From assembly GCA_019694655.1 (NCBI GenBank), contig JAIBBN010000002.1, positions 124,001 through 188,000 on the forward strand: a stretch of 64,000 bases of DNA, written 5' to 3'. Source of the stretch: Leptospirales bacterium (lineage in GTDB: Bacteria; Spirochaetota; Leptospiria; Leptospirales; Leptonemataceae). The position numbers were made by a program, and so were the translations under genes. The notes beneath the pieces are model-generated. The model was not told the DNA's origin and made no database searches. It was given only the letters and a program-made list of their open reading frames with translations. Shown here piece after piece: positions 1 through 64,000 of this stretch; position 1 is the first letter of the stretch; each line of letters opens with the position of its first letter.

Positions 1-202
1 ACAAATCGTAGTGAGCTCCCTGAATCGTCAGGCGCAGACCGGTCTTCTGCAGCACCAACTGCGAGCTTTGCTGCCGGATCTTTCGAAAATCCAGGCGCGA
101 TTGCATTCCATAGTTGATCAATCCGGGTGCAATCAAGACCGCAAGCAAGACAAAGCTCAGAAGGGCGGCAGTCAAAGCGTGCGCTCGAATCAGCTTCAAC
201 AC
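1..202 (-). CDS. N-terminus of a membrane-anchored protein, cut by window edge
   Basis: Reading the minus strand from a GTG at 202 (or a TTG at 199) gives an uninterrupted frame to the window edge, about 67 residues. It begins with a short basic stretch (LKLIRAH), then one hydrophobic segment (about residues 10-28), then a polar stretch ending KTGLRLTIQGAHYDL. One inner-membrane anchor followed by a 'ligand-like' strand of this sort is typical of AsmA/TamB/DUF748-type envelope proteins, but too little is visible to assign a family. Its start lies 26 bp from the start of the divergent gene at 229, so each promoter must lie inside the other gene's 5' end. Confidence 0.5.
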   Translation of the reverse strand, partial: MLKLIRAHALTAALLSFVLLAVLIAPGLINYGMQSRLDFRKIRQQSSQLVLQKTGLRLTIQGAHYDL

Positions 203-228
203 AAATCGAGTTGGTGGCGGGCCAGATC

Positions 229-3183
229 GTGAGGGTCAAGCGAATTGCAATTTCAGTTTGCATTGGCGCCGCAATCTTCGCCGCCTCGCTCCAGGCGCGC
301 TGGCGTACTACGGAGCCGCAGGCGCGCTGGAAAATTCTGGAGTCCGAGCACTTCCGACTGCGCTATACCGAAGGTCTGGAAGGCGTTGCCGCTTACGCAT
401 TGCTTTATGGCGAAGAGGCGCGTCAGCGCTATGTGGATCAACTGGAATTTGAACCCAAAGAGGCGGCGCTGATTTTTCTCTACGCCGCACCATCCGAATT
501 CTCGGCAACTAACATCAGTCCCTATCCGCTGGATGAAGGCGTTGGCGGTTTCACCGATTTTTACCGCCGTCGCATCGTACTGCCTTTCAACGGCGACTAC
601 AGCGCATTGCGACACACGCTGAGTCACGAACTGGTGCACGCCTTTCAATTTCAGATGCTGCCTGGACCGGGCTTTGGTCGCTATCCATTGTGGCTGATGG
701 AGGGAATGAGCGAAGAACTTGCACTGGGACTGGACGCCAGCGCAGATCAATATGCGCGCGACGCGCTGCTTTCAGGAACCTTGTTGGATTTCAGCGATCT
801 GGATTCTGGCGGCGCGCGCAGCTCGCGGGATATCTACAAAGGCGGTCAGCTGGCGGTGCATTTCCTGGTGCAACGCTTCGGTCGACGCGGCCTCTTGCGC
901 TTCTTGCGCGAACTTGGCGCTGGCCTGCGCGGCGATGCCCTCTACCGTCGCTCCTTTGGCGTAAATCGCTTTGAGCTGGATCGTCAGTTTCGCGGCTGGC
1001 TGCAAACGATCTACGCCGGAATCGAAATGCAGAGTTTGAACCCGGAACGTTTGCGTCGCGCCAGCGACCGATTTGCAGATGAGCGCGGTTTTCACTGGCG
1101 GCCGGCGATCTCGCCCGACGGTCGTCGCATTGCGGTGCTGACGCGCGATGGCATCTTTCCAGCGATTGCCGAACGTCGAACGCCGGGGCCGGACTTGCCG
1201 GTTGATGGACGCAACGAAGTGCAGGTAGTGCTGCGCGCATTGCGCTCCTCGCAGTACGAAGAGTACCAGCTGCTTACTACGCGGATCAGCTACTTCCCCG
1301 ATGGCAAAGCCGTGCTGCTCTCGGCCGCCGCGGACGGGCGGCCAGCGCTACTGGCTGTAGACCTGGAGCAGGGCGAGGTTCGTCGTATCTGGCATCCGCC
1401 CTTTGACAGTATCCAGTATCCCGTCCTGCGTTCAGATGGAAGATGCGTCGCCTTTGTCGGTCTGAGCAATGGCCAGGCGGATCTCTATACTATGGACCTT
1501 GAGGACTCGCGCTTGCTTCGGCTGACGGCCGACCTGGCCAGCGAGCGCGATCCAGCCTACAGCTCGGATGGCGCATGGCTCTACTACGCCAGCAATTTGG
1601 CGACGGGTATAGATTCTCGCAGCAGTGAAATCTATGCTGTGGCAGCCGCAGGCGGTCGGCCCAGGGCCATGACAGCGCTTGGCGCAAGCAGCGATGGTCC
1701 TATGCCAGCCATGGATGGCGCCTTGCTTTTCTTGAGCGATGTGGAAGGGCCGCGCAATGTTTATCGACTGAAGCCAGGCGCCGCCGCAGCTGGCAGTGAG
1801 CAGCTGGAGGCGATTACCCGGGCCCCGGCGGGCGTTCTTCAAGCAACCCTTGGGACCGTCCGCGAACGCGGGGAGCATCGTGAACTCCTGGCATTCACAG
1901 AACTGGAACAACAGAGCGTCGAGTTGCGCGTTGTAGCCGGCTCGCAGCCCAACCCGCAAGGTGCAATGCGGCTGGCTGCTGTTCCGCTGAGCGGTCTTTC
2001 GCCGCCCTTTGAGCGTGAATGGCAGTTGAGCAAGGCGCTGCCAGAACGATTGCGATTCTGGGAGCTGCCAGAGGATGATACCGGGTCCCTCTCGTTTGAG
2101 GGAGCGCCCTTTGTTCTGGTGGCCGGGGCCACCGACAGCGATGGTAAGACGCGCCTGGCGGCGGTTGCCGCGGCGGCGCTGGCGGATGACAGCGGCGATC
2201 ATCAGCTTGCGGCGCTGCTTGGCTACGCCCAACGTCCGGTTGAATGGAGCGGCGATCTACGTTACGCTTATCTGCACTATCGACTGGACTTTTTTGCCGG
2301 GATCTACCGTCAGAGCGGGGCCTTCCCGATTGCCAGCATCGCAGATCTGAATGTAAACAATCTGGTCTTCAATCCCTACTTTCGAATCTTGAATCAGGAT
2401 ATTTCCGGAATCTTTGCCGGAATGGAGTATCCCTTGCATCGCTTTGCGGCCATCCAATTGAGCTATGAACAGGGCCGGGAGGAGCGCGTTTTTCGCGGCG
2501 AATTGCCGGAGGAGCGTCGGCAGCAGGATATCTATAAGAACTATCAGAACATTACGGCCAGCTTCCAGTATGACAACGCCGTATACAGCATCTATGGTCC
2601 GCTGGATGGTCAATCCTTGAGTCTGGCTTACCAGACAACCTTTCCTGGACCGGGCGAATGGCGCGACGCGCGCCTGACGATTGGCGAATATCGCATCTAT
2701 CATCTATTTGACAACTGGTCGCTCTTTGCGCTGCGTCTCTTTGGCGGTACAGTTCGCGGTCGCGACGCAGCAGACCTGCCCTTCCGCATTGGCGGCTACA
2801 ACACGATTCGCGGCTACGATTTTCAAGAGTTTGAAGGCGCGAATGCCTTCTATTTGAATGTTGAATTTCGCTATACTCTCATCGAACAATTGGTCTTTGC
2901 CGTCCCCGGTCGCTGGTCGCCAGGGCCTATTCGCGCTGCATTTTTCTTCGACGCCGGCTCAGCCTTTGACGATCCGCAAACCTACCAGGCATACAGTTCG
3001 CGTAGCGGAACAACGCGCGACCTTTACGCCAGCTATGGCGTCGGCTTACACTGGCAAAACCTGCTGTGGTTTATTGCGCCAGGCGCCGTGATGAAATTGG
3101 AATGGGCCACGCCGTACGACTTGAAGCGATCGCTGCCGCCCGGCAAGTGGCGGGGCGCATTCTCGATTGGCTTTAACTTCTGA
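229..3183 (+). CDS. Exported zinc-peptidase-like / TolB-propeller / outer-membrane beta-barrel fusion protein
   Basis: About 984 residues from the GTG at 229, chosen because it places a signal peptide (VKRIAISVCIGAAIFAASLQA) right at the N-terminus; an in-frame GTG at 127 would add a non-signal extension. Residues about 30-260 look like a gluzincin (peptidase MA-like) domain: HELVH at 133-137 supplies two zinc-ligand histidines and the catalytic Glu, and Glu158 in WLMEGMSEE fits as third ligand. Residues about 280-640 hold repeated beta-propeller blades of TolB/PD40 type (for example SYFPDGKAVLLSA and AYSSDGAWLYYAS). The last roughly 290 residues resemble the Omp85/BamA surface-antigen barrel, with the GGYNTIRGYDFQEF signature and a terminal aromatic (FSIGFNF). 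Likely anchored in the outer membrane with the other domains in the periplasm. Substrate unknown. Confidence 0.8.
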   Translation: MRVKRIAISVCIGAAIFAASLQARWRTTEPQARWKILESEHFRLRYTEGLEGVAAYALLYGEEARQRYVDQLEFEPKEAALIFLYAAPSEFSATNISPYPLDEGVGGFTDFYRRRIVLPFNGDYSALRHTLSHELVHAFQFQMLPGPGFGRYPLWLMEGMSEELALGLDASADQYARDALLSGTLLDFSDLDSGGARSSRDIYKGGQLAVHFLVQRFGRRGLLRFLRELGAGLRGDALYRRSFGVNRFELDRQFRGWLQTIYAGIEMQSLNPERLRRASDRFADERGFHWRPAISPDGRRIAVLTRDGIFPAIAERRTPGPDLPVDGRNEVQVVLRALRSSQYEEYQLLTTRISYFPDGKAVLLSAAADGRPALLAVDLEQGEVRRIWHPPFDSIQYPVLRSDGRCVAFVGLSNGQADLYTMDLEDSRLLRLTADLASERDPAYSSDGAWLYYASNLATGIDSRSSEIYAVAAAGGRPRAMTALGASSDGPMPAMDGALLFLSDVEGPRNVYRLKPGAAAAGSEQLEAITRAPAGVLQATLGTVRERGEHRELLAFTELEQQSVELRVVAGSQPNPQGAMRLAAVPLSGLSPPFEREWQLSKALPERLRFWELPEDDTGSLSFEGAPFVLVAGATDSDGKTRLAAVAAAALADDSGDHQLAALLGYAQRPVEWSGDLRYAYLHYRLDFFAGIYRQSGAFPIASIADLNVNNLVFNPYFRILNQDISGIFAGMEYPLHRFAAIQLSYEQGREERVFRGELPEERRQQDIYKNYQNITASFQYDNAVYSIYGPLDGQSLSLAYQTTFPGPGEWRDARLTIGEYRIYHLFDNWSLFALRLFGGTVRGRDAADLPFRIGGYNTIRGYDFQEFEGANAFYLNVEFRYTLIEQLVFAVPGRWSPGPIRAAFFFDAGSAFDDPQTYQAYSSRSGTTRDLYASYGVGLHWQNLLWFIAPGAVMKLEWATPYDLKRSLPPGKWRGAFSIGFNF

Positions 3184-3185
3184 GC

Positions 3186-4232
3186 CTAGAAGGCGGGGAT
3201 TTCCGCCAGTTGCGAGCCATGGACCCAGCCGTGCAGGCCGTCTAGCGTACGAACTTCGCGCCAGTTGGCAGCGGCCGGCATCTGCAGCATTGCGCCTGGC
3301 AGTCGATAATCCTCCGGCTTCTCGGCCAGTAGAAACAGAACGGCGCCGGAGCGAAGCGCGGCAACAACCGGGCTACGCTCCGTCGGCGATGTGCGCAATG
3401 CGGCCGCGCCCTGAGCGACCAGAACATTCTCTGGCAGTTCGCTGCGGCGTCGCAGTTCGCGAAGCGCCTGCTGCATGAGCGCTCCTCGCTCGGCGCCGCT
3501 TCGGAGGTAAAGATCAACCAGCGCCTGAACTGCAAGCGGACCGCCGGTTTCGGCCAGGTACTGAATGGCTGCGGCCTGCTCATCGGCGCTGGCTTGCAGC
3601 ATGCGCAGAGCATCGGGCGCGGCTTCCGGCGCCATCATCCAGCGTGCAGCCTGCAATGCTGCAATGCGCTCCACGCGACTTGTCGAACGCAGCGCTTCGG
3701 CCAGCAGGGGCCAGCGGCTGCGATCCTGGACGCGGCCCAGACCTTCCAGGCCCCGTCGACGCACCTCGACGCTATTGTTTGCCGCCGCCCGGGCAAAGAT
3801 GTAGGAGGTGGCCGCGGCATCCGAAGGGCCAGCGAGCTGCAGCAGGTTCTCAATCAGCTCGGGCCACTCCTGCGCTTGCAGGACGCCAGACTCGTAGTAT
3901 TGCACCAGAAAGGAAAGCGTCTGGCGATCGCGATGGACGCGAAGGCTTTGCCAAGCCGCGGCGCGCACCCAGGCGTCATCCTTGAGAATCAGTTCTTCCA
4001 GTAATCGGGCCACGTTTTGCGAAGCAGGACAGGCGCCAAGGGCCGCCGCCGCCGCCTGCCGCTCGGCTGCCGAGCGGCTGCGCAAAGAAATCAGAAAGCC
4101 AGCACAATCGAGCGCCGCTTGGGTTTCGGCCGCAGCAAAACGCAATGGACAGAGGGCCAGCAGACAGAAGAGGGCGAAGGCGGTGCGGTGTGGCTGGTGC
4201 AAGGCGGCCCTCGACGAAGGAGAGTAGATCAT
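3186..4232 (-). CDS. Exported HEAT-repeat protein with C-terminal SH3b-like region
   Basis: 348 residues. After a signal peptide (hydrophobic AFALFCLLALCPLRFAAA) come helical HEAT/PBS-type repeats over about residues 50-255, with typical pairs such as DAWVRAAAWQSL and NSVEVRRRGLEGLGRVQD. The last 80 residues form a beta-rich region (LRTSPTERSPVVAALRSGA ... LDGLHGWVHGSQLAEI) that looks like a bacterial SH3 domain. This suggests a periplasmic protein-binding scaffold; no catalytic motif is visible. It starts 6 bp after the stop of the upstream minus-strand membrane protein, so the two are probably cotranscribed. Confidence 0.7.
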   Translation of the reverse strand: MIYSPSSRAALHQPHRTAFALFCLLALCPLRFAAAETQAALDCAGFLISLRSRSAAERQAAAAALGACPASQNVARLLEELILKDDAWVRAAAWQSLRVHRDRQTLSFLVQYYESGVLQAQEWPELIENLLQLAGPSDAAATSYIFARAAANNSVEVRRRGLEGLGRVQDRSRWPLLAEALRSTSRVERIAALQAARWMMAPEAAPDALRMLQASADEQAAAIQYLAETGGPLAVQALVDLYLRSGAERGALMQQALRELRRRSELPENVLVAQGAAALRTSPTERSPVVAALRSGAVLFLLAEKPEDYRLPGAMLQMPAAANWREVRTLDGLHGWVHGSQLAEIPAF

Positions 4233-4238
4233 TTGCTA

Positions 4239-5657
4239 TCAGTATCGGTCAGCGCTGCCGCGCGCCAGACCATCGTGTAGCAGTAGAGACTCGATCGCTT
4301 TGCGCCGCCACGGGCGTCGGCGAAAGAGCTGCACCGCCAGATGTTCGGCCTGCCGCCGCGCGCCAACGCGCGCCAGGAAACGCAGCTGCGCCTCCTGGGA
4401 GTCGGAGCGGAACTGTGCGTCGCGTCGGGCGCGGAGCAGATAGAGCCGGGGACCCCGGCGACGCAGTTGCGCGCTGATGCCGGCGATCAGGCACAACTGC
4501 TCGGCCAGCGCCAGCTGGATGGCGCCAAACGGAGGCTGATGGCGCGAAAAGCTCAGGCGCAGGTGATCTTCAAAGACATGTACGGCGACGATCGCCGAAT
4601 TCCCGCCTTCACGACTCAATTCAATCAAGCAGCGTTCCAGCAGTTCGCCATCGACCTGGACGGCCGGCAGACGATCAAAAGCGGCAAGGATCGGCGGCGG
4701 CCCGCCCATCTGCCGAGCATGCAAATTGATCAATTCAAAGAGCGCCGCCGGTTCGTGTACTGCCAGTCGCGATTGATTGAGACGACGTTGCCCGAAGAAG
4801 GCCAGCAGTTCCAGTGGCCGATGCAATGCGCGCAATCGATCAAGCAATTGCAGGGCCAGACCGCCGTCGGTGCGTCCACATTGATTTGCTTCCAGCAGGG
4901 ACAGCGCGTCGACTGTTAAGCTTTCAAGATCAGCAGATACGGCGGCGGCAATTTCAGCCGGCGTCTGTTCTCTTTGCAACAGCTTCGCGGCATGGCTGCG
5001 GCGCAAACTGGCGCGCCGCCGATCGCGCAACGCCGCCGACGCCTCGCTACGCAGCCGTCGACGAAAGCCAAAACGTACCAGCAATGCTCCAATAAGCAAA
5101 GTCGCATCGTCCGCCCAGGCATTGCCGCGGTTGTCGCTGACTTCAGCAATCAAGTGCGCTCCAAGTGCGAGACTCAAACCAAGCGGCGCCATCCAGGATC
5201 GCCGGCTGGGCCGCCGCAGCTCGTCGAGGCAGAAGAGCAGGGCCGCAGCCAGCCAGAGCAGCTCCTCCTGACCGGCGCTGCGTAGCGCTGCGATTTGCAG
5301 GCAAGCGCTTAAGACTGCGGCCGGACCAAGCGTCAGCAGCGCTCGATCCCGGAATGCGACAAATGCCGCGGGGCGGGATCGGGCGCTGGTCCCGATGGAG
5401 GTTCGCAGAATAAAACATGTTAATACTGATAATATGCAACTACATAAAATATGTAAGTATGTAGCGTCTGGATCGGGCGGCCAGCGTCGCAGAATCGGCA
5501 ACAATCCGCAAAGAATCAGCAAGAAGGCGACGGCCCGGCGTCCCTGACTGCGCTGGCCGATGCCATTACGGGCCAGTAGCGAAAGCGATAGGCCGCCAAG
5601 CATGGCCCCGGCAGCCAGGGCCGCTGCAAAATCGAGGCTCAGCGGGGCGGGGTTCAT
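4239..5657 (-). CDS. Polytopic membrane protein with degenerate histidine-kinase-like C-terminus
   Basis: 472 residues. The first 200 contain about six or seven hydrophobic segments (for example FAAALAAGAMLGGLSLSLLA and LLWLAAALLFCL). The remainder is soluble. Residues about 320-430 follow the spacing of a HATPase_c domain: LPAVQVDGELLERCLIEL, then an I-V-V-V strand (SAIVAVHVFEDHLRLSF), then QLALAEQLCLIAGISAQLRRRGPRLYLL. The N-box asparagines and glycine boxes are not recognisable and no phospho-acceptor H-box is evident. I infer a pseudo-kinase or sensor relic rather than an active kinase. It lies between sppA and the HEAT-repeat gene, probably in one operon. Confidence 0.5.
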   Translation of the reverse strand: MNPAPLSLDFAAALAAGAMLGGLSLSLLARNGIGQRSQGRRAVAFLLILCGLLPILRRWPPDPDATYLHILCSCILSVLTCFILRTSIGTSARSRPAAFVAFRDRALLTLGPAAVLSACLQIAALRSAGQEELLWLAAALLFCLDELRRPSRRSWMAPLGLSLALGAHLIAEVSDNRGNAWADDATLLIGALLVRFGFRRRLRSEASAALRDRRRASLRRSHAAKLLQREQTPAEIAAAVSADLESLTVDALSLLEANQCGRTDGGLALQLLDRLRALHRPLELLAFFGQRRLNQSRLAVHEPAALFELINLHARQMGGPPPILAAFDRLPAVQVDGELLERCLIELSREGGNSAIVAVHVFEDHLRLSFSRHQPPFGAIQLALAEQLCLIAGISAQLRRRGPRLYLLRARRDAQFRSDSQEAQLRFLARVGARRQAEHLAVQLFRRRPWRRKAIESLLLHDGLARGSADRY

Positions 5658-5687
5658 GGGAACCCGGTCGCATCGCTTGCCGCCCGG

Positions 5688-7538
5688 TCAGGTTTCAAAC
5701 CAGGCGGCGCGGGCCGCCAGCAGCAGATTCTGTCGCAGTTCAGCGCCCAGCGCCAGGCAAAGCTGCTCGGCGCGAAGCGCGACTTGAGCAACTGGATGCG
5801 GCAGACTGCTTCCGCCAAAGGGAATGCGCACTGGCGCCAGGCTTCGCCAATCGGCCCGGATCTCAGGATAGAGGATCGCTTCAAATTCCTGTTCTGGTTG
5901 ATAGCCTGCTTCGGCGCCATAGATGCGCAAACATTCGAGGAGTCCGGCAAGGCCATCAAGCATAGCGACCTGCTCAAAGTCAGCGCCCGTGAAAATTCGA
6001 CCTTCGGCGCAATGGAGGGCTTGCTGGCGACTTATGCCGCGTCCCTCGGCCACTCGCCGCAGAAAAAGTTCGTAAGTTTCCGCCATACGGCGATGGCTCA
6101 GGCGTTTTGCCGCCGGCGATAGTTCGCCGACCTCGGCCAACAGATCGCGCGTTGGATCTTGAAGCAGCGAACGGCGGCGCACGCCGAGCTTGTGGTAGAG
6201 TCGGCCAAGCTCCGGACGGATACGGATTACGCCAATGGATCCGGTCAAGGTCATCGAGGAGGCATAGATCCGATTGGCAGCGCAGGCCAGGTAGTAGCCG
6301 CCGGAGGCAGCTACGCTTCCAAGCACTGCAAAGGTTGGCTTTTCCCGGGACAATCGACGCAATTCCTGATAGAGAACTTCTGAGGCCTCCGCGCTCCCGC
6401 CAGGACTGTCTATATAGAGAAAAATCGCTTCCGCCGGTCCGGATGCGGCGTCACGCAGGACCTCGCGATAGGCCGCAGCAGATACGGTTCCGGCGTGCGG
6501 TTCATCGCCCGGCCGACCGCTGACAATGGGACCCTGCATGGCAACGATACCTGCAATTGGCAGTCGGCGGAAGCGCAGCGGGCGGAATTTCCGACGCTGG
6601 TAGCGCTTCAAGATTGACGGTTCGGAACTGAGGTCGCGGCGGGCGCGTTGCAGCTTTCGCTGGCGTTCGGCCCAGGCGTTCGCATTGGCCGCTGTCGTTT
6701 CGCTGTCCGCCGGCAGCGGGGGCTTGTTCTCGCCCGGCCCTCGAATGGCATGCAGTACTGCGGGCGCTGCCGGCGAGAGCCCGGGGGATAGCCAGGATTC
6801 CTCTGCAGCAATGCGCTCCTCCAGTCGGGCAAAGAATCCAATTTCATGTAACTCCTGTGCCGAGTTTTCCACCTGCGATCCAAGCAAGCGCCAGAGCGCA
6901 GGGCCACTGGGCAGCTGTTCCAGTCGCAAGCGAAGTTGTTCGCGCAACGAGCCTACCAGCGTTTGCATTTCCTTGCGAGCTGCGGCAGTGTAGTCGCTGC
7001 GCTGGAAAGGCTGATAGCCGCTATCCTTGTGACGGCCGGCGGCAATCGTCTGGATGCGTACTCCCAGCCGGCGCAAGGCGTCGCCCAGAAAGTAGGAGTC
7101 GATATTGGGCAGGGGCGTCAGATAGTGGCTCTCGGGAGAGGACCAGCGCTCCTGGCAGGCCGCAGCAAGAACCAGCGATTTCAGATTGCCGCCCTCGAGA
7201 TAGGCGACCGCGCTTACGCCCGCTCGCTGCAGCCGGCCAATTGCATCGGCAATATTGAGCACCTCGTTCCAGGGCGCCTCCATTGCCGGTATTAGAAGCA
7301 ACGCCCGTTTGACCTGTTTGCTGCGCCGCAGCAGGTCCAGCAGGGCCAGGTAATCGAAGAGGTGAGGCGCCTCCGGCGGTTTCAGTCGAGCCAGCCAGCC
7401 GCTCAAACGCAGCAGCGTAAAACGCGGCGGCACTTGATGGATGATTGATGAGCCGGCGCGAAAGGCAAGGCGGACGCGGCAATAGAGAAAATAGATCAGT
7501 CGTAGCGGAAGAAACAGTATCTGCAGGACGATTCTCAT
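5688..7538 (-). CDS. sppA: SppA-type signal peptide peptidase (S49, two-domain form)
   Basis: 616 residues from the ATG at 7538, which directly precedes a membrane segment (MRIVLQILFLPLRLIYFLY); longer in-frame extensions lack any feature. The protein has the tandem-domain layout of the 67-kDa SppA of E. coli. The N-terminal domain carries the candidate general-base lysine (Lys171 in GRHKDSGYQPF, aligning with GTYKSAVEPF) and the C-terminal domain the nucleophile (Ser412 in SVAASGGYYLA), after the FLYIDSPGG strand typical of S49. It degrades signal peptides left in the inner membrane, acting on the periplasmic side. Its stop is 30 bp before the downstream minus-strand gene. Confidence 0.88.
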   Translation of the reverse strand: MRIVLQILFLPLRLIYFLYCRVRLAFRAGSSIIHQVPPRFTLLRLSGWLARLKPPEAPHLFDYLALLDLLRRSKQVKRALLLIPAMEAPWNEVLNIADAIGRLQRAGVSAVAYLEGGNLKSLVLAAACQERWSSPESHYLTPLPNIDSYFLGDALRRLGVRIQTIAAGRHKDSGYQPFQRSDYTAAARKEMQTLVGSLREQLRLRLEQLPSGPALWRLLGSQVENSAQELHEIGFFARLEERIAAEESWLSPGLSPAAPAVLHAIRGPGENKPPLPADSETTAANANAWAERQRKLQRARRDLSSEPSILKRYQRRKFRPLRFRRLPIAGIVAMQGPIVSGRPGDEPHAGTVSAAAYREVLRDAASGPAEAIFLYIDSPGGSAEASEVLYQELRRLSREKPTFAVLGSVAASGGYYLACAANRIYASSMTLTGSIGVIRIRPELGRLYHKLGVRRRSLLQDPTRDLLAEVGELSPAAKRLSHRRMAETYELFLRRVAEGRGISRQQALHCAEGRIFTGADFEQVAMLDGLAGLLECLRIYGAEAGYQPEQEFEAILYPEIRADWRSLAPVRIPFGGSSLPHPVAQVALRAEQLCLALGAELRQNLLLAARAAWFET

Positions 7539-7632
7539 TGTTCCATGCTTTGCTGAGTCCGGCGCTGGCGAGGGCAAGCCCAAATCGCCTGGAAAGCGAT
7601 TGACCGCAGGCGTCGGCAGGGGCGCCCTCCCG

Positions 7633-8130
7633 ATGCAGACGATGAAAGCACGCCATATTCTCTCCATCTATGTGCGCAATCGTCCGGGCGTGATGAGTCA
7701 TGTATCCGGCCTTTTCACCCGTCGCGGCTTCAACATCGATAGCATCGCCGTCGGGGCTACGGAGAAGCCCGAAGTCGCCAGTATGACGATCGTGATGAGC
7801 GGCAGCGAGGATGACTTGCGCCAGTTTCAGGGCCAACTGCTCAAGCTGGCCGATGTAATCGAGGTTCGCAGCTTGCCCTACCACGGCTCGGTAGTTCGCG
7901 AGTTGCTGCTGGTGCGGGTGGCGGCGAGCGCCGAGGCGCGCAGCGAAATCTTTGGTATCGTAGAAGTATTCGAGGGTCGGGTTGCCGAGATCACCGAAGA
8001 GAGCATGCTGATTGAAGTGCACGGCAACAATCGCCGGATCAATGGCATCCTGGAGATGCTGGGGCGCTTCGGCATCCGCGAACTGGCGCGCACCGGTCAG
8101 GTGGCGCTGGCCTTTGAAAGCGAATCCTGA
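7633..8130 (+). CDS. ilvN: Acetolactate synthase small (regulatory) subunit
   Basis: About 165 residues. The N-terminal ACT domain begins HILSIYVRNRPGVMSHVSGLF with RRGFNIDSIAVG, the standard IlvN/IlvH signature for binding valine and feedback control of the large subunit IlvB. The C-terminal half (RELLLVRVAA ... IFGIVEVFEGRVAEI) matches the ALS_ss_C domain. ATG at 7633 or 7642 fits the family; the frame is open further upstream from a TTG at 7600. It diverges from sppA. No ilvB or ilvC lies nearby, so the catalytic subunit must be encoded elsewhere. Confidence 0.92.
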   Translation: MQTMKARHILSIYVRNRPGVMSHVSGLFTRRGFNIDSIAVGATEKPEVASMTIVMSGSEDDLRQFQGQLLKLADVIEVRSLPYHGSVVRELLLVRVAASAEARSEIFGIVEVFEGRVAEITEESMLIEVHGNNRRINGILEMLGRFGIRELARTGQVALAFESES

Positions 8131-8198
8131 GCTGCGCAGCCTCGCAGCAGGCTTCAAAAGAACTATCGTTCCGCGGCTCGCGGCTTTCGATTTGCAGC

Positions 8199-8618
8199 TT
8201 AGCGCCGTAGACGCAGGTAGATTTGCACTGCTTCCAGCAAATGATCGCTGAAGTCGATGCTCGGGTCATAGCCTGCCAGCTGGCGCCACCAGCACTGGTC
8301 GTGCTCTGCAGACAGCTGCGGCTCTCCGCTGAGCAGCTCGCCGCCAAATGCAATGCCAAGCGCTTCGTAGCCGCTTTCCTGGATGTAGTGTGGAAAGATG
8401 AAAAGCGGATGCGAATCGAGCGAATAACCAATGCCATCGCCCAGCTCTTCATTCAATTCGCGTTGCAGCGCTTCCGGCCAGGGACGATAGATTTCGCCAG
8501 CGCCGAGTCGGCCGCCGGGCAGGTCGCCGCGCTGTTGTTTTCGATCGCGCAAGACCAGAAGGCAATCCCCGCGCCTCAAAAATACCTTCAATGTAATTTG
8601 GAATAGAGCAGGTTGCAA
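8199..8618 (-). CDS. Nudix hydrolase
   Basis: 139 residues. The Nudix box is recognisable as GRLGAGE followed by REL(x)EELG, but the spacing between the first Glu and the Arg is ten residues rather than the canonical seven, so the helix-loop is longer. The fold otherwise fits: an N-terminal strand (ITLKVFLRRGDCLLVLRD), DLPGG before the box, and a C-terminal helix. Substrate cannot be deduced. No ATG is available at the N-terminus; the TTG at 8618 preceded by CTGAGGCGC is the best start. It begins 11 bp after the stop of the upstream minus-strand gene and is probably cotranscribed with it. Confidence 0.75.
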   Translation of the reverse strand: MQPALFQITLKVFLRRGDCLLVLRDRKQQRGDLPGGRLGAGEIYRPWPEALQRELNEELGDGIGYSLDSHPLFIFPHYIQESGYEALGIAFGGELLSGEPQLSAEHDQCWWRQLAGYDPSIDFSDHLLEAVQIYLRLRR

Positions 8619-8629
8619 ACGGCTGCGCC

Positions 8630-9847
8630 TCAGGAAGAAAGCTCGTCGCGCTTTACCAGCGATACGTTGCCGCGACGGCGAATGATTGCATATCCGATGG
8701 CATCCGCACAGGCCGCCAGTCGCAATCGACGCGGTCGATTGCGATCGTCGCTTTCGATAGCCAGTTCCAGCTCAGCCAGCAGCAGCGCCGGATGACGGGC
8801 CAGCGCGCTGAGGAAAGCCTGGAACGCTTCTGCATTGTAAGCCTCCAGCCTGCTGAAAAAAACGGGCAGGACACGCGAGGTTTGCAAGGCCAGCAGCAAC
8901 TCATCGTCGCTCAGGCGAGCCAGTGCCGCGGCCGCATACTCGGCGCAAGGCTGGTAGTCGATCGTCTGGTCTTCTTCGTGGATGGAGCAGGTCCAGAGAA
9001 TTCCGCTGCACTCTTCGATCAGGCCAAGCCAGCCCGGAGCGGGTCCAGCCTGACTGATTTCAAAGTAGGCCAGCAAGCAGAAGAGCCACGGTTCGCGCGG
9101 CGCACCTGCTTGAAATGTCGAGTAGTCGACGCGCAATTGACCATCCTGGATGCCATGTTCGGTGAGCTCGTAGAGCGAGGCGACCAGGGACAGCGGGATG
9201 CCTGGCGGCAACTGAAATAGATCCGGCCGGCCCGATTGACTGAGCAGCTCCCAGATGACTTCGCGCCGCGCAAATAACATGTAGGCCAGCATGATCAGGC
9301 GTTCATGCTCAGCGGAGCGGCGTTCCATCAATCGCTCCAGCAAGTCAAGATCCAATTCCGATGCTGGCAGCGAATCGACGTAGCGCAATGTTAGCCAGAC
9401 GTCGACCCACTCGTTCTCGAGCAAAAAATTTTGCGCCGACTCATGCGGGAAGGGCCCCTGAATGATCTCAAATATCTGAAAATCGATTTCGCTAAAGTCA
9501 AAGCGCTTCAGCATACGATAGGCATTCTCTTCAATGAGCGCAAAGAGCGGCAGGCGCGCTTCGTTGAGGTAGAAGCGCATCGACTCATCGCTTTCCTCAT
9601 CGGAGCGATAGCCGGCAATCGCCTCTGCACAGTGCAGCAGGCCCAGCTCCAGCAGGTCCTCGGGCGATAGTGTGCGACCGTCCAGCGCTTCCAGAAAAGC
9701 ATCGAATTGATCTAAAAAATCAGGCGGCGGCTTCTCCTGTTCCAGCCACTGACTCAGCAATCGATAGATGAGGCCAGCCAGTTCGCGGCCAGCCTCAACG
9801 TCGCCGCCATCGCGATAGGCCAGATAGCTTTGGACAAACACTGCCAT
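8630..9847 (-). CDS. Unrecognised acidic helical protein
   Basis: About 405 residues from the ATG at 9847 (an in-frame TTG at 9880 would add 11). No family recognised. It is rich in Glu, Asp and Leu with long predicted helices, no signal peptide and no membrane segment, so it should be a cytoplasmic soluble protein. Motif-like stretches are FDFSEIDFQIFEIIQGPFP and a basic C-terminus. It sits between the LtaS-like enzyme upstream (stop 41 bp before this ATG) and the Nudix hydrolase downstream on the same strand. Confidence 0.6.
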   Translation of the reverse strand: MAVFVQSYLAYRDGGDVEAGRELAGLIYRLLSQWLEQEKPPPDFLDQFDAFLEALDGRTLSPEDLLELGLLHCAEAIAGYRSDEESDESMRFYLNEARLPLFALIEENAYRMLKRFDFSEIDFQIFEIIQGPFPHESAQNFLLENEWVDVWLTLRYVDSLPASELDLDLLERLMERRSAEHERLIMLAYMLFARREVIWELLSQSGRPDLFQLPPGIPLSLVASLYELTEHGIQDGQLRVDYSTFQAGAPREPWLFCLLAYFEISQAGPAPGWLGLIEECSGILWTCSIHEEDQTIDYQPCAEYAAAALARLSDDELLLALQTSRVLPVFFSRLEAYNAEAFQAFLSALARHPALLLAELELAIESDDRNRPRRLRLAACADAIGYAIIRRRGNVSLVKRDELSS

Positions 9848-9888
9848 CGTTTTGTAGCGCACTGGACAGAGGTCAACCAAGTCTGCAA

Positions 9889-11847
9889 TTACCAGGGATC
9901 TTGAGGCGGCCAGAGTCGATTGCGGGCCTCCAGTCCGCGGACAAATTGTTGCAATCGTCGGGCGCGCTCAAGGTAGAGCGCAGAAACTTCTGGCAATTCG
10001 CTGCTGCGGTCGCCCCAATTCGCTGGCGGTCGAGCGGTCAACAGTAGACGACGCTCGCTTTGCAGCCAGCCGACCGCCATCCAATCGCCCTCAATCCAGC
10101 CTATGGCATTGGTGTCCGATCCGCCTGCAAAAAAAACGCCATGTTCGCTTCCGGTCGGCCGCGTTAGATCATCGCCCAGCATGGCGTAGACGGAATTGCC
10201 GCCAGCCAGTGCAAGAATGGTGGGCCCCACATCCAGCTGCGAGCTGAGGCGCGGGTTGCGGCCAGCGCTAAATTCCGGTCCAAGCAAGAGCAAAGGAATC
10301 ATTCTATCCTGGAGGTAGTCAAGGCCGTGGTGATGGCAGTGGTCGGCGGTGATGACAATTGCGGCATTGCGAAAGCGCGCTGAGGACTGCAGGCGCTGCA
10401 CAAAATGCAGCAAGGCCGCATCGCTGTAACGAACGCTGTTATAAAAGTCGGCGCGTGAAAGGGACGGCGGAAAGGGACGCGGCGCATCTGGCGGAATGAC
10501 AAAGGGGTGGTGCGTGCTCAGCGTAAAAATGGTAAGAAAAGCAGGGCCGGCCGACGCTTCGGCTTCGGCGAAGGCCAGATCAAACAAATCCTCGTCGTAG
10601 TAACCCTGCGGGTCATGCAAACGATCTGGCCAGCGCTCCTTCAGCTGCTCTCTGCCATAGGAAACGTCAAATCCCCAGTGTGGGAGGGCGCGATCCAGGT
10701 TGTCGAAGCGCAAGTCGCCGCCATGAAAAAAAAGGGTCCGGTAGCCGCGATGCCGTAGCAACCGCGGGAGGGCGCCAAAGCGATTGTAAATCTGATTGCT
10801 GCGCAGTAAGGTTCGCCCGGCGCGATCGGGAATGCCAAGCAGCATTGCCGTCAGGCCATTGGCGCTGCGTCCGCCTGCCGCGGCGGTGCGTGAAAAATAG
10901 CGTCCATGGGCGATCAGAGATTGCAGGCCGGGGGTCAATTGCAGCGCCGCGCCATTTTCAACCAGCAGCGCCGCCGAAAAGCTTTCCATGACGATGAGAA
11001 TGATATCGTGATGCTGCCTGGGGCGCGGACCCATCCGACGCAAGAGCGGATAGTCTTCGCTGATCCAGGGATCGCCGTTCTCAAAGAGCGCTTGAATCTG
11101 GAGTCGATTTTCCTTTTCCGGAAAAACGGCGGAGAACTCATCACGATCATCCATGTCATGGGCGACGGTGAAGATGCCGTTCAGCTTTGCCTGATCGAGA
11201 CAACGATCGCTTCCCAGAATTGCATCGGCCGGACGCAGGGGATTTTGCTGAAATCCGCCGCGCCACAGCACGGCGCTGAGCAGGAGGACGATAAGCAGGA
11301 AGAAGAGTGCAGTCCGGCGCCGGGCTTTGATCGGCCTGGTCGAATCCGCAGGATCGTCGGCCAATCGAAAAAGCAGCAGAGCCGTGAGCAAGAGTAAGGC
11401 TACAAGGGGCCAGAGCCAGGGGTCGTGCGAAAGGGCTGAGCGGCCAAGGCTCAGCGCATCCGGCAGATAGGCAAAAAGCTCCCAGCCCAGATGCTTCTGG
11501 TTGTAGACGTAGTTGTAGTTGCTGGCTGCAAGCAAGAGCCCGCAGGTAAAGAAGAGCGTCGCCTGAGCAGCGTCAAGCGCGCGCCGGAAGCGGCGCGCCG
11601 CCCCGCCCAGAGCGGCGGCGCTGCGCAAAGAGGGCAGCGCCAGCAGCAGCGGCAGCGTTGCCAGGTCAAAGCGCAAGCCCTGCAGCCAGCGTTCCACGGT
11701 CAGAGCAGCGGCAGTTTGCCAGGATGTGGAGCACAGCAAGAGCAGAAAGCTGAGGCGCGAGAGCCAGAGCAAACTCAGCGAAGCGCCAGACCAGAGTAGC
11801 AACGAACGCAGCGAACCATGCCGCCCTGCCATCCCGGGAGTTTTCAT
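9889..11847 (-). CDS. LtaS/OpgB-like membrane sulfatase-fold transferase
   Basis: 652 residues. About five hydrophobic segments in the first 185 residues are followed by an extracytoplasmic alkaline-phosphatase/sulfatase-fold domain (PF00884). Visible motifs are IILIVMESFS (metal-binding Glu), GGRSANG (the expected nucleophile is Ser here, where LtaS has Thr), FFHGGDLRFDN, LSTHHPF, and ITADHCHHHG (metal-binding Asp-His). This family transfers phosphoglycerol or phosphoethanolamine groups to glycolipids or periplasmic glycans. In a diderm the likely target is LPS or a periplasmic glucan, but that is inference. It is divergent from the PfkB kinase gene, with little room between them. Confidence 0.8.
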   Translation of the reverse strand: MKTPGMAGRHGSLRSLLLWSGASLSLLWLSRLSFLLLLCSTSWQTAAALTVERWLQGLRFDLATLPLLLALPSLRSAAALGGAARRFRRALDAAQATLFFTCGLLLAASNYNYVYNQKHLGWELFAYLPDALSLGRSALSHDPWLWPLVALLLLTALLLFRLADDPADSTRPIKARRRTALFFLLIVLLLSAVLWRGGFQQNPLRPADAILGSDRCLDQAKLNGIFTVAHDMDDRDEFSAVFPEKENRLQIQALFENGDPWISEDYPLLRRMGPRPRQHHDIILIVMESFSAALLVENGAALQLTPGLQSLIAHGRYFSRTAAAGGRSANGLTAMLLGIPDRAGRTLLRSNQIYNRFGALPRLLRHRGYRTLFFHGGDLRFDNLDRALPHWGFDVSYGREQLKERWPDRLHDPQGYYDEDLFDLAFAEAEASAGPAFLTIFTLSTHHPFVIPPDAPRPFPPSLSRADFYNSVRYSDAALLHFVQRLQSSARFRNAAIVITADHCHHHGLDYLQDRMIPLLLLGPEFSAGRNPRLSSQLDVGPTILALAGGNSVYAMLGDDLTRPTGSEHGVFFAGGSDTNAIGWIEGDWMAVGWLQSERRLLLTARPPANWGDRSSELPEVSALYLERARRLQQFVRGLEARNRLWPPQDPW

Positions 11848-11885
11848 TTTACTTGCCTGTGCGCAGGGAAAAGCAAAATGGACCT

Positions 11886-12890
11886 GTGGGACACTCGAAT
11901 CGTAAATTTGACGTCTTTGGCGTGGGCAACGCGCTGGTCGATACCCTGGCTTTTGTGGACGAGAGCTTCCTTGAACGGCATCAACTGGCCCGCGGCATCA
12001 TGACGCTTGCTGATTCGCGACGCCAGGGCGATCTGTTGCATGACCTTCAAGACCGTTCGCTTGAGCTGCGATCCGGCGGATCGGCGGCAAACACCATGTG
12101 GACTCTGGCGCGTTTGGGCGGCAAGGCAGTCTACGCCGGCAAGGTGGCGGCGGATGCCAATGGCGAATTTTACCGACGCGACCTGGGCGAAGCCGGCATT
12201 GAATTCTATGTCAAAGAAGCAGCCGAAGATCATGGCGCTACCGGAACCTGCGTGGTAATGACTACGCCCGATTCCCAGCGCACGATGTGTACGCACCTGG
12301 GCGTGTCCACCCGACTCCATTCCCATGATATTGACGAAGAACGTTTGAAGAGCGCCAAATTTTTGTATCTGGAGGGCTACCTCTGGGACGCCGAGGCGCC
12401 GCGCAAGGCCTGCGAGCGGGCCATGGAAATGGCGCGCAAACACGATGTTCGCGTGGCCCTGACCTTTTCCGATCCTTTCTGCGTCGAGCGTTACCGCGAT
12501 GAATTTCGCCGGGCGGTTCATGAATTCTGCGACGTCGTATTTTGCAATGCCGATGAGGCCCGCGCCTTTACGGGCTGGCACGAACTGGACGCTTGCATCA
12601 AGGAATTGAATGGCCTTGCCCATCATGTCTTTATAACAAACAGCGGCGAAGGGGCCTTCGTGGCGGAGGGCGGAACCGTGCAGCACGTTGCTGGATTTCC
12701 GGTAAAGGCAGTGGATACCAATGGCGCCGGCGATGCCTTTGCTGGCGGCGCACTTTTTGGACTATCGCAGGGTCGAAGCAGTGCAGAGGCCGCACGCATT
12801 GGCAACTACATGGGCGCCCAGGTCGTGCAGATCCACGGCGCACGCCTGTTTAACGATTATCGAGAACATATCAAAGGCATCCTGGCTTGA
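11886..12890 (+). CDS. PfkB-family kinase (adenosine kinase-like)
   Basis: About 334 residues from the GTG at 11886, which gives the N-terminus MGHSNRKFDVFGVGNALVD usual for adenosine kinase-like PfkB proteins; TTG 11853 and GTG 11859 are alternatives. The N-terminal substrate-binding region includes RSGGSAANTMWTLARLG, and the C-terminal anion-hole motif DTNGAGDAFAGG carries the catalytic Asp. It phosphorylates a nucleoside or sugar with ATP. The next gene, a GT4 glycosyltransferase, begins 1 bp after its stop, so the products may share a role in glycan metabolism, although sequence resemblance is to adenosine kinases. Confidence 0.85.
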   Translation: MGHSNRKFDVFGVGNALVDTLAFVDESFLERHQLARGIMTLADSRRQGDLLHDLQDRSLELRSGGSAANTMWTLARLGGKAVYAGKVAADANGEFYRRDLGEAGIEFYVKEAAEDHGATGTCVVMTTPDSQRTMCTHLGVSTRLHSHDIDEERLKSAKFLYLEGYLWDAEAPRKACERAMEMARKHDVRVALTFSDPFCVERYRDEFRRAVHEFCDVVFCNADEARAFTGWHELDACIKELNGLAHHVFITNSGEGAFVAEGGTVQHVAGFPVKAVDTNGAGDAFAGGALFGLSQGRSSAEAARIGNYMGAQVVQIHGARLFNDYREHIKGILA

Positions 12891-12891
12891 T

Positions 12892-14049
12892 ATGGCTCGC
12901 AGCGCAGCGGCGAAGTCGGCAGCCTTTCGCATTCTGCACCTGAATACGGCGCAGGATTGGCGCGGCGGCGAGCGTCAGACGTTTTTTCTGGCTACCGAGT
13001 TGCAGCGTCGCGGCTACTCGCAACTGGTGGTCGGTCAGCCGTCCTCCGCTCTGCTGCAGCGCTGCAAGGCTCAGGGCATCGATCATGCAGCGCTACGAAT
13101 GCGCGGCGAACTGGATCCGCTTGCCATTCGCGGATTGCGGACTCTGGTGCGGCAGTTTGCTCCCACCCATCTGCACGCTCATACTGCTCGCGCTCACGCC
13201 CTGGGCTTGCTGGCGCGCGTGGCAATGCCGGCGGCGGCCTTGATCGTCTCCAGGCGCGTTGACTTTCCGGCCCGTCCGAATTTGCTCTCGCGTTGGAAGT
13301 ACCAGACGCCGCTGGTCACACGCTATCTGGCAATTTCACAAAATGTTCGTCGCATCCTGGTCGAGGACGGCATAGCTCCGGAGCGCATTGATATTGCCTA
13401 CAGCGGCATCGATCTGAAGGAATATCGCAAGCATTCCGATGGCAGTGCGCTGCGTCGTCAGCTGGCCTTGCGCAGGGGCGACATATTGATCGGCAACGCC
13501 GCGGCGCTGGTGGGACACAAGGACCACCGTACGATGCTTGCCGCCTTCGCCAGAGCGCTGGCCCGCGCCCCGCGATCGATGCGCCTGCGGCTGGTTATTT
13601 TTGGCGAAGGCCCTCTGCGCGGCGCCCTCGAGGCGCAAGCGCGTCAACTTGGCCTGACGCAATCAGGTACGCTCTTTATGCCCGGTTATCGCGCCGATAT
13701 CCAGGATTGCTATGCAGCCTTTGACCTGTTTGCCATTTCCTCAAACGAGGAGGGCCTGGGCACGGCGGTCCTGGATGCCATGGCCCACGGTTTGCCGGTG
13801 CTCGGTACCACGGCCGGAGGAATACCGGAGATGGTCGAAAACGGCAAAGGCGGCTTGCTCTCAGCAGCCGGCGACTTCGAAAGCTATGCCCGCAATATGC
13901 TGGCTCTTGCGGCCGATCCGAAGATGCGGCAACGCTTTGGCGCCTGGAATCGTAAATCAGTGCGCCGATTCAGCAAAGAGGCGACCTGCGATGCAACCCT
14001 GCAATGCTACCAGCGCGCGCTGTCGACTCTTCTGGGGCCAGCGAAATGA
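12892..14049 (+). CDS. GT4-family glycosyltransferase
   Basis: 385 residues with a GT-B fold. N-terminal LHLNTAQDWRGGERQTFFLATEL is typical of GT4 enzymes, as are the middle YSGIDLKEY segment that opens the donor-binding domain and the C-terminal SSNEEGLGTAVLDAMAHGLPV(x)GTTAGGIPE motif with the E(x)7E glutamates. It probably adds a sugar to LPS or another surface glycan on the cytoplasmic face. The ATG at 12892 is chosen because it falls immediately after the kinase stop codon; its own stop overlaps the next start (ATGA). Confidence 0.88.
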   Translation: MARSAAAKSAAFRILHLNTAQDWRGGERQTFFLATELQRRGYSQLVVGQPSSALLQRCKAQGIDHAALRMRGELDPLAIRGLRTLVRQFAPTHLHAHTARAHALGLLARVAMPAAALIVSRRVDFPARPNLLSRWKYQTPLVTRYLAISQNVRRILVEDGIAPERIDIAYSGIDLKEYRKHSDGSALRRQLALRRGDILIGNAAALVGHKDHRTMLAAFARALARAPRSMRLRLVIFGEGPLRGALEAQARQLGLTQSGTLFMPGYRADIQDCYAAFDLFAISSNEEGLGTAVLDAMAHGLPVLGTTAGGIPEMVENGKGGLLSAAGDFESYARNMLALAADPKMRQRFGAWNRKSVRRFSKEATCDATLQCYQRALSTLLGPAK

Positions 14050-15149
14050 GCCCAGGCCGCTGGCTGCAACGATTGCGCGAGCGCATGCGCAGCGGCGGGG
14101 AGCGACTGCAGCGCGGCGGCGAGCGCGCCGGCCAGGCGATGAAGTCGCTGCTGGACTCCTTTAGCGATGAATGGATCGAGCAGGCGTTTCGCATCGCGCG
14201 ACAACGGCGGGCGCCCGAGCTGGAGCAGCTGCCGGTTGATTTCAAGCTGCGGGAATCGGCCCTGCCGCGTCGCATTTATGAGCGCTTGTTTCCCATCGCC
14301 TACGTAATGCGTCTGGGATATCGGTACGATGCGGAAAATCTCGAGGACTTCATGCCAATCTCGGCTGATTCCTACATTGGCCGCGGTTCGTATAAATTTG
14401 TTTATCGTCTGCCCTGGCAGATGGTTGTGAAGATTTCCAAAGAAATCTTGCCCTCCGACCCCATTTGCGGTTCGCTCTACCGCGAGGTGGCCGGAAATCG
14501 CGAGCGTTTTCTGAATGAAGAAGAACTGGATTTGATGGATTCGCTTTGCGCCCGTCGCAGAGGCTACCGTCGGGAAAAGATGCAGTTCAAGTTTTTTCGG
14601 CTGGGCATGGAGCGTTACCACTACTGGAAGGTGCGCGAGGCCTTGCCGGATCTGGTTTTACCCACGCGCTTTTTCATGGGCGTGCGCTATCGTCGCCGCT
14701 TGATGGGCGAGAATTTTTTTTCGCGCAAAATTACGCCGATGGACAGCCAGATCATGCTGGTCGGAAAGCATCTGAAAGAATTTGCAAGGGCCGGGAAGAA
14801 GAGTCGCCAGGGACTCCTTGGCGGAAGGCTATTTCCCAGCTTTGATTTTGAGTTTGATATCGGTCGCTTTGGACAGATCAAGAAGAAGGTGCTGGTCAAA
14901 ATTGCCGAGGATTTCCGGCGTCTGATTGAGTATACGGAGCGGCTGGCGCGCGAAGAAAAACTGATCCTGGATATCCATACGGAAAATTTGATCATTACGC
15001 TGCCTGATTTCCAGCTGAAGATCTTTGACTTCCACCTCTTTGATGAGCACCTGTATGACCCGGCGATGCAGACCGATCGGCCGGAGCAGGATCATATCGA
15101 GGTGATTGAAAAGTTTGTGGAGTCCTTTCATCTGGAAGGCGCGCTGTGA
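14046..15149 (+). CDS. Protein-kinase-like fold protein
   Basis: 367 residues from the ATG that overlaps the preceding stop. The N-terminal 45 residues are strongly basic and helical. A kinase-like core follows: a glycine-rich loop (IGRGSYKFVYRL), a strand with the ATP-contact lysine (QMVVKISKE), a catalytic-loop equivalent (ILDIHTENLIITL, with Asp, His, Glu and Asn in HRD(x)N spacing) and a DFG equivalent (LKIFDFHLFDEH). This resembles YrbL/WaaP-like kinases more than eukaryotic-type kinases. Position between a GT4 enzyme and a HAD phosphatase, all with overlapping ends, suggests a small-molecule or LPS-core kinase. Confidence 0.65.
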   Translation: MSPGRWLQRLRERMRSGGERLQRGGERAGQAMKSLLDSFSDEWIEQAFRIARQRRAPELEQLPVDFKLRESALPRRIYERLFPIAYVMRLGYRYDAENLEDFMPISADSYIGRGSYKFVYRLPWQMVVKISKEILPSDPICGSLYREVAGNRERFLNEEELDLMDSLCARRRGYRREKMQFKFFRLGMERYHYWKVREALPDLVLPTRFFMGVRYRRRLMGENFFSRKITPMDSQIMLVGKHLKEFARAGKKSRQGLLGGRLFPSFDFEFDIGRFGQIKKKVLVKIAEDFRRLIEYTERLAREEKLILDIHTENLIITLPDFQLKIFDFHLFDEHLYDPAMQTDRPEQDHIEVIEKFVESFHLEGAL

Positions 15150-15847
15150 GCTTAGATTTAAGTCGTGTGCGGGCCTTGCTCTGGGATATTGACGGTACGC
15201 TTTACTCCAGCGAATCGATCCTGCACGAGACCTATCGGGCCGGATTCGAATTGTACCGGCGGCGCTTTGGCCGGCCGGAACGTACGCCGGAATTGTCGGA
15301 GATCATGGCTCAGATCGGCAAGCCGGTGCGCGAAATCTTTGAAAATCTGGCGCCGACGCTGGCCCCGGAGGAGCGCGAAAGACTGAGCCTGCAGATATTG
15401 CATGCCCTGGTGGTGCGCGTCGGCGAAGGGGCGGGGGAACACTACAAGGGCGCGGCTACAACCCTGGCCGAACTTGCCCGTCGGGGCTACAGTTTCTTCA
15501 GCGCGTCGAATGGTCGCTACCCCTACGTGGAGGCGGTGCTGCGCAGCGGAGGGACGTTGCAATGGTTTAGCTCCATTGACTTTGTCGATTATCGAAGCAT
15601 TCACAATAAGACCGAGCTGGTTGCCGCCACGTTGCGGCGCAATCAGCTGGCGCCGGAGGAAGCAGCGGTCATCGGCGACCGCTATTCCGATCGCGATGCC
15701 GCCGTAGAAAATGGCGCGGCCTTCATCGCTTGCCGCTACGGTCACGGCGCTGAGGCGGAATGGAGCGGGGCTGCGGCGCGCGTAGATTCAGTCAACGAGC
15801 TGCTGTCGCTTTTCCCTGGCGTCGGCGGCGGACGAAGGCCGGACTGA
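15146..15847 (+). CDS. HAD-superfamily phosphatase (phosphoglycolate phosphatase-like)
   Basis: 233 residues, starting from a GTG that overlaps the previous stop (GTGA). All four HAD motifs are visible: LLWDIDGTLY (nucleophile and acid/base Asp), FFSASNG (Ser/Asn), the lysine in HNKTEL, and VIGDRYSDRDAA. A helical cap domain lies between motifs I and II (C1 type). It removes phosphate from a small molecule, perhaps a sugar phosphate made or used by the preceding kinases and glycosyltransferase. The C-terminus ends in a glycine/arginine-rich tail. Confidence 0.85.
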   Translation: MSLDLSRVRALLWDIDGTLYSSESILHETYRAGFELYRRRFGRPERTPELSEIMAQIGKPVREIFENLAPTLAPEERERLSLQILHALVVRVGEGAGEHYKGAATTLAELARRGYSFFSASNGRYPYVEAVLRSGGTLQWFSSIDFVDYRSIHNKTELVAATLRRNQLAPEEAAVIGDRYSDRDAAVENGAAFIACRYGHGAEAEWSGAAARVDSVNELLSLFPGVGGGRRPD

Positions 15848-16879
<1,032 letters not shown>

Positions 16880-16905
16880 TCCCGATTCAGAGCGGGCGAA
16901 GCTTC

Positions 16906-16941
16906 AAAAAAGGCCGGCAATGCGACGCCGGCCTTTTTTTT
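16906..16941. terminator. Bidirectional intrinsic terminator between mdh and the DsbA-like gene
   Basis: A perfect GGCCGGC/GCCGGCC stem with an 8-nt loop is flanked by six A's on the left and eight T's on the right. It can end transcription of mdh on the plus strand and of the convergent minus-strand gene that stops at 16963. Confidence 0.92.
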
Positions 16942-16962
16942 GAGGCGTGTTGCGCCGCAACC

Positions 16963-18018
16963 TCAGCCGCCGGCTTTCTCCAGTTCGCGGTCGATCAGCC
17001 GCTTGAATTCTTCAAAGGGCATGGCGCCTTCAATCTGGTGGCCATTGATAAAAAAGGATGGAGTTCCAGAGACTCCAGCCTCCTCGCCGGCCTGCATGTT
17101 CTTGCGAATGCGCTGTTCAACGGTCGGATCTCGAAGACATTGATCGTAGTCCGATACATTGACGCCCTGCGCGGCGGCCGCCCGGCGCAAGGAATCAGGC
17201 TGCAAAATATTGGCCGGCCGATCCGGAGCGAAGATAGTATCAAAGAATCGCCAGTATTTTTCCTGATCCTGGCGCAGTACACAATGGGCGGCAATGTGCG
17301 CGCCCATTGCATGCGGATGAAAGTGAAGCGGAAAGTCCTTCACCACCCAGCGAATTCGATTGCCGTAGGCTTCCCTGACCTTGCGAGTGATCTCCTGAGC
17401 GCGCGCGCAAAAAGGACACTCAAAGTCTGAGAATTCAATGACGGTAACTTTGGCCTGGAGATTCAGCCGCGCCGGATCATCGCGCTCGACGGCCACCTGC
17501 ACCGGTTGATCCGCTTCTTCCGGATAGGTGGCATCGGCTTGAGCGAAATGATATTTCTCCTGCAGTCGGGAAATCTCCAGCTGCACCTGACGATCCATGG
17601 CCTGATTGTGCAGGGCGCTTTCGATCTGACCACGAATGGCGCCAAAGCTTTCGTTCGAAATACGCCCGGAAGCCCGCAGTGCGTTGTAGGTGTCCTGGAT
17701 TTCGGCCTCAGTTGGGCGCGGCGCTTGCGAGCGAATTGCCGTCAGATAGTCCTTGCCGCTGCTGATGCCCTTTTCTTTGGCCTCCAGCTCAAGCAGTCGA
17801 TCGATGGCCAGTTGCTGCAAAGCCTGCGCCATCTTGGCATCAAATTCCTTGCGCAGTTCCCAGTACACCTTGGGGCGGTGGCGGCGAAGGTCGTCCTCGG
17901 TGAATCTGTCGCCATCTACCGTGGCGCTGGGCCCGCGGTTGCAGGCGGACAGGGCGGCGGTCGCGACCAAAAGCAGACTCAGCAGGAGGCGGCTTCGAGA
18001 TAGTGTTACAACAGGCAT
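16963..18018 (-). CDS. Lipoprotein with SurA-like N-domain and DsbA-like thioredoxin domain
   Basis: 351 residues. Signal peptide with lipobox LSAC. Residues about 30-160 form a helical region like the SurA/PrsA N-terminal chaperone domain (DDLRRHRPKVYWELRKEF ... LLELEAKEKGI). Residues about 175-345 are a DsbA-type thioredoxin fold: VIEFSDFECPFC with the CPFC redox pair, PLHFHPHA, and cis-proline in GVSGTPSFFINGHQI. Likely a membrane-tethered periplasmic oxidase or isomerase that binds unfolded proteins. It is transcribed after thrB with a 110-bp gap and ends at a shared terminator. Confidence 0.85.
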   Translation of the reverse strand: MPVVTLSRSRLLLSLLLVATAALSACNRGPSATVDGDRFTEDDLRRHRPKVYWELRKEFDAKMAQALQQLAIDRLLELEAKEKGISSGKDYLTAIRSQAPRPTEAEIQDTYNALRASGRISNESFGAIRGQIESALHNQAMDRQVQLEISRLQEKYHFAQADATYPEEADQPVQVAVERDDPARLNLQAKVTVIEFSDFECPFCARAQEITRKVREAYGNRIRWVVKDFPLHFHPHAMGAHIAAHCVLRQDQEKYWRFFDTIFAPDRPANILQPDSLRRAAAAQGVNVSDYDQCLRDPTVEQRIRKNMQAGEEAGVSGTPSFFINGHQIEGAMPFEEFKRLIDRELEKAGG

Positions 18019-18128
18019 TCAATCCTTCTCCGGAGGAGCGGGCTGCCGCCGCTCCAGCATTGCGGGCAGGCTTTCCTTCTACACGGTTGCAGGCCAGCTA
18101 TTATCGGACGAGCGGCGCAAGGGAAAGG

Positions 18129-19112
18129 TTACGCCTGCAGGGCGGCAGCAATCTGCACCAGTCCGTGGTAGTCGGGCGCTGTCGGCAAAATCTGAAAATT
18201 CTGGCCGTGCTGTTCTGTGACTTCGGAGAGTCGATCCTTGATGGCGCTGAGAATCGATGCTTCTTCGATGCGCGGATAGTAGCAAAGCAGCCCCGGTCCG
18301 GAGCCGGAAATTGTGGCGCCAAAGATGCCCAGTTCGGCCGCCCGCTCCTGCAGGGCGGCAAGCGCTGGAATCTGCGCTGAGCGGTAGGGCTGATGCAGGC
18401 GATCGGCATTGAGCGCTGCAACCAGCTGTTGCTCATCGCCCGAGTCGATATACTCTCGCCAGAGCAGCGCGCCCTTGAGATTGGAAAGACAGTCTGCCAG
18501 GCTGACACTGCGCGGCAGTTGCGTCCTGCTCTTCGCAGTGGAGATGCCGAAATCGGGAACAATGGCCGCCAAACCCAGCGCTTCCGGCAGTCGATGTTGA
18601 AAGTAGCGCACCAGGCCGGCTTCCAGGCAGGCAAAAACAAAACCGCCAACGCGCGCCGGCGCCGCATTGTCCGGGTGTCCTTCCAGCCGGGTGAGAAGAT
18701 TTACATCGTCCCGAGCTTGATCGAGCGGCGCGGGAGCGCCCTGGGCAAAATGCAACAGGGCGCGGGCTGCCGCAACGCCGCCAGCAAGTGCAGCAGCCGA
18801 GGAGCCAAAGCCGCGGCCAGGCGGCAGCTCGCTGACCACGCGCGCCCGAAAACCTGGCGCTTCGTATCCAAGTTCCTGTAAAAGCGCGCGAAAGCCCACG
18901 GCGATCAGGTTTTTTTCAGGCGGGAAGGGCAGCGGCCTGCCATCGGCATCCACCAGCTCGGCGAGCTGTGGTTCTTCGCTGAATTCAAAATACAATTCGG
19001 TATAGATGGCCAGAGCCAGGCCAAATAGATCAAAGCCAGGACCAAGATTGGCGCTGGTAGCCGGTATGCGCACACGGAAGGGGGGGCACTGGCCGGCGCG
19101 AAGTGCGCTCAT
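18129..19112 (-). CDS. thrB: Homoserine kinase
   Basis: 327 residues of the GHMP kinase family. N-terminal RIPATSANLGPGFDLFGLAL is the homoserine-kinase signature, PPGRGFGSSAAALAGG is the ATP-binding motif, and FGATISGSGPGLLCY near the C-terminus is GHMP motif 3. It phosphorylates homoserine in threonine synthesis. The ATG overlaps the bactofilin stop by 4 bp, an odd but clear coupling; no thrA or thrC is adjacent. Confidence 0.93.
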   Translation of the reverse strand: MSALRAGQCPPFRVRIPATSANLGPGFDLFGLALAIYTELYFEFSEEPQLAELVDADGRPLPFPPEKNLIAVGFRALLQELGYEAPGFRARVVSELPPGRGFGSSAAALAGGVAAARALLHFAQGAPAPLDQARDDVNLLTRLEGHPDNAAPARVGGFVFACLEAGLVRYFQHRLPEALGLAAIVPDFGISTAKSRTQLPRSVSLADCLSNLKGALLWREYIDSGDEQQLVAALNADRLHQPYRSAQIPALAALQERAAELGIFGATISGSGPGLLCYYPRIEEASILSAIKDRLSEVTEQHGQNFQILPTAPDYHGLVQIAAALQA

Positions 19113-19432
19113 TCCATGATGCAGCTGCCCGTAAAACGGGCGCCAGACTGGATTTCAAGATCCGGGGCGCGCAGGTCTCCGGTAAGCTGGGCGCTGCGCG
19201 AAAGTTCAATGCGTCGCTCTGCGTTAACATTGCCGCGCAATTCGCCCTGAACTGCGATACTGCCGGCTTGAATGTCCGCTTCGACCACGGCGCCCGCGCC
19301 GACGACCAGGTGCCCGGGACTATCAATGACCCCGCGAAAACGGCCATTGATCTGCAGGCTCTTCTTGAACTGCAGTTTGCCGCGGAAATTGATGTCTTCG
19401 CCCAGCACCGTGTCGATTTCCTGGTCGCTCAT
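19109..19432 (-). CDS. Bactofilin (polymer-forming cytoskeletal protein)
   Basis: 107 residues. The whole protein is a series of short glycine-punctuated strands (ILIV at regular six-residue spacing, e.g. LVVGAGAVVEADIQAGSIAVQGELRGNV), the right-handed beta-helix of the bactofilin/DUF583 family. There is no membrane segment. Bactofilins polymerise without nucleotide and organise cell-shape or envelope machinery. It is the first gene of the minus-strand unit bactofilin-thrB. Confidence 0.9.
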   Translation of the reverse strand: MSDQEIDTVLGEDINFRGKLQFKKSLQINGRFRGVIDSPGHLVVGAGAVVEADIQAGSIAVQGELRGNVNAERRIELSRSAQLTGDLRAPDLEIQSGARFTGSCIME

Positions 19433-19537
19433 AGGTCCCTGCTAAGGGCTGACAACGCCCGGTCAAGGCAAAGTTGGCCGGAACCCTGGTGCGCTTTTTG
19501 GGCAAGGTCGTCTCGCTTGGGTCGATAATCCAGGTAG

Positions 19538-20290
19538 ATGACACGCAAGCTTTTCCCCGATGCTCGGAGCCTGGCGGCTCTGTGGCGCGCGTCTCCTTCC
19601 GAACAGGAGGGCTACCAGCGCTGCTATCAGACGGAAACCGCTGATGGCGACCGCTTGCAGGTTGATTTCAATTTTTCGCGGCGCATGGCGCGCATTGAGC
19701 TGAGCCTCCAGGCAGAGCGCAATCGGACTTACATCGCCGTCGTCAAGTCCGGAGTCGTACTTCAGGAGCGAGAACTCAGCGCGCGGCGCAGTCTGGATCT
19801 TACCTCGCGCTTGCTGCCCATGGCGCGCTATTTCGAGCATCTGCCAGATGCAATGCTGCTGCAGAGCCTGGGCGGCGCCTATGGACTGCCGGCGACGCTC
19901 TCTGCAGCGTCGCTATCCGCCAGGCGCTGGAATGAGCGCTACCCTTTGCAGAGGAGATTTCGTCTCTGGCGATGGATGCGCGAACGCATCGAACGTCGAC
20001 GCCAGGTCTGGTTGCAGCTTACGCCCTGGCAGCGCCTGTTGCGCCGTTTCCCGGAAGAGCTGCTGGACCTCAGCGCAGCAGCGGCCTGTGGCATCGGATA
20101 TATGAGCGGCTATTTAAGCCTGACCGAGCTGGCCGGCGCGTGGGGCGCATTGGCGCTCTTCAGCGGGGGCGTCGATTGGACCCTGCGCCAGCGCGATCCG
20201 TTTCTACCCAAGGTGCTGGCGCTATTGATGGCCAGCGCCTGGGCCGTATATTTGCAGGTTCAATACCGCATGTGGGCAATTTTCCTGTGA
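19538..20290 (+). CDS. Unrecognised protein with C-terminal membrane segments
   Basis: 250 residues, no family recognised. The first 130 residues are soluble and beta-rich with many arginines. Residues about 135-170 are a basic Trp/Arg-rich linker. Three hydrophobic segments follow (LSAAAACGIGYMSGYL, LAGAWGALALFSGGV, VLALLMASAWAVYLQV), so the protein is probably inner-membrane with a cytoplasmic N-terminal domain. ATG at 19538 has GGT just upstream. Transcribed in the same direction as cheW. Confidence 0.6.
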   Translation: MTRKLFPDARSLAALWRASPSEQEGYQRCYQTETADGDRLQVDFNFSRRMARIELSLQAERNRTYIAVVKSGVVLQERELSARRSLDLTSRLLPMARYFEHLPDAMLLQSLGGAYGLPATLSAASLSARRWNERYPLQRRFRLWRWMRERIERRRQVWLQLTPWQRLLRRFPEELLDLSAAAACGIGYMSGYLSLTELAGAWGALALFSGGVDWTLRQRDPFLPKVLALLMASAWAVYLQVQYRMWAIFL

Positions 20291-20343
20291 GCCATGCCCG
20301 CAAATCTGTTTGAATTGCATTGCGGCGCGGGCGACGTAGACCT

Positions 20344-20889
20344 ATGAAGCGAATCGGCGATCAGTCGAGCCAGGAGCGAGTCGCCGCAGAAATCGCCCAG
20401 AAGTTTCTCACCTTCTCCCTGGGTCAGGAAGACTACGGGATTCCCGTCGCCCAGGTGGCGGAGATTGTTCGCATCGAAAAATTGATCCAGATCCCCCATG
20501 CCCGCGGCTACTTCATGGGACTCATGGACATTCGCGGACGGGTGCTGCCCGTGATTCATCTTGGTTCGCGCCTTGGAATCGAGGCAGAGGAACAGCCGCG
20601 TACTCCGGATCGTGCAATTATTACTGTGATCAATCGTCGTCGCATTGGACTGGCCGTGGACCGCGTGCAGCGCGTGGAGCGTTTCCCGCCAGAAAGTATC
20701 GATCCGGGACCGCCCAGTTTGAAAAGCGCCTCCGGTCGCTTCGTAACTGGCGTTGGAAAGAACGGTGATGAGTTTGTGGTATTGCTGAACCTGGACCACC
20801 TGTTTACTGACGAGGAACTCAGCGGACTTTTTCAAGTTGGCGGTGCGGTCGGCCAGGCTGCGCACATCGACAGCACAAAATCGGTTTGA
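20344..20889 (+). CDS. cheW: CheW-like chemotaxis coupling protein
   Basis: 181 residues. A single CheW domain spans most of the protein: FLTFSLGQEDYGIPVAQVAEIVRI, then FMGLMDIRGRVLPVIHLGSRLG, AIITVINRRRIGLAVDRVQRVERF and EFVVLLNLDHLF. It links receptor arrays to the histidine kinase CheA at the inner membrane. No cheA or receptor gene is adjacent. ATG 20344 is preferred over an in-frame start at 20320. Two tRNA genes follow within 40 bp. Confidence 0.9.
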   Translation: MKRIGDQSSQERVAAEIAQKFLTFSLGQEDYGIPVAQVAEIVRIEKLIQIPHARGYFMGLMDIRGRVLPVIHLGSRLGIEAEEQPRTPDRAIITVINRRRIGLAVDRVQRVERFPPESIDPGPPSLKSASGRFVTGVGKNGDEFVVLLNLDHLFTDEELSGLFQVGGAVGQAAHIDSTKSV

Positions 20890-20924
20890 CCATCATAGCG
20901 CTTTAGGCACAGTGGCCTGCGGAG

Positions 20925-20997
20925 GAGGCGCTAGCTCAGTCGGTAGAGCATTTCCCTTTTAAGGAAGTGGTCCCGGGTTCGAATCCCGGGCGCCTCA
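20925..20997 (+). tRNA. tRNA-Lys (anticodon TTT)
   Basis: 73 nt cloverleaf: acceptor GAGGCGC/GCGCCTC with discriminator A, D-arm TAGCTCAGTCGGTAGAGC, anticodon stem TTTCC/GGAAG with loop CTTTTAA (anticodon at 20958-20960), and T-arm CCGGG-TTCGAAT-CCCGG. CCA is not encoded. Confidence 0.97.
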
Positions 20998-21043
20998 CAG
21001 TCCTGACCGTTGCACTCATTTTTAAATGAGAAAAATACAACAG

Positions 21044-21115
21044 GTCCCGTTCGTCTAGCGGTCAGGACTCTGGATTTTCATTCCAGCAACAGGGGTTCGA
21101 TTCCCCTACGGGATG
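21044..21115 (+). tRNA. tRNA-Glu (anticodon TTC)
   Basis: 72 nt cloverleaf: acceptor GTCCCGT/ACGGGAT (one G-U pair) with discriminator G, anticodon stem CTGGA/TCCAG around loop TTTTCAT (anticodon at 21077-21079), and T-arm AGGGG-TTCGATT-CCCCT. CCA is not encoded. It lies 46 bp after tRNA-Lys and is probably cotranscribed. Confidence 0.97.
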
Positions 21116-21156
21116 CATAGCGAATGTATTGCATTCGTACTGTGATCGAGAGCTTG

Positions 21157-21190
21157 CGGCGGGGAGTGATCCCCGCCGTTTTTGTTTTGC
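21157..21190 (+). terminator. Intrinsic terminator after the tRNA pair
   Basis: Nine-bp perfect stem CGGCGGGGA/TCCCCGCCG with a 4-nt loop, followed by a T-rich tract (TTTTTTTGTTTT). It ends transcription from the tRNA genes before the convergent lipoprotein gene. Confidence 0.9.
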
Positions 21191-21202
21191 CGTTCCTTTC
21201 CT

Positions 21203-22018
21203 TCAAGGTGCAAGGTAAAGCTGCTGTACCTCAGCATCGCTGAGCGCTCGATCAAAAAAGGCAAACTGGTCAAAGTCGCCCAACAAGTAGCGATCCGGCG
21301 GCAGGATGGCGCAGGCAATATCAAAGCGCGTCGCAAAAAGCCACGCGGCGGGAGCCAGGCATTGCTGGGCGGCAAGGGCGCCATTTACATAGATGCGCAT
21401 GCAGGTCTGTCCGCCGCTGCCGGCGGCGTGAACGGCCGCGACATGCAGCCAGCTATTGAGAGGATAGCTGTAGCCGGTACTGACATCGTGAATGGGCGCC
21501 GCGCCATCGCTTGAGTAAAGTCGCAGACGGGAAGCGGCCATAAAGTCGCGCCGAAATTCCAGTCCCCAACCCGGCGATCCAATGGTACAGGCGGTGGAAG
21601 CCAGCAGTACGCCGCCAATCTCATTGGCCGAAAATCCGGTCGGGCGAATCCAGATCGCCGCGGAAAAAAACTGAGTCTCATTGCGGGCGAAGGCCAGGCC
21701 GCTGTAGTTAATGGACTGGCCATTCAGCTGGACGGCGCCGCCAGCCAGCCCATGTCGATCGGCCGCCGGGGCCCAACCAGGCAGAAGATTGAGCGTCGGT
21801 CCGCCCAGAGTGTCGGCGCCGTCGCTGTCCAGATTGTAGAAATGGAGCGGCGCCAGGCTGGCAACGCCGGCAGCAACTGCGCCCAGGGCGGCCAGGCTGA
21901 GTTCCGGTTTGCCATTGGTATCGGGCGCATAGCAGGCCGCCAAAAGCAAAATGGCAAGGCAGACTGGCCCCGAAGCGATACGAGAATGCTTTCGCTGCAA
22001 CAAAACCGAGGCACGCAT
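21203..22018 (-). CDS. LamG-like (concanavalin-fold) lipoprotein
   Basis: About 271 residues from the ATG at 22018 (a TTG at 22030 overlaps the upstream stop). Signal peptide ending in lipobox LLAAC. After about 40 residues of linker, the rest is a LamG/pentraxin-like jelly roll: FSAAIWIRPTGF, WGLEFRRDF, SWLHVAAVHAAGSGGQTCMRIYVNGAL, and the closing LGDFDQFAFFDRALSDAEVQQLYL, which is the classic end of this fold. Such proteins bind carbohydrate or protein at the cell surface. It follows the GST gene with a 4-bp or smaller junction. Confidence 0.78.
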   Translation of the reverse strand: MRASVLLQRKHSRIASGPVCLAILLLAACYAPDTNGKPELSLAALGAVAAGVASLAPLHFYNLDSDGADTLGGPTLNLLPGWAPAADRHGLAGGAVQLNGQSINYSGLAFARNETQFFSAAIWIRPTGFSANEIGGVLLASTACTIGSPGWGLEFRRDFMAASRLRLYSSDGAAPIHDVSTGYSYPLNSWLHVAAVHAAGSGGQTCMRIYVNGALAAQQCLAPAAWLFATRFDIACAILPPDRYLLGDFDQFAFFDRALSDAEVQQLYLAP

Positions 22019-22026
22019 TCCGGGTT

Positions 22027-22959
22027 TCAACCGCCAACGTCATCAGCGGCCGAAAGCCGATAGCCAAAGCGTGGGAAATGGACCACCGCATCGCGTACTC
22101 GTTCATTGCTGTGTTGCAAAATGATTTCATTCTCGGTCAGACAGATGAGATTTCCAATTGTCGGCTCAAAGCCATAGTCGCTGGCTGTGACGGCCACGCG
22201 CTGGCCGACCTGAAACTGCGATCCCAGGATGGCCGCATCCGCGGGACGACGCACCGAGTGCGCATTTGCTTCGTCGATAGCCGCCTGAGCGCTGATGGAC
22301 TCTTGCATAGTATCCGGCCACGCCGCGACGCGCTGCTGCCACTGGGCAAGGCGCGGCAGATCGGAGAGCAGGGGCGACAGGTTGCCCGTCATATTGAGAA
22401 ACCATAGCGGATGATACAAAGCCAGGTCCGCAATCGAAGGCTCATCTCCGCAAAGCCAGGCAGCGCGTCCCAGTTGTCCGTCAATGGCGCCCAGCCACGA
22501 CTTCAGCCACGGCTCGACATCATGACTTTCCACTTCGAGCACGCGAGCATCTTTCATCATCGTTGCGCGATCGCGAAGCAGCGCTACCGCTTCCTTGCGC
22601 GACATGCCGCTAGCATTCTGAGGCTGCTTGAAACCAATCAAGGTGCTGAGTCGAAAGAGGTTCTGGTCGCACCAGTTGGCGGCAATCCTTACAACGGCGG
22701 ACTGCGCGCCCGGAAAGAGCGAGGGCGCAGGCTGCAATGTTTCGAGGACGTCAGCGATGAGTCTGGTATCGCAGTAAAGATTGGCCCCAACCTGCAGCAC
22801 CGGCGCCTTGCGATAGCCGGCGGTCAGCGCAATCTGATCCGGTTTGGGCATGATTTTCGGCTGTTCGACGCTGATCCACGGCAGCTTTTTGAATGCCAGA
22901 GCGCGGCGGATCTTTTCGGAATAGGGCGATTCTGGATAGTGATGGAGGAGGATGCGCAT
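22027..22959 (-). CDS. Glutathione S-transferase-like protein with extra C-terminal domain
   Basis: 310 residues. The N-terminal thioredoxin-fold domain ([24 protein letters not shown]) has the Ser of the xPYSxK motif in the catalytic position, and RKAPVLQVG supplies the cis-Pro region. The all-helical GST_C domain follows ([21 protein letters not shown]). The last roughly 80 residues go beyond a normal GST (about 220) and form an extra beta-rich domain ([18 protein letters not shown] ... [10 protein letters not shown]). Substrate unknown. Divergent from a second GST-fold gene. Confidence 0.82.
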
Positions 22960-23053
22960 CCGTAGTAGTTCGCCGCTGGCGCGCCCTGTGGCAAGTCATT
23001 GCCGCAGAAAAATAGGCTGGCCCCCGGGCGATCGCGACACGCATAGTAGATCA

Positions 23054-23725
23054 ATGATCACACTCTATACTGGACCAACGCCTAATGGACATAAGGCCTC
23101 GATCATGCTCGAGGAATGCGCACTGCCTTATGAAGTACGGGCGATGCAGTTGGGCAAAGCCGAGCAGAAAGAAGATTGGTACCTGAAAATCAACCCCAAT
23201 GGCCGCATTCCGGCCATTGTTGACCATGATCTCGACGATTTTGCCGTCTTTGAATCAGGCGCCATACTGATTTATCTTGCCGACAAATGCGGCCGCTTCT
23301 TGAGCAGCGATGTGCGCCAGCGTTCCACGACGCTGCAGTGGTTGATGTTTCAGATGAGCGGCATCGGACCGATGCAGGGTCAGGCCGGAGTCTTTCGCCG
23401 CTATGCCCCGGAGCGCATTCCCTATGCCATCGATCGCTATACCAATGAGTCGCGACGACTGTACGAGGTCCTGGATCGGCGCCTCGGTCAGAGCGAGTAC
23501 CTGGCAGGCGAATACAGCATCGCCGATATCGCAGTCTACCCATGGATCGCGGCACACGAGTGGTCGCAGATCCCGATCGATGGTCTCTCGCATCTGCAAG
23601 CCTGGATGCAGAAGGTGGCCGCAAGACCGGCGGTCCAGCGCGGAATGGATGTGCCGACGCCGCTGAAGAATGACCGCAGCGAGGCGCAAGAGCGCGTCGC
23701 CGCGGCGCGGTCCATGTTGATTTGA
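23054..23725 (+). CDS. GST-fold disulfide oxidoreductase (YfcG/Nu-class-like)
   Basis: 223 residues. N-terminal [21 protein letters not shown] carries the TPNG(x)K motif of Nu-class GSTs such as E. coli YfcG and YghU, where Thr/Asn rather than Tyr/Ser/Cys contacts glutathione. [11 protein letters not shown] and [13 protein letters not shown] complete the glutathione site; the helical C-domain has [17 protein letters not shown]. These enzymes reduce disulfides with glutathione. The ATG at 23054 fits the family N-terminus. Confidence 0.85.
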
Positions 23726-23751
23726 CGTTAAACTGATTTCGCGGCGAGGGC

Positions 23752-24867
23752 TTACTGTGCCGGCGCAAGGGCGGCAGCGGCATAGGCGCCGTAGCCAGCG
23801 CTCTGCAATTGCGCCGCCGGAATGAAACGCAGCGCCGCCGAGTTGATGCAGAAGCGACGGCCGGTAGGCGCCGGTCCGTCCTCAAATACGTGTCCGAGGT
23901 GCGAATTGGCCAGACGGCTGCGCACTTCGGTGCGCACCATCCCCAGACTGGCATCCTGGCGCTCGACAACCTGTTCCGGAACAAGGGCGCGCGTGAAGCT
24001 GGGCCATCCAGTGCCGCTTTCGAACTTATCGCGCGACGCAAAGAGCGGTTCGCCGCTGACGACATCGACATAGATGCCAGGCTCGTGGTTGTTCCAGTAT
24101 TCATTCTGGAAGGGCGGTTCCGTTCCTTCCTGCTGGGTTACGCGAAATGCCATCGGACTGAGGCGTTGCCGCAATTGGGCCAGCGCCGGCTTCTGGAATT
24201 CGCGCCAACGGGCCGGCACAGTCTCTTCATTCTCGGCATGTGGCGCAGAGGCGCCCCAGTGTTGCTGCAGGAAGGAGTCGCGTCCCGACCCGCTTCGGTA
24301 GCGGTGGTAATGCTCCGGATTCTTCTTGTAAAAGTCCTGGTGGTATTCTTCAGCGGCATAAAAGCGACCCAGCGGAAGTATTTCGGTCACGATGGGCTTC
24401 TGGAAGCGATGCGAAGCGGCAAGGGCGTCGCGCGACCGAAGCGCCGCCTGATGTTCATTCTCGTTGCCGTAGAAGATTGCCGCACGGTACTGTGGTCCGC
24501 GGTCTACGAACTGCCCGCCGCTATCGGTGGGATCGATCTGGCGCCAGAAAACATCGAGCAGCTGCTGGTAGGTAATGCGCGCCGGATCGTAGTGTACCTC
24601 CACCGATTCGCGATGGCCAGTGGTCCCTGAGGAGACCTGTTCATAGCCTGGATTTCGTTCCGGCCCGCCGGAATAGCCGGAGATGACCGCACTGACCCCC
24701 GGAAGTCGCTCAAAAGGGCCTTCCATACACCAGAAACAGCCGCCGGCAAATACAGCGCGCGCTGTGGCAGCGCTGCTGGCCGGGGAGCAGGCGAGGCTCA
24801 GCAAGAGGACGATCGCCGCAGTACGTACCAGATTTAGTATTTGAAAACGTTTCAGGATGAAATGCAT
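23752..24867 (-). CDS. msrAB: Exported fused methionine sulfoxide reductase MsrA-MsrB
   Basis: 371 residues. A signal peptide ending LSLACSPA may be a relaxed lipobox. MsrA domain (about residues 35-200): [20 protein letters not shown] with catalytic Cys, [10 protein letters not shown]. MsrB domain (about 220-355): [36 protein letters not shown] with catalytic Cys. The zinc-binding CxxC pair normally seen near GIYVC(xx)C is replaced by GIYVDVVS, as in secreted fused forms such as neisserial PilB. It repairs both epimers of oxidised methionine in periplasmic proteins. Confidence 0.92.
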
Positions 24868-24989
24868 AGCACAGAGTTAGACGCAGGGCGCCGCCAGCGG
24901 TCACAGGGCACGGCGGTCAGGCGGCGGATGTTTCTCGGCGGCTAAAATTTTGTTGTCAGCGCATTTGCTCTGATCCGCCATTCGGCCCC

Positions 24990-26891
24990 ATGAGCACGGT
25001 TCGTCCGCTTCGCTTTTATGAATTTCTTTCCAGTGCCGCCCAGCGTTGGCCTGAGAAGGAGAGTTTCCGTCGGCGGCTGCCCGGCGGCGAGCTTCGAGGA
25101 CGAAGCTATGCCGAGATGAAACGGCTGATGGATCAACTGGCCGCTGGCCTGATCCAGGCTGGCCTGCAAGTTGGCGACCGAGTCCTCTTGCTCTGCGATA
25201 CGTCGCCAAACTGGCTGATCGCCGATGCGGCGCTGGTCTCGGCCGGCGGCGTATCCACGCCAAGGGGTACCGATGTAACTGATGATGATCTGAACTACAT
25301 TATCCCACATAGCGAATGTCGTTTTGCTCTGGTTCAGAAGTCGAAGGACAGGCAACGATTGGAAAAGATGCGCGGCGCTTTCCCTTCTCTGGAGCGCATC
25401 TGGGTAATCGAGGATGATCGCGCTGAGTTTGCGGGCGGAGCGGAGAGCGTCGGGGCCTTGCTGGAATCAGGTCAGACTGCCCTGGCCGGCGATGCGCAGC
25501 TGGTGCAGCGGCGCGTAGCTGCGACCGATCCCAACGCCCTTGCTACTCTGATTTACACCTCCGGCACCACGGGGGCGCCCAAGGGCGTTATGCTGAATCA
25601 AACTGGATGGATTCAGGCAATTTATCGCGCGCTGGATCGGATTGCCTTTCGCGAATCGGATCGCGTTCTTTCACTGCTTCCGCCCTGGCACGCTTTTGAA
25701 CGCACCGTAGAGTACGCCTGCGCCGCACGCGGCATCGACTTTCTGACCACCAACATTGGCTCGCTTAAGCAGGATCTTGTAGAGTTCAGGCCGACGGTTT
25801 TCCCAAGCGTGCCGCGTATCTGGGAGTCAGTTTACAACGGGATCATGGCTCAGTTGAAAAAGGGAACGCCCGGAAGGCAAAGGCTATTTCACTTCTTTCT
25901 GTCCGTTGGCGAAATGTGGGCCGCGCGCAAGGCGGTCCTCCTTGGCTACGATCCGCAAGTAGAACGTCCCAATTTTGTGCTTGGATTTTTGCGCCGGTTG
26001 CTGGCGCTGATCGCGCTCTGCGCTCTGATGCCGCTCAAACTGCTTTCGATGTTGATCTTCAAGCGAATCCACGGTGCGGTCGGCGGAAAATTGCGCGTGT
26101 CGGTATCGGGCGGCAGCGCTTTGCCGGCGGTGGTCGACCGCTTCTTGCAGGCCATAGGCATTCCTGTGGTCGAGGGTTACGGTCTGACGGAGACTTCTGC
26201 AATCATATCGACGCGCGACCTTTCGCATCCGACGGCGCTGACCGTTGGGACGCCGCTGGAAGGCTACCAGTTGCGAATCAAAGACGAAAGCGGCGTTGAT
26301 GTGAAGAGCCGGCCCGGCGCCCGGGGAACGCTCTGGGTCAAGTCCGATCAAATCCTGATGGGCTACTACAAGCGGCCGGAATTGAACGACCTTTGCTTCG
26401 ATCGCGACGGCTTCTTTGATACCGGCGACATCATGATGATGACCTATCGCGGCGAGCTGCGTTTTGCCGGTCGCGCCAAGGACACCATCGCTCTGGGCGG
26501 CGGCGAAAATGTGGAGCCGGTGCCGATTGAAGACAAGTTGATCGAATCGGAATTCATTGATCAAGTCATGGTGGTGGGCGACGACCGCAAGTCGCTTGGC
26601 GCATTGATCGTCCCAAATTTCGATCGGGTGCGCGCTCGTGTCAATGGCGCGCCGGCCGACGTTCGGCAATGGAATGAACACAAAGATGTGCGTCAGCTGT
26701 TTCGTGGCGAGATCACGCGGCTGATTTCAAAGGACACCGGGTTCAAGTCCTTCGAAACAATTCCCGGCAACTGCTTCTACGTGGCGCCGCGCAATTTTGA
26801 TCTCGATACAGAGATGACGCGAACCCTTAAGATGAAACGGCCGGTAATAAAGGACAACTTTGCGCCACAAATCAATGCGATGTACGAATGA
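24990..26891 (+). CDS. Long-chain acyl-CoA synthetase / AMP-dependent ligase
   Basis: 633 residues of the ANL superfamily. Motifs in order: TLIYTSGTTGAPKGVMLNQ (P-loop), SLLPPWHAFERTVEYA, VSVSGGSALP, EGYGLTETSAI, FDTGDIMMMTYRGELRFAGRAKD, and GGGENVEPVPIEDKL. The 'LPPWHAFER' and 'GENVEP' variants fit fatty acyl-CoA ligases of the FadD15/ACSL group. A hydrophobic stretch (LLALIALCALMPLKLLSMLIF) in the middle suggests membrane contact. It activates fatty acids with ATP and CoA. The stop overlaps the next start (ATGA). Confidence 0.9.
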   Translation: MSTVRPLRFYEFLSSAAQRWPEKESFRRRLPGGELRGRSYAEMKRLMDQLAAGLIQAGLQVGDRVLLLCDTSPNWLIADAALVSAGGVSTPRGTDVTDDDLNYIIPHSECRFALVQKSKDRQRLEKMRGAFPSLERIWVIEDDRAEFAGGAESVGALLESGQTALAGDAQLVQRRVAATDPNALATLIYTSGTTGAPKGVMLNQTGWIQAIYRALDRIAFRESDRVLSLLPPWHAFERTVEYACAARGIDFLTTNIGSLKQDLVEFRPTVFPSVPRIWESVYNGIMAQLKKGTPGRQRLFHFFLSVGEMWAARKAVLLGYDPQVERPNFVLGFLRRLLALIALCALMPLKLLSMLIFKRIHGAVGGKLRVSVSGGSALPAVVDRFLQAIGIPVVEGYGLTETSAIISTRDLSHPTALTVGTPLEGYQLRIKDESGVDVKSRPGARGTLWVKSDQILMGYYKRPELNDLCFDRDGFFDTGDIMMMTYRGELRFAGRAKDTIALGGGENVEPVPIEDKLIESEFIDQVMVVGDDRKSLGALIVPNFDRVRARVNGAPADVRQWNEHKDVRQLFRGEITRLISKDTGFKSFETIPGNCFYVAPRNFDLDTEMTRTLKMKRPVIKDNFAPQINAMYE

Positions 26892-27745
26892 CGGACGCAG
26901 GGAATTCAAGGTTTCTGGACGTTGCCCTGCGCTATCGCGCCGTTTTTTTTGACGCATTTGGCGTGCTGAAAAACTCCGCCGGCCTTCTGCCAGGCGCCCT
27001 GGAGGCGCTGCAGGCGTTGCGGGACGCCGGCGTGCAGTGCTTTCTCTTAACCAATGACGCCTCGCGTTCGCCCGAACTGCTGGGAGCGGCCTACCGCCGC
27101 GCGTCCGCTGGTCCGCTCTTTGGCGAACAACGGATCATCTCTTCTGGCCTGCTTGCCCGCGAATTCCTTTCATTAAAGCTGCCGCCGGGCGCGCTGGTTG
27201 CTTATCTGGGCAAGCCGTCGTCCGCCTACTACATCGAATCGGCGGGACTGCACGCGGCGCCAATCAGCGATTTGCAGCCCGACCAGCGGCCGCAGGCTCT
27301 GGCCTTTCTGGATGATGAGGGCTTTGATTGGCCGCAGGACCTGAATCGCACGCTGAATCTGATCCGCACCCTGCCGCTGCCTGTCGTGGTGGCCAATGCC
27401 GACCTGTCCTATCCAGTCGGCGGCGGGCGTTCGGCAATCGCTGTGGGCGGTCTGGCACAGCTGATAGAATCGATCAGCGGGCGGACTTTTGTTCGCTTTG
27501 GCAAACCGGATACGCAGATCTTTTCCTATGCATTTGCCCGAGCGCGCGAGTCCGTTCCTGATCTGCAAAAAAGCGAAGTGCTGATGGTCGGCGACACCTT
27601 ACACACCGATATACTCGGCGCCAATAAGTTTGGGCTGTGCACGGCTTTGATGCTCTCTGGAAATACCGAAGCCCATTCGGCGCAGCGCGAGATTGCCGCT
27701 AGCGGAGTGATTCCCGATTTTATCTGCGCTTCCATCGATCTGTGA
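26888..27745 (+). CDS. HAD hydrolase, class IIA (NagD-like)
   Basis: 285 residues. Motif I is VFFDAFGVLKN (DAFGV in place of DGDGT, as in the class-IIA subfamily related to TIGR01459), motif II FLLTNDASRS, and motif III-IV KPDTQIFSYAFA ... VLMVGDTLHTDILGANKFG. The second Asp of motif I is replaced (D-A-F), which also occurs in this subfamily. It probably dephosphorylates a small molecule. Its start overlaps the acyl-CoA ligase stop, so the two are translated together. Confidence 0.82.
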   Translation: MTDAGNSRFLDVALRYRAVFFDAFGVLKNSAGLLPGALEALQALRDAGVQCFLLTNDASRSPELLGAAYRRASAGPLFGEQRIISSGLLAREFLSLKLPPGALVAYLGKPSSAYYIESAGLHAAPISDLQPDQRPQALAFLDDEGFDWPQDLNRTLNLIRTLPLPVVVANADLSYPVGGGRSAIAVGGLAQLIESISGRTFVRFGKPDTQIFSYAFARARESVPDLQKSEVLMVGDTLHTDILGANKFGLCTALMLSGNTEAHSAQREIAASGVIPDFICASIDL

Positions 27746-27750
27746 GCGGC

Positions 27751-28806
27751 TCAGTATTCCGCGGCCGCTTCCAGACGCTGCCACAGGGGCAGGAAATCCA
27801 GTTGCTCCAGTCGCGGCAAATAGAGCTGCACAGCTTCGCGACGCAGTCGTTCACAATAGGAAGGCTTAAAAAAGTGAGCGCCTTGCCGGATTACATAGTG
27901 CAGTATGAACAATCGATAGCACTCGCGCATGAAAAGTATGTCCTTCTGGCTCAAGGGGCTGATAGCGTGGTACGTCTGTAAGAAAAGTTCAAAGCGCGGC
28001 TCGAGCAGAACATCCGGCAGGTAACTGAATACGGTTCGATCGCCGATGGCGCTGGCGACGCGGCTGCAGAAATAGAAGTCAAGCAGCGGCGGCTCCATCC
28101 GGAACCAATCGTAATCCCAGCGGCTGAACAGACGAAAGCGACCGACGCCTGGCGTAATCGAGAAATTGCCGATGTTCCAGTCGATCAGAACCGGTATGCG
28201 CTGCCAGAAGTCATAACCGAGCTCCAGCAGCGCGTCCAGAAAGCGGCGGCAATGGTCCTGCGTCAGTTGCGCCGCCTGTTGATCAAAACCAAGCTGCTGC
28301 ACGTAGGCAGGGCTGCGCAAATTCTCCAGCAATTGCACAATGTCTGACTTGATGGACTTAGAGGTCAAGGGGATCTGCGGCGCGACGATGCGACACTCCT
28401 TGTGGAAGTAGGCCATTTCCTCGGCCAGATTCACTATTTGCGCTTGATCCAGAATCGCCGGCAGTCGTTCGCGCTGCGGCGCCTCGTGGTAGAATATGGC
28501 CCATACATCGCCGCTGGTTGCGCTGAACAATCTTCCATCTTTATGCAGGGAATCCGCCAGTAAGGAACGAAAGCGAGTTTGCTGGAGGCTATCCCGCCAC
28601 AATCCAATGCGCAGGTGGTCTTCCAGAAAGAGATAGTAGCTGCCGTAGGAGGAGGTCTTTACCACCAGGGAACTTTGGTCAGAGAGGAGCAGTCGATAAA
28701 CCTGATTGGTGGAAACATTGGCGCTGACCTCCTGCCAGGATTCAATCTGGCGGTCGTCGCCGAGTTCTTGCCAGGCTTGGAGGACGATGGCCGGCAGTTT
28801 GCTCAT
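27751..28806 (-). CDS. Aminoglycoside-phosphotransferase/choline-kinase-like protein
   Basis: 351 residues from the ATG at 28806. The C-terminal half has kinase-fold motifs: VLIDWNIGNFSI, where Asp and Asn sit as in HGD(x)4N, and RLFSRWDYDWFRMEPPLLDFYFC, where the Asp-x-Asp equivalent binds metal. The N-terminal lobe has SSLVVKTSSYG with a candidate ATP lysine. Substrate unknown; most relatives phosphorylate small molecules. Convergent with the HAD gene (5-bp gap) and divergent from the secreted protein downstream. Confidence 0.65.
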   Translation of the reverse strand: MSKLPAIVLQAWQELGDDRQIESWQEVSANVSTNQVYRLLLSDQSSLVVKTSSYGSYYLFLEDHLRIGLWRDSLQQTRFRSLLADSLHKDGRLFSATSGDVWAIFYHEAPQRERLPAILDQAQIVNLAEEMAYFHKECRIVAPQIPLTSKSIKSDIVQLLENLRSPAYVQQLGFDQQAAQLTQDHCRRFLDALLELGYDFWQRIPVLIDWNIGNFSITPGVGRFRLFSRWDYDWFRMEPPLLDFYFCSRVASAIGDRTVFSYLPDVLLEPRFELFLQTYHAISPLSQKDILFMRECYRLFILHYVIRQGAHFFKPSYCERLRREAVQLYLPRLEQLDFLPLWQRLEAAAEY

Positions 28807-28933
28807 AACAGACCTGGGCGTCAATAAGGCGGAAGATCGAACCGCAAAGCAATCATTTCGTCAAAGCAGAGGCGGGGAATCGGCGCCGGCATTTTCTCCT
28901 TGCCCGCGCCGCCGACCGAACGGCCATGGAGGG

Positions 28934-30223
28934 ATGACATTGCCTGGTTCTAAGTTCCGTTTGCGACTGCAGTTTTCGATATTCCTGCTCTTGCTCTTCA
29001 GTCCCGCCGGTCTTCTGGCCGAAGACCGCAATTCGTCAGATGTCTTCAAGAAATGGCTGAGCTGGCAACGGCGTTTTCGTGATGTGAACCTGAGCGAGCT
29101 GGTGCATCCAGATCGAAGCTACGCTGTGCGCGTGGTAGGCGGCATGCCCGACGCGCTCACGCCTCAGCTTTCATTTCTTGGCGCTCCGGTCGCTACGCGC
29201 CAGGTTCACGAGGCTGACCTGGATAAAATCGTAGTCAATCTTCAGTCGATCTACCGCGAGCTGGACAGCGATATGCCGGCCTTCGTCGCTCGTTTGAGAG
29301 AGCACCACTTTGGCAGCGTTGAAATCAATCGCCAGGAGGAGATGGGCCAGCGCAACGGGATTACTGAATTGTACCGCAACCTTTTCGAGACCTTGTTCGA
29401 CCTCGATACCAGCCTGGCGGAAGATGAAGCCTTGCTGGCTGTTGCCAATCGCCTGTACGAATACGCCTTTGGCGCAGCAACCTTCCGTCAGTTCAAGCAG
29501 TGCATGGATCGCGCCGAACAGCGCCCCATTGCCCGCCTCTTTTACGCCAATATGTGGTACAATCTTTCCGGAACGGGCTGGCGCTTCTGGAATCAGAGCG
29601 CGCTGGACGCAATGCGCGATGACACCGCTGCCGGCCGCGAGATTGTCTACATTGCCGGCGGCACAGACATCTACCAGATGATCCAGTCCGGCATCTATCG
29701 CATCAGAAACATCGATCCAATCTTTCCCTCGCAGACCAAATACTATTCGGAGGGCTGGGAGTTCTTGATCTCCGGCGAAGGGCCGGGGCATGGCATTGGC
29801 GATCGCATCATGTTTGAGAACGCTTCGATGGTGCGTGAATCATACGTAGAAAATGGCAGCTTCCAGACGCCGCAGCTTTCCAACGACCAACGTGCGACCA
29901 TTCCACGTTCCACAACCACCTGGCGCATCCTGTCGCGCAGTGGAGAGGCGATCGGTTATTATGTTCTGGAGCGTCGTTTTGCAACGCAACAGGACTTCGA
30001 GGTGCAGCCCAACCAACGGCTGCTGATATCGTTTAACGAACTGGCCTACATCGCTGATCCCGGCCCGCGCGGCTGGGGCATTGATGTAAGCGCCTTCCCC
30101 TCGAATTTCAGCATCTACGTGAAGCAGCTGCGCCGTCCGGTCAACCGTCAGATGTTAGTCAATATGCGCGCCGCTGAAGAATCGGCCTTTTCTTACATTC
30201 GCCTGGGCACTTCGATCAACTGA
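28934..30223 (+). CDS. Conserved-looking secreted protein of unknown function
   Basis: 429 residues from the ATG at 28934, which directly precedes a clean signal peptide (FRLRLQFSIFLLLLFSPAGLLA). No family recognised. The mature protein is mixed alpha/beta, with a helical first half (LYRNLFETLFDLDTSLAEDE) and strand-rich second half (IVYIAGGTDIYQMI, WEFLISGEGPGHGIGDRIMF, RATIPRSTTTWRILSRSGEAIGYYVLER). Candidate periplasmic or secreted enzyme; no catalytic motif can be named. Confidence 0.65.
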   Translation: MTLPGSKFRLRLQFSIFLLLLFSPAGLLAEDRNSSDVFKKWLSWQRRFRDVNLSELVHPDRSYAVRVVGGMPDALTPQLSFLGAPVATRQVHEADLDKIVVNLQSIYRELDSDMPAFVARLREHHFGSVEINRQEEMGQRNGITELYRNLFETLFDLDTSLAEDEALLAVANRLYEYAFGAATFRQFKQCMDRAEQRPIARLFYANMWYNLSGTGWRFWNQSALDAMRDDTAAGREIVYIAGGTDIYQMIQSGIYRIRNIDPIFPSQTKYYSEGWEFLISGEGPGHGIGDRIMFENASMVRESYVENGSFQTPQLSNDQRATIPRSTTTWRILSRSGEAIGYYVLERRFATQQDFEVQPNQRLLISFNELAYIADPGPRGWGIDVSAFPSNFSIYVKQLRRPVNRQMLVNMRAAEESAFSYIRLGTSIN

Positions 30224-30255
30224 GCAAGCGCCAGGCAGGAATACGAAAGTAAGTT

Positions 30256-31062
30256 TCAGGCCGTGGCTTTGCTGAACAGCCGCAAAGCGAGCGATAGCAG
30301 CGCGAGGGTCGCGGCAATGCTTTCGGCCGGCGGCCAATCGATCATGTGCGAAACGAGCAATCCAAGGCTACAGGCAACAACGGCCAGCGCGGCGGAGAGC
30401 AGCAGCGTTGTGCGCAAAGCGGAGGCAAGTTTCCTCAGACCAAAGGCGGGCAAAGTCAGCAGGGCAAAGGAGGCAAGCGGCCCTGCGTAACGCGCGGCAA
30501 AGCCAAGCAACAGACCGCTGCCCAGCAGAAAAAGGATGCGCAGCAGTTCCGGATTCCTGCCCAGCGCCCGCAACTGCTGAGCGTCAAGGATCCACATCGA
30601 GAACAGGAAGCGCAGTCTGATAAGCAGGCTGAGACAGATCACGGAAACGAGCAGGGCAATGGCCGCCTCGGTCCAGCTGGCGCCAAAGAGTCCGCCGTTG
30701 AATGCGCTGCGCACTTCGGCCAATGCCAGGGGCGAGCTTGCCGCTGCCAGGACGGCGGTCGCGGCCGCCAGTACGTAGACCAGGCTGGCGCCGCCTTCGA
30801 CGCCGCGTGATAGGGTTCCAACAAGGACCAGTCCGATGCTGGCCCCGGCGGCGCCGCTCAATGCAAAAATCCAGGGGCTCTGCCCCTGATCGGCGCCGAA
30901 GCTCAGCGCAAGGGCCACTCCCAGGGCGCCGGAAGCGCTGCCGGCCAGTCCGGCATTGTTGTCGCCGCTGGCCGAAAGAAACACTCCGGCCATCGCCAGC
31001 GGCGGCGCCAGGGCCAGCAGCAGGCTCATCGATGCGCCAAACAGACTGAGGTATTCGATCAT
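30256..31062 (-). CDS. znuB: Zinc/manganese ABC transporter permease
   Basis: 268 residues, eight or so hydrophobic segments, ABC-3 family (ZnuB/TroC/MntB). The motif FALLTLPAFGLRKLASALRTTLLLSAALA is the family's characteristic cytoplasmic loop and flanking helices. It forms the inner-membrane channel for metal delivered by the ZnuA-like protein. The ATG overlaps the stop of the ATPase gene by 4 bp; it is the last gene of a four-gene operon. Confidence 0.85.
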   Translation of the reverse strand: MIEYLSLFGASMSLLLALAPPLAMAGVFLSASGDNNAGLAGSASGALGVALALSFGADQGQSPWIFALSGAAGASIGLVLVGTLSRGVEGGASLVYVLAAATAVLAAASSPLALAEVRSAFNGGLFGASWTEAAIALLVSVICLSLLIRLRFLFSMWILDAQQLRALGRNPELLRILFLLGSGLLLGFAARYAGPLASFALLTLPAFGLRKLASALRTTLLLSAALAVVACSLGLLVSHMIDWPPAESIAATLALLSLALRLFSKATA

Positions 31063-31691
31063 TGGCGCAGGCCTGTGGAGGAAACGGGGCGCAGAACAAT
31101 TTCGCCGCTGTGGCGGATTTCGGGCAGTGCTCCGTGCACGGCAGCCAGCACTCCGCCGCCGCTTTGCAAAATCGTTTGAATCAGGCGGTTGAAAACCGCC
31201 ATTCCCTGAGCATCCAAACCGGACTCCGGCTCATCGGCCAGCAGCAGGCGAGGTTGCAGGACGTGGGCGCGCGCAAACAGCAGGCGCTGCCACTGACCGC
31301 GAGAAAGTTGATGAATCGATGAGCGTTGTTGAAGTTGCAGTCCGGAAAATTCCAGGGCGCGATCAACAGAATCGGCCGGCGCTGCTCTGGCGCCGACGAG
31401 CCTGAGCGGCGAGGCGACAAATTCCCGTACCGATTGTGGCAGAGGCGGCGGCGCATTGGCAATTGCCAGGGCCAGCGGCGCCGCTTGCGGATGGAGCTTG
31501 AAGCTGCCAGCGTAGGCTGGAAATTCGCCCAGCAAGGTCGCCAGCAACGAGCTCTTGCCTGCGCCATTGGGTCCGCGCAATAAGAGAGCCTCGCCGCCGC
31601 TGATTCGAAAATCAATCGCTTCAAAGAGCGCCCGACCGCTGCGTCCGGCCTGCAGGGCCTTTGCTTCTAACAGTATGCATTCGTCAATCAC
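31059..31691 (-). CDS. znuC: Zinc/manganese ABC transporter ATP-binding protein
   Basis: 210 residues. Walker A LLRGPNGAGKSSLLATLLG, signature LSRGQWQRLLFAR, Walker B LLLADEPESGLDAQG, and switch His in LAAVHGALPEI. It is short for the family (about 250) and the Q-loop region is compact. Cytoplasmic ATPase partner of the adjacent permease; both ends overlap neighbouring genes (ATGA), indicating tight translational coupling. Confidence 0.88.
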   Translation of the reverse strand: MIDECILLEAKALQAGRSGRALFEAIDFRISGGEALLLRGPNGAGKSSLLATLLGEFPAYAGSFKLHPQAAPLALAIANAPPPLPQSVREFVASPLRLVGARAAPADSVDRALEFSGLQLQQRSSIHQLSRGQWQRLLFARAHVLQPRLLLADEPESGLDAQGMAVFNRLIQTILQSGGGVLAAVHGALPEIRHSGEIVLRPVSSTGLRQ

Positions 31692-32740
31692 TGTGAGGCC
31701 CCATCAAGCGTTTGCAGAAGCATTTGCGCATTGCACTGCAGCATCTGCAGATAGTCGCTGGCGCAGGGCAAGGCGCCAGTCTGATGAGCCAGGCGTAGTA
31801 TGTGTGCATCGGCGCTGGCTGCGATCCAATCAAGAGTTCGCTGCGAGTAAAAGGCTGTGGCAATGACGGTGTGCAGTCCGCGGCCCTGCATCGTCTCTTT
31901 GAGATATTCAAGGCGAGCGCTGGAAGGCGCGATTCCCGGTCGCTCCTCAATGCTGAGCGCAGCCTGGATTCCGTAGCTGTTTAACAGGTAGCTCCATTGA
32001 CCGGGATGATCGACTACCACAACGGCGTGCTTGCGCTGAAATTCGCCAAGCGCCCCGCCCAGGGCGCTGAGCTCATTCTGGTTTCGAAAGTAGGAAAGTA
32101 GCGCCGGCGATCCGCCGCGTTGCAACAGCCTGGCCAGTTGTTCCAGCCGTGCCTGGTATCGTTGAGCCAGGGTTTCGCCAATCAACCAGCGAAAGATTGC
32201 ACTGCTCAGATCCTGCCAGTTTGCCTGCAGTCGAGATGTCTGTTGCGGAGAAATTCGCTTCAGAAAGTCGCGCGCGCCGGCTGCAACCAGTACCCCGGCG
32301 GCCGGATCGACCAGAAAGTGCGGGCTTCCGCCGGGATGAAGGTCGCCGGCGCTGCGATCGGCGCCAGGCGGCGCCAGATCGCGAGGACTGATGTAATCGG
32401 ATGCTCGAAAAAAACCGGCCGCGCCCGGCAACAGCTGCGGATTTCGCGCTTGCTGCAGCGCCGCGGGCGCCCAGCCCACTTCCAGTTCCAGGCCAACTTC
32501 AGCAAAGACCTGGCAGCGGCTGAGAGCAAGCACTATGCCCGGACGGGCTTCGACAAAGTGCGGGTCTTCGTTGGGACGCACCAGCGAGTTTACACGGACG
32601 GCATCTCCGCCGACGGACTGAAAAATCGACGCCAGGTCCGGCGTGGCAGCGCAGACCTGGATCGGCCCGGCAGGCGCCGATCTCAGGCTACCCGCTGAAA
32701 AAAGCAAAAGGGCGAGGATGATGGATCTGCGATTCGTCAT
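31688..32740 (-). CDS. znuA: Zinc/manganese-binding periplasmic protein (ZnuA/TroA-like)
   Basis: 350 residues with a signal peptide (SIILALLLFSAGSLRSAPA). Metal-site motifs of the A-I cluster family: NEDPHFVEARPG (His), GDLHPGGSPHFLVDP (His), and VVVDHPGQWSYLLNSYGI (His). The long His-rich loop of E. coli ZnuA is absent. It captures Zn2+ or Mn2+ in the periplasm and hands it to the permease. It starts 9 bp after the outer-membrane protein gene. Confidence 0.85.
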   Translation of the reverse strand: MTNRRSIILALLLFSAGSLRSAPAGPIQVCAATPDLASIFQSVGGDAVRVNSLVRPNEDPHFVEARPGIVLALSRCQVFAEVGLELEVGWAPAALQQARNPQLLPGAAGFFRASDYISPRDLAPPGADRSAGDLHPGGSPHFLVDPAAGVLVAAGARDFLKRISPQQTSRLQANWQDLSSAIFRWLIGETLAQRYQARLEQLARLLQRGGSPALLSYFRNQNELSALGGALGEFQRKHAVVVVDHPGQWSYLLNSYGIQAALSIEERPGIAPSSARLEYLKETMQGRGLHTVIATAFYSQRTLDWIAASADAHILRLAHQTGALPCASDYLQMLQCNAQMLLQTLDGASQ

Positions 32741-32749
32741 GGTTCTGCC

Positions 32750-34360
32750 TCAAAATGCATGCGCCGGATGCGCGCCGATCAGGAATTCGACGCCAACAAA
32801 CACGCTCCAGCTACGTCGCGCGCGCTCTTGCAGAACAAACTGCAGCGGAACGGCCGGAAGGGTCGGATCGATCTCATTGGCCTGCACGATCAGGATTTTG
32901 CGCTCGCGCAGGTGGTCGGCGCGCTCCTCGTTGTATTGCAGGCGAAAACGGGAAAACTCGGAGGGCTGATAGACCAGCAGCGGGCTGATTCGAACGCGGG
33001 TATCGCGAGCCGGATCCCGGTCGCGACCCTGAAGATCCTTGCTGCCCAGCCAGGGGCCGCCGTCGACCCGGCTTTCGCCGCTGCCGGAGGCAAATTCATA
33101 GCGAAGCCCGGCGGACCATCCGGTCAGAAAACCCAACAAGATCTGCGAATAGTAGCCATAGTCATGCAAGGTCTCTGTTCGATGCACGCTGCGAATGGCG
33201 GCCTCGATCACGCCTTGTTGCTCGACGCTGCTCAACGCAGCAAAATCGCTCGCCCCGCGCAAAACATCGATCAGCAAACCCAGGTCGCCGCGATCTGGAG
33301 ATAATAAAGTTGTATCAAGTAAGTCCTGTAGCGTCTGCGAGTCAAAGTATTCTGCGGAAGAGTATGTCGCTGGATAGCGAGACTTCAACAGCGACCAGGC
33401 GCCCTCTAAAGCGCCGGCGCCAACAGCCTTGTCGACGATATAGTCGCGACGGAATGCCTCGCTCTGCCAGACAAAGTAGGGAAATCCGCGTTCTGCGCCA
33501 GGCGGATTCCACTTTATAAGAAGGTCAATGCCATAGATGCCGGTTTTTCCCCGGGGACCGGTGGCGTTGGGACCGACGGCAGCGTTCAAACCGAGACGTG
33601 CGTTCCAGTTATCGGCAATTTCGGCGCTGTTCGTCAGTCGAATTGCGGTCGCCCGTCGATCGCCGCGTGCATACGGGTCAGAAACTGCAGCGTAGCCGCC
33701 AATGGTCGCCGGCTCGCCGCCTGCGGGATCGGCAAGGAAGCTGATCATGTTTTCGCCATCGGCGTTTTGTGCGGACAGACTGAGTTCTGCCAGCCAGGGC
33801 AGAGGCGCCAGCCAGGCAAGGCGCAGGCCTTCGCCGCGCATGGCATCGCCGCCAAACAATCTGCTCAGAATGACCGGTTGATCCAGCCAGGCCCAGGCGT
33901 GTGGGTGTGTGGAATTCAAAATGCCAATCTCCGTGTTGAAACGGCCGGCCTTGAGTTCCAGGCCCCAGGGCAACGAACTGGAGCGAGCATAAGCCTCTTC
34001 GAGTTCAGCGCCCTCTGCAAAATTGACATTCATTTGCAGCTGAAAGTAGGGATCCACGGCGCCGCCCATGGCCAGCTCAGCGCCGTTCAGCGAAAAGCCG
34101 CTGCGACCGGGATCATGATGTCCGGCCTGCAGCGCGGAGAGGACGGAGGGCCGCGCCGGAGAATAGCCCCAGGCTGCATCGGCCACAAAGGAAAGGTCCG
34201 TCAATCGCAAGAGGCCAGATGCTGCGGGCGCCGCGCCTTCTGCCGGTGCGGCGGGGCTTTGAAGATCGCGGAGGGCCTGATCCAGTGCGTCCGCCGGCTG
34301 CGCCGCAAGGCCCAGGGGCAAGAGTGCAAGCGGCAGGCGCCACAGCCAGCGGCCAATCAT
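32750..34360 (-). CDS. Predicted outer-membrane beta-barrel protein leading the metal-transport operon
   Basis: About 536 residues from the ATG at 34360, which sits right before a signal peptide (MIGRWLWRLPLALLPLGLAAQPADA). The mature protein is rich in alternating amphipathic strands (for example YFQLQMNVNFAEGAELEEAYA, GLELKAGRFNTEIG, RFRLQYNEERAD), with a zinc-regulated TonB-independent 'DUF-type' porin appearance and a C-terminal region ending VFVGVEFLIGAHPAHAF. ELKAGRFNTEIGILNSTHPHAWAW resembles porins that sit in metal-limited operons. No TonB box seen. I infer a metal-uptake or metal-sensing outer-membrane channel. Confidence 0.68.
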   Translation of the reverse strand: MIGRWLWRLPLALLPLGLAAQPADALDQALRDLQSPAAPAEGAAPAASGLLRLTDLSFVADAAWGYSPARPSVLSALQAGHHDPGRSGFSLNGAELAMGGAVDPYFQLQMNVNFAEGAELEEAYARSSSLPWGLELKAGRFNTEIGILNSTHPHAWAWLDQPVILSRLFGGDAMRGEGLRLAWLAPLPWLAELSLSAQNADGENMISFLADPAGGEPATIGGYAAVSDPYARGDRRATAIRLTNSAEIADNWNARLGLNAAVGPNATGPRGKTGIYGIDLLIKWNPPGAERGFPYFVWQSEAFRRDYIVDKAVGAGALEGAWSLLKSRYPATYSSAEYFDSQTLQDLLDTTLLSPDRGDLGLLIDVLRGASDFAALSSVEQQGVIEAAIRSVHRTETLHDYGYYSQILLGFLTGWSAGLRYEFASGSGESRVDGGPWLGSKDLQGRDRDPARDTRVRISPLLVYQPSEFSRFRLQYNEERADHLRERKILIVQANEIDPTLPAVPLQFVLQERARRSWSVFVGVEFLIGAHPAHAF

Positions 34361-34387
34361 GAAACCGATATTTTGTAGATCCTCAAT

Positions 34388-34409
34388 CACGTATATACGA
34401 AATTTCGTG
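34388..34409. promoter_or_regulatory. Overlapping palindromes upstream of the metal-transport operon
   Basis: Two perfect palindromes share three bases: CGTATATACG (34390-34399) and ACGAAATTTCGT (34397-34408); the 22-bp block begins CACG and ends CGTG. It lies 28 bp upstream of the first gene of the operon (start 34360), in the divergent region shared with the decarboxylase-like gene. This is the position and form of an operator for a dimeric metalloregulator (Zur/Fur or ArsR type). The regulator is not encoded in the window. Confidence 0.55.
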
Positions 34410-34462
34410 ACTAAAGCCTGCGTCGTAAATTTCTTTTCTGACTGACGGCGAGGCGCGCCAGA

Positions 34463-35296
34463 TTGGCCGGCGAACGGCCCGAGCGGCGGCAGCATCGCCG
34501 CCTAAAAAGTCTTGCCCAGGCTGCTTGCCCGGCATATCTGCTACGGGGGAGAAAGACTCTGGCTACATCAGCGAAGAAACAGAAGAAAAGTGCAGCAAAG
34601 GCTTCTCAGGCGGTCCGCCGGCGAGCAAGTTCGTCGACGATAGCGCCTGGGCCAAAGTTTCCGCCGCCGTGGGAATTACAGGGCGAAGGATACATCTTTC
34701 CTTTTCGCGCCAACGTTCCATACAACCTGGAGCACGGATTTCTAAGCGAGCCGGAGCGGGCCAGCTACCGCGGCGGTCTGGGCGCGATGATGCTTGTGAA
34801 CTATCATCAGGCAAATTGTGGTCCCTACCAGGAGCTGCTGTATATTCCCGGAAGCTTCAGTTACAGCGGAGGAAACTGCAAAAGGATCACCAGGATTTTC
34901 GTTTCCAGCGCCGCTTCCGTGGAGTGGGGAATGAGAAACTGGGCCATACCCAAGGATCTGGCGGAGTTTGAATGGCAAAAGGGCGAGCGATCGACTTTTG
35001 TGGAAGTGCGGCAGGGACGCAATGTCTTTCTGCGGGCGCGAATGGAGCGCGGTCTGCTGCCCTTTCCGGTAAGCTCCGCATTCTTTCCCTTTGCCCTGGT
35101 GCAGCGCGGTCCAGAGGCCTTGCTCAGAACCCGACTGCGCGGTCGGGGTACGGGACGCCGCATTCGACTTACAGAATTCTTTATAAATGAAAAGTATTTT
35201 CCGGATATGATGGAATCTGGCGGCGGCCGCTTTGGGATTGCTGTCGATCCATTTCGATTGGTCTTTCCCGCGGCGGAAGTTGTACCATTGGCATGA
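34463..35296 (+). CDS. Acetoacetate decarboxylase-fold protein
   Basis: 277 residues if translation begins at the TTG at 34463. The core (from about residue 66) matches the ADC fold: FPPPWELQGEGYIFPF, then VNYHQANCGPYQELLYIPG, then VEWGMRNWAIPKDLAEFEW, where the Lys sits where ADC has its Schiff-base lysine. The first 65 residues are a basic, low-complexity stretch. No ATG exists before the core; another possibility is a CTG at 34559 placed 7 nt after a strong GGGGGA ribosome-binding site. Substrate unknown. Confidence 0.7.
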   Translation: MAGERPERRQHRRLKSLAQAACPAYLLRGRKTLATSAKKQKKSAAKASQAVRRRASSSTIAPGPKFPPPWELQGEGYIFPFRANVPYNLEHGFLSEPERASYRGGLGAMMLVNYHQANCGPYQELLYIPGSFSYSGGNCKRITRIFVSSAASVEWGMRNWAIPKDLAEFEWQKGERSTFVEVRQGRNVFLRARMERGLLPFPVSSAFFPFALVQRGPEALLRTRLRGRGTGRRIRLTEFFINEKYFPDMMESGGGRFGIAVDPFRLVFPAAEVVPLA

Positions 35297-35304
35297 AGTC
35301 GTAC

Positions 35305-35335
35305 AAAAAAAAGGCGCCGGTCTCAAGCCGACGCC
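35305..35335 (-). terminator. Intrinsic terminator of fabG
   Basis: On the minus strand, GGCGTCGG/CCGGCGCC forms an 8-bp stem (one G-U) around a 7-nt loop and is followed by eight T's. It lies 28 bp after the fabG stop and separates it from the convergent gene. Confidence 0.88.
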
Positions 35336-35363
35336 CTTTCCAGGGATCGCGAAGATTCGTTTC

Positions 35364-36122
35364 TTACATGGACCCCAGACCGCCATTGATTTCAATCGTG
35401 TCGCCGCTGATGTAGGACGAAAGACTGGAGGCCAGAAAGAGAATCGGGCCGGCAATATCCTGAGGCTGACCCTTGCGCTTCAACGGGATGCGGTCGACCA
35501 TTTCCTCTTTGAGCTTATCCGGAATTGCATCGGTCAGTCGCGTCTCCACAAAACCGGGAGCTACGGCATTGACGCGAATCCCCATCGGGCCAAGTTCTTT
35601 GGCAAGGGCGGATGTGAAGCCGACCACGCCGGCCTTGGCTGCCGAGTAGTTGGCCTGGCCAGGATTCCCGAAGCGGGCGATCGAGGATAGATTGATGATC
35701 GATCCTTTGCGCGCCTTGCGCATGTGCTGAACCGCTGCAAAGGTGCAGTTATAGGTTCCGTTAAGGTTCACATCAATGATGAATTTCCACTGTTCTTCCT
35801 TCATGCGCAGGAACAGGCCGTCCTTGGTGATGCCGGCGTTGTTGACCAGCACGTCAATCTTGCCCCACTTATCGACAACCTTCTGCATCAGAGCCTCGGC
35901 GTCGCCGGCCTTGGTGATATTGCAGACCACTCCAATCACTTCGGCGCCGGTCTTTTGAGCAATTTCTTTGGCTGCCGTGTCGCAAACTTCCTGATCGATA
36001 TCCGAGACCGCAACTCTGGCGCCGTGTTCGGCAAAAAGTTCCGCTGTTGCCCGGCCAATACCGCGTCCGGAACCGGTTACGATGACTACAGAATCCTTGA
36101 TATCTTCAAATGCGTACTTCAC
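35364..36122 (-). CDS. fabG: 3-oxoacyl-ACP reductase-like short-chain dehydrogenase
   Basis: 252 residues, classical SDR. TGSGRGIGRAT (dinucleotide loop), VLVNNAGITKDGLFLRM with NNAG, catalytic Asn/Ser/Tyr/Lys in VNLNGTYNC, IINLSSIA and YSAAKAGVVGF, and the FabG-type C-terminus ISGDTIEINGGLGSM. It reduces 3-oxoacyl-ACP with NADPH in fatty-acid elongation, though isolated paralogues may act on other 3-oxoacyl groups. Not linked here to other fab genes. Confidence 0.88.
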   Translation of the reverse strand: MKYAFEDIKDSVVIVTGSGRGIGRATAELFAEHGARVAVSDIDQEVCDTAAKEIAQKTGAEVIGVVCNITKAGDAEALMQKVVDKWGKIDVLVNNAGITKDGLFLRMKEEQWKFIIDVNLNGTYNCTFAAVQHMRKARKGSIINLSSIARFGNPGQANYSAAKAGVVGFTSALAKELGPMGIRVNAVAPGFVETRLTDAIPDKLKEEMVDRIPLKRKGQPQDIAGPILFLASSLSSYISGDTIEINGGLGSM

Positions 36123-36268
36123 AAAGCGCTCCTCTCAGGCAATGGAGGACGCTATCTGATTTCCGGGGCCGCTGACAACTCATTTCGGCCGTCGCAGGGC
36201 AGGGCTGCTTGCAGGCGCTGGAAAACATTGACGGGGCCGGCGTCGCCTGGCGCTTCTGAATCGCCAGC

Positions 36269-37774
36269 ATGGATCGCCAGCAGCTGAAAGTATGGCCGCC
36301 GCTCTGGGTGTCGCTCTTGCCTCTGGCATTGCTCAGCGGTCTATTGATCCTCACAGTTCGCAAATATGGCGCTGATGCGTCCAGCGGACCCAATCAGGCG
36401 GCGCTCATTTTCAGCGGGCTGGCGGCGGCGGCCCTGGCTCGAATTCGGGGATTGCATTGGGCGGAGATAGAAGAACAACTGATCCGGTCCGTTGGCTATG
36501 TTACCCAGGCGATTGTAATCCTGCTTCTGGTCGGCGCGTTGATCGGCAGCTGGATGCTGGGCGGAGTGGCGCCAACGCTGATCGATATTGGCATCAGCGC
36601 ATTGAATGTACGTGCCTTTCCGGTTACCGCCTTTCTGGTTGCGGCCGGCGCTTCGCTGGCCACCGGCAGCTCCTGGAGCACTGCCGGAACGCTTGGCGTG
36701 GCTTTGATGGGAGTCGGCGCGACGCTGGGCGTCGACCCGGCGCTGGCCGCCGGCGCCATTGTGTCCGGCGCCTACTTTGGAGATAAAATGTCGCCATTCT
36801 CCGATACCACGAATCTGGCATCCTCGATGGCCGGCGTGCCTTTGTTTACGCACATCCGGCACATGATCTGGACTACCGGGCCGGCGTCGTTAGCAACGCT
36901 TGCAGCGCTTGCCATTCTGGGTCTCAATGCGTCGTCACACGGCGCCGAAGATTTGCAGCGCATCGAAGCAATGCGCGCGGCAATTGCATTTCGCTTTGAT
37001 ACGCAGCTGTGGAATCTCTGGCCTGTGGCGCTGGTGATTGCGCTGTCCCTACGGCGCGTCCCGGCTATCCCGGCGCTTGCTCTGGGGACGCTTGCTGGAC
37101 TGCTCAACGCCGGAATCCTTCAGCACCGCGCCTGGGACTACTCTGCCGGTCTGCCTGGTCTTGCCACCGCTGCACTGCAGGCCGCCGCCAGCGGTTTTCG
37201 CTACGAAGGACCGGACGCAATGGCCCGCGATCTGTTGAGCCGCGGCGGTATGGCTTCAATGCTCAGCACCATCTGGCTGATTCTCTCGGCAATGGTGTTC
37301 AGCAGCGTGATGGAGGCCAGCGGTATGCTGGCCCGCGTCGCCTACGCAGTGATCCAGGTTGCACGCGGTACGGGTAACTTGATAGCCGCGACGCTGGGCA
37401 CTGCCGTGCTGCTCAACGCGACTGCCTCGGAGCAGTATCTTTCCATCGTACTGACCGGGCGTATGTATGCTTCAGCTTATCAGCAGGCCGGACTGGCGCC
37501 CAAGAACCTGTCCCGCGCCCTCGAGGATTCAGGCACGCTGAGCTCGGCCTTGATCCCCTGGAATACCTGTGGCGCCTTCATGCAGGGCGCTCTTGGCGTC
37601 AGCGCTATTGCCTACGGTCCTTTTGCCATATTGAACTGGTTGAACCCGCTGCTATCGGCCATCTATGGCTATACAGGATTCACTATTGAAAAATTGGAAG
37701 CAAAGCTGGACAACAGCGAAAGCAAGCCGCAGTGGCGGGATAGACGGGACTTGAACCCGCGGCCTCCGGTGTGA
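36269..37774 (+). CDS. nhaC: NhaC-family Na+/H+ antiporter
   Basis: 501 residues, about eleven hydrophobic segments. Family motifs: FLVAAGASLATGSSWSTAGTLG, VSGAYFGDKMSPFSDTTNLAS, and LNATASEQYLSIVLTGRMY. It exchanges Na+ for H+ across the inner membrane. The frame has no stop before the antisense tRNA-Asp gene: its last 13 codons (ending RDLNPRPPV) are the complement of the tRNA, a tail that is widespread in databases for this reason. The functional protein probably ends near the last helix at about residue 480. Confidence 0.88.
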   Translation: MDRQQLKVWPPLWVSLLPLALLSGLLILTVRKYGADASSGPNQAALIFSGLAAAALARIRGLHWAEIEEQLIRSVGYVTQAIVILLLVGALIGSWMLGGVAPTLIDIGISALNVRAFPVTAFLVAAGASLATGSSWSTAGTLGVALMGVGATLGVDPALAAGAIVSGAYFGDKMSPFSDTTNLASSMAGVPLFTHIRHMIWTTGPASLATLAALAILGLNASSHGAEDLQRIEAMRAAIAFRFDTQLWNLWPVALVIALSLRRVPAIPALALGTLAGLLNAGILQHRAWDYSAGLPGLATAALQAAASGFRYEGPDAMARDLLSRGGMASMLSTIWLILSAMVFSSVMEASGMLARVAYAVIQVARGTGNLIAATLGTAVLLNATASEQYLSIVLTGRMYASAYQQAGLAPKNLSRALEDSGTLSSALIPWNTCGAFMQGALGVSAIAYGPFAILNWLNPLLSAIYGYTGFTIEKLEAKLDNSESKPQWRDRRDLNPRPPV

Positions 37775-37809
37775 CAGACCGGCGCTCTAACCAGCTGAGC
37801 TACTACCCC
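37736..37809 (-). tRNA. tRNA-Asp (anticodon GTC)
   Basis: 74 nt on the minus strand: acceptor GGGGTAG/CTATCCC (one G-U) with discriminator G, D-arm TAGCTCAGCTGGTTAGAGC, anticodon stem CCGGT/ACCGG with loop CTGTCAC, and T-arm GCGGG-TTCAAGT-CCCGT. CCA is not encoded. Its 3' half overlaps the end of the convergent antiporter frame by 39 bp. Confidence 0.96.
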
Positions 37810-37827
37810 GTACGGTCAGGACAGCTA

Positions 37828-38271
37828 CTATTTCCTGCGACGTTGGTCGGTCAAATCATTCACCGGATGAAAGCGCATTCGCCATTCAAAAAATTGGCGC
37901 CACTCTGGTTCGCCCAGGCGACGATGTAGATGCCAGGCAAAGGGAATCAAGGGCAGATTGAACAAAAATCCAGGACCGGGAATCGCGCAGGCCAGAGCTG
38001 CGGCGCGCAACCAGCCGCGACTGGCCAGGAAGTAGGCCAGCGCCACGGCCAGGGCAACATAGAAGCTATGTACGCATGCATACCAACTGTAGTATACGCC
38101 GGCGCGGAGCGGTGCAATATCTTCCAGTCCAAGGAAGTGTGGCGGTCGAAGACTGAAGTAGAAACACAAGCTGCCCCATACCGCGCCCGCCGCTGCGCAG
38201 GCCAGCAGCTGACGAAGAATTCGGCGAAACTCAGCTTCCAGCAGTGCAGGGTGATCGGCAATAATAGCCAT
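37828..38271 (-). CDS. Small polytopic membrane protein
   Basis: 147 residues with about four hydrophobic segments (QLLACAAAGAVWGSLCFYF, YSWYACVHSFYVALAVALAYFLA, AAALACAIPGPGFLFNLPLIPFAW). No family recognised. The C-terminus is basic and charged (WRQFFEWRMRFHPVNDL). It lies 18 bp upstream of the tRNA-Asp gene on the same strand and diverges from the patatin gene. Confidence 0.65.
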   Translation of the reverse strand: MAIIADHPALLEAEFRRILRQLLACAAAGAVWGSLCFYFSLRPPHFLGLEDIAPLRAGVYYSWYACVHSFYVALAVALAYFLASRGWLRAAALACAIPGPGFLFNLPLIPFAWHLHRRLGEPEWRQFFEWRMRFHPVNDLTDQRRRK

Positions 38272-38331
38272 GGCATCAGAAGAGAGGGAATGCAGTTGCC
38301 AGGCGCCGCGAGGCGTTGGAGCTAGCGAGGG

Positions 38332-39261
38332 ATGGGCGGCTTTCTGCAGCGAGCAATTTCCCGCTTCCAGAAACCGCGGGTGGCCCTGGCCCTATCTGGC
38401 GGCGGGTGCAAGGCCTTCTTTGCACTGGGCGCCGGCAAAGTGCTGATTGAGGGCGGCGCGCCGGTAAGCATCGTTTCCGGGACCTCGGCCGGAGCGGCGA
38501 TGGCGATGGCGGTGATCGCCGGCCTTGGCGACGATATCGTTAACTACTTTGTCCAGATTACGCGGCGCAACAAAGCCAACTTCTACTGGACCTGGCTCTT
38601 ACGCGGCAAGCGTCCCTTCCCGCATGAGCGCATGTATCGCAGCGCTCTGGCTGCCTACATGGATCTGGACCGACTGCGTTCCTCGCCCATCGGGCTGCGC
38701 GTCAATGCGCTGCTGATGCCGCCCGAACTCTACGTTGCTTCCGGTCGCTGGCGATTGTACCGCTTGATTGCCGACATCGTCGCCGGCTACCGCAAGGAGA
38801 TGGCGCTGGCCAGGCAGGGTATCTATCGTAATATTTTGCGCGAAATCAGCCAGCGCGCCGGATTGATTGAAAAGGTTTTTACGGAACAGGACCTCTACTC
38901 CCCGGCGCGCGCCGAGAACATTGTCATGGCCTCCAGCTCGGCGCCGCCCATTGTGCGCGTGCAACGTCTGGATGACGGTCACTTCTATCTCGATGGCGGC
39001 ATTTTCAACAACCTGCCGGTCTCCATACTGCCGCCGGCAACGCTGACCGTCGCCGTTTTCTATGAGGAACTGGCCCGCAAACAGCTGGAGGCCCAGGGCG
39101 ACCACCTTGGACGGCAAATGATCTACATTGCGCCGGGTCGGCCACTGCCGATCACCAGCTTCGACTACGCCAATCCAGAAGGCGTGCGCCAGACCTACGA
39201 GATGGGTCTGCGCGCCGGCGAAAGAGCGCTGCGCGAGATTCACAGTCGACTGGCTGGCTGA
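38332..39261 (+). CDS. Patatin-like phospholipase
   Basis: 309 residues. Oxyanion-hole motif LALSGGGCKAFFALGA, nucleophile elbow VSGTSAG (Ser), and catalytic Asp in FYLDGGIFNNLPV (DGG variant). This serine/aspartate dyad hydrolyses acyl esters of phospholipids. There is no signal peptide, so it acts in the cytoplasm or is recruited to the membrane. Followed 20 bp later by an ABC exporter pair, so it may be part of a lipid/surface glycan unit. Confidence 0.88.
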   Translation: MGGFLQRAISRFQKPRVALALSGGGCKAFFALGAGKVLIEGGAPVSIVSGTSAGAAMAMAVIAGLGDDIVNYFVQITRRNKANFYWTWLLRGKRPFPHERMYRSALAAYMDLDRLRSSPIGLRVNALLMPPELYVASGRWRLYRLIADIVAGYRKEMALARQGIYRNILREISQRAGLIEKVFTEQDLYSPARAENIVMASSSAPPIVRVQRLDDGHFYLDGGIFNNLPVSILPPATLTVAVFYEELARKQLEAQGDHLGRQMIYIAPGRPLPITSFDYANPEGVRQTYEMGLRAGERALREIHSRLAG

Positions 39262-39280
39262 GCTGGCCAGAGTCGTCCTG

Positions 39281-40030
39281 ATGCGCAAGCTGTCGACGAT
39301 CTGGGCTCTGGTCAGGCGCGACTACGCCCTGCAATATGCTGGTTCGCTGCTTGGCCTGATCTGGGTCTTCATCCAGAACAATCTGCTGATCTTGATTTAC
39401 AGCGCTGTCTTTCTTGGATTGAACATCGGCCGCGCACCGTCTGACCAGGGCTTTGGCGCCTACCTGCTCAGCGGTCTTATTTTCTGGCTGCCATTGCAAG
39501 AATTGCTGCTGCGAGGCAGCGCTATCCTTTCTGAAAATCGCTCGCTTTTGAAGCGATCCCCGGTTGGCGCCGATCTTTTGCTCTGGATTCCTTACGTGCA
39601 GTACCTGCTGCATTTTACGATTACCAGTCTGCCGGCCTTTCTGCTGCTGGCGCTGCGCAGCGAACTTCGGTTGCCACAATTCTTGCTGGCCTATCCGCTT
39701 GCCGCTCTGGCCGGACTCTATTTGTTAATGGCTCTACACTATCTGGCTCGCGCCAACCTGCTATTAAAAGATCTGTCGCCCTTGATTCGCTTGCTCAGTC
39801 AGCTGCTCTTCTGGTCGGCGCCCGTCCTGTACCGGGGGGAAGGATGGTTGGGAAAGATCAACCAATGGAATCCCTTCACGGTTTTCTTGCAGCTGTTTCG
39901 CGGCGCCACCCTGCCTGTGGCGATGCAGCCCCTCTTCTGGCCGGCCCTGCTATTCTATGCAGTCGTTGCCGCTTTCTTGCTGCTGGCTGCGCGCCGCCGG
40001 CTGCATGCCGTCGCTCTGGATCATCTGTAG
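39281..40030 (+). CDS. Polysaccharide-export ABC transporter permease (Wzm-like)
   Basis: 249 residues, six hydrophobic segments, ABC-2/TagG-Wzm family. Typical N-terminus (WALVRRDYALQYAGSLLGLIWVFIQNNLLILIYSAVF) and the NQWNPFTVFLQLFRGATL motif before the last helices. It exports an undecaprenyl- or lipid-linked polysaccharide across the inner membrane with the Wzt-like ATPase encoded 3 bp downstream. ATG at 39281 gives the family-typical length. Confidence 0.9.
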   Translation: MRKLSTIWALVRRDYALQYAGSLLGLIWVFIQNNLLILIYSAVFLGLNIGRAPSDQGFGAYLLSGLIFWLPLQELLLRGSAILSENRSLLKRSPVGADLLLWIPYVQYLLHFTITSLPAFLLLALRSELRLPQFLLAYPLAALAGLYLLMALHYLARANLLLKDLSPLIRLLSQLLFWSAPVLYRGEGWLGKINQWNPFTVFLQLFRGATLPVAMQPLFWPALLFYAVVAAFLLLAARRRLHAVALDHL

Positions 40031-40033
40031 CCG

Positions 40034-41233
40034 ATGAATGCGCTTCAAATTGAGGGACTCAGCAAACGCTACCGGGGCTTCTCGCGCTCGCCGCGTCGCC
40101 TGCTGGCGGCGCTCAGCGGCGGATTCTGGGGTTTTGATCGACAGTACCTGGCCATCGATGATTTAAGTTTGCAACTATCGCGGGGAGAAGCGCTGGGCCT
40201 CATCGGCCGCAATGGGGCTGGCAAATCGACGCTCTTGAAGCTAATTGCTGGAGTGCTTGCCCCGGACCGCGGCCTTTTGCAGCGCCCGTCCGACCTGCGC
40301 GCAATCCTGGAGCTAGGCGTCGGCTTCAACCCCGAGCTTTCCGGCGAAGAGAACGCCTTTTACAACGGCATTCTGTGGGGCGAATCGACCAGCGCTATGA
40401 CGGCGGCCATGGACTCGATCTTTGCCTTCGCTGGGTTGGAAGAATTTCGCACGCAGCCCTTGTTCAGCTATTCTTCGGGAATGGCAATGCGGCTGGGATT
40501 TGCACTGGCGACCATGCGTCGGCCATCGCTGCTACTGGTCGATGAGGCCCTATCGGTGGGCGACGCCGCTTTCCAGCAACGGTGTCTGCAGCGCATGCGA
40601 CAATTTCAGGAGGAGGGCAGTGCGCTGCTAATTGTCAGTCACGATCTCGGATTGATGAGCGACTTCTGCGATCGCATCATTCTTCTGGACCACGGTCGCA
40701 AGGTTTACGATGGCGCGCCGCGCGCCGCAGTGGAGGCTTACATGCATCTGCTGGCAAAGCATCCCGCCGATTCGGGCAAGGATATTGCCGCCGCCAGCAA
40801 CTATGCGGCCTTTGTCGAAGAGCTGAGCATTCGGGCCGTCAACGCACGCGGCGGCGATGTGCTGGCGGTAGGCGAGGAGGCGCTGGTCGAAATCAGTTTT
40901 CGAGCTCGCGTGCCGATGGAAAATCTGACTGTTGGCTTTCACCTTAGCAATGCTTACAATCAGAAGGTTTTTGGCGTTAACAGTCGCCTGCTTGGCGAAA
41001 CCCTGCCGCAACTGGAGGCCGGCGACAGGCTGCAGGTTGAATTTGCCTGGCCGGCCAATCTGGCGCCAGGTAAGTATACGCTTTCAGCATCCGTTCATCG
41101 CGGCGCATCGCACGTTGAAGGATGCTGGTTCTGGGGCGAAAGCCTGGCGTCATTTGAAATTGAACGCATCGCAAGCCCGCCTTTCGTAGGTCAGGCCTAC
41201 CTGCCCACTCGCTTCAAAGCACGCAAGCTATGA
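40034..41233 (+). CDS. Polysaccharide-export ABC ATPase (Wzt-like) with C-terminal binding domain
   Basis: 399 residues. Walker A LIGRNGAGKSTLLKL, signature FSYSSGMAMRLGFALA, Walker B LLLVDEALSVGD, switch His in LIVSHDLGLM. Residues about 255-395 form an extra beta-sandwich (EALVEISFRARVPMENLTVGFHLSNAYNQKVFGVNS), the Wzt C-terminal carbohydrate-recognition domain that reads the non-reducing end of O-antigen chains. This implies export of a chain-terminated O-polysaccharide. Confidence 0.92.
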   Translation: MNALQIEGLSKRYRGFSRSPRRLLAALSGGFWGFDRQYLAIDDLSLQLSRGEALGLIGRNGAGKSTLLKLIAGVLAPDRGLLQRPSDLRAILELGVGFNPELSGEENAFYNGILWGESTSAMTAAMDSIFAFAGLEEFRTQPLFSYSSGMAMRLGFALATMRRPSLLLVDEALSVGDAAFQQRCLQRMRQFQEEGSALLIVSHDLGLMSDFCDRIILLDHGRKVYDGAPRAAVEAYMHLLAKHPADSGKDIAAASNYAAFVEELSIRAVNARGGDVLAVGEEALVEISFRARVPMENLTVGFHLSNAYNQKVFGVNSRLLGETLPQLEAGDRLQVEFAWPANLAPGKYTLSASVHRGASHVEGCWFWGESLASFEIERIASPPFVGQAYLPTRFKARKL

Positions 41234-41287
41234 AATCTTTGCCGGCGACGCAGGCCGCTGCCAGCGGGGGGCCGTCGATTTGCCGCT

Positions 41288-41446
41288 CTACTTGCGCAGG
41301 ATTACCCAAACCGCGTGGATAATGCCAGGAAGGTAGCCAAAGATTGTCAAAATGATATTCAGCCAGAAATGCAGGCCAATGCCAACCTGCAAGAAGACGC
41401 CGACCGGCGGCAGAATGATGGCCAGCAGAATACGAACAACGTCCAT
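41288..41446 (-). CDS. YqaE/Pmp3-family small membrane protein
   Basis: 52 residues: two hydrophobic helices (VVRILLAIILPPVGVFLQVGI and FWLNIILTIFGYLPGIIHAVWVI) with the family's LPP(x)GVFL(x)VG and GY(x)PG(x)IHA motifs. ATG at 41446 has GAGG 5 nt upstream. This UPF0057 family modulates membrane potential and is often stress-induced. Convergent with the Wzt gene. Confidence 0.93.
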   Translation of the reverse strand: MDVVRILLAIILPPVGVFLQVGIGLHFWLNIILTIFGYLPGIIHAVWVILRK

Positions 41447-41598
41447 GAGAACCTCGGCCCCTGAAGAGCACGGGCAAGATCGATGCACGGCAGCTATGCA
41501 CAAGCAAAAAGTTGCGGGCCCACAGCAGAGAACCGCTCAGGGCGAAAGGGCTTGCTCGATTTGTCGAAGTTGCAGATCTCGCAAGGCAAGTCGCTCCA

Positions 41599-42453
41599 AT
41601 GGAAGTCCAAACTAAACATTCTGCGAAAATTGAGCGTCCGATCGGATCGGGGCGCCTGGTTCAGAGAGCAGTCTTAGCGATTGCCCTTGGCATAGCAGCC
41701 GGCCGGGGACTTCGCGCCGACACAGTTGTACTTCGCAGCGGCGAGGAACTGCTGAACGTACGCGTGCGGCCCAGCGGCGCGGCCCACACCATCTATTTTC
41801 CAGATGGCTCGCGTCGACGCATAGCAAACGCACAAATCCGCAGTATTCGATCGCTGCCCACCAGCTGGGAACAAAGCGCCCAAAGGCCGCCAGCGGCCGC
41901 CATTCAGCCAGCGCCAGCGGTCACTGCGCCTGCCGGGCCGCTTGAGCCCGCTCTTCAGGAAATGCCGGCGACCGGACGCAATCTGACGCCAATCATACAA
42001 TCGGCTATCTGGCCGGGCTGGGGCCAGTACAGCGAGGGGCGCGAGCTTCATGCTGCCGTGTATGCAATTGGCGCAGGTTTCTTGCTGGAACGTTACTGGC
42101 GTCTGCGTCAGCGCCATTCGGCCGCGGAGGCCGACTACAATGATCCAGCGCCTACCGGTGCAGTTGCCTTCCAGACGCTCAACGGCCGCCTCTCAATTCT
42201 TCAAGCTGCGACCATCAACGTGCTTTACCTGGCTTCAAAGGAACGAACAGTGTTTGCCCTGGAAAAGGAGACCAACAATACTGCAATCGCTTTGAGCTTG
42301 CTCTGGGCGTGGAACCTGGTCGATATTGTTTTTGGCGGTCCGCCCTGGCAGGCGAATTGGCCGCTGATCTCGATCAATCGGGCGCCTTCGTTGCATTGGC
42401 GTTTGAGCGCGGGCCCCGGTACGGTAGTGGCATGTCTTCAAATCCAATATTGA
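41599..42453 (+). CDS. Exported protein with LA_0442/LA_0875-like N-domain and DUF5683-like membrane region
   Basis: About 284 residues from the ATG at 41599. A hydrophobic N-terminal segment (RAVLAIALGIAAGRGLRA) is followed by a small beta domain (DTVVLRSGEELLNVRV ... IYFPDGSRRRIANAQIRSI), the form I recall from leptospiral LA_0442/LA_0875 proteins. A proline/alanine linker leads to a membrane region beginning LTPIIQSAIWPGWGQYSEGRE, the WPGWGQ motif of DUF5683-type proteins, with two or three more hydrophobic segments. Function unknown. It lies just upstream of the ECF sigma operon. Confidence 0.65.
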   Translation: MEVQTKHSAKIERPIGSGRLVQRAVLAIALGIAAGRGLRADTVVLRSGEELLNVRVRPSGAAHTIYFPDGSRRRIANAQIRSIRSLPTSWEQSAQRPPAAAIQPAPAVTAPAGPLEPALQEMPATGRNLTPIIQSAIWPGWGQYSEGRELHAAVYAIGAGFLLERYWRLRQRHSAAEADYNDPAPTGAVAFQTLNGRLSILQAATINVLYLASKERTVFALEKETNNTAIALSLLWAWNLVDIVFGGPPWQANWPLISINRAPSLHWRLSAGPGTVVACLQIQY

Positions 42454-42650
42454 TCCGCAGCGGGCTGCTGCGCCGCGGCCTTTCAATGATCGCTGTTGCA
42501 CTGCTGTCGCTCATCGGGGCCTGCATTGCTTCGGAACTGAGCAATGGCTTTGATCTCAAGGGGCCTCGCTCAATTCTCATTGGCTTTCTGGGCGCCCCAG
42601 CCTGTGTTTACGACGGGTCATTGTTTGACGGATGTAGTTTTGGTCCTTGA
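42432..42650 (+). CDS. Small putative lipoprotein
   Basis: 72 residues from the ATG at 42432, overlapping the end of the preceding gene by 22 bp. It has a basic N-terminus, a hydrophobic segment (LSMIAVALLSLIGAC) with a lipobox-like LIGAC, and a short Gly/Phe-rich mature part. No family recognised. It stops 40 bp before the ECF-type promoter motif. It could also be a non-functional reading frame. Confidence 0.4.
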   Translation: MSSNPILIRSGLLRRGLSMIAVALLSLIGACIASELSNGFDLKGPRSILIGFLGAPACVYDGSLFDGCSFGP

Positions 42651-42690
42651 GTTTTGCAGAGATGTTCAGGGTCCGGCGGAATCAGCAAAA

Positions 42691-42720
42691 TTTGAGAAAT
42701 GACTGTGGCCTCTATGTATA
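42691..42720 (+). promoter_or_regulatory. Candidate ECF-type promoter of the sigma/anti-sigma operon
   Basis: TTTGAGAAATGA at 42691-42702 is identical to a 12-mer at 44685-44696 ahead of the lipoprotein gene. Such sharing is expected of a -35 element read by the ECF sigma factor encoded just downstream. The -10 region would fall near 42714-42720 (ATGTATA); it is not clearly conserved between the two sites beyond TA. Confidence 0.5.
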
Positions 42721-42762
42721 GAAGGCGTGCTTCGGCAGAGGTTTATCAGTCGCCAATCGCAG

Positions 42763-43338
42763 ATGGCAGCCAGAGACGCGCTGCTAGCTCTGGGCGTGCT
42801 TGTGACTGAAATGCTGGAGGAAGAGGAACTTGCCGCTTTCCTGGGAAAGCACGGCGACCAGATTTACTCCTACCTTTGCATCCTCTGTCGCGATGAAGAG
42901 AAGGCGGCGGAAGCATTGCAAAACGCGTATCTGAAGTTCTTGAAAATGGTGCGTCGCGGAAAGGTGCGCAGAGAATCGGCAGTTGCCTATCTGCAGACCA
43001 TTGCCAGAAACGACTACTTCAGCTCGCTGCGCCAGGACCGCCGAAACATGCCGCTGCTGGACGAACCTCCGGATAGCGACGCGCAGGATCGCGCTGCAAG
43101 CGCTGCACTGGCCCGTGAATTGCGCCTGGTAATGTACGAAACGATGAGCGCTGCAGCTACGCCGCAGGATGTAGCGCGCGTCATGCAATTACGCTTTATC
43201 GATAACCTTAGCGTAGAAGAAATTTGCAGCCAGCTGGAAAAGTCGCCGGCAACCATTTATCGTCTGATGGAGAAATCGCTTACCTTGCTTGCCGAAGCCT
43301 GCCGTAAAGCAGGAATCCAACCGGGGGGACTCAGCTGA
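42763..43338 (+). CDS. ECF-family RNA polymerase sigma factor
   Basis: About 191 residues from ATG 42763 (in-frame alternatives GTG 42727 and ATG 42811). Region 2 helices (DQIYSYLCILCRDEEKAAEALQNAYLKFLKMV ... YLQTIARNDYFSSLRQDRR) and region 4 (ARVMQLRFIDNLSVEEICSQLEKSPATIYRLMEKSL) are clear. GTG 42727 would place the start on the predicted transcription start, so I prefer 42763. The next gene begins within its stop codon (TGATG) and encodes a FecR-like anti-sigma factor. The likely regulon includes its own promoter and the 44.8-kb lipoprotein gene. Confidence 0.85.
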   Translation: MAARDALLALGVLVTEMLEEEELAAFLGKHGDQIYSYLCILCRDEEKAAEALQNAYLKFLKMVRRGKVRRESAVAYLQTIARNDYFSSLRQDRRNMPLLDEPPDSDAQDRAASAALARELRLVMYETMSAAATPQDVARVMQLRFIDNLSVEEICSQLEKSPATIYRLMEKSLTLLAEACRKAGIQPGGLS

Positions 43339-44648
43339 TGAGCAGCGAAGAAGAGCGCAAAGAGCTGGCGCGCCGCTTGCTTGAGCAGTCACCCGAGAAC
43401 TGGCCGGCGGAATTGCAAGGCTTGCGGGGCGCAGCCCGGAAGATGCCGCCGGAATTGCGCGATCGACTGATCGCAATGCACAGAGTCCCGGCAGTCGCGA
43501 GGGGGACGGCTTCAGATTTCTGGCGGAAGCGTCTGCTCAGTGCGGCCGCTGCACTGCTGCTGGCTGCCGGCGTTGGTTTTGGGACCTATCGGTATTTGCA
43601 GCAAGATGAGAGCTACCAGGCAGAGCTGGTCGCTCTCAGCGGAGCGATGAAATCGGCTGGAAATGAGGCCAGAACGGGCCTCCTGGTGGCGGAAAGCGAT
43701 CGCCTGCAAGCAAGCCAGGAAGCGCGCGCGGCCCTGGCGCTGAGTCTGCCGGCGGCGCGCATTGAATGGCGAATCTTCGGTGCAGCAGAATTGCAATTGG
43801 CTCGCCTGCGCGGCGACCAGGCTGTCGTCGCACTTAGCAGTGGTCGTCTATATTCGCGAATGGATCGAACAGGGATCGAAGAACGTCCCGTCGCGCTTGT
43901 CATTCATATGGCGCATAGCGCGGCCGAGGTCCGTGGCACGCGCTTTATTTCGGAAGCGTCCCAACAGCAGGAAAGCCTGACGGGACTGGAAGGCGAGGTT
44001 CGCTTTCGACGTCGCTGGGATGCACTTGAGGAACTGCCGCCATCGGTGCTGGCGCTTTCTCCTTTACTGGAGAGAGCTCTTGAGATTTTGCAGCAGGCTA
44101 ACAGCGTGGTGGGGCCAGCCACAGCGTCAACAGTACCCGTCGCTGATTTTGATCGACGCTTGAATGCCGTGGCGCGCCTGCGATCCTTGCTGGAGGCGCC
44201 AGCATTCAGTACGCTCCGCCAACATAGCGAGGCCTCGGACTCTGAACTGCAGCGTTGCCGGCAGGAAATCGCGAGCCGTTTCCCATCCGCGGCAGATTTG
44301 CAGGCAGAACTGACCGCCTTTCGTTTGGCCTTTGGCGATCCGCCGCAGGTGCAATCGATCGGCGAGGAGCGCTCCGATTTTCTGCAACAGGAGGCAGAGT
44401 CAATGAGCGAAGCGGAGCGCGATGCCCGCTACGCGAGCTTGCGCGCCGATCTCGCCGGAAAGGGAGAAGTAGAGTTCCGCGCGGCGGCAGTAGAACGTCT
44501 TGGCCGGGCGCCTCAGAGAATCCGCCTGAAAAGCGGCAAGGTCATCTTTGGCGTGATCTTTGGCGTGGAGGGTCGCTACCGGGTTTACACCGCGGACGAC
44601 ACGCTCTTGATTGCGCCGGAAGACATTGAGGAAATCAGCTTTGAATGA
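43338..44648 (+). CDS. FecR-like membrane anti-sigma factor
   Basis: 436 residues. A cytoplasmic N-terminus of about 60 residues would bind sigma; one transmembrane helix follows (LLSAAAALLLAAGVGFGTYRYL, about 65-85). The periplasmic part has a FecR-type domain (about 150-235: LSSGRLYSRMD ... AHSAAEVRGTRFISEAS ... TGLEGEVRFRRR), a long helical stretch, and a C-terminal small beta domain (IRLKSGKVIFGVIFGVEG ... IAPEDIEEISF) that resembles the N-terminal domain of the protein encoded at 41599. Coupled to the sigma gene by a 1-nt overlap. Confidence 0.8.
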   Translation: MSSEEERKELARRLLEQSPENWPAELQGLRGAARKMPPELRDRLIAMHRVPAVARGTASDFWRKRLLSAAAALLLAAGVGFGTYRYLQQDESYQAELVALSGAMKSAGNEARTGLLVAESDRLQASQEARAALALSLPAARIEWRIFGAAELQLARLRGDQAVVALSSGRLYSRMDRTGIEERPVALVIHMAHSAAEVRGTRFISEASQQQESLTGLEGEVRFRRRWDALEELPPSVLALSPLLERALEILQQANSVVGPATASTVPVADFDRRLNAVARLRSLLEAPAFSTLRQHSEASDSELQRCRQEIASRFPSAADLQAELTAFRLAFGDPPQVQSIGEERSDFLQQEAESMSEAERDARYASLRADLAGKGEVEFRAAAVERLGRAPQRIRLKSGKVIFGVIFGVEGRYRVYTADDTLLIAPEDIEEISFE

Positions 44649-44666
44649 AGACCGAGATGTAGAGCC

Positions 44667-44687
44667 TCCGGATTTCGGATTTTTTTT
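44667..44687 (+). terminator. Weak intrinsic terminator of the sigma operon
   Basis: A TCCG/CGGA stem with a 5-nt loop is followed by eight T's, 18 bp after the anti-sigma stop. The stem is short, so termination may be partial; the T tract runs into the next promoter motif. Confidence 0.45.
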
Positions 44688-44712
44688 GAGAAATGATTTG
44701 GCTGTCCGACTA
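44685..44712 (+). promoter_or_regulatory. Candidate ECF-type promoter of the lipoprotein/toxin locus
   Basis: Second copy of TTTGAGAAATGA (44685-44696). Downstream spacing to a TAGG at 44711 matches that to TATA in the sigma-operon copy. It lies 83 bp upstream of the lipoprotein start and suggests direct control by the ECF sigma factor encoded upstream. Confidence 0.5.
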
Positions 44713-44718
44713 GGTTTG

Positions 44719-44770
44719 CCGGAGGGCCTAAGCTCCATTGCCAGGTCCTCCGGTAATTGAAACCAGGAGG
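44719..44770 (+). promoter_or_regulatory. 5' leader with alternative pairing to the ribosome-binding site
   Basis: CCGGAGG (44719-44725) and CCTCCGG (44747-44753) are perfect inverted repeats. The same CCTCC (44747-44751) can instead pair with the strong Shine-Dalgarno AGGAGG (44765-44770) that precedes the ATG at 44779. The two pairings exclude each other, so the leader could switch translation on or off. Confidence 0.4.
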
Positions 44771-44778
44771 AACAGGAC

Positions 44779-45564
44779 ATGAAGTCAGTCAAGAGTCTGC
44801 TTCTGGCCCTGCTTACACTGCTGACCGTCGGTTGTCAGAAGTTGTTGGGCGGTTCGGACGGACAATCATGGACGGAGGCTTTGCTGGCGCTGGGGGCCGC
44901 AGCATCGGCGCAAGTTACGCCGGTCGGCGGCGGAACGCTCAGCGCTCCAAGTATGACGCTTACCGTGCCGCAGGGGGCAGTTGACGAAGATGTTGTCATC
45001 AGCTATTCCCTGATCAGCGTTCCCGCGCAGCAGGGGGAAACACTGCCAGTACAGGCGGCATACCGATTTGAGCCCGAAGGGCTGCAGTTCAACAAACCGG
45101 CGACGCTCACGATATGCTACAATGGCGATCAGGTAGTAGCCCGCGGACTGCAAGAGCGCACTCTGCAGGTTCAATACTACGATCAGGATGCAGGCCAGTA
45201 TATCAGCATGGGCGGCGATGTCGCTTCGGGCCAGGACTGTGTTAGTGCGCCGATTTACCATTTCTCGGCCTACATATTGACCGCGCAGCTGCTGGCCACC
45301 ACGGACGCTCCGCCGACCATCGGTGGAGCAAGCTTCTTTCCAGGAACGCCAATTGCCGGTATGCCGCTGAAAGTCCGCAGCAGTGTGACTGATTGGAATC
45401 CGGCATCGGGTATTGCCACTGTTCGATTCTACTATCGCACAGCCGGCAGTGGCGCGCCATGGAAGAGCGTAGCGATGACGCCAGATGCCGAAGATGGAAC
45501 CGGAGACGGCAGACAGCGCGCCGGGCGGGGAGCCAGGCGAGGCGCCGGAGAATGGCGATCCTGA
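44779..45564 (+). CDS. ZU5-domain lipoprotein, truncated out of frame at the linker repeat
   Basis: 261 residues. Signal peptide and lipobox LLTVGC (Cys19). Residues about 45-140 are a ZU5-like domain (TPVGGGTLSAPSMTLTVPQG ... YRFEPEGLQF). Residues about 178-240 look like an Ig-type fold (SGIATVRFYYRTAGSGAPWK). From base 45497 the gene enters a 99-bp repeat in a frame one base off the frame that encodes the acidic linker, giving a nonsense tail (RQRAGRGARRGAGEWRS) and a stop inside the repeat. I infer an outer-membrane carrier whose original 3' end was replaced. SD AGGAGG is 8 nt before the ATG. Confidence 0.75.
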   Translation: MKSVKSLLLALLTLLTVGCQKLLGGSDGQSWTEALLALGAAASAQVTPVGGGTLSAPSMTLTVPQGAVDEDVVISYSLISVPAQQGETLPVQAAYRFEPEGLQFNKPATLTICYNGDQVVARGLQERTLQVQYYDQDAGQYISMGGDVASGQDCVSAPIYHFSAYILTAQLLATTDAPPTIGGASFFPGTPIAGMPLKVRSSVTDWNPASGIATVRFYYRTAGSGAPWKSVAMTPDAEDGTGDGRQRAGRGARRGAGEWRS

Positions 45565-46861
45565 CGCTGGGGAGCCGGAGGTCACGGAGCGCGGGGGCGG
45601 CTCCTTTTATACTCCTTCCCAAATCGGGCGATTCAATAGTTATGAAACTATCGTTATTGACTCGATCCCATACAAATGGGAGCCCAGCGGTGGTGGGTAC
45701 TATCATGCATTAGTGGGGGGTAAGAAGTTGACCGTCGCCATGACCGCCAGTGAAGGCATGGTAGTTCACGTTCGTGATCCCGTGTCGGGAAGAAGTCTCC
45801 ATCGCTTTTCTGAGAAGAGCCTGGTGGAGCGTAGAGCTGAGCTGCAAACGATCATTGCCGCGATTGACGACGGTCTGCGGACGATGCCTCCAGGAGATTC
45901 TCCGGATTTGCCCTTCGATGTCGCGGACGCTGTGCGTACCATGGAGACAGCACGGCGGCAGTATCAGAAAGAATTGGACAATGCTGGGTTTATATTGGGC
46001 CGATTGTCCGGCATAGGTCAGGATTTTGGCGATTCGGGCGGGGGTGGCGTGGGGCAGGGACGACCTTCAGCTAGTGAGAACATCTTAGACAAAATAAGGG
46101 AATTCCTGTTGAGTTTCGGCCAAGAAGCCAGTAATCAGCAAGCGCAAGTCTCTCGAGGGGAGTATGCCGGCGTTGGCAGGCTCAGTGAGCACGAAGAAAG
46201 CGGCGGACGCGGGACGAGGGTCATAAGCGGTACTCGACGCGCCGACGGAAGTCAAATATGTCCGCCACCCGAAAGGGACCGCGGAGGTTGCAGCTACGGC
46301 CGATGGCAAATTGCATCGAAAACTGGTACGATGAATATGTTCTTAGCCTGGTTAGTGGATAATGGTGGAAAGACGTTTGCTGAGAAGCTTTACGCTGCCG
46401 GAGGCAACCATGCGGCAATTGCCGGCGATGCATCTTTCATCGCCGCATGGGAGACGCTTGCGAAGGATATGAATTTTCAGGCGCTTGAGCGATCGTTTAT
46501 CGCTGCGACTCAATACAAACCGGCGCTGAAGAAGGTGCTGCTGTCGGTTCCAGATCTTCTGGAGCGCGATCCGGTCTTACAGGATGTGATTTGGTCGCTC
46601 GGTGTACAGCATGGCCCAGCCAGCCCGGAGGTCATTTTCTACCAGGCGATCGTCAATCCGGACCGGTCCGACAGAACCAGGAGCGGCAGGTACCGGCCGT
46701 TGACAGCTTCAGAAAGAGAGGCTTTGAAGGCGGCGGTGGCCGATTTAAGCGACAAAGAGCTCATTGAAAAAGTGTACGCACTGCGAGCTCAGCGTTGGCC
46801 AGCGCATCGCGCCCGCTACGCTCGGGAGCTTGCAGGCGCGTTGGCCGCATTGGAGGATTGA
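45485..46861 (+). CDS. Orphan toxin-tip cassette: linker plus lysozyme-like peptidoglycan hydrolase domain
   Basis: 458 residues if read from ATG 45485, but this start has no ribosome-binding site, no signal peptide, and is preceded by an in-frame stop at 45476. It opens with the repeat-encoded linker (EPETADSAPGGEPGEAPE). Residues about 225-455 resemble the muralytic domain I know from phage-tail and VgrG tips: SEHEESGGRGTRVISG (candidate catalytic Glu), DRGGCSYGRWQIASKTGTM, FIAATQYKPALK, VIWSLGVQHGPAS and RYARELAG. Codons look more AT-rich than the flanks. Probably active only when joined to an exported N-terminus. Confidence 0.65.
   Translation: MPKMEPETADSAPGGEPGEAPENGDPDAGEPEVTERGGGSFYTPSQIGRFNSYETIVIDSIPYKWEPSGGGYYHALVGGKKLTVAMTASEGMVVHVRDPVSGRSLHRFSEKSLVERRAELQTIIAAIDDGLRTMPPGDSPDLPFDVADAVRTMETARRQYQKELDNAGFILGRLSGIGQDFGDSGGGGVGQGRPSASENILDKIREFLLSFGQEASNQQAQVSRGEYAGVGRLSEHEESGGRGTRVISGTRRADGSQICPPPERDRGGCSYGRWQIASKTGTMNMFLAWLVDNGGKTFAEKLYAAGGNHAAIAGDASFIAAWETLAKDMNFQALERSFIAATQYKPALKKVLLSVPDLLERDPVLQDVIWSLGVQHGPASPEVIFYQAIVNPDRSDRTRSGRYRPLTASEREALKAAVADLSDKELIEKVYALRAQRWPAHRARYARELAGALAALED
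45497..45595 (+). repeat. 99-bp linker repeat, copy 1
   Basis: 97 of 99 bases match the copy at 47798-47896 (differences at AATGG/GATGG and GGGAGCC/GGGAACC). It encodes an acidic Pro/Gly/Glu-rich linker and marks the point where the lipoprotein gene and the toxin-tip frame meet. Sequences on either side of the two copies are unrelated. Confidence 0.95.
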
Positions 46862-46862
46862 G

Positions 46863-47456
46863 ATGAAGGTAACTAGAAACACTTATTGGGCAGCTTTCAT
46901 TCTTATTGTGGTCTTGATGGTTCGTTGCAATAGCGCTGACCCTGAACGCATACTTTCTGCCGCAAAACAGGGTGATCTGCCGACGGTTCGTAAGGCTATA
47001 GAACGAGGCTTTGATGTCAATACTCGCATTCGCGGCCACGAGAGCTTGCTAGATACTGCTGCGATGAACGGGCATGTGGAGCTGGTTCGCTACCTGCTTG
47101 AGAGTGGGGCCAATCCAAATGTAGCGGACAGAGGGGGCTGGACGGCGCTCCATTTTGGTGTGAATTGCACCGAGGGTGAACGGGAAACAAGGGAGATCGT
47201 CAGCTTGCTTTTGCAGCGCGGCGCCAATGTGAATGCACAGGACTCGACTGGATTCACGCCTCTCATGTACGCCGCAACAAAGATGGACGGCGAGCTGGTG
47301 CGAATGCTACTGCGCGGCGGGGCGGACCCAAATATCAAGAATTCTGTCGGGATGACTGCAAGAGAACTGGCTGAACTTCCGCAGTATAATATAGCAGATG
47401 TGGTGGAAGCTTTTGATTTCGGTAACGAACCGGCGACGGACCAAGGCAAAAACTAA
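46863..47456 (+). CDS. Exported ankyrin-repeat protein, candidate immunity protein
   Basis: 197 residues. ATG lies 1 nt after the preceding stop (TGAGATG) and its Shine-Dalgarno GGAGG is inside the preceding gene. N-terminal hydrophobic segment (WAAFILIVVLMVRCNS), either a signal peptide with an odd lipobox or an anchor. Four ankyrin repeats: ILSAAKQGDLPTVRKAIERG, SLLDTAAMNGHVELVRYLLE, GWTALHFGVNC(x)IVSLLLQRGANVN, and GFTPLMYAATKMDGELVRMLL. Location in the periplasm and coupling to a peptidoglycan hydrolase fit an immunity protein; ankyrin proteins are known immunity proteins of polymorphic toxins. Confidence 0.75.
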   Translation: MKVTRNTYWAAFILIVVLMVRCNSADPERILSAAKQGDLPTVRKAIERGFDVNTRIRGHESLLDTAAMNGHVELVRYLLESGANPNVADRGGWTALHFGVNCTEGERETREIVSLLLQRGANVNAQDSTGFTPLMYAATKMDGELVRMLLRGGADPNIKNSVGMTARELAELPQYNIADVVEAFDFGNEPATDQGKN

Positions 47457-47470
47457 CTGATGCGACAAGC

Positions 47471-49564
47471 TTGAGATTGTCCCTGCCGGAGGTGCGGGAG
47501 CGGCAAACGACTACGAGTATCAGTCCTTGTTCGAATTCTCGTGGAAGTCCAAACGGTAAACGTCAGCGAAGTTGTCGCCACCTGAAAAGGAGCGACAGAG
47601 ATCAGGCCAGTGCAGATCGCCGGTTGCTGGCGACATCAATTCCGCCATACGCAACCGCTCGGGCCCTGGACGAGGCCGAGGATTTCCTGGATGATTACGC
47701 CCAGCCGATGAGCAGTATTGTTGGCATCGGCGGCGTGGTTGGCGTAGATGATCAGTGGTCGCTGCCGCCAGATTGGGAGCCCGAGCAACCAGCAGACGAA
47801 CCGGAGACGGCAGACAGCGCGCCGGGCGGGGAGCCAGGCGAGGCGCCGGAGGATGGCGATCCTGACGCTGGGGAACCGGAGGTCACGGAGCGCGGGCCAC
47901 GGCGAATTCCGTCTGCAACAATCGATAGATTGCAGGGCCTGCTTCAAGGCGACCTGAATGAAGAAAATGCGAGACAGGTCCTTGCCACGCTTCGCTCCTG
48001 GAGCAATGGATCGCCTCAGCCAAGCTTGACGGAGCTTTTCCGCGAGTCAGCCACGAAGCTAAATATTTCTGCTGCTGCGCTATCAGAGAAGCTTGATGCG
48101 CTCCTTCTACAAGCCACTACAATTTCGCGATCGCAATCCGGGCCGGATCAATCCGCCACCAACAAAGTCGTTCAAAAAATCTGGGAGGCCCGGCTTCAAT
48201 CAAACTTCAGTGGCGCCCTTGATTTTCTCGCCGCAGATTTGCGCGGAGAAGAAACCAATTTAGAAGATGGCGCGCGACGGGGACTGGAAGCCTTTAAGGC
48301 GGCGGCGGCATTGGGCGGCAATGGAGAAACTGCAAATCGCCTGTGGCAGGCGCTTGGAGCGCGAGACGGCCAAACATTGATCAATATGTTTGAATCGGCC
48401 AGCCTCCAGGACCGTCGCGAGCTGGCCCCCACGATCCAAAATATTTTGAAAAGGAACTTCGAGATAGCGCCAGACCATATGGTAGAATTTGGACGGAACC
48501 TTGCAAACCGCGACGATTTTACGCCACTGCAGGCAAGGAAGCTATTGGAAATTGCCCAGGCCGCCCCGTCTCTGCAGCTGCAGAGTATCCTTAAGAATAT
48601 GAGCGAAGATTCATTGAAAAGCTTCACGGAAGCGCTGACGCAGGAGGATTCGCAACAGAACCCGGGTGCTAATGCTCTAAAGAGACTGAATGAAGAGAGG
48701 CTGATTGCTCAGGGCCGCGCCGCGCGCTTTCCGGCGAGCGGCGGCTGGCAAAAGCTCTCGCAAGATTTGACAGCCAGGTTTGGGACGGTTATTTCTGCTA
48801 AGCGAATCCAATTTGCAAACCGAAATATTCCCGAACGAAATGCACGGGCCGGGCAATTGGTCATGCTTCCGAAGGTGACTGAAGACGAACTGCAGTGGGT
48901 TCGCGATCGGGAATCTTTTAACTGGAACCCCACGGCGGCTGCCGTCGCGCCGCCGCTCATCATTGAAGAGAACACCCCTCTCAACGACGCACAGCCGCTA
49001 TTTAACTTGACCGGCCAATTTCGCGAGGCACACAGGAATAATCCCCGCTATGCTACGCCCACCGACCAGGACATCTATGAATTTACCGAACAGCTGCAAA
49101 GGGAGGACAGCCGTTACACGGATGATTTTATGGAACTGGTCCGCGCCATGCTACAAAAGGAATCAACATGGAAACAGTACGATGGCCCCCCCGACGTTAC
49201 ATATCAGAATGTATATCAGGGCTTTTGGGATAAACACGATATCGGCATTGGCCAGCTGAATTATCATTCGCAAGCTAGTCACATCGATTTTCTGCGCGCT
49301 GCGGTTGATTGGAGATACAATGTGAGCGAAGCTGTAAAATTCCTGTACTATCAGTGGTCCAGAGCGCAGGGATTTCCTGAACCCCCGGGTGGTTGGACAG
49401 TCCAGAACCGCCAGCGTGCTGCTTATGCAGCTTACAACGGCGGCGATGGGGCTCTGCGGCGTCCGTGGAAAAAAGAGGACTCAAGAGATAGGGATTTTTT
49501 CTCGCAGCTCAAGAATAGACAATGGACAAACCATTGCCGCGGGATAGCGGGGTGTGGCCAGTGA
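47471..49564 (+). CDS. Second cassette: linker, helical region, LysM-like and SLT transglycosylase domains
   Basis: 697 residues from TTG 47471, or about 618 from ATG 47708; no signal peptide with either. Residues about 60-109 precede the linker and have no counterpart in the first cassette. The repeat-encoded linker (EPETADSAPGG) occupies 110-142. A long helical region follows (150-410). Residues about 415-475 look like LysM (LSQDLTARFGTVISAKRIQFANRN ... GQLVMLPKV). Residues about 545-690 are lysozyme-like SLT: FMELVRAMLQKESTWK (catalytic Glu), DIGIGQLNYHSQASH, and RQRAAYAAYNGGDGALR. Predicted peptidoglycan-cleaving toxin tip with part of its parent protein retained. Confidence 0.7.
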   Translation: MRLSLPEVRERQTTTSISPCSNSRGSPNGKRQRSCRHLKRSDRDQASADRRLLATSIPPYATARALDEAEDFLDDYAQPMSSIVGIGGVVGVDDQWSLPPDWEPEQPADEPETADSAPGGEPGEAPEDGDPDAGEPEVTERGPRRIPSATIDRLQGLLQGDLNEENARQVLATLRSWSNGSPQPSLTELFRESATKLNISAAALSEKLDALLLQATTISRSQSGPDQSATNKVVQKIWEARLQSNFSGALDFLAADLRGEETNLEDGARRGLEAFKAAAALGGNGETANRLWQALGARDGQTLINMFESASLQDRRELAPTIQNILKRNFEIAPDHMVEFGRNLANRDDFTPLQARKLLEIAQAAPSLQLQSILKNMSEDSLKSFTEALTQEDSQQNPGANALKRLNEERLIAQGRAARFPASGGWQKLSQDLTARFGTVISAKRIQFANRNIPERNARAGQLVMLPKVTEDELQWVRDRESFNWNPTAAAVAPPLIIEENTPLNDAQPLFNLTGQFREAHRNNPRYATPTDQDIYEFTEQLQREDSRYTDDFMELVRAMLQKESTWKQYDGPPDVTYQNVYQGFWDKHDIGIGQLNYHSQASHIDFLRAAVDWRYNVSEAVKFLYYQWSRAQGFPEPPGGWTVQNRQRAAYAAYNGGDGALRRPWKKEDSRDRDFFSQLKNRQWTNHCRGIAGCGQ
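47798..47896 (+). repeat. 99-bp linker repeat, copy 2
   Basis: Partner of 45497-45595, exactly 2301 bp away in direct orientation. Here the repeat is read in the linker frame of the SLT cassette. Recombination between the copies would delete the first cassette and the ankyrin gene. Confidence 0.95.
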
Positions 49565-50415
49565 GCAAGCACGGACAGGGTAGGCGGCCAGCGTTGCCGC
49601 ACAATCGCGGCGTTGCGGCGCTTTTTGCCATTCTTGTGTCGTTCTTGCCTGGTCTGATTTTCGGACGCTGCGAACAACCGATCGACTACAGGTCGGACGT
49701 CTTGCGCGAAACCGACATTGACGCAGGGCTTCCCCTGCAATCTAATCCCCCCGATAATTTTGGGCCAGTGCGCTTTCGTGATGGGCGCATCTACAAACTG
49801 GATCTGAAGTCGCCATTGCACAGAGGCGGCGACTACATTGTGGGCGATCTTCAGATTTTTGAACCGCATATAAAGAACGAGAGGCTCGAGTTCAGGCTCG
49901 TGGCGGCGCGCGCGCCTACTGCTGCTGAGCGGCACTGGGTGGAGGAGATGGGACCGGGTCCTGTATTTCTCCGGTCAGCCGAAGAAATGGAGGTATTCTG
50001 GGATAAGGAACGGATGCGTCCCTTCCTGGCGCACGCGGCGCCTGGCGTTGTACCGTACTTTGGAATTATCCTGGACCTGAATAGCGACGGCTTGCAAGAC
50101 TTCATCGGATACTATGGCTACCCGGAAGCGGCGGCGATTTCACCGGGCGCCAACAAGTTTGTTATGGTGCTTGGCGGGCGCAGCCCGCAGCAAAATGAGG
50201 TTCTTATCGAGCGAATGGTCGTTCTTTCCAGCCTTCGCGACGCAGGCATCCTGCAGGTCAAGGGCGCCGCCGGCGATTGTGGTTACTTGATCACGACTTT
50301 CCCAGGTGATGGTACACCGTATCCCTTTCTCGACGAGATTCATGTTTATTGCCTGCCAAAAACAGCGGGCGGCGGCGATGCTTCTGGCGTGAATAGCGAT
50401 ACCCGCGAGCAGTAG
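49561..50415 (+). CDS. Secreted protein, candidate immunity protein of the SLT cassette
   Basis: 284 residues from GTG 49561, which overlaps the preceding stop (GTGA); an ATG at 49522 in the same frame overlaps by 43 bp. A signal peptide (ALFAILVSFLPGLIFGRCEQ) may carry a lipobox-like FGRC. No family recognised. The mature part is strand-rich with a calcium-loop-like DLNSDGLQDFIGYYG and two late cysteines (GDCGYLITTF, VYCLP). Position, coupling and predicted periplasmic location suggest immunity against the SLT toxin. Confidence 0.6.
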   Translation: MSKHGQGRRPALPHNRGVAALFAILVSFLPGLIFGRCEQPIDYRSDVLRETDIDAGLPLQSNPPDNFGPVRFRDGRIYKLDLKSPLHRGGDYIVGDLQIFEPHIKNERLEFRLVAARAPTAAERHWVEEMGPGPVFLRSAEEMEVFWDKERMRPFLAHAAPGVVPYFGIILDLNSDGLQDFIGYYGYPEAAAISPGANKFVMVLGGRSPQQNEVLIERMVVLSSLRDAGILQVKGAAGDCGYLITTFPGDGTPYPFLDEIHVYCLPKTAGGGDASGVNSDTREQ

Positions 50416-50505
50416 TTGGCTGCGCCAAAGTTATGCTCCGCGAGTGAAGAGATCGCGGGAAGCGCTGCTGAACGGAGCAAACCGGCTCGTTTTTGTTCTG
50501 AGGTT

Positions 50506-51693
50506 TTACTCTTTGTTCCGCTTTGATTTTTCAATCAAGCGCGCGCGCAGCAGACTCTGCAGCGGACGCTCGAAGGCGTGGTAGCTGGCCAATGATAGCG
50601 TCAGCAGCACGGCAAAAAATGCAGCGAAAAAGAACGGCGAGCTGAAGGCATTTTCGCTTATTGCCAGGGCGCGCCATAGCAGCAGAAATCCAAGTTGCAA
50701 TGGGAAATGAAGTAAGTAAGAAGAATAAGAAATGTCGCCCAGAAAGCGCAGCCGTTTTCCCAGAGCGCCGCGCCTGGCTTCAATCAGGGCCAGCCCAAGT
50801 ATGGTTAGTGGAAATATACAAAGTACCGGCAGGAGTCCGCACAGCGCGCGCAGCGCCAGCAGCTGCTGCTCAGAATAGGCCTGCCAGCGGCCCCAGACGC
50901 CCGTAAGATCCAGGCGCATTTCCAGTATGACCAGGATCCACAGGGCGATACAAAGCCCTCCCAGAACCAGAGATGGAAGCGCCCGCCGCCAGTTTCTGGC
51001 GCGCAGATAAAATAGGAAGCACAGTCCTCCAATCAAAAAAGCCAGCAGGCCTCGAAAAAGGGCGGCCTCAATGTACCGGGCGCTCAGGATCAGCAGCGCA
51101 AAGGCCAGCAAAGTCGCCAGGCCGCGCCTCAATTTTGCCGCGCCATAGAGTCGTGCGAAAAGGTAAAAGAATACATAGAGCAAAATTTCGATCGACACGG
51201 ACCAAACGGGGGCGTTGAAAGAAAAACCCTTCTGCAGACCCCAGTGCGAAGCAAAGAAGAGATGCAAAACAAAATGATACCAATCGTTATAGGAGTAAAT
51301 CAAGCTGGCCCCGGTTAACAGGACGGCAACTGACTGCAGGCCTGCGGTGAGCAGCAACGTAAGCAAATGCAGGGGATAAAGCCTGGAGAAGCGCAATACT
51401 GCGAAAGAATAAGCCGAAAGCGCTCCGCTGGCAATCTTCTGCGAATAGAGCCAGAAAAACACAAAGCCGGAAATCATGAAAAAAAGATCTACGGCCAAAA
51501 AGCCGTGATGAAAAAAAAGAAAAAGAAAATCATAAAAAGGAAGCCTGTCGATCTGCAGCTGGCTGTCCGGTCCCAGGGGCGGAATGAAATGCTGCCAGTG
51601 ATAGACCGCCACACTGAGCGCGGCCACGCCGCGCAGTGCATCCAGAGAGTAGAAACGAGCGGGGATGGAATTGGCTGGCGGTGGCGGTCTCAT
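50506..51693 (-). CDS. Membrane acyltransferase (acyltransferase_3 / OafA-like)
   Basis: 395 residues from ATG 51693, ten or so hydrophobic segments. Family motifs: FYSLDALRGVAALSVAVYHW with the catalytic His late in the first helix, FFMISGFVFFW, RFSRLYPLHL, and FLGDISYSSYLLHFPLQ. It O-acetylates or acylates surface glycans or lipids at the inner membrane. The downstream end is followed by a 90-bp gap from the toxin locus and it is convergent with it. Confidence 0.88.
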   Translation of the reverse strand: MRPPPPANSIPARFYSLDALRGVAALSVAVYHWQHFIPPLGPDSQLQIDRLPFYDFLFLFFHHGFLAVDLFFMISGFVFFWLYSQKIASGALSAYSFAVLRFSRLYPLHLLTLLLTAGLQSVAVLLTGASLIYSYNDWYHFVLHLFFASHWGLQKGFSFNAPVWSVSIEILLYVFFYLFARLYGAAKLRRGLATLLAFALLILSARYIEAALFRGLLAFLIGGLCFLFYLRARNWRRALPSLVLGGLCIALWILVILEMRLDLTGVWGRWQAYSEQQLLALRALCGLLPVLCIFPLTILGLALIEARRGALGKRLRFLGDISYSSYLLHFPLQLGFLLLWRALAISENAFSSPFFFAAFFAVLLTLSLASYHAFERPLQSLLRARLIEKSKRNKE

Positions 51694-51726
51694 CGATTGC
51701 TTGCTTCGCAAATCCTGGCTGCATTC

Positions 51727-52356
51727 TTACTTTGTTAGTTCCACATAAGTATTCAGTCCTATTTGCTCTCCGCGCGAATCGAGATCTTGTAATTCGCGGT
51801 GAGCGGACTTTCCAAATTCGATGGCAAAATTTGCCAGGCGAAAGCCGGCAGCCTTAGCCATCAGTTGGAGTTCGGCTCGCGCCGGGAAATGCTTGTGTTC
51901 AAACAAGTCGTAGGACTCATAGGCGCCGCGAGCAAAGGTCTCAAAATTTGGCTGATTGTAGTGCCGCTCAATCACCCCCTCGAGGCCTGGAAAAGAAAGC
52001 CGCAGCACGCCGTCCGCGGCCAGGCAGCGGGCCGCCTCAACCAGGAAGTTGAGCTGCTGCTTCTGGTCCAGATGCTCGAGGAAATCCTCCGCAAAGGCAA
52101 AGTCAAAACTGCCGTCGTCAAAGGGGTGTGCGCCGCTGAGATCCACGGACAGTTGGAAGGGCTCGCGCTCCAGCTTACTCTGCGGATAGAAATCAACGTT
52201 CAACCAGCCGGACAGCAGCCGCTGCCCGGCGCCGTAGTGGATCTTGCGCGCAGGCGCCGGCAGGCGCGAGGGCTGCGGCCGTGAATTGGGCCGCTGCACC
52301 TTGCTGAGCACGTACCCGAAGCGATAGAGTACGGACAGGATGGCGCGCTTCAGCAT
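51727..52356 (-). CDS. SAM-dependent methyltransferase (class I)
   Basis: 209 residues. A short basic N-terminus precedes KIHYGAGQRLLSGWLNVDFYP (SAM-binding loop GAG and the acidic residue at the end of strand 2), DDGSFDFAFAEDFLEHLD (motif II equivalent) and AADGVLRLSFPGLEGV. This form is common among glycan and lipid methyltransferases next to glycosyltransferases and acyltransferases, which fits its acyltransferase neighbour 33 bp downstream. No substrate can be named. Confidence 0.82.
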   Translation of the reverse strand: MLKRAILSVLYRFGYVLSKVQRPNSRPQPSRLPAPARKIHYGAGQRLLSGWLNVDFYPQSKLEREPFQLSVDLSGAHPFDDGSFDFAFAEDFLEHLDQKQQLNFLVEAARCLAADGVLRLSFPGLEGVIERHYNQPNFETFARGAYESYDLFEHKHFPARAELQLMAKAAGFRLANFAIEFGKSAHRELQDLDSRGEQIGLNTYVELTK

Positions 52357-52461
52357 CCAGCAAGCGTTGCAACGCGGTTCTCTGCGTCAATTTGCTTTAC
52401 GCATCGCAAGCTGGTCGATGATAGAAGACAGGCTCACGGTCTGCAAATACGCTGCGAATGC

Positions 52462-53106
52462 TTACATCGCCAGCAGGGCCAATCCGAACACGCCGCTTAT
52501 CAGCAGAATGAGCAAGACAGGCGCCAGCCAGACAAGCGCCGCCTGTCCGCCGGACATTGATCGTTGCGCGTGCAGCGCCTTGATGACTACATAGCCCTCG
52601 CCAGCAAAAGCCAGGCACAAAAATAGCATACTGGCCGCCAGCCGTAGCACCGAAAACTGTAAAGCGGAATACGGAATCAGAAGGGCAAGCAACTGTAGCA
52701 GGCCGCCGGCAATGGCATAGGGGATCGCCGCCCAGGCGCTGATCAGAACCAGTCCAGCGAGGCCTGCGGACCCGCTCTGCAGTCTGGCCATAAGTGCGCG
52801 CAGCAAGCCCGCCAGACCGGCAAAAATCAGCCAGTAGACCGGCAACGCCAGATGACGAAATGGCGAGAAGGCATAGAGCACTGCAGTCTCCGGAGAACCG
52901 CTGATTGCGCCTACTCGCGCCCATTCGCTGGCAGCCTGGCTGAGTGCAGCCGAATTCACCAGCGCAAGCACAGTCTGCAGCAGACCCATAAAAAACGCAA
53001 CGCCGGCCAGAGCTACTGGACCGCTGAACCACGGCGCAGGTCTGGCAAAATAGTTGGCCGGGCGCAGCAGGGCAGCTGGAGTAAGATCGGCAAGGCTTAG
53101 TTTCAT
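52462..53106 (-). CDS. YIP1-like membrane protein
   Basis: 214 residues, five or six hydrophobic segments with YIP1-domain order: soluble N-terminus (PANYFARPAPWF), first helix GPVALAGVAFFMGLLQTVLA, then helix pairs ending IKALHAQ and WLAPVLLILLISGVFGLALL. YIP1-family proteins in bacteria are of unknown function. ATG at 53106. Precedes the methyltransferase by about 105 bp and follows the TPR gene on the same strand. Confidence 0.75.
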   Translation of the reverse strand: MKLSLADLTPAALLRPANYFARPAPWFSGPVALAGVAFFMGLLQTVLALVNSAALSQAASEWARVGAISGSPETAVLYAFSPFRHLALPVYWLIFAGLAGLLRALMARLQSGSAGLAGLVLISAWAAIPYAIAGGLLQLLALLIPYSALQFSVLRLAASMLFLCLAFAGEGYVVIKALHAQRSMSGGQAALVWLAPVLLILLISGVFGLALLAM

Positions 53107-53140
53107 CTGGTTCCTGACAGTTCGGTTGGCTTACGCTCGG

Positions 53141-54007
53141 TTACTGGTTTGAACGCAGGGCCTCAATTCTTCGGCGCGCCTCAGCTATCTGCTGCTGCAT
53201 CCCTGGAGGCGCAAGTTGCACAAAACTTTCAAAGCTATGCATCGCCGCCTCCTTCTTTCCCTGACGTTCCTGGACCACGCCCAGGTTGTAGTAAGTGGCA
53301 TAGGCGCGCGGATCGGCGCGCGTGGCCAGCAAATAGCTTTGTTCCGCCGCTGGCAATTGTTGTTGCCGCTGCAGCAAAACTCCCAGGTTGAAGTGCGCCA
53401 GCGCATAGCGCGGGTTCAACTGGATGGCGCGTTCCAGTCGCTGGCGTGCCTCTTCCAGTTTGTTCTGCTCCAGAAGAGCCATGCCTAGATTTGACTCTAC
53501 TTCCGCATTGCGGCCAGCGGCCGAAGCACGACGCCAGGCCTGTTCTGCGCCGCTGAAGTTCCGCTGCTGAAATTCGAGGGAGCCAATTTGATTCCAGGCT
53601 TCCACATAGTTGCCATCGAAGGCCACTGCCTTACGGAAGGCCGCCAGCGCTTGCTCCACCTGGCCGAGACGCACCGATGCAAGGCCAATATTGTAGTGGT
53701 AGAGCGGCAGTTCGCGCAATTGCAGAGCTTTTTCAAACATCGCTCTGGCTTCGGCCGAGCGGCCCATGCTCAAATAACAAATGCCAACGTTATTCGGGTA
53801 TTCAGACTCGCGCGGGTTGGCCGCCGCCGCCGCCTGAAATTCCTGCAGCGCAGCTCCCAGGCTTCCAGCCTGAAAATGTCTGAGGCCGGCCACATTGCGT
53901 TGACGCGCTTCAGCCACAGATGATGCGTTCTCCTGCGCCCACAACGGCGCTGCTGCAAGCGCCGCAAGCAGAATGGCCGCGTTCAAGAGAGCGATTGAAT
54001 GCTTCAT
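53141..54007 (-). CDS. Exported TPR protein
   Basis: 288 residues from ATG 54007, preceded by GGAG; a GTG at 54013 is in frame. Signal peptide (LLNAAILLAALAAAPLWA), then about six TPR motifs between residues 40 and 280 (for example AEARAMFEKALQLREL, LYHYNIGLASVRLGQVEQAL, YALAHFNLGVLLQRQQQLPAAE). A periplasmic scaffold for protein complexes. Divergent from a MORN-repeat gene. Confidence 0.85.
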   Translation of the reverse strand: MKHSIALLNAAILLAALAAAPLWAQENASSVAEARQRNVAGLRHFQAGSLGAALQEFQAAAAANPRESEYPNNVGICYLSMGRSAEARAMFEKALQLRELPLYHYNIGLASVRLGQVEQALAAFRKAVAFDGNYVEAWNQIGSLEFQQRNFSGAEQAWRRASAAGRNAEVESNLGMALLEQNKLEEARQRLERAIQLNPRYALAHFNLGVLLQRQQQLPAAEQSYLLATRADPRAYATYYNLGVVQERQGKKEAAMHSFESFVQLAPPGMQQQIAEARRRIEALRSNQ

Positions 54008-54136
54008 ATGCACTCCATATCCTGGTTGTTGCTTTGATATAAGCCAATGCTTTTTCCATTTTTGGAAGGCCCGGCAATATCATGCTTGCCCTGAATTTCT
54101 GTCAAGAGCCAATCGTGCGATTTGCGGCGGATTCGC

Positions 54137-54832
54137 ATGAACGAGCGTTGGAAACCAGGACCCAAATTGAAGTTTGCGATGATTGCCGTCGCATCGCTGA
54201 TCTACAGCCTGCCCCTGTTCTTTGCTATTCTCAAATTGCATGCTCGGCCGGCCCGCTGCCTTTCCGGTAACTGCGAGGACGGCCGCGGCCAGATGGAATT
54301 TCCCGGAGGCGCAATCTACAGTGGAGGCTTTCGCGAAGGTCGTCCGCACGGCAACGGCAGCGTCATTCTTAAAAACGGCGAACGTTACGAAGGCCAGTGG
54401 GTAGAAGGCCGCAAGGAAGGCGCCGGGGTATACACGTACCAGGACGGTTTCATATATCGCGGCCGCTGGACAGACAACCGTCGTCAGGGTCGCGGCGAAC
54501 TAGAATGGCCGGATGGCACGCGCTACTCCGGCGAGTGGCTAGATGGTCTGATGGATGGTCATGGCGAGCTGTCTCTTCCGGGGTCCATCACGCTCCGCGG
54601 AGTCTACCGAAAAGGTCGCCTGGTGGAGGGCAAGGGACTGCTGCGAGGAGAGGACGGTCATCGCTATCTGGGCGATGTTCACGAAGGTCGTCGCAACGGT
54701 TTTGGCGTAGAATTTGATGCGCGTGGCGCGGTTGCGAAGGCCGGCATCTGGAAAGATGACGAGCTGGTGCAGGCGGCGCATCCGCCTCCCAGTTTACGAT
54801 TGAGAAGTCAAGAGAGGAGGCTTTCTCGATGA
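54137..54832 (+). CDS. Membrane-anchored MORN-repeat protein
   Basis: 231 residues from ATG 54137. One N-terminal hydrophobic helix (KFAMIAVASLIYSLPLFFAIL), then six or more MORN repeats of about 23 residues (YSGGFREGRPHGNGSVILKNG, YEGQWVEGRKEGAGVYTYQDG, YRGRWTDNRRQGRGELEW, YSGEWLDGLMDGHGEL). MORN domains bind membranes or act as scaffolds. The stop overlaps the next start (ATGA), so it is translated with the TPR lipoprotein. Confidence 0.85.
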   Translation: MNERWKPGPKLKFAMIAVASLIYSLPLFFAILKLHARPARCLSGNCEDGRGQMEFPGGAIYSGGFREGRPHGNGSVILKNGERYEGQWVEGRKEGAGVYTYQDGFIYRGRWTDNRRQGRGELEWPDGTRYSGEWLDGLMDGHGELSLPGSITLRGVYRKGRLVEGKGLLRGEDGHRYLGDVHEGRRNGFGVEFDARGAVAKAGIWKDDELVQAAHPPPSLRLRSQERRLSR

Positions 54833-55524
54833 TACGTCCGAATGCAAAAGATTGCTGGCCAGTTTGGGCCTCCGTGCTTGCTGCGACGGCGCTGCTTACC
54901 TGCTCGGGCGCGGGCAGAGAGGCTCTCGACGCGAGATACGGCCAGGCGCTGGCCGCCTACGCCGGAGGAGACCAGGCCAAAAGCAAGCTCTTGCTTGAAG
55001 AAATCCTGAAAGAAGATTCCGATTATACGCCGGCATTGCTGATGCAGGCAAAGATTCTCTACTATGCTCAAAATATGGATGCGGCCGAGGAGGCTTTCCG
55101 CGCCGCGCAGCGGTCGGACTCCAGGAACATAGATGCGATGGTGGGCCTGGCGCGCGTGTTGGCATTGAAGGCGGAAGGTCGCGACGAAGCCTTGGCCCTT
55201 ATTCAGGATGCGGTCGGTCGCAGTGGCGCCAGCGTGGAAGCCTGGTATGTTAAAGGCCTGGTCCACGAACGGCGCGGCGAGGTTGACCAGGCAATTGCAG
55301 CATATCGCGCGGCAGCCAATGAAGGACGTCGGCTGTCGCTGGTGCATTTGCAATTGGGTCAGTTGTACCGGCGCGCAGGATTGCAGGAGCAATCGGAATA
55401 TGAGCTGAAGCTTGCTGAAGCGTTGAGTCTGGGCGATCCGGCTATGCGCCGCCAGATTGATGCAGCACGGTCGTCAGCCGCGCCATCCTCCGGAGAGGCG
55501 CCGCAACAACCAGCGCCGCCGTAG
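54829..55524 (+). CDS. TPR lipoprotein
   Basis: 231 residues. N-terminal hydrophobic segment ending ALLTCSGAG (lipobox LLTC). TPR motifs between about residues 35 and 205: GQALAAYAGGDQAKSKLLLEEILKE, PALLMQAKILYYAQNMDAAEEAFRA, VEAWYVKGLVHERRGEVDQAIAAYRAA, SLVHLQLGQLYRRAGLQEQSEYELK. C-terminus is a low-complexity Pro/Ala tail. Probably in a shared complex with the MORN protein it overlaps. Convergent with gatB (2-bp gap). Confidence 0.82.
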   Translation: MIRPNAKDCWPVWASVLAATALLTCSGAGREALDARYGQALAAYAGGDQAKSKLLLEEILKEDSDYTPALLMQAKILYYAQNMDAAEEAFRAAQRSDSRNIDAMVGLARVLALKAEGRDEALALIQDAVGRSGASVEAWYVKGLVHERRGEVDQAIAAYRAAANEGRRLSLVHLQLGQLYRRAGLQEQSEYELKLAEALSLGDPAMRRQIDAARSSAAPSSGEAPQQPAPP

Positions 55525-55526
55525 CC

Positions 55527-56981
<1,455 letters not shown>

Positions 56982-57021
56982 GACGCTCTCCCTCGCCGGC
57001 GGGTCTCGGGCAAGCAGGATT

Positions 57022-57786
57022 ATGGCTGCTATCATCTGCATCGCCAACCAGAAGGGCGGAGTGGGCAAGACCACCAGCGCTGTGCATCTGGCTGCAGGCT
57101 TTGCCGCCGCCGGCCGGCGCAGCCTGCTTGTCGATCTGGATGCACAGGGCAATGCCAGTTCCATTTTTCTGGAGACTCCGGCGCCCGCGGAGCGTTCGGC
57201 GCTGTCCATTTTCAAGGATCGCGCAACGGTTGAATCGCTGGCCTGGAAGACGCGGCTTCCCGGGCTTGAATTGCTGCCGGCCAATGTCCAGCTGGCGGAA
57301 ACGGAGGCCTTATTGGCCGGCGCGGTGGACGGTTTCTTTCGCTTCAGCGATGCGCTGGGCGCTGCGCGCGAAATCTATGATCGCATCGTCATCGACTGCC
57401 CGCCCAATCTGGGTCAACTGACGGTGAACGCCTTTGTCGCCAGCACACATCTGATCACTCCGCTGCAGACGGCGAAGTTTTCGCTGGATGGCTTGCGGAC
57501 GATTCTCGATTCCTGCGCCATGGTGCAAAAGCGACTGAACCCGCAGCTGCGCATCCTGGGCGCTCTGGTTACCATGTACAATCCGCGCACGGCTATTGCG
57601 CAGGCCATCCTGGATCCGATGGCCGAAAGCGTGTCGATCTTTGCCACACGCATCAGTCGCAGCGTAGCTGTAGAAGAGGCCCACTTGATGCAGCAAACCC
57701 TCTATGAATACGATCCGCGCAGCAAGCCTGCGCAGGAATACCTGGCCTTCACTGCAGAGGTAGAGAGTGGCATCGAAAAAGGATAA
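57022..57786 (+). CDS. Orphan ParA/Soj-family ATPase
   Basis: 254 residues. Deviant Walker A NQKGGVGKTTSAVHLA, LVDLDAQGNAS, Walker B-like RIVIDCPPNLGQLTVNA. C-terminal DNA-binding basic residues are present (RSKPAQEY). No parB gene is visible. The following gene, overlapping by 20 bp, encodes a membrane protein with a basic N-terminal tip that could take the place of ParB as an activator. Divergent from gatB (40-bp gap). Confidence 0.88.
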   Translation: MAAIICIANQKGGVGKTTSAVHLAAGFAAAGRRSLLVDLDAQGNASSIFLETPAPAERSALSIFKDRATVESLAWKTRLPGLELLPANVQLAETEALLAGAVDGFFRFSDALGAAREIYDRIVIDCPPNLGQLTVNAFVASTHLITPLQTAKFSLDGLRTILDSCAMVQKRLNPQLRILGALVTMYNPRTAIAQAILDPMAESVSIFATRISRSVAVEEAHLMQQTLYEYDPRSKPAQEYLAFTAEVESGIEKG

Positions 57787-58636
57787 GCTGATACGCGCCG
57801 CTCGTCACCAGGTGGAGGAAAGCGTCGGCAAGAGTCAGACGCCGCCGCCGGCATCGCTTGGCGAGTTTGTGCGCGAGGTCGATGCCAGCCGGCGCGGCGC
57901 GGAAGCGTCCGTTCCTCCAGCGGCCGGGTCCAGTCCGTCGCCCCCGGCGCCGGCAGCGGGCAGGGATGCCGCTGCCGAGGCCTTGCCCCCCAGGCCACCG
58001 TCGGCCTCCGAAAATTCGATGCGACCAGGGTCAGCGGACAGCGGCGATTCCGCTGAAATTGACTTGCCGCAGAGTGGCGCCCGCAGCGCATTCACAGCAA
58101 GCTGGCGCAAAGCGCCGGGGAGATCCATGGCCCGCAGTCGAGAGTCGATCTACAATGTATCCAGCGATATTCGCCTGGACGATTATACCGAGGCCGGCGG
58201 CGGCGGGGGCTCGCGCTTTGGCGGGATCTTGCGCTTTGGCGGCGGCGCTGCTGGTCTGGCCGTTCTGATCTACCTGGTCTACTTGCTCTGGGGATGGATC
58301 ACCGGACCAGATTACCAGTTGGCCATCGCCAATGAACTGATTGATCCGGCGCAGATGGAACAACTGGATGATGAAAAGCATCCGGTCGTCAGCTCTGGCA
58401 ATCCAGTCTACATTCGCTTTGACTGGGGCGAATCAGCTCTGGAGTCGGACTATTTGAAGATTGATATCTTTCGCGGCGGTCCCGATGGCGAGATGGAAGC
58501 CGAGCTTGGTCGGCGGCCGCCAGTCAGTGCACATTACATTTACTTCATGGGTCCCCTGGACGCGGGCGAATATGCCATTCGTGTTACCAACCGGGAAGGG
58601 GACACGCTGCGCGAGAAGACCTTTACGGTTCGGTAG
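57767..58636 (+). CDS. Single-pass membrane protein coupled to ParA
   Basis: 289 residues from GTG 57767. Residues 1-150: a short basic amphipathic start (KKDKLIRAARHQVEE) and a long Pro/Ala/Ser-rich disordered linker. One transmembrane helix at about 153-180 (LAVLIYLVYLLWGWI). Residues about 185-289: a compact beta sandwich (PVYIRFDWGESALESDYLKIDIF ... YIYFMGPLDAGEYAIRV) outside. A basic tip on a tether fits a ParA-ATPase activator that reads the ParA gradient to position an envelope protein; this is inference. Confidence 0.65.
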   Translation: MASKKDKLIRAARHQVEESVGKSQTPPPASLGEFVREVDASRRGAEASVPPAAGSSPSPPAPAAGRDAAAEALPPRPPSASENSMRPGSADSGDSAEIDLPQSGARSAFTASWRKAPGRSMARSRESIYNVSSDIRLDDYTEAGGGGGSRFGGILRFGGGAAGLAVLIYLVYLLWGWITGPDYQLAIANELIDPAQMEQLDDEKHPVVSSGNPVYIRFDWGESALESDYLKIDIFRGGPDGEMEAELGRRPPVSAHYIYFMGPLDAGEYAIRVTNREGDTLREKTFTVR

Positions 58637-58641
58637 CTGCT

Positions 58642-59403
58642 ATGCGTGGCTCGCTACGCTTCGGCGCCGGACGGAAGCTGGCGCTGCTGCTCTCAATCGC
58701 CGCCAGCTTTTTCGGATGTAATCCCGCCGATCTTGCGCGGCGGCTGCATGTGCCCGCGCGTCCGCGTTCCGTGCCAGAAAGTGCAACGCTCGATCGCACG
58801 CGTATGATCTGGACCGATGTTTCCGCTGAGGGCGAGGTCAAGGTCTTCTTCTACGGAGGGGAGCTGGCCAGCCGCGGTCAGTTGATTGATGGCAAGGCCG
58901 AGGGGGAGTGGGAGAGCTTCCTGCGCAACGGGCGCGTTGCCGCACGCGGACGGTATCGCAACGGCCTGCGCGACGGCGTCTGGCAGTACCTGGATGATCA
59001 GGGCCGACTGTATCTCACCGTCGAATACCGCTCCGCCCCTCGTCGTCTCTTTGGAATGCTGGCCACGACGGAATATGGCAACGAGAACGGACCGTACCGC
59101 CGCTACTTCCCGGACGGCAAAGTGGAAGAGGAAGGTCAGTACTGGTCCGGCTATTACCACGGTCCCGTTCGGCGCTTCCACCGCAATGGTCGACCGGCAA
59201 TCACCGGCGCGTACGCTAAGGATCAGCCGACCGGCGAGTGGCGCTTCTACTTTCCAGATGGCCGCCTGGAAAGGGTGGAGCACTATCAGAACGGGAAGCT
59301 GGAAGGCGCGCTGCAGAACTATTTTCCGGACGGCCGCCTCTACCACGAAACGACCTACCGCCATGGAGTCGAAATCGGTCCCAAACGCATCCAGGCCTAC
59401 TGA
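58642..59403 (+). CDS. MORN_2/YwqK-like lipoprotein
   Basis: 253 residues. Signal peptide with lipobox-like SFFGC. Eight or so MORN_2 (YwqK-type) repeats of the form GxWxxYxxxG: GEWESFLRNGRVAARGRYRNG, RDGVWQYLDDQGRLY, NGPYRRYFPDGKVEEEGQY, TGEWRFYFPDGRLERVEHYQNG. Despite the YwqK label used for these repeats in toxin-antitoxin contexts, no toxin gene is adjacent; it is probably a surface or periplasmic scaffold. Followed by an overlapping small membrane gene. Confidence 0.82.
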   Translation: MRGSLRFGAGRKLALLLSIAASFFGCNPADLARRLHVPARPRSVPESATLDRTRMIWTDVSAEGEVKVFFYGGELASRGQLIDGKAEGEWESFLRNGRVAARGRYRNGLRDGVWQYLDDQGRLYLTVEYRSAPRRLFGMLATTEYGNENGPYRRYFPDGKVEEEGQYWSGYYHGPVRRFHRNGRPAITGAYAKDQPTGEWRFYFPDGRLERVEHYQNGKLEGALQNYFPDGRLYHETTYRHGVEIGPKRIQAY

Positions 59404-59659
59404 GCGACAGCGGCGATTGCACATTGCTCTGGCTTTGTGCTGGACCGCGCTCTGTACAATGGTCCTGCTGGGCTGGTCAATTCTGTATGCTCCGCCGTAT
59501 ATTAGCTACGGCCTCTGGTCGATACCCATACTGGCGCCCTATCGCTGGTTGCGCGCAAGCCGCTGGCAGGGGCCCTACTTGAAGTTGCAGTGCATACTCT
59601 TCAGCACAGTCCTTCTGCTGCGAGCCGGCCTCGAACTCTGGATTCCCATCGCTCGCTGA
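59363..59659 (+). CDS. Small membrane protein
   Basis: 98 residues from ATG 59363, overlapping the end of the preceding gene by 41 bp. Basic N-terminus (TERQRRLH), then three hydrophobic segments (IALALCWTALCTMVLLGWSILY, LWSIPILAPYRWL, CILFSTVLLLRAGLELWI). Layout is reminiscent of DUF2069-type proteins but I cannot confirm it. It lies just before the M23 peptidase gene. Confidence 0.55.
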   Translation: MESKSVPNASRPTERQRRLHIALALCWTALCTMVLLGWSILYAPPYISYGLWSIPILAPYRWLRASRWQGPYLKLQCILFSTVLLLRAGLELWIPIAR

Positions 59660-59682
59660 GCTCCAGGAAACCGGCGCTACGA

Positions 59683-60516
59683 TTGGTCGTACTTCGCTCC
59701 GACGGTCGCAAATGGATCGATTTGCCGCTGGGCCTGCGCCACGGCTTCGGTCTGCTGCTGTTGCTGGCGGCGGCTCTTTCCATGGCCGTTGTTGCATCAC
59801 TGGCCAGCGCCTCCGCCGAGTCGGCTGATGTCAATACGCCCGACGAGGTTCTTCGCAACGGCGGACAGGAGCTGAACGAATATCGACGACAGCTGCTGCA
59901 ACTGCGCAACCTGCAGCGGTCGATCGCCGCCTTGCAGTTTCCCGAGACCTACAGCGACTACAACCGGCAGCGCGACTGGCTGCGCTCCGATCTAACCGCC
60001 TCCTCAACTGCGCAGGTCGCTCTCATTGATGATCGCATGGTAATGATTGAGGCTCGCCTGATGAGCGCCGAGACTCTGCCCTTTGCCGCGTTTTACAACT
60101 TCTACCTGCGCAGCTATCCGCACGCCGCGCCGCTGGAGAACGCCCTTCGCATCACTTCCGGATTTGGAATGCGACCAAACCCCTTTGGACGAAGTTCGCT
60201 CAACGAAATGCATCGCGGCGTCGATCTTCGCGCTCGTCGCGGGGCGCCAGTGCTCTGCGCCGCCGCCGGCATTGTATCGAGAATCGAATTTCGATCGGAC
60301 GGCTACGGCAATAACGTTCGTGTGCTGCACAACTCCGGCTACGAGACGATATACGCGCACCTGCAAAGTATATATGTCCATAGAGGTCAGGAGCTGGACC
60401 CGGGTCAGCTGATTGGCCTGGCCGGCGCCAGCGGCGCCGCCACCGGGCCCCATCTCCACTACGAGCTGCGTCGTCACGATCAGTCGCTGGACCCGCGTCC
60501 TTTTCTGCCGCTCTAG
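59683..60516 (+). CDS. Membrane-anchored M23 (LytM-type) metallopeptidase
   Basis: About 277 residues if started at TTG 59683, which gives a short cytoplasmic tail before the membrane helix (LLLLLAAALSMAVVASLA); the frame is open up to a GTG at 59590. A coiled-coil-like region (about 65-140: LNEYRRQLLQLRNLQRSIAAL) precedes the LytM domain: SGFGMRPNPFGR, HRGVDLRARRGAPV (His and Asp zinc ligands), NSGYETIYAHLQ, and GPHLHYEL (HxH). All catalytic residues are present. It cleaves peptidoglycan cross-links during growth or division. Confidence 0.85.
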   Translation: MVVLRSDGRKWIDLPLGLRHGFGLLLLLAAALSMAVVASLASASAESADVNTPDEVLRNGGQELNEYRRQLLQLRNLQRSIAALQFPETYSDYNRQRDWLRSDLTASSTAQVALIDDRMVMIEARLMSAETLPFAAFYNFYLRSYPHAAPLENALRITSGFGMRPNPFGRSSLNEMHRGVDLRARRGAPVLCAAAGIVSRIEFRSDGYGNNVRVLHNSGYETIYAHLQSIYVHRGQELDPGQLIGLAGASGAATGPHLHYELRRHDQSLDPRPFLPL

Positions 60517-60542
60517 CGGGGAAAGCCGGCGACCGCCGCGAT

Positions 60543-61601
60543 TCAGCGCAGCACTGCTTGCAGGCGGGTGAAAACGGTTTCCGCGTCCAAATCCTTCATG
60601 CATCGAAAATGGCGTTGCGGGCAGCGGCGAGCGCCATGCGTGCCGCAGGGGCGACAGGCCAGTCCAGCCAGCTCGACCACGCCGGAATGCTCGCGTAGCG
60701 GAGCATAGCCCAGAGCTGGCGTCGTCGGTCCAAAGATTGCCAGAGTAGGAATGCGCGCCGCGCAGCCAAAATGTACGGGCGCCGAGTCGTTTGATACAAG
60801 GAATGCGCTTTCGCGCATCAATGCGCTGAGCTCGGGCAGCGAAGTTTCACCGCAGACATTGAAGACTTTGCGGCCGATCCAATCAGGATGACTGAGCCGC
60901 AGCTGATCGATACAGAGCTCGGCAATTGCGCGATCCTGTTTGGAGCCTACCAGCAAGACAGGCTTTCGCAGTCTCTCGACGATCAGTCGAATCAAATGAG
61001 CAAAGCCCCACGGCGTCCAGCGTTTGGTTTCCCAGACGGAAGAGGGTGCAATCAGCGCCGGCGTCTTGAGGTCAAGGCGCCGCAGCAATTCTCGCGCTCC
61101 GCGCTGCGCCGCTTCGTCGACGTGCACTTCCAGCTCTGTTGAAAACTGGCGAGCGCCAGGAATTTCCAGCGCCTCCGCCAGAAAATCCAACAAGCGCACT
61201 ATCTCCGCCTGCCCTTGTTTGCGCGGCAATCTTCGATTGTAAGCTAGCTTGCTGAAACCTGCTTCAAGATAGCCAACGCGCAGCGGCGCTCCGGAGCGCG
61301 CCACTAAGAGCGATGTGCGGTGCGACCGATGCGGCGAAAGCACAACGTCGAAATTTGCCTGGCGGATCATGCGCATGGCGCTGCGCATGCCGGCGATACC
61401 ACGGTGTTCGCCTGCCTTATCCAGGATCAGCAGCGCGTCGACATGCGGATTGCGTCGCAATATTGCCGCCGCTTCTGGCTTAACCAGAACGCTCAATTTG
61501 GCCTCTGGAAAAAAACGCTTGAAGCAAGCAATCATCGGCGTGGTCAATACCACATCGCCAATGAAGGCGGTTTGAATCAGCAATGCGTTGGTTACGTTCA
61601 T
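60543..61601 (-). CDS. GT9-family heptosyltransferase
   Basis: 352 residues from ATG 61601. The N-terminal NALLIQTAFIGDVVLTTPMI and GT-B donor-domain APSSVWETKRWTPWGFAHLIRLI and VSNDSAPVHFGCAARIPTLAIFGPT motifs are characteristic of WaaC/WaaF-type ADP-heptose:LPS heptosyltransferases. The D(x)APVH motif binds the donor. It adds heptose to the LPS inner core at the inner leaflet, showing the organism makes LPS. Convergent with the M23 gene and divergent from the LptF/G gene. Confidence 0.9.
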   Translation of the reverse strand: MNVTNALLIQTAFIGDVVLTTPMIACFKRFFPEAKLSVLVKPEAAAILRRNPHVDALLILDKAGEHRGIAGMRSAMRMIRQANFDVVLSPHRSHRTSLLVARSGAPLRVGYLEAGFSKLAYNRRLPRKQGQAEIVRLLDFLAEALEIPGARQFSTELEVHVDEAAQRGARELLRRLDLKTPALIAPSSVWETKRWTPWGFAHLIRLIVERLRKPVLLVGSKQDRAIAELCIDQLRLSHPDWIGRKVFNVCGETSLPELSALMRESAFLVSNDSAPVHFGCAARIPTLAIFGPTTPALGYAPLREHSGVVELAGLACRPCGTHGARRCPQRHFRCMKDLDAETVFTRLQAVLR

Positions 61602-61693
61602 CGGGTAAAGCAGCGCGTCGCCGCGAAGGCTCCAATCAGGGGCGCACGCTCTGGCATCACGCCGACTCGATCCTTGCGCGTGTAGGCTTGCGG

Positions 61694-63397
61694 TTGACAG
61701 TGCTGGATCGATACATACTCCGCGAGATCCTTTCATGGACCGGAGTCACGCTCATCTTTTTGACTGCGATCACACTGTCAATCGCCATGAAAGACGTCAT
61801 CGGCGATCTGCTTGGCAAGGGCGTAGATCCGGGCAGAATTCTCCTCTTTCTGGGGAATCTGGTGCTGGAAAAGCTCAATTTCACGCTGCCCTTTTCTTGT
61901 TTGTTTGGCGGCATCCTTGCCGCCGGCCGCCTCTCTGCCGATTCCGAAATCACCGCCATGCGCGCGGCCGGCGTGAGTTTTCCAAGGATCTACGTCAACT
62001 TTCTGTTTTGCGGAGTATTGTCGCTGCTGTTGCTCTTGTGGATGGGCGCTTTCATTGGTCCGGCCAGCGCTCGTTCCCGCGAAGATTTCCAGAACTGGCT
62101 GAAGACCTACCACAGTCTGAGCATGGTGCAAACCGGTCGATTTGTCGGCGGCGCGGGCATCGAAACTGGCTCCTTTGACGGCCAGGATATCTATGCTGAA
62201 CGTCGCGATGGCGATCGTTTGATCAACGTCCAGATCCGCCGCTGGCATAGCCAGATGGATCATGCCATTCAGGTTCAGGTGCTGGGCGCGAGCATTCCAA
62301 TCGGAAAGGGCTATCTCACTCAGATCATTCAGGCGCACAGCGGCGAGCTGCTGTCGCGACGGCGTAATGATGGAACGCTGGAAAAGATCATACGCCTTGA
62401 GCGCGGCTTCAGCATCGAGCAAGATGAAGAACAGCGGACTATTCAGATTACGCGCTTTGAAAATGGCAGTATGGATTACGTAATTCCGCCGCCGCCGGAA
62501 CAACTCGGTCGAATCGATGTACGGCCGGACAATTTTACTTTGCCGGAGCTTTTGCAGCAAATCGAACAATTTGACAATGGCGGATACAAGATCAATCCGC
62601 TGGCAATCCTTGGCGCTCTGGCCCCGCAGGTGAGGGAAGGCGAAGGCCTTGCCGGCCTTGGCGGCGCCGGAGGGCTGCCGCCTGGCGTGCCAGAATCGAT
62701 TGAGCTGCCTTCCATCAATCGAATGGAAGAAATATCAGAGCAGATGCGCTGGCAAATGATGTTGCCTCCGGATAAGATGCGTCTGCCGCCCGAGCTGGAA
62801 TCCGTGCCGCCGGAAATGCGTCAGAGCTTTGCTTTGATGCTTACAACTTTTATCGATGATGCCAAAAAGACGCAGGCGCGGTTTGCTTACGAAGTGCAAA
62901 ATCGCCTGGCGATGCCGGTAGCCTGTCTGCTGTTCTTTTTTGTTTCCTTTCCGCTTGGGCTGACCGCAAAGCGAGCAGGCAAAGGAATGGGAGTGGTTCA
63001 GGCGCTGGTAATTTTTTTCAGTTACTTTGGACTGAGCGCCCAGGCGGCGACACAGGCCTACTCTGGAAAGCTTTCGGCAGTGGCCGCAGGCTGGCTGCCG
63101 GTACTGGCGCTCCTTACTTTCGCGCTCTATGTAACCGGTCGAAAGACAGATGGTTACAGTCCGCTCTACTTTCTGACGCGGCCCTTTCGCCGCGCTCTGG
63201 GGTGGCTCCTGTCGCCGCTGAGCAGACAGCTTGAGCCGGACCGCCCGCTGGGTCGGCGCTGGCTTGCGATTCGGCGCAGTCCAACGGCGCTTCGATGGCA
63301 GAATGAATTTGAGGTGCGTAAGGAACAGCTGCTGCTGTGGCTGGAAGAGCGGTATACAAAACTGCGCAATCGTCTGGGCGCCGGCGCTTCGGCCTGA
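61694..63397 (+). CDS. LptF/LptG-family LPS export permease with long insertion
   Basis: 567 residues from TTG 61694 (AGG 7 nt upstream; GTG 61700 also possible), giving the typical N-terminus LDRYILREIL. Three transmembrane helices, a periplasmic jelly-roll domain (about 140-285), and three C-terminal helices (LLFFFVSFPLGLTAK ... FFSYFGLSAQ). A Pro/Gly- and Met-rich insertion of about 90 residues (about 300-390) separates the LPELLQQI helix from the E(x)R(x)AMP motif; typical family members are much shorter here. With LptBC it extracts LPS from the inner membrane. Only one of the LptF/LptG pair is present. Confidence 0.88.
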   Translation: MTVLDRYILREILSWTGVTLIFLTAITLSIAMKDVIGDLLGKGVDPGRILLFLGNLVLEKLNFTLPFSCLFGGILAAGRLSADSEITAMRAAGVSFPRIYVNFLFCGVLSLLLLLWMGAFIGPASARSREDFQNWLKTYHSLSMVQTGRFVGGAGIETGSFDGQDIYAERRDGDRLINVQIRRWHSQMDHAIQVQVLGASIPIGKGYLTQIIQAHSGELLSRRRNDGTLEKIIRLERGFSIEQDEEQRTIQITRFENGSMDYVIPPPPEQLGRIDVRPDNFTLPELLQQIEQFDNGGYKINPLAILGALAPQVREGEGLAGLGGAGGLPPGVPESIELPSINRMEEISEQMRWQMMLPPDKMRLPPELESVPPEMRQSFALMLTTFIDDAKKTQARFAYEVQNRLAMPVACLLFFFVSFPLGLTAKRAGKGMGVVQALVIFFSYFGLSAQAATQAYSGKLSAVAAGWLPVLALLTFALYVTGRKTDGYSPLYFLTRPFRRALGWLLSPLSRQLEPDRPLGRRWLAIRRSPTALRWQNEFEVRKEQLLLWLEERYTKLRNRLGAGASA

Positions 63398-63487
63398 TCC
63401 GACGCTCCGGCATTTCGCTTGCAATTTGCAGGGTGCGGCCTTGAGAATGGCGCCCCCCGCTTGAAAGCTGGCGCGGATTGAAGAATC

Positions 63488-64000
63488 ATGCAAATTGCAC
63501 GCATCTACCACATCAGTAGCCAGCGCAGTCTTCCGGTTGAGGTTGGCATCCGCGGCGGCATGCAAATCGAATCGATGGCCATTGCGCCAGAGGATCTTGC
63601 CGGTCTTCGTCCAAAGCCGGACGAGCTCAGCTTGTTGCTGGTTGAAATGGAAGCCGGCGCCGAACTGTCGACCATGAAGTCGGTGTCCAGCCGAAGCGAT
63701 CTCAACGATCTTCCCAAGCTGCTGCTTTGTCCTGCCAGTTCGTACCGGAGCATTCTTAGCGCAGCGGCGCTGAGCCCCCGGACCTACCTGCTGGACGATA
63801 GCGTACGTCCCGAACACCTGCGCCTGACAATCGAACTCCTGCTGGGTCAGGAGCATTATCGTTTCAGTGTTCGCCAGCTGGCCAATGAAGCGCGCAACCA
63901 ACGCGGCGCCTTTGAAAATGTGCTGGAGATGGCCCGCCGGGAGCTGCAATCGGCGCGCGAAGAGCACGGAGCGCTGCGCGCATTGCTGGAATACGAAGCG
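63488..64000 (+). CDS. N-terminus of a receiver-like/coiled-coil signalling protein, cut by window edge
   Basis: 171 residues from ATG 63488, open to the window end. Residues about 45-120 have receiver-like character without the phospho-Asp loop being evident (LNDLPKLLLCPASSYRSIL ... YLLDDSVRPEHLRLTIELLL); residues 130-171 are a charged coiled coil (NVLEMARRELQSAREEHGALRALLEYEA). This layout usually precedes a PAS, GGDEF or kinase domain. The output domain is outside the window. Confidence 0.6.
   Translation, partial: MQIARIYHISSQRSLPVEVGIRGGMQIESMAIAPEDLAGLRPKPDELSLLLVEMEAGAELSTMKSVSSRSDLNDLPKLLLCPASSYRSILSAAALSPRTYLLDDSVRPEHLRLTIELLLGQEHYRFSVRQLANEARNQRGAFENVLEMARRELQSAREEHGALRALLEYEA

Follow-up and report, generated by a model that had tools for sequence, protein, structure and literature searches.

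The window considered here, i.e., the whole analysed stretch of 64,000 nucleotides from a Leptospirales genome, carries a four-gene operon that is read as a zinc-import unit repressed by zinc-loaded Zur, in which a histidine-bearing porin would feed a ZnuABC-type importer; a probability of roughly 0.7 is given to this reading. The elements ahead of the operon and its genes, in the order in which they would be transcribed, are as follows:

34397–34408, no strand assigned: palindrome ACGAAATTTCGT, read directly from the sequence and not exactly kept in relatives
34391–34406, minus strand: conserved 16-bp core GAAATTTCGTATATAC, a candidate Zur site, assigned from exact matches in relatives and a copy at the genome's own zur
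34390–34399, no strand assigned: palindrome CGTATATACG, likewise read directly and not exactly kept in relatives
32750–34360, minus strand: porin-type outer-membrane protein (OMP), 536 aa, assigned from AlphaFold2 models with 16 strands, a match to OprP and histidine conservation
31688–32740, minus strand: ZnuA-type periplasmic metal-binding protein, 350 aa (Pfam PF01297, 99.7 bits, cut-off 29)
31059–31691, minus strand: ZnuC-type ATPase, 210 aa, GTG start (PF00005, 69.5 bits, cut-off 25)
30256–31062, minus strand: ZnuB-type permease, 268 aa (PF00950, 34.3 bits, cut-off 20.1; PF01032, 35.0 bits, cut-off 26.5)

In the proposed mechanism, scarcity of zinc would lead Zur to leave the element at 34391–34406, and the four genes would then be made together. 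The OMP, as a 16-strand porin, would let Zn2+ through the outer membrane by facilitated diffusion, with H152 and H154 in a constriction-type loop favouring the metal; it would then be handed on by the C-terminal HPxH motif, whose expected position, by analogy with porins, is the periplasmic rim. ZnuA would catch the zinc, and ZnuBC would pump it into the cell. The excerpt of PMC10393844 describes active TonB-driven uptake as needed when zinc is very scarce, which counts against a passive pore in a Zur-controlled operon.

The gene order OMP, ZnuA, ZnuC, ZnuB described in an earlier note on this DNA was confirmed, with all four genes on the minus strand, and the gene arrangement supports its proposal that a single unit probably serves metal import across both membranes. 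The ATGA overlaps that it listed hold in part: ZnuC and ZnuB share four bases reading ATGA, while the four bases shared by ZnuA and ZnuC read GTGA, in keeping with the GTG start, and the OMP and ZnuA are separated by 9 bp rather than overlapping. The start of the OMP was taken as an inner ATG with a signal-peptide-like beginning; the mechanically picked reading frame begins at 34495. The gene upstream of the OMP lies on the opposite strand and is ADC-like, under the cut-off, and Rfam gave no match within 29000–36000. The scores of PF01297, PF00005 and PF00950, each above its cut-off, place the downstream genes among the ZnuABC-type metal ABC importers.

At E ≤ 1, the OMP itself has no match in Pfam or NCBIfam, the TonB-receptor domains of Pfam (Plug, PF07715, and barrel, PF00593) included, and by sequence it matches no solved structure at E ≤ 10; Pfam BBP2 (PF07642, cut-off 26.2) does not match it either and reaches 21.2 and 14.9 bits in the homologues L034 and L075. 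The structure prediction that had been proposed for this protein was run, and a barrel of 16 strands was predicted in each of two AlphaFold2 models (pLDDT 70.9 with 16 sequences and 79.4 with 57 sequences). The first Foldseek match of the OMP model is OprP (3.4e-12), with which VIA-align gives Z 28.1, rmsd 3.0 and 311 residues for the first model and Z 27.8, rmsd 3.3 and 317 residues for the second; OprO, DcaP, OmpF and other porins match at Z 22–28, so that the models agree with solved porins well above background, as a 16-strand porin fold would. TonB-dependent receptors, by comparison, are 22-strand barrels. The strand count, the porin matches and the lack of a plug match thus support the earlier suggestion that the protein may be porin-type rather than a ZnuD-like receptor, as judged from the models. 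Its likeness to the phosphate porins OprP and OprO lies in the 16-strand fold (Z 27.3–28.1 over 309–319 residues), whereas sequence identity is 13–16%, and the window OMP differs in having no Pfam match and an invariant histidine in the loop between strands 5 and 6.

Histidine conservation was read from alignment A4, which comprises the window OMP and 56 of 89 loci (sets of 35 and 54, partly the same records) after duplicates, cut sequences and some others had been left out. H152, H531 and H534 are present in all 57 sequences, and H154 in 56 of 57. H152 and H154 fall among the 32 residues connecting strands 5 and 6, which are modelled with a pLDDT of about 90 and appear, by position, to correspond to porin loop L3, the loop narrowing the pore; H531 and H534 form the C-terminal HPxH motif (HPAHAF in the window) behind the last strand, at a low-confidence end of the model. 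From these placements, the histidines may line the pore or its rim.

The protein is spread well beyond this genome. It was found in 20 of 30 genomes of the order, own genome included, by protein search and in 46 of 296 genomes of the phylum by profile search. Among 54 loci obtained by a pattern scan of GTDB contigs, with taxa including Leptospiraceae, Bdellovibrionales, Oligoflexia, Rokuibacteriota, Acidobacteria, Phycisphaerales and Manganitrophus, ZnuA lies directly 3' of the OMP on the same strand and within 300 bp in 48; two of the other six have no ZnuA (L101, L127), and four end at a contig edge. Similarly, ZnuA follows the OMP in 31 of 35 loci of another set, which shares some records with the 54, the exceptions being L031, L039, L081 (ZnuACB divergent) and L076 (contig end). 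A plasmid search for the OMP returned one Vibrio record, from Vibrio campbellii, with the order OMP-ZnuA-ZnuB and ZnuA assigned by Pfam. Moreover, a lipoprotein gene lies within 700 bp of the OMP in 40 of the 54 and 20 of the 35 loci, as counted with a loose profile, and 18 aligned lipoproteins have two invariant histidines spaced HxxxxxH; in the window, no lipoprotein gene was found ahead of the OMP.

Taken together with the models, the most likely role of the OMP is that of a metal-selective porin feeding ZnuABC. It is unlikely, by this assessment, that the operon is Zur-controlled and zinc-importing as proposed while its OMP is an unselective general porin co-expressed for permeability. The fold is near to general and specific porins alike, and the excerpt of PMC13098993 calls accessory the MspD porin of Mycobacterium smegmatis, which is induced by zinc starvation and zur deletion; however, histidines that stay invariant over 57 sequences from several phyla, and so tight a pairing with ZnuA, exceed what a general pore would need.

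As to which metal is carried, the porin is a limited guide. Two genes for copper proteins, SCO1 (PF02630) and PCuAC (PF04314), come after the paralogue L031 in genome G001. This points to a family of metal porins not confined to a single metal; because of this context, zinc should not be over-read from the porin alone. The top NCBIfam model of the window ZnuA is AztC, under its cut-off (58.8 bits vs 350), and the AztA (91.3/220), AztB (25.5/280) and PRK09543 (ZnuB) cut-offs are likewise missed by the window proteins; the weak NCBIfam matches of ZnuA include manganese proteins, and its two best solved-structure matches are zinc-uptake proteins. Compared with the known ZnuABC and AztABC systems under Zur, the window operon is alike in the families of its substrate protein, ATPase and permease, in the order A-C-B and in the FUR-family gene that stands in the window-type operon of three relatives, and differs in being led by an outer-membrane porin and in missing these cut-offs.

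The candidate regulator is one of four FUR-family genes in the genome. This gene, on contig C8, heads a separate set of ZnuA (163 bits), ATPase and ABC-3 permease (245 bits). Its product is under every NCBIfam cut-off, and it scores higher with the Fur (84.5/220) and PerR (83.7/180) models than with Zur (NF008646, 46 bits vs 167); since these models leave the choice between Zur, Fur and PerR undecided, its identity as Zur rests on gene context. An orthologue with at least 42% identity was found in 10 of 19 genomes searched, and in seven of these ten (G017, G018, G019, G007, G009, G020 and G005, the last with ZrgA, PF10986) it neighbours ZnuA, an ABC-3 permease or the ZrgA family. The orthologue (44–46% identity to the C8 protein) is the last gene, after ZnuB, in the operons of G017, G018 and G019, and zur is located behind a permease in G017–G020; this linkage goes together with an element, described below, that the window operon shares with the genome's own zur.

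Another metal, such as manganese, iron, nickel or cobalt, might instead be the one imported, with the FUR protein acting as a regulator of the Mur, Fur or PerR type. This alternative, judged quite improbable, would fit the higher scores of the Fur and PerR models, the manganese proteins among the weak ZnuA matches and the copper-associated paralogue of G001, which shows the pore family not to be tied to one metal, and the ZnuA and ABC-3 families are by themselves compatible with manganese. The zinc-type neighbours of seven of the ten close FUR orthologues and the zinc-uptake proteins that head the solved-structure matches of ZnuA argue against it.

The site at which Zur would act was approached through two palindromes. 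As the earlier note had it, CGTATATACG and ACGAAATTTCGT overlap by three bases (ACG); the block they form is, however, 19 bp long (10 + 12 − 3) instead of the 22 bp given there, and its near edge lies 29 bp, not 28 bp, from the ATG of the OMP. There are 108 perfect palindromes of at least 10 bp in the window and one overlapping pair of this size, compared with means of 103.5 palindromes and 3.2 such pairs in 60 dinucleotide shuffles, where all overlapping pairs were counted, simple repeats included. At least one pair arose in 45 of the 60 shuffles; since they yield such pairs often, the overlap alone is no more than chance would give, and it was rejected as evidence by itself. A sigma-70 consensus promoter was looked for at the element and none was found.

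In the relatives' operons, whose lack of the palindrome had been named as a refutation, the exact palindromes are indeed lost while a 16-bp core is kept in G017, G018 and G019; therefore, the conserved element is the core. This core, GAAAnTTCGTATnTAC, is a partial dyad around a central CG. The exact form GAAANTTCGTATNTAC was searched for in seven genomes (own genome, G001, G016, G017, G018, G019 and G020) and gave four matches against 0.05–0.22 expected, one each in the own genome, G017, G018 and G019 and all of them ahead of the OMP operon. Ahead of the OMP orthologue, the core reads GAAAATTCGTATTTAC in G017, GAAATTTCGTATTTAC in G018 and GAAAGTTCGTATTTAC in G019, compared with GAAATTTCGTATATAC in the window. 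Between the window and these three relatives, 14–15 of 16 core bases agree, as against 7–11 of 30 on either flank; G017, G018 and G019, which form one genus, are alike among themselves at 23–26 of 30 bases left of the core. The exact core was absent from G001, G016 and G020 in the genome searches, and the OMP was not found in G016 or G020 by protein search; G001 has the OMP, lacks the element and holds no close zur orthologue (best 35% over part).

A search for the palindrome block ahead of other metal genes, as had been suggested, gave a divided result: with up to three mismatches the 19-bp block is unique in the genome, while the 16-bp core recurs at the genome's own zur. There, a copy with two mismatches, GAATTTTCGGATTTAC, stands 30 bp before the GTG start of the C8 gene; an in-frame ATG lies 57 bases upstream of this GTG and, if it were the true start, the site would become part of the coding sequence. 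With a matrix built from the four OMP sites alone, none of 1000 column-permuted matrices scores as high in the 230 bp upstream of the own zur, compared with 631, 799 and 575 of 1000 for the three other FUR genes of the genome. The score of the zur site, 18.6, is reached by 1 of 587 tiles, a set that includes loci fetched because they hold matches. With up to two mismatches, the own genome has 12 core matches against 8 for a reversed control; because such genome-wide counts are near background, the zur site rests on its position. Apart from the window and zur sites, nine of the ten remaining own matches overlap a mechanically picked reading frame and one (C12:4380) is intergenic, and none of the ten lies at a recognised zinc-uptake gene. 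Core matches in relatives are many, and the neighbourhood was examined for 10 regions; one-mismatch copies in G016, G017 and G018 were dropped as sites, since they lie inside one conserved long gene.

Further afield the element fades. Upstream of five other zur orthologues, the permutation counts are 569 (G004), 419 (G006), 110 (G009), 98 (G011) and 21 (G007) of 1000, so that only G007 comes near. Of 36 other regions scanned, mostly more distant OMP operons with estimated operon starts, five score at 6/500 or better, where 0.4 would be expected; among these five is the zur region of G005, in which a related element, GAAAATACTTATTTAC, lies between zur and the ZrgA zinc-uptake gene (1/500). In the other 31 of the 36 regions, the element was unrecognisable.

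It is thus also conceivable, at a similarly low probability to that of another metal, that the palindromes arose by chance or mark the site of a promoter or another factor, with no part played by Zur. In favour of this, shuffles often produce overlapping palindromes, the signal is missing from 31 of the 36 other regions, and the three relatives with exact matches belong to a single genus; against this stand the four exact matches in seven genomes, all at the OMP operon, the core kept between window and relatives where the flanks are not, and the independent copy at the own zur. Of the regulators that the earlier note had proposed, namely Fur, Zur or ArsR, the choice is narrowed to Zur as the likely one through the zur linkage and the shared element. 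Because of the core copy at the own zur operon and the zur gene in the relatives' OMP operons, the window operon is probably a Zur-controlled zinc operon, with Zur binding predicted at the core.

That the OMP is instead a ZnuD-like TonB-dependent zinc receptor is very improbable, since neither plug nor receptor domains match it in Pfam at E ≤ 1 and both models give 16 strands with porin matches, despite the precedent of Zur-controlled TonB receptors in the excerpt of PMC6103462 and the TonB and plug-domain genes of this genome. The latter (four TonB_C matches, three of them over the cut-off, and six Plug matches) make a separate zinc receptor possible. The ZnuD receptors, as described in the excerpts of PMC2895646 and PMC6103462, resemble the window OMP in the zinc passage across the outer membrane under Zur that is proposed for it, and differ from it in that the window protein has 16 strands and no plug match.

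A wider reading, held tentatively and at somewhat less than even odds, is that a family of histidine-bearing metal porins, without a name in Pfam and NCBIfam, present in several phyla and with ZnuA as its fixed partner, would provide selective, TonB-free zinc entry, with a copper version accompanied by SCO1 and PCuAC; its C-terminal HPxH motif would serve as the hand-over point for zinc, either to ZnuA or to the HxxxxxH lipoprotein that is often present. MspD, the porin mentioned above, is MspA-like and mycobacterial and belongs to another fold family. Its accessory role (PMC13098993, excerpt) also sets it apart from the window OMP. MnoP of Bradyrhizobium, which imports manganese in proteoliposomes, is likened to the window OMP by description only, as an outer-membrane metal channel needed under metal scarcity, and differs in its metal and in that an ABC operon is unmentioned in the excerpt of PMC9334652. 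From MnoP and MspD, as they are presented in these excerpts (PMC9334652, PMC13098993), it follows that regulated metal porins exist. In the excerpt of PMC6103462, the legend of a table on Zur regulons gives OprD as a porin, which, again by description only, is like the window OMP in being a porin counted among Zur-regulon genes. A porin of this kind is mentioned neither in the excerpt of PMC8638967, on the FUR-family genes of Leptospira interrogans, nor in that of PMC545781, which deals with zur-znuABC of delta-proteobacteria and gives other Zur motifs. Among the matches listed from open PMC titles and the beginnings of abstracts, the porin family with its ZnuA pairing and Zur-linked element is undescribed; the parts are of known kinds, and what these titles and abstract beginnings leave undescribed is the combination of a histidine-bearing porin, cross-phylum ZnuA pairing and a Zur-linked element.

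According to the excerpts of PMC6103462 and PMC10393844, the crossing of the outer membrane by scarce zinc is explained mainly by TonB receptors. If the present reading is true, porins whose histidines are fixed, which are linked to ZnuA across phyla and are apparently controlled by Zur, would constitute a second zinc route without TonB, and the pairing of the OMP with ZnuA in distant bacteria suggests an overlooked entry of zinc without TonB receptors. Metal selectivity in porins would thereby become directly testable, and searches for Zur sites within this order of spirochaetes could begin from the 16-bp core.

The porin-type outer-membrane protein (OMP) that heads the probable zinc-import operon of the window (32750-34360, minus strand) carries, between strands 11 and 12 of its structural model, a predicted four-helix insertion at residues ~311-394, which is present in the close clade of this protein and mostly absent from more distant OMPs. 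A further OMP, ending in GAHGAHAF, is encoded in a 2.06-Mb Vibrio campbellii record labelled as a plasmid:

L233:4923-7779, OMP-ZnuA-ZnuB trio, NZ_CP050465

In many of the fetched loci (L-numbers), the OMP gene is accompanied by that of a small lipoprotein with an invariant HxxxxxH motif, which is divergent from it in the relatives G017-G019; none of three such lipoproteins tested gave a Pfam match above cut-off, nor did a family search with a His-rich protein of relative G001.

L029:8426-9076, L033:7928-8692, L034:5064-5801 and others, HxxxxxH lipoprotein adjoining OMP
L030:5660-6208 (G001), His-rich protein of ~181 aa ahead of OMP

In the organism's own genome, the only match to the lipoprotein is N-terminal, covers 49 positions (C8:17510-17665) and adjoins zur, a FUR-family gene named from its context. 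The closest FUR orthologue (63%; L196, G009:C13:360053-360457) contains one TGA within the match. In relative G005, an element related to the candidate Zur site lies between zur and a zinc-uptake gene:

L204:1495-2663 (G005), zur divergent from ZrgA

The sequence GTAAATTCTTATTTAC keeps its position between divergent genes in four relatives, and its neighbourhood contains no recognised metal gene:

L189:4495-4510, L190:4352-4367, L191:2573-2588 and L192:4489-4504, GTAAATTCTTATTTAC with perfect 6-bp arms

The OMP also occurs in other settings:

L127:4678-6990 and L039:4609-7148, lipoprotein-OMP pairs without ZnuA
L031:5136-8437 (G001), lipoprotein-OMP-SCO1-PCuAC cluster whose OMP is a second copy

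In L127, the pair is preceded by a His-rich, secreted-looking protein, and the copy beside SCO1 and PCuAC is likely a copper version of the porin.
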